Positions 1 to 11,064 of a stretch of 11,064 bases of DNA are shown piece after piece. The stretch covers positions 1-11,064 of the forward strand of contig JAIRKN010000146.1 of the NCBI GenBank assembly GCA_031260095.1, written 5' to 3'. How positions within the stretch are numbered: the first letter of the stretch is position 1; the number at the start of each line of letters is the position of its first letter. The position numbers and the translations under genes were made by a program. The notes beneath the pieces are model-generated. The model was not told the origin of the DNA. It ran no database searches and saw only the letters and a program-made list of their open reading frames with translations. The stretch is from Tannerella sp. (GTDB lineage Bacteria > Bacteroidota > Bacteroidia > Bacteroidales > Tannerellaceae).

Positions 1-1472
1 TAATAACGATAGGTGCCGGTATCTTTTATTATTATTTCCTGATAGTAAAAATCAGGGTCATGGTTGATTGTATGTAACGTCACGGCGTCGGCAAAGTCCG
101 GTCGATTGGCCCCTTGAAATTGTCCACCGGCCATTTTCACATGCCAGTTGGCTAAAAACGGATGTTTTCGTATGAGCTTTAGCGTTTGCCGACGGGTAGT
201 ATCTGCTTTCAACCATTGTATTTCACCATCTCCGGTAAACAGAAAAGGCGTACCACAGGGATATATAGCTTGATTTTTATAACTTACCGGAAGATAGACG
301 ATATCCTTTCCCATATCCGAAAATACGACCGGATCTTCTCGCTTTGACCAGTGGATGGGCGTCCATCTTTGATTGTCAAATACAGCCAGAAAGAGATAGT
401 CCTGTTTTGTATTGAACAGCATATCCTGACAGAATGAAATGTTTGCGGATGAAAAAGAGAGAGACGATACATCACGCATACGTAAATTGCGAAAAACGGG
501 CGGAATATTTTCCATTTTAGTCAAATGAGCCAGTGATTGTGGATTAATACCAAATGTGTGGCGAAACGCTTTTGCCATTTTGTGATCTGCCTTATGTGGC
601 TCGCCAGGTTTTGACTCGGTGGGGATGAAAGGGATGTATTTTCCTTCTTTGTTACGAACAGACGCCCAGCTATGCCCCATACTGCGGAAAGGCCATTGAG
701 GGGTATAATCCCAGGCAACCGGTATTCCCATTGCACGTATTGTATAAATGCCGTATTTAACCCTTTCAGTACAATTACCCGTTCGCATCCGGTTAATCAT
801 ACTGTAATTCATGTATGGTAACAATCCGGACAATTTGTTTATTGAATCCCACTCCAACCCCATTGCTTCAAATATACGGATGCACGCGGATTCTACATCC
901 ATATCTCCCATCCGCAAGGAATCATACAGGGATTTGTATTGTTCCAGCACAAGATCGCGCCAGTTTTCCAGTGTTTCCGAACCTAAACGATATGGCAATA
1001 TTTCCTCGCAAAATACATTAAATGGGATATCCTTTCCCCAGGGCATGGATGTCCATACTTCAAACGACCTTTCTATATTGTTTATCAAGTAGGATGCTTT
1101 CATGTATTCCACGTCTGCCAATATTTTTTTTCCGGAAACCAGATGATATGCTATGGCCAACGAATCGAATATGTTCTCTTCAATATATTTTCTCCCGTTT
1201 CTCTGCAAATGAAACCATTTGTCAAACAAAACATCATAATCTTCCACCGGACGATCATCTTCAGAATACCTTCCAGGCATATTCTCTATCAAAAAGCAGG
1301 CAGCCTGATACTTCAAACTATCCGCCGGATTGGATTTGTACCGGTTGAGCACGGCCTCTAATTCACCACGGTTTTGCCCGGCAAGATTTAATGCTTGTTC
1401 CAAGCGACCGGAACTGGTTTCTTTACAAGAAAAAAAGAAGAAAAGAAAAAAAATACAATATATCGTCTTCAT
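1..1472 (-). CDS. Transglutaminase-like domain lipoprotein, 3' end outside window
   Basis: The frame is open from the ATG at 1472 to the window edge: 490 codons, no stop, C-terminus missing. The N-terminus is a lipoprotein signal (two-residue MK, then a Phe-rich hydrophobic run ending FFSC), so Cys16 should be lipidated and the protein membrane-anchored. Residues about 22-200 are a helical-looking region I cannot assign. Residues about 230-290 resemble the transglutaminase/papain-like core: GNCTE with Cys234 as nucleophile candidate, then AMGIPV, then GHSW with His267. The usual Asp in a W-x-P-F-D-P-type motif is not seen; the matching stretch is YIPFIPTE. Residues about 450-490 look like the start of a beta-sandwich domain. 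It probably cleaves or crosslinks a protein or peptide at the cell surface, but that is inferred from the fold only. It is on the same strand as the efflux operon but 598 bp away, so probably a separate transcription unit. Gene call strong, function moderate. Confidence 0.85.
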   Translation of the reverse strand, partial: MKTIYCIFFLFFFFSCKETSSGRLEQALNLAGQNRGELEAVLNRYKSNPADSLKYQAACFLIENMPGRYSEDDRPVEDYDVLFDKWFHLQRNGRKYIEENIFDSLAIAYHLVSGKKILADVEYMKASYLINNIERSFEVWTSMPWGKDIPFNVFCEEILPYRLGSETLENWRDLVLEQYKSLYDSLRMGDMDVESACIRIFEAMGLEWDSINKLSGLLPYMNYSMINRMRTGNCTERVKYGIYTIRAMGIPVAWDYTPQWPFRSMGHSWASVRNKEGKYIPFIPTESKPGEPHKADHKMAKAFRHTFGINPQSLAHLTKMENIPPVFRNLRMRDVSSLSFSSANISFCQDMLFNTKQDYLFLAVFDNQRWTPIHWSKREDPVVFSDMGKDIVYLPVSYKNQAIYPCGTPFLFTGDGEIQWLKADTTRRQTLKLIRKHPFLANWHVKMAGGQFQGANRPDFADAVTLHTINHDPDFYYQEIIIKDTGTYRY

Positions 1473-1589
1473 TTTAGAAAAATATTAAAGTGTTACATAA
1501 TCCGGCAAGCCTTCCATGAAGTTGTCTGCAAATATGTATACTAAAGATTTGTCAATTAGTATTTTTTGCACTTCCCAACTTATTTTGTG

Positions 1590-1619
1590 TAAAGATACAT
1601 ACTATTTTTTATTCTCAAA
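1590..1619 (-). promoter_or_regulatory. Candidate Bacteroidetes-type promoter for the lipoprotein gene
   Basis: On the minus strand a TTTG box (1619-1616) is followed after 18 nt by TATCTTTA (1597-1590). The known Bacteroides primary sigma pattern is TTTG, 19-21 nt, then TAnnTTTG, so this is a near match with one base off in the -7 box and slightly short spacing. It would give a leader of roughly 110 nt before the ATG at 1472. In such AT-rich DNA a chance match is possible. Confidence 0.35.
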
Positions 1620-1742
1620 AGCAAAAAAACAGGAAGTGTCAAATAATTTTCGTGTCTTTATATCAATATTATACTCCCTTCGGTTTAATTTTGTGCGATG
1701 AAAAAAATAAGCATCTTTACAAAACTCCTCAATGACCGATAA

Positions 1743-1934
1743 ACCTGAGTTCGGGATAAGAAATAGCCGTTTACGGCTTCCATATCAATAGAATACTTAC
1801 AACTTATGACTTAAATATCCTACGGACAATCTAAGAGGCGCAAATAATTCGCTTTCTATTGATATGTATCACCTGCGGCGAATTAATTTATTTATTTTTT
1901 GAATGGAAGCTTTTTTCTTATACCGAACTCAGGT
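1743..1934. repeat. 192-bp element bounded by 21-bp inverted repeats
   Basis: The left arm 1743-1763 (acctgagttcgggataagaa plus a) and right arm 1914-1934 are inverted copies with one mismatch (g at 1755 against the t-equivalent). Inside are two nested inverted pairs: gcttccat 1776-1783 with 1903-1910, and catatcaatagaa 1781-1793 with 1854-1866. A small hairpin, agccg-ttta-cggct, sits at 1765-1778. There is no coding capacity. The ends look like terminal inverted repeats of an insertion sequence, so a non-autonomous (MITE-like) element or IS remnant is the first reading. I find no clean target-site duplication at either end. A DNA-inversion segment or a large structured RNA are alternatives. 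The repeats are certain; their meaning is not. Confidence 0.7.
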
Positions 1935-2070
1935 GGTAAGCGTATATTGCTGCCAAATTCAACCTTTGCATGCTCTTCCTCTGACTATCGGGCGAACATG
2001 AGGGCTGATGAATGCTCACTATCTACTTTCTGCACTTATTTTCGTGACTTTGAGAGTTGCTCAGCAGACC

Positions 2071-5000
2071 CTATTTGGAAATGCGTTTTTTCAATACGGT
2101 TTTTCTTTTGATCAGGAACAGTGGCAGGTAGATGAATATGCCGGCCAGAGAGGTGATAAGTCCCCCGATCGTGCCGGCGGCAAGCGGAAACCAGAAGCTC
2201 TCCCTGTCTAATCCTGCCATGAAAGGAATGAATCCGAGAATGGTAGAGATCACGGTCAGGAATATCGGGACGATTTTAATGTTCCAGGCTTTGATATAGG
2301 CTTTCATACGGTTCATACGGGGTTTATGCGTCAGTATCCGGTTGTACTCGTTGACAAGGTATATGCTTGCATTTACGGTAATACCGCATAATAATACGAA
2401 CGAAGCAAAGCCGCCCTGATCAAAGTTTAATCCGAAGAGGTAGAAAGTAAGGAAGACCCCGATATAGGATACGGGTATGACAAAGATAATGGCAAACGGC
2501 TGTTTGAGTGAATTGAACAGGATCGAAGTCATGAAAAAGATAATGAGTATGATCACACCGAGAAACAGGTATTGCTTTTTATCTTTTTTATCCCACCAGA
2601 AATAGCCTTGTTCGTTCTCCGCCGAATATCCGATCGGCAGGTTTTTGTTGAATTGTTCGAGTTCGCGTTCGAGGATTTTATGTCCCTGTTGCGACGACCC
2701 GATGTATTCATATTGCAGGCAGAGCAGGTATTGTTGGTTTTCCTTGACAATGTTCTGCGGCGTTTGCGTTTTTTCGATCGTGGCAAGCGCTCCGGTTTTG
2801 TAATATTTACCGTCCAGGGTACGGCTCATATTGGCAAGGCTCCAGAGATCGTAGAGGCGGCTTTGCTTCGATGACGTTTTTATATTCTCAATCTGCTCGT
2901 CGCCGTTTACATATCCGCAAAGGAGATCGCGTCCGAACACAGGGCTTACGGACGCATATAATTCATAAGGACGTATGTCTTCGCTTGCCATACGTTTACG
3001 GTCGAGGCTGAACGTATATTCATGGTAGTCTTCTTTATACCATGAAAACCGGGAGTTGATAATGACTTCTTTGATGCGGCGATATGTCAGCAGACGTTCG
3101 CGTAATGCGCCGGCATGGAGGTACAGATCGTCATAGTTGTATCCGTATATTTTCACGCGCATACTTCCCGCATTTTCGCGCACGTCGTTACTGAATCCAT
3201 GATCCCGCAACCCGTAAACACCCCAGCTACCTCCGCCCAACTGCAACGCTTTTGATATGACATTGCTTCTCAATTGATACGGGAATCCGGTTTTTTCCGC
3301 GCTTTCCGTGAATAGCACCTGGATATTTGCCTGTCGCGGATTAGAGATACTGGTTTGAAACTGGCGTATTTCTTTAAACCGGCTCAGGTAGCTTTCCATT
3401 TGCCGGATGATCCGGTTCATCTGCTCGATCGTTGTTCCGTTCGGCATCGAAGCGGCGATGGTCAGTCTTGTTTCGTCGTTACCGGAAAAATAGCTGCCGT
3501 CAAACACCTTTCGGACAAAAAGACACAGCGTGCCTCCCAGTGATTTCTCCAGAATGGGACGTACTTTCTCCTTGAAAGTGGTCGAGCCGGCTATCTCGTT
3601 GTAACGCTTGGCAAAACCGCTTTCTCCTTCTATCTTTTCCGGGATCATGAATACCGGAAGTCCGAAAGCCAAAACCAGCAGAATGATCACTAAAGGACGT
3701 AACCGCAACAGAAACCGGATCATTGAAAAGTAAAATGTATTGAAATAAACAACCGCTTTCCGGGGGTTAAAGCGTAGCCTTTTCACCTTTAGCCGGATCT
3801 GTTTCCGTTTGATCTTCATATTCTCAATGACGGCCGGTACGAGTAATAAGGAAACAGCGAGTGAAACCGTCAGATTGATTATCACTACGGCGGCAAAATC
3901 CTGCAGGTTCAGCCGTATCTTTTCGTTCAGAAAGAAGATCATAGCCAACGCCCCGACCGTTGTAAGGGTGGCTGCGAAAATGGAAAGGAATACTTTCCGG
4001 TCATGGTTACGCAGGTAATGATCTGCCATGATAATCGTGTTATCAATGATGAGGCTCAGTGAAATAGTGATACCCGCCAGTGAGTAGAGTTGTATCTCAA
4101 GGCCTAACACATAGTACAGGATAAAAGCGATGGAAATGTTGAAGTACAGGCTGAGGATGATGAGCAGCAGGTAGCGGACGTTGAACGTGGTAAGGAATAC
4201 GAACAACAGGAGGATCAGTACGGTAAAAAAGGTGCGGATATATATTTTATTGAGTTCCTTACGGATGTGTTCGGTCGCATCATAATTGATATGCAACTCA
4301 TAGCCCTTCGGTAATCCCCGTTTGATTTCCGCTATTTTATCTTTTACCGCTTCGCTGAGGCGCAACTGGTTGGCATTTTCCGTCGCGGTCAGGGTGATAT
4401 AGATGGAGTTTAATCCGTTGATGCGGTAATAGCTGGCGGGCGGTTCTTCCCGGTAGTTGACGGAAACAAGCCGGTCGAGGCATATCATACGTCCTGCTTT
4501 GTCTTCCAGGTAGATATCCTCGGCATGAAAGCCCCTGTTCTTCTCTCTCTTACCGGTGGTCAGGGAGAGGCGCATATATTTTTTTTCCGCACTCCCGCTC
4601 TCGATCAGCACCATGCCCAACGACTCTTTTTTATTATGCGCCTCGATCGCGTTCCTCACATCGGATACGGTGATACCTAATGCGTCTAATTGGTGGATGT
4701 CATATTCGAGCAGCCATTCCATAGGAGTTGCGCCGTATACGTCTATTTTGTATAGATCCGGAATCAGGGCCAGTACCGGTTTGATATGTTCTTCTGCGTA
4801 CCGTTGGATGACAACGGGTGGCGCCATAGCGTCAATGTTGTATGAAATAAACGGGCGGGTCGAGCTTTCATCCGGCAGGTTGACGTAGATGACAGGGTAG
4901 GAGGCGGAGCTTGGAAGGCTGGGCCATGTCCGGCGTACAATGGTAGATGCTTCAAACCGGACCATATCCATCGAAGCGTGCTTGTCCAGTTCGAGCGTAA

Positions 5001-5265
5001 TACTTCCGTAATGGTTGCCGGAGGTCGATATAATATTCTTCACTCCACTGATACGCGCCAGCATAGCTTCCAGCCGGGAGGTCGCCTCCATCTCAACGAT
5101 GCGGGCGGAGCTGCCGTTCATATTGAACCGGACGGTCAGACTGGGCAATGCGCGCGAAGGCGACAGTTTGACCGTCAGGGAGGGTATGACTGCTATGCCG
5201 ATTAATGAAACCGCCACAAATGCGACGATTACGGTAAAAGATGATATGCGCGATTTATTTTTCAA
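2071..5265 (-). CDS. Second, divergent RND-family efflux permease
   Basis: This 1064-residue protein has full RND length and layout: an N-terminal membrane helix (about residues 8-28), a large periplasmic porter region, a membrane bundle about 335-490, a second porter region about 545-870, and a final bundle about 880-1055. In the helix-4 relay motif SLIIDNTII, Asp408 is kept where AcrB has Asp407, and Asn follows where AcrB has Asp408. In helix 10, GITVNASIY has Asn965 where AcrB has the relay lysine. It is clearly unlike the other permease in this operon. The start is a TTG at 5265; no ATG lies upstream before the stop shared with the channel gene, and the next Met (about residue 49) would remove the first membrane helix. 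It lies 27 nt after the channel gene and is the last gene of the operon. It probably works with the upstream adaptor and channel in export; its substrate is unknown. Confidence 0.95.
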   Translation of the reverse strand: MKNKSRISSFTVIVAFVAVSLIGIAVIPSLTVKLSPSRALPSLTVRFNMNGSSARIVEMEATSRLEAMLARISGVKNIISTSGNHYGSITLELDKHASMDMVRFEASTIVRRTWPSLPSSASYPVIYVNLPDESSTRPFISYNIDAMAPPVVIQRYAEEHIKPVLALIPDLYKIDVYGATPMEWLLEYDIHQLDALGITVSDVRNAIEAHNKKESLGMVLIESGSAEKKYMRLSLTTGKREKNRGFHAEDIYLEDKAGRMICLDRLVSVNYREEPPASYYRINGLNSIYITLTATENANQLRLSEAVKDKIAEIKRGLPKGYELHINYDATEHIRKELNKIYIRTFFTVLILLLFVFLTTFNVRYLLLIILSLYFNISIAFILYYVLGLEIQLYSLAGITISLSLIIDNTIIMADHYLRNHDRKVFLSIFAATLTTVGALAMIFFLNEKIRLNLQDFAAVVIINLTVSLAVSLLLVPAVIENMKIKRKQIRLKVKRLRFNPRKAVVYFNTFYFSMIRFLLRLRPLVIILLVLAFGLPVFMIPEKIEGESGFAKRYNEIAGSTTFKEKVRPILEKSLGGTLCLFVRKVFDGSYFSGNDETRLTIAASMPNGTTIEQMNRIIRQMESYLSRFKEIRQFQTSISNPRQANIQVLFTESAEKTGFPYQLRSNVISKALQLGGGSWGVYGLRDHGFSNDVRENAGSMRVKIYGYNYDDLYLHAGALRERLLTYRRIKEVIINSRFSWYKEDYHEYTFSLDRKRMASEDIRPYELYASVSPVFGRDLLCGYVNGDEQIENIKTSSKQSRLYDLWSLANMSRTLDGKYYKTGALATIEKTQTPQNIVKENQQYLLCLQYEYIGSSQQGHKILERELEQFNKNLPIGYSAENEQGYFWWDKKDKKQYLFLGVIILIIFFMTSILFNSLKQPFAIIFVIPVSYIGVFLTFYLFGLNFDQGGFASFVLLCGITVNASIYLVNEYNRILTHKPRMNRMKAYIKAWNIKIVPIFLTVISTILGFIPFMAGLDRESFWFPLAAGTIGGLITSLAGIFIYLPLFLIKRKTVLKKRISK

Positions 5266-5292
5266 AATAATCTGTTTTCGATTTTGACAGGG

Positions 5293-6966
5293 TTAGCGGT
5301 GCATCGTTAAGAGTCTTTCAACGGTCGACGAAATCGGGACGTTGTACTCGAAATCGTAGAGTGTCAGTTTCCGTATTTTGAAATAACTGACCCAGTAATT
5401 TTCCAGTGCAGAGATATAATTGCGCCGTGCTTCCTGTTGGCGTTGGCGCGAGAGGGTGAGCGTACTGATATCGGCTTTACCGATCATAAAACGCTGCCGC
5501 GTCTTGCTATATGCGTCGTCGGCAATGACAAGCGCCTCTTCCGCAGAGCGAATCAGGTCTTTTTGTATGTTGAAATCGCCGACCGTCATGATAATGTCTT
5601 CTTCAATTTTTACTTCTCCCTGACGGGCCGTTATTTCCGTTACGTTCAGGTTGTTTCGGGCCATGTTGTATTTCCCTCGTCGCACGCCCCAGTCTATAAG
5701 AGGGATGGATATGCTCAACGAAACGATGTCCTGGCGCAACGGATCACGGTAAACACCGGCGAGCGAGCCGGCTACCTGGTTGTATCCGACGCTGGCCGTT
5801 ATGGAGGCGTTGAACATGGATTCCTTTTTGCTCCTGTCCACCTGTTGCTGCCTCTCAAGAATCTCCTGTTTATATCCGAGCAGGTCGGGATTATTGGCGC
5901 GCGCTTCTGCCAGCGCTTTTTCGACGGATATATCCATCGTTTTCGGGTAGCTGGGCAGTCGAAGACGTATCGGCGTGTTTTTATCCATGTTCAGGAAGGA
6001 CGTCAGGGCGAACATCGCACGTTTCAGGGTGATGTCCGCATTTTTCAGCGAGTTGACGGCATTAATCCGGTCTAATTTCAGCGTGAGCAGATCCGATTGG
6101 CTGATAGCGGCGATTTTATAACGTTCTTCGCCGATGCGATAGAGTGTATCCGTATTGCGTACATTTTCTTCTGCCAGATCATATTCCGACTGGGCCATCG
6201 CCAGACTGAAAAAGTAGGTAGCCGCTAATCCGGCCGTATTTTCCAGGTCATATATCAGCTTTTTCCCGGCTTTCTCATATTTCAACGGTTCTATTTTCTT
6301 CTCCCATTTGAACGCATTATATCCGATCAGATCCTGCCGGTATCCGATACGTACGGGGACGGATGTATACTGTGTATCCGTCTGGTCTCCGAAGTTACGC
6401 AGATAATCCAGATTCGAATGCAGGAAAAAAGTGCCGCCCAGCAGATCGAAATTTTGTGCGATCGAAAGGCCGCCGTATGTTTCGAAAGCTTGCTGCGGAC
6501 GGTAGATATCAATATCCGATTCCGAATCATAACGTTTGATGATCGTACGGTTATATTCTCCGGGGGTCAGGTTCAGCGTCAGGCTGGGCAGTCTGCCGGC
6601 TTTGAATGAACGGTATTCCCAGTAGCTTGACATATAGACATTCTTCGAACGGAACGCCTCGAGCGAGCTGTCGCCGGCCAATACGATCGTATTCTCAAGC
6701 GTCAGCGTAACGGGGGCCGCCCTTTCATACTGCGCCGCCGCCGGTATGACCGCCGCAAAAAGGAAGCCAAGGAATGCCGCAGATAACCGTTTTTTTGTTC
6801 GAGCCGTTCGAACCGCCTTGTTCGAGCCGTTCGAACAACACTGCTTGGGCGCACCCGCCCAACACTGCTTGGACGCAGCCGCCCAACATGCTTGGACGCA
6901 CCTGCCCAACATGCTTGGACACACCCGTCCAACATGCTTGGACGCGCCCGCCCGGCCGGAGCACAC
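5293..6966 (-). CDS. TolC-type outer-membrane efflux channel (OEP family); 5' end displaced by tandem repeats
   Basis: The body is a full outer-membrane efflux protein with two OEP repeats, roughly residues 215-320 and 345-540 counted from the GTG at 6966. It should form the trimeric exit duct of the pump. A Sec signal peptide is plain at residues 58-79: KKR, a hydrophobic run, and a PAAAQ cleavage region. It is preceded in this frame by about 57 residues of Cys/Trp-rich repeat-encoded sequence, which is abnormal. In-frame starts are only the GTG at 6966 and an ATG at 6912, both in or beside the array; the frame is closed upstream by TGA at 6999-6997. The natural start is probably the ATG at 7000, which overlaps the upstream permease stop but reads in another frame. 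As written, the coupled start does not yield the channel. Family call is firm; the true N-terminus and expression state are uncertain. Confidence 0.9.
   Translation of the reverse strand: MCSGRAGASKHVGRVCPSMLGRCVQACWAAASKQCWAGAPKQCCSNGSNKAVRTARTKKRLSAAFLGFLFAAVIPAAAQYERAAPVTLTLENTIVLAGDSSLEAFRSKNVYMSSYWEYRSFKAGRLPSLTLNLTPGEYNRTIIKRYDSESDIDIYRPQQAFETYGGLSIAQNFDLLGGTFFLHSNLDYLRNFGDQTDTQYTSVPVRIGYRQDLIGYNAFKWEKKIEPLKYEKAGKKLIYDLENTAGLAATYFFSLAMAQSEYDLAEENVRNTDTLYRIGEERYKIAAISQSDLLTLKLDRINAVNSLKNADITLKRAMFALTSFLNMDKNTPIRLRLPSYPKTMDISVEKALAEARANNPDLLGYKQEILERQQQVDRSKKESMFNASITASVGYNQVAGSLAGVYRDPLRQDIVSLSISIPLIDWGVRRGKYNMARNNLNVTEITARQGEVKIEEDIIMTVGDFNIQKDLIRSAEEALVIADDAYSKTRQRFMIGKADISTLTLSRQRQQEARRNYISALENYWVSYFKIRKLTLYDFEYNVPISSTVERLLTMHR
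6790..6796 (-). repeat. A7 homopolymer at the repeat / signal-peptide junction
   Basis: Seven A residues on the coding strand fall exactly where the repeat-encoded leader meets the KKRL start of the signal peptide. Losing one A would put the ATG at 7000 in frame with the channel, so the run is a possible slippage site in DNA or RNA and also a possible place for a sequencing error. Confidence 0.6.
6797..6836. repeat. Two direct copies of a 17-bp interrupted palindrome
   Basis: The 17-mer gttcgagccgttcgaac occurs identically at 6797-6813 and 6820-6836, so the period is 23 bp, the same as the neighbouring array. Each copy has 6-bp arms (gttcga / tcgaac) around a 5-nt centre and could form an RNA hairpin or bind a two-fold symmetric protein. 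It lies between the larger array and the signal-peptide codons of the channel gene, and may be a diverged part of the same repeat family. Confidence 0.85.
6836..6952. repeat. Five tandem 23/24-bp GC-rich units at the start of the channel gene
   Basis: On the plus strand the units begin caaca(c)tgcttgg and lie at 6836-6859 and 6860-6883 (24 bp, with an extra c), then 6884-6906, 6907-6929 and 6930-6952 (23 bp). They differ at a few positions, so the array is not brand new. No unit creates a stop in any frame. The 23-bp units change the reading frame with each gain or loss; the 24-bp ones do not. Each carries ccaa and ttgg arms around a 5-6-nt centre. The array is much more GC-rich than its surroundings. 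There are no unique spacers between units, so it is not a CRISPR. Confidence 0.9.
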
Positions 6967-6996
6967 CGGGGATTCCTGTCTTCCGTATATTGTTTT

Positions 6997-7000
6997 TCAT
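6997..7000 (-). promoter_or_regulatory. ATGA stop/start overlap (translational coupling site)
   Basis: The permease stop TGA (6999-6997) shares two bases with an ATG (7000-6998). Such overlaps usually let the terminating ribosome restart on the next gene. This is the main argument that the channel gene was built to start here and not at the GTG inside the array region. Confidence 0.65.
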
Positions 7001-10000
7001 TTGTTCGTTGGTTTATTTTTAACATCAGGGTATATTTCTTTTTTGTTCCGCGCATAGATTCGCCAGTATACGAGCGGTATGACGGAGAGGCTTACAAGCG
7101 TGCCGACGAGCATGGACGAGATCATAGCGACGGCCAGCGGTTTTTGTATTTCCGACCCCAGGTCACCGGCAAATAGCATCGGAACCATAGCGACTACTGT
7201 TGTCAGCGAGGTCATGATGATCGCCCTCAGTCGGCGGTGGCCTGCCGTATGGATGGCTTCCATCAGCGGAACGTTCTTTTTACGCAGTTCGTTGATCATA
7301 TCAATCTTTAGTATGGAATCGTTGATGATGATACCGCATGTCACAACGATACCGATCGCGCTCATCAGGTTGAGCGTGTGACCGAATAGCCATAAGGCGA
7401 TAAGCGCTACCGTCACATCAATGGGGATTTCTATCAGGACGATCAACGGTTGCAGGAAGCTTTCGAACTGGGCCGCGAGGATGAAGTACATGAGCAGGAT
7501 GGATATCATCAGGATAACGATCAGTTCGTTCAGCATCTTTTTATTTGAGAAGTAACTGCCGGAAAAGTTTACATCCCACATTTTCATCCGACCGATCTCT
7601 TCTTTGGTTTTGCTCATCAGGCTTTCCGCATCTTTTACGTGCGGATAGGAAACCGGGATATATTCGTCGTTTCTGCCGGCCACGATTGTTTTAAGTCCTT
7701 CCGTCGGAACAATGGAAACGAAATAACTTAAAGGGATCTGTTGCTGTTCTTCCGGAATATTGGTACGGACGAGCGTCCGGTTAATAATTTCGTTGATCGT
7801 CTGTTCTTCCCCGGCAATGGTGATCGGCAGGTATTGCTGATAGGAGCGTAGCGTGGTGATCTGATTCTCGCGGAAAGCTGTTTTGAGGATTTGTTCGATG
7901 ACGGAATATGATACATGGTAAAGGAGCAATTTCTCCTGATCTACATGGATGCTCATCTCTTTTTCGAACGTAACCCCTTCGGAGCGTTCGCCGGATAATT
8001 CCTCCAGTCTGCCTTCTATCTCCCGGATTTCATCGGCTTCCGGCGTATTTTGCCGGTTACTGTGATACAGTTCCGTCACGAGATCGGACTCCCCGGTTAC
8101 GAAAATCTTTTCAAAAACAGTTTCCGGTGGAGCGAATGATGCGACGGCCGCCGGATACCGGCTTTTTATCAGGCTACTTATTTTCGCCTGTACCTGCCCG
8201 GCCAGCCGTGCGTTTTTTGCTTTTATATACAGTTCGCTTTCAGACGTAGGCATCTTACGTTCATTATCCAAAATAAACTGTTGCCGTCCGATGTAGGCGG
8301 AGTGTTCGAGCGCCAACGAATCTATTTCACGGCACAGGTGATTCATACGGGCGCGGTTTTCGTCTAAGTGGATATTTTCCCCCCAGTCGATATGCGTCAA
8401 TAGTTCTACCTGGTCTATCGCAGGCATACCTGTCTTCGGTATCATCCGAAACATCAGTACGCAAAGCGGAACGACGGCGATGATAAGAATCGCATGGAAT
8501 GTTTTGTGTGCAAAGGTAAAATCAATCAGGCGGTCGTACCAGTTAAAAAGCCTTTTATTTCCACGCTCCCGGTATTGCCGGACACGTCCGCCCGGATCAC
8601 GCCTTGTGAAATTCTTTGCGTACACTAACTTGTATAACACGGGTAGCAGCATAACGCCGGTAAAATAGGAGATCAGTAATCCGACGGAGACGGAGAATGC
8701 TTCATCTACAAAGATCGCGCCGGCTATACCGCTCAGGAAAATAAGCGGGAAGAACACGGCGATAGTGGTCAATGTAGAACTCAGCATCGGTGTGATCACT
8801 TCGGTTGTTCCTTTGATACAGGCTTCTTCGAGCGGCAGGCCCCGTTCGCGGTACTGGCTTATATTTTCTGTGGTGATGATGGCGTTGTCGATCATCATAC
8901 CCAATGCGAGGATCAATCCCGAAAGCGAGATGATATTCAATGATTTTCCGAAAAAGAAAAAGAATTGGAAACACATAATCAGCGATACAATCATACTGAT
9001 TCCAATGATCGCCGGCGATTTTGCGTCGCCCAGAAATAAGAATGCTACCACGCAGATCAGTATAAATCCCATGACGAAGTTCTCCTTGAGGTTAGAGATC
9101 GTATAATCCAATAATTCCGTCTGATTCCGGTTGACCGTAAATTCGATGTCGGGATAAAGCGCGCGAAAATGTGAGATCGTACTGTTCAAAGCCTCTTTCA
9201 GGTCGTTCATGTTCTCGGCGGACTGTTTGATGATGGCCAATGTGACCGCCCGTTTTCCATTGACGACCGAAAATCCGCGCTCTTCCTCCGGTACGATTTT
9301 TACCGAGCAGAGGTCCTTTAGCTGGTAAATGCGGTCTGCCTTGCGGAGGTAGATATTTTCAATGTCTTCGGTCGTATGCAGCAGGGAGGAGAATTTTACA
9401 TTATATTCGTAATATCCATCACGTATCACCATACTTCCGGCCTCAATATTATTGTTTTTGATCGCCGATTCGATATCGGTAAGTGTGATACCGGCAATTT
9501 CCAGTTTATTCATGTCGGGCATGATCTGCACCCGGCTGGCTACCACGCCGGTCGCGTCTGCCATCGTAACTTCGGGCAACTGTTCAATACGCCGCTTGAT
9601 CACCGTTTCGGCAAACTCGCTCATCGTCAGGAAACGTTCGATATCCGTATCCCCATACCGGGGGTCGTCTTTGAGTGTCAGGTTCAGGTAGAACACCGGC
9701 AGATCCGTCGCGCTGGCTTTGATCACGCGGGGACGCTCAAGGTCGCGCGGCATCGTATTCATCGCCGCGTCGATCTTTTCATTGACCTCGATAAAAGCCA
9801 GGTTGATGTTTGTGCCGTAATCAAAACGCAGGTTCACTTGCGCACTCCCGTCGCGCGTTTCACTTTTTATATCCCGTAACCGCGTTACCTGCATCAGATG
9901 TCTGCGCAGTGAGGTCGCCACCGTATTTTCCACTTCCCGCGCCGAACTGTTCGGCATGGATACCTGCACGGTAATATCCGGTATCGGAATATCGGGAAGC

Positions 10001-10101
10001 AATGAAACCGGCAACGTAAAATACGTAATCACGCCGATAATCACCATCGCCAGGAACGCCATCAGTACGGCAATAGGCCGTTGTATCAAAAACTTAACCA
10101 T
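6997..10101 (-). CDS. AcrB-type RND efflux permease (HAE family)
   Basis: This 1034-residue inner-membrane pump has standard RND length. The N-terminus (IQRPIAVLM, then a membrane helix and LLPDIPIPDITV) is typical of the drug-exporting RND branch. A first porter region (about 40-330) is followed by membrane helices 2-6, a second porter region (about 550-850), and helices 8-12, including the AAQFESFLQPLIV stretch. Helix 4 reads GMMIDNAII: Asp405 matches AcrB Asp407, and the second Asp is Asn. Helix 10 reads GIIINDSIL, with Asn927 at the AcrB lysine position; Asn here is common in RND pumps outside the Enterobacteria, so it need not mean loss of function. It would take substrate from periplasm or membrane and pass it to the channel, driven by protons. 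The ATG at 10101 lies 15 nt after the adaptor gene; its stop overlaps the ATG of the next gene. Confidence 0.97.
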   Translation of the reverse strand: MVKFLIQRPIAVLMAFLAMVIIGVITYFTLPVSLLPDIPIPDITVQVSMPNSSAREVENTVATSLRRHLMQVTRLRDIKSETRDGSAQVNLRFDYGTNINLAFIEVNEKIDAAMNTMPRDLERPRVIKASATDLPVFYLNLTLKDDPRYGDTDIERFLTMSEFAETVIKRRIEQLPEVTMADATGVVASRVQIMPDMNKLEIAGITLTDIESAIKNNNIEAGSMVIRDGYYEYNVKFSSLLHTTEDIENIYLRKADRIYQLKDLCSVKIVPEEERGFSVVNGKRAVTLAIIKQSAENMNDLKEALNSTISHFRALYPDIEFTVNRNQTELLDYTISNLKENFVMGFILICVVAFLFLGDAKSPAIIGISMIVSLIMCFQFFFFFGKSLNIISLSGLILALGMMIDNAIITTENISQYRERGLPLEEACIKGTTEVITPMLSSTLTTIAVFFPLIFLSGIAGAIFVDEAFSVSVGLLISYFTGVMLLPVLYKLVYAKNFTRRDPGGRVRQYRERGNKRLFNWYDRLIDFTFAHKTFHAILIIAVVPLCVLMFRMIPKTGMPAIDQVELLTHIDWGENIHLDENRARMNHLCREIDSLALEHSAYIGRQQFILDNERKMPTSESELYIKAKNARLAGQVQAKISSLIKSRYPAAVASFAPPETVFEKIFVTGESDLVTELYHSNRQNTPEADEIREIEGRLEELSGERSEGVTFEKEMSIHVDQEKLLLYHVSYSVIEQILKTAFRENQITTLRSYQQYLPITIAGEEQTINEIINRTLVRTNIPEEQQQIPLSYFVSIVPTEGLKTIVAGRNDEYIPVSYPHVKDAESLMSKTKEEIGRMKMWDVNFSGSYFSNKKMLNELIVILMISILLMYFILAAQFESFLQPLIVLIEIPIDVTVALIALWLFGHTLNLMSAIGIVVTCGIIINDSILKIDMINELRKKNVPLMEAIHTAGHRRLRAIIMTSLTTVVAMVPMLFAGDLGSEIQKPLAVAMISSMLVGTLVSLSVIPLVYWRIYARNKKEIYPDVKNKPTNK

Positions 10102-10116
10102 AATAGTAAGGAAGCA

Positions 10117-11064
10117 TTAATCCCCGTCCCCGGTTAATCTGACATTTGTTCCGTCCGCCAGATGTTCATTTCCGCTGATAATAATCTCATCTCCTTCCTG
10201 AAGTGTTTTGCCTGTGATCGAGTAATGTGTGGCGTTTTCGAATCCGGTATCCACATAATTCCATGCCGCTTTACCGTCTTTGTAGGCAAATACCACCTGT
10301 TTACCGGTACGCAGTACGACGGCCGTTTTCGGAACGACCCACTGTTTGCCCAGCGAGCGGAATACGCTGATGCGGACGTTCATCCCGTTGAACATTTTCG
10401 GATGCGGCTGTATATACGCTTTCACGCGCACGGTGCCTTCTTTGTCCACACTGGGGTTGATGCCGGCGATGCTTCCTGCCGATTCGATATCCGGCGAAGC
10501 ATAAGATTGGATCCGAACCTTATCGCCCGTTTTTATGAGAGCCAGATCATTCTCAAGAATCTTGAAATCCACCTCCGGTTTCCCTTCGCTGATAATCGTG
10601 CAGAACGGCTCCGAAGCATCAATCGAGCAGTAAGGCTTGGAAAACAGGTTGGCCACCGTGCCGGCTATCGGGGTTTTCAGTGTGGCATTATCTAAGTTAT
10701 ATTTTGCGAGGTCATATTGTATTCGGGCGCTGTTGTATCCGCTTCGGATATTGGCCAGTCGGAGCAGATCCTGCGGAATGGACGTTGAGTCGGCGAGTGA
10801 ATATCCCTGCCCGATCAATACATCCTGTAGTTCAAGATACGCCTTTTGCAGGTTATCCTCCGCTTGCCGGCAACTGTTAGAGAGTTGAAACGTATCCAGC
10901 ATCGCAATGGAAGTTCCTGCCGCAACGCGGTCGCCGTTCTTCACAAATATCCGTACCGGAATATTTCCTGATGATAACGACACAAATTGCAATTCCGCCA
11001 CCTGTTGCGCACTGATCCGCCCGTTACTCACCAACTCATGCTCAAAGTCGACGGTACGCAACGT
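10117..11064 (-). CDS. Periplasmic adaptor (membrane fusion protein, HlyD/AcrA type), 5' end outside window
   Basis: The frame is open to the right edge, so the signal peptide and true start are missing; the visible part is 315 codons. It begins just before the first half of the lipoyl/barrel-sandwich domain (GNIPVRIFVKNGDRVAAG), continues into a helical hairpin of about 80 residues rich in Leu and Gln, returns to the second lipoyl half (ATLKTPIAGTVANLF), and ends in beta-barrel and membrane-proximal domains (MNGMNVRIS-like stretch, VVPKTAVV, then GDEIIISG). This order is diagnostic of RND adaptors. It bridges the inner-membrane pump and the TolC-type channel and is the first visible gene of the operon. 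The operon promoter must lie to the right of the window. A TTG at 11061 is a possible start in the visible part but would cut off the export signal. Confidence 0.95.
   Translation of the reverse strand, partial: TLRTVDFEHELVSNGRISAQQVAELQFVSLSSGNIPVRIFVKNGDRVAAGTSIAMLDTFQLSNSCRQAEDNLQKAYLELQDVLIGQGYSLADSTSIPQDLLRLANIRSGYNSARIQYDLAKYNLDNATLKTPIAGTVANLFSKPYCSIDASEPFCTIISEGKPEVDFKILENDLALIKTGDKVRIQSYASPDIESAGSIAGINPSVDKEGTVRVKAYIQPHPKMFNGMNVRISVFRSLGKQWVVPKTAVVLRTGKQVVFAYKDGKAAWNYVDTGFENATHYSITGKTLQEGDEIIISGNEHLADGTNVRLTGDGD

Follow-up and report, generated by a model that had tools for sequence, protein, structure and literature searches.

A 23/24-bp tandem array separates a probable native start codon from the body of an efflux channel gene in a Tannerella draft genome

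Introduction

Porphyromonas gingivalis is another member of the Bacteroidales, and Bacteroides belongs to the same order as the Tannerella sp. whose DNA is considered here. Both have given rise to descriptions against which the present locus can be set. The nearest named thing in form is BrickBuilt, a minisatellite/MITE of P. gingivalis that, according to its description, consists of 23-nt tandem units without spacers, is present in 19 forms in one genome, carries leader and tail subunits with small inverted-repeat ends, is always intergenic, shows promoter activity and has been proposed to influence neighbouring genes (PMC4596501). Coding repeats are another point of comparison. In pathogenic bacteria these are stated to concentrate towards the N-terminus, a position at which frameshifts could be of use in phase variation, and mutation is said to be more frequent in longer and purer repeat tracts (PMC3899988). 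For Bacteroides the mechanism of phase variation given in the accessible text is DNA inversion (PMC11868660). Non-triplet repeats at gene starts are already known as a kind of arrangement. We report here an efflux channel gene having such a repeat over its 5' end, which adds to the known kind a private 23/24-bp hairpin-forming unit, an ATG in each frame, an efflux channel as the affected gene and the numbers of arrays found in some genomes of the genus.

Results

The window, by which we mean the whole 11,064-nucleotide stretch that was analysed, is contig C84 of a draft genome of 1.83 Mb in 284 contigs with a completeness of 73.3%. It carries genes for a periplasmic adaptor, an RND permease, a TolC-type outer-membrane channel and a second RND permease in this order and all in one direction (Table 1), and the adaptor, RND permease and OEP channel of an RND tripartite efflux operon are all present. 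Compared with other such operons having a TolC-type channel, the genes and their direction are the same and the window differs only at the 5' end of the channel gene, which is also the only unusual part of that gene. CmeC was the sole solved-structure match to the channel and a weak one (E 7e-4). At positions 3-1472 there is also an open frame of 490 aa, cut by the contig end, that gave no Pfam or NCBIfam match at E 0.001.

Table 1 Features of the efflux locus (window coordinates)
Feature	Position	Strand	Remarks
RND_mfp periplasmic adaptor	10117..11064	-	NCBIfam TIGR01730, 131.5 bits vs cut-off 94.9; 5' end lost at contig end
Upstream RND permease	6997..10101	-	ORF of 1034 aa; Pfam ACR_tran E 1e-175; stop TGA 6999-6997 overlaps ATG 7000
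ATG in ATGA overlap with permease stop, probable ancestral channel start	6998..7000	-	Out of frame with channel body here
91-aa ORF MKNNIRKTGIPG... from ATG 7000	6725..7000	-	Crosses array and overlaps first part of channel frame
GTG, sole channel-frame ATG/GTG/TTG of 6690-7010 outside array	6964..6966	-	Frame reading
Tandem array, ~5 units, spacings 23, 23, 24, 24	6836..6953	-	TRF period 23, 5.0 copies, 88% matches
ATG within array, channel frame	6910..6912	-	First codon of public gene call P0001 (539 aa)
Two further units, 19 identical nt, 23-bp spacing, dyad TTCGA...TCGAA	6795..6836	-	Continue array with different core
TolC-type outer-membrane efflux channel, called from array ATG	5293..6912	-	Pfam OEP E 6e-31; public entry P0001
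Second RND permease, downstream, codirectional	2071..5265	-	ORF; Pfam ACR_tran E 1e-89

The original prediction placed a coupled channel start at ATG 7000, and the overlap it relied on is as described, with the permease stop TGA (6999-6997) overlapping ATG 7000-6998 on the minus strand. In the sequence as assembled this ATG is out of register with the channel, as was also claimed: neither the signal-peptide core KKRLSAAFLGFLFAAVIPAAAQ nor the TolC-type body shares its frame (the offset between 7000 and 6966 is 34, which leaves a remainder of 1). What had been overlooked are the starts that the channel frame does contain, which within 6690-7010 are GTG 6966, GTG 6924, ATG 6912 and TTG 6909. The array ATGs lie at 6935, 6912 and 6889, in three units 23 bp apart, with exactly one in each frame.

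The contexts of the candidate starts were compared with those of the channel starts of 25 relatives, which ranged from 0.34 to 0.79 in mean unpaired value, from 0 to -12.1 kcal/mol in fold energy and from 0.04 to 0.32 in upstream GC. ATG 7000 (0.88, -4.7 kcal/mol and 0.24, respectively) is as AT-rich as these starts and even more open. ATG 6912 is set in heavily structured sequence (0.29, -44.3 kcal/mol and 0.60), a context unlike that of all 25 and outside the range in all three measures. For GTG 6966 (0.45, -20.3 kcal/mol and 0.48) the unpaired value is inside the range, and the energy and GC are outside. As the start of the upstream permease, used as a control, itself has a fold energy of -17.5 kcal/mol (unpaired 0.56, upstream GC 0.40), fold energy alone does not exclude GTG 6966. 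Initiation at either ATG 6912 or GTG 6966 would give the signal peptide an n-region of unusual length. The n-region encoded at ATG 7000 is weakly matched in relatives, 3 of 71 having in common an [IF]RKxG n-region and 6 of 71 an M[KR]N beginning (the 71 being P0002-P0072 of the 119 other entries listed). Ribosomal -1 slippage at the A7 run (6790-6796, minus strand) was considered and rejected, as by hand reading it leads from the ATG 7000 frame into the third frame and not into that of the channel.

A tandem array with a TRF period of 23 is present, as predicted, but its units are not uniformly of 23 bp, since spacings of 23, 23, 24 and 24 are followed by the pair of further units at 23 bp. 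The predicted arithmetic, in which gain of one unit or loss of two puts ATG 7000 in frame, is correct for 23-bp steps and fails for 24-bp steps, which leave the frame unchanged. A unit pattern derived from the array itself gave 4 matches at up to 3 mismatches, versus 0.00 expected from 200 shuffles. The array is impure, exact direct repeats within 6771-6990 reaching at most 19 nt. There are no stops across the array in any of the three sense frames, also as claimed, although this by itself is weak evidence because, by a hand estimate, about one in two arrays would be stop-free given one strand, a 23-bp unit and this G+C. The window's unit was not found elsewhere in its own genome (73% complete) at up to 3 mismatches, nor elsewhere in 41 draft genomes of the genus (55-99% complete) at up to 2 mismatches, and on these searches a dispersed repeat family is rejected for this unit, which was found at this locus only.

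The units of 6836-6953 can form hairpins, mostly TTGG...CCAA, and all seven written-out units fold singly into a stem-loop, the first and partial unit having a stem of 5 bp. Between the two unit types the stem letters differ, by eye, on both sides. When hairpin strength was compared with that of 200 shuffled, tiled units, neither of the window's two unit types reached significance (0.16 and 0.10). Among 15 units tested, chosen by eye, 6 reached 0.025 or lower and the others ranged up to 0.765; 12 of these units came from 11 of the 13 arrays of one examined set (from which the long-period coding arrays of L156 and L150 were omitted) and three from the junction arrays of relatives.

The same locus was read in the genus, for which the genome sets hold one genome per species. 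A channel match at E 1e-30 or better was found in 33 of 41 genomes, that of the window included, and 26 of 31 loci, again counting the window, were readable with both genes contiguous. Left out were L001, a duplicate of the window, together with L018, L029, L030 and L031. In every one of the 25 readable relatives an ATG in the channel frame lies at the permease stop or beyond it. The one closest to the stop is no more than 16 nt away in 13 of them, and in two (L022 and L028) the ATGA overlap is identical. The original prediction would have been refuted by relatives lacking an in-frame ATG there, an outcome that was not obtained, and these comparisons agree with a coupled native start at the overlap, making ATG 7000 the probable ancestral start of the channel.

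Repeats are found in the permease-channel gap of several relatives. Arrays of other units occupy this gap in L011 (23 bp, 6.7 copies), L017 (23 bp, 7.2 copies) and L019 (21 bp, 5.7 copies), and all three sit wholly upstream of the channel's own ATG. Repeats of 7-8 bp period, some read as multiples, are present in the gap of L011, L014, L016 and L019. In L014 an AT-rich repeat of period 8 (~1448-1495, with a low score of 50) covers the channel ATG and n-region and leaves the frame open; L014 is thus a second lineage with a repeat extending to the beginning of the channel gene. Among the 26 loci only the window has a 21-24-bp array over the channel start, and only the window has its sole channel-frame ATG inside such an array. 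L010 and L017 contain extra sequence of ~0.8-1.1 kb in the gap.

Two observations on relatives are recorded separately. At ~690-1500 of L017 the permease is separated from the channel by extra genes that by eye resemble a nucleotidyltransferase and HEPN-like pair, beside a 23-bp array. The 571-aa protein P0003 of a relative has, by eye, repeats of ~7 residues in its mature N-terminus just past the signal peptide, such as in-frame growth of a 21-bp array might produce.

Of the 79 named loci that the channel retrieved, 12 belong to Tannerella sp. MAGs (74-87% identical), which also make up nearly all of the closest ones; from the style of their records we take these relatives to be from termite guts. 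Among the best 120 of 2724 protein matches, the closest entry apart from the window's own (P0001, which has one member) shares 89% identity.

The channel body was intact by each of the measures applied. Pairwise dN/dS was 0.05-0.09 in 6 of 7 comparisons, at dS values of 1.0-2.6 that are near saturation, and the seventh comparison was saturated. None of the 149 columns invariant in 17 relatives was changed in the window, compared with 0-8 in 11 leave-one-out controls, and the mean identity of the window to six outgroups was 0.650, with 0.618-0.654 for 11 others. Taken together these values indicate that the body is under normal constraint, with no decay. A decaying pseudogene is unsupported, given the low dN/dS and the unchanged invariant columns, and as the body is constrained the gene is not an old pseudogene, although a recent loss would leave the same picture. 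The intact body would fit a gene that is expressed at least sometimes.

Tandem arrays were also counted elsewhere (TRF score of at least 80), in samples that are unmatched in kind, those of the named Tannerella and of other Bacteroidales consisting of pump loci only. The own genome, sampled as 100 of its 284 contigs plus the window (664 kb), has 13 arrays, 8 with a period of 20-24 and at least 3 copies. G003 (L215-L234) is very dense in arrays, with 96 in 400 kb; 55 have a period of 41-42, and 8 combine a period of 20-24 with 3 copies or more. There were 11 arrays in 269 kb of G007, 6 in 128 kb of named Tannerella pump loci and 9 in 614 kb of pump loci from other Bacteroidales, and each of these three samples contains a single array that has a period of 20-24 and 3 copies or more. 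Array abundance is uneven within the genus. Other G003 arrays have periods of 21-23, 105, 126 and 168 bp, and many of the G003 periods are near multiples of ~21 bp. By eye the units of other arrays are each array's own, with some G003 units looking alike.

Simple ORF calling assigned 8 of the 13 arrays of the own genome to ORFs, some of which are probably spurious; of the others, 3 occupy tandem gaps, one lies in a convergent gap and one at an edge. For the 96 arrays of G003 the corresponding numbers were 39 in ORFs, 39 in tandem gaps, 9 divergent, 6 convergent and 3 at edges. The arrays of L156 and L150 are of long, triplet period and lie inside ORFs, and that of L193, at a contig edge, lies over the 3' end of a psd-like gene. 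A further array, of 20-bp period, covers the 3' end of an ftsW-like gene past its Pfam domain (L208:8923-9120) and is another case in this genome of a non-triplet period extending into a conserved gene.

Discussion

The reading we favour, to which we would assign a probability of only about 0.45, is that a minisatellite over the 5' end of the channel gene has displaced the native start, with synthesis of the channel probably continuing from an in-frame start of lesser strength. The minisatellite, made of hairpin-forming units of 23/24 bp and of a kind that is recurrent in this genome and, unevenly, in the genus, lies between the n-region encoded at ATG 7000 and the signal-peptide core. Channel output would probably be altered, and likely lowered, through initiation in frame within the array or shortly ahead of it, at ATG 6912 or GTG 6966. 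Ribosomes that reinitiate at ATG 7000 might help by opening the array hairpins. Changes in unit number would then alter the level and N-terminus of the channel. A clean ON/OFF switch would not be expected, because each frame holds an array-borne ATG and a change in length need not silence the channel. That the body is constrained while the units have diverged suggests that the channel is probably expressed alongside the array, provided that the array grew in place. The poor context of ATG 6912, the energy and GC of GTG 6966, the long n-region that either start would give and the single 20-24-bp array of at least 3 copies in G007 speak against this reading. As a counterpoint, the window could derive from an array downstream of which a leader and start were lost, as the arrays of L011, L017 and L019 all precede the channel ATG.

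The main rival is reversible switching, in which slippage or recombination alters the number of units and takes ATG 7000 in and out of frame, toggling the channel. The array could act as such a switch: the probable native start is out of frame, the units are mostly non-triplet, the array lies at the 5' end of the gene, the body is intact and ATG 7000 is a good start when compared with the poor ones of the array. A non-triplet coding repeat downstream of the native start, as repeat-mediated phase variation has, is indeed what is found, with the qualifications that some units are of 24 bp and that ATG 7000 is the presumed native start. Set against this are the impurity of the array, with its longest exact repeat of 19 nt and some 24-bp steps, the ATG that it supplies in every frame, albeit in a poor context, and the 21-23-bp arrays of three relatives, which in the same gap fall outside the gene. 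Moreover, the species is represented by a single sequence among the best 120 of 2724 protein matches, hence no length variant could be observed. Overall we consider reversible switching possible, though on balance unlikely.

If the array has instead silenced the channel for good in this strain and decay has not begun, the in-frame starts that are left should be weak, as they are, and the body, if the event was recent, should be intact, as it is. Yet the divergence of the units (88% matches) points to an array of greater age, provided that it grew in place, and not one of the 149 invariant columns has changed, so that we regard a fixed, recent loss as decidedly doubtful. It is still less probable, and indeed very improbable, that the metagenome consensus miscounts units or contains an indel and that ATG 7000 is truly in frame. 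The window is a contig of a fragmented and incomplete draft assembly, and repeats can be confused by mixtures of strains, but words longer than 19 nt should not collapse the array in assembly, as judged from the longest exact direct repeat, and the 24-bp spacing is seen twice rather than once.

In form the array resembles BrickBuilt in its 23-nt tandem units. From BrickBuilt as described, the window's array differs in that it overlaps the 5' end of a gene rather than being intergenic and in that its unit was found at a single locus; because the unit was not found dispersed, we do not place the array in BrickBuilt. For leader and tail ends the comparison is limited to longer sequences, as no inverted-repeat pair of at least 12 nt was found in 6690-7020, a search that shorter ends would escape. 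With coding-repeat phase variation by slipped strands, as presented in the available parts of its descriptions (PMC3899988, PMC11868660), the array shares non-triplet repeats near the 5' end and, in principle, ON/OFF consequences for the frame. It differs in its impurity, its mixture of 23- and 24-bp steps and its ATG in every frame. The likeness to inversion at Bacteroides surface loci is that outer-membrane systems are affected, variable expression being the Bacteroides feature in the accessible text (PMC11868660). The window, with no inverted pair of the above length around the array and no recombinase among the five window proteins scanned against Pfam and NCBIfam, does not show the parts of an invertible promoter, although a recombinase encoded elsewhere is possible given that the contig ends at 11064.

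A broader proposal is that a hairpin minisatellite in the signal-peptide region tunes or toggles the efflux channel and is one of many Tannerella arrays that together provide distributed, slippage-driven regulation. We hold this to be unlikely. If it were true, the many arrays of ~21 bp and its multiples, in and between genes, would form a regulatory layer in some genomes of the Tannerella lineage, and a slippage-type array where an efflux channel gene begins would add a second route of phase variation beside DNA inversion. The numbers found in some genomes (13 arrays in 664 kb here and 96 in 400 kb of G003) make the idea testable at many loci. Even without switching, a minisatellite covers the start of a conserved gene while that gene keeps its constraint. 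A literature search of titles and abstract openings, which took in few subscription journals, found no such arrays in Tannerella or in termite-gut Bacteroidales.

A MITE-like element is also present in the window at 1743-1934, where 21-nt inverted ends (95% complementary) enclose 150 nt. It was found in 6 of 21 genomes searched, and many of its matches across these genomes are of the ends only. Its own genome has 19 matches, itself counted and several partial, followed by G012 with 17, G008 and G042 with 4 each, G017 with 3 and G018 with 1.
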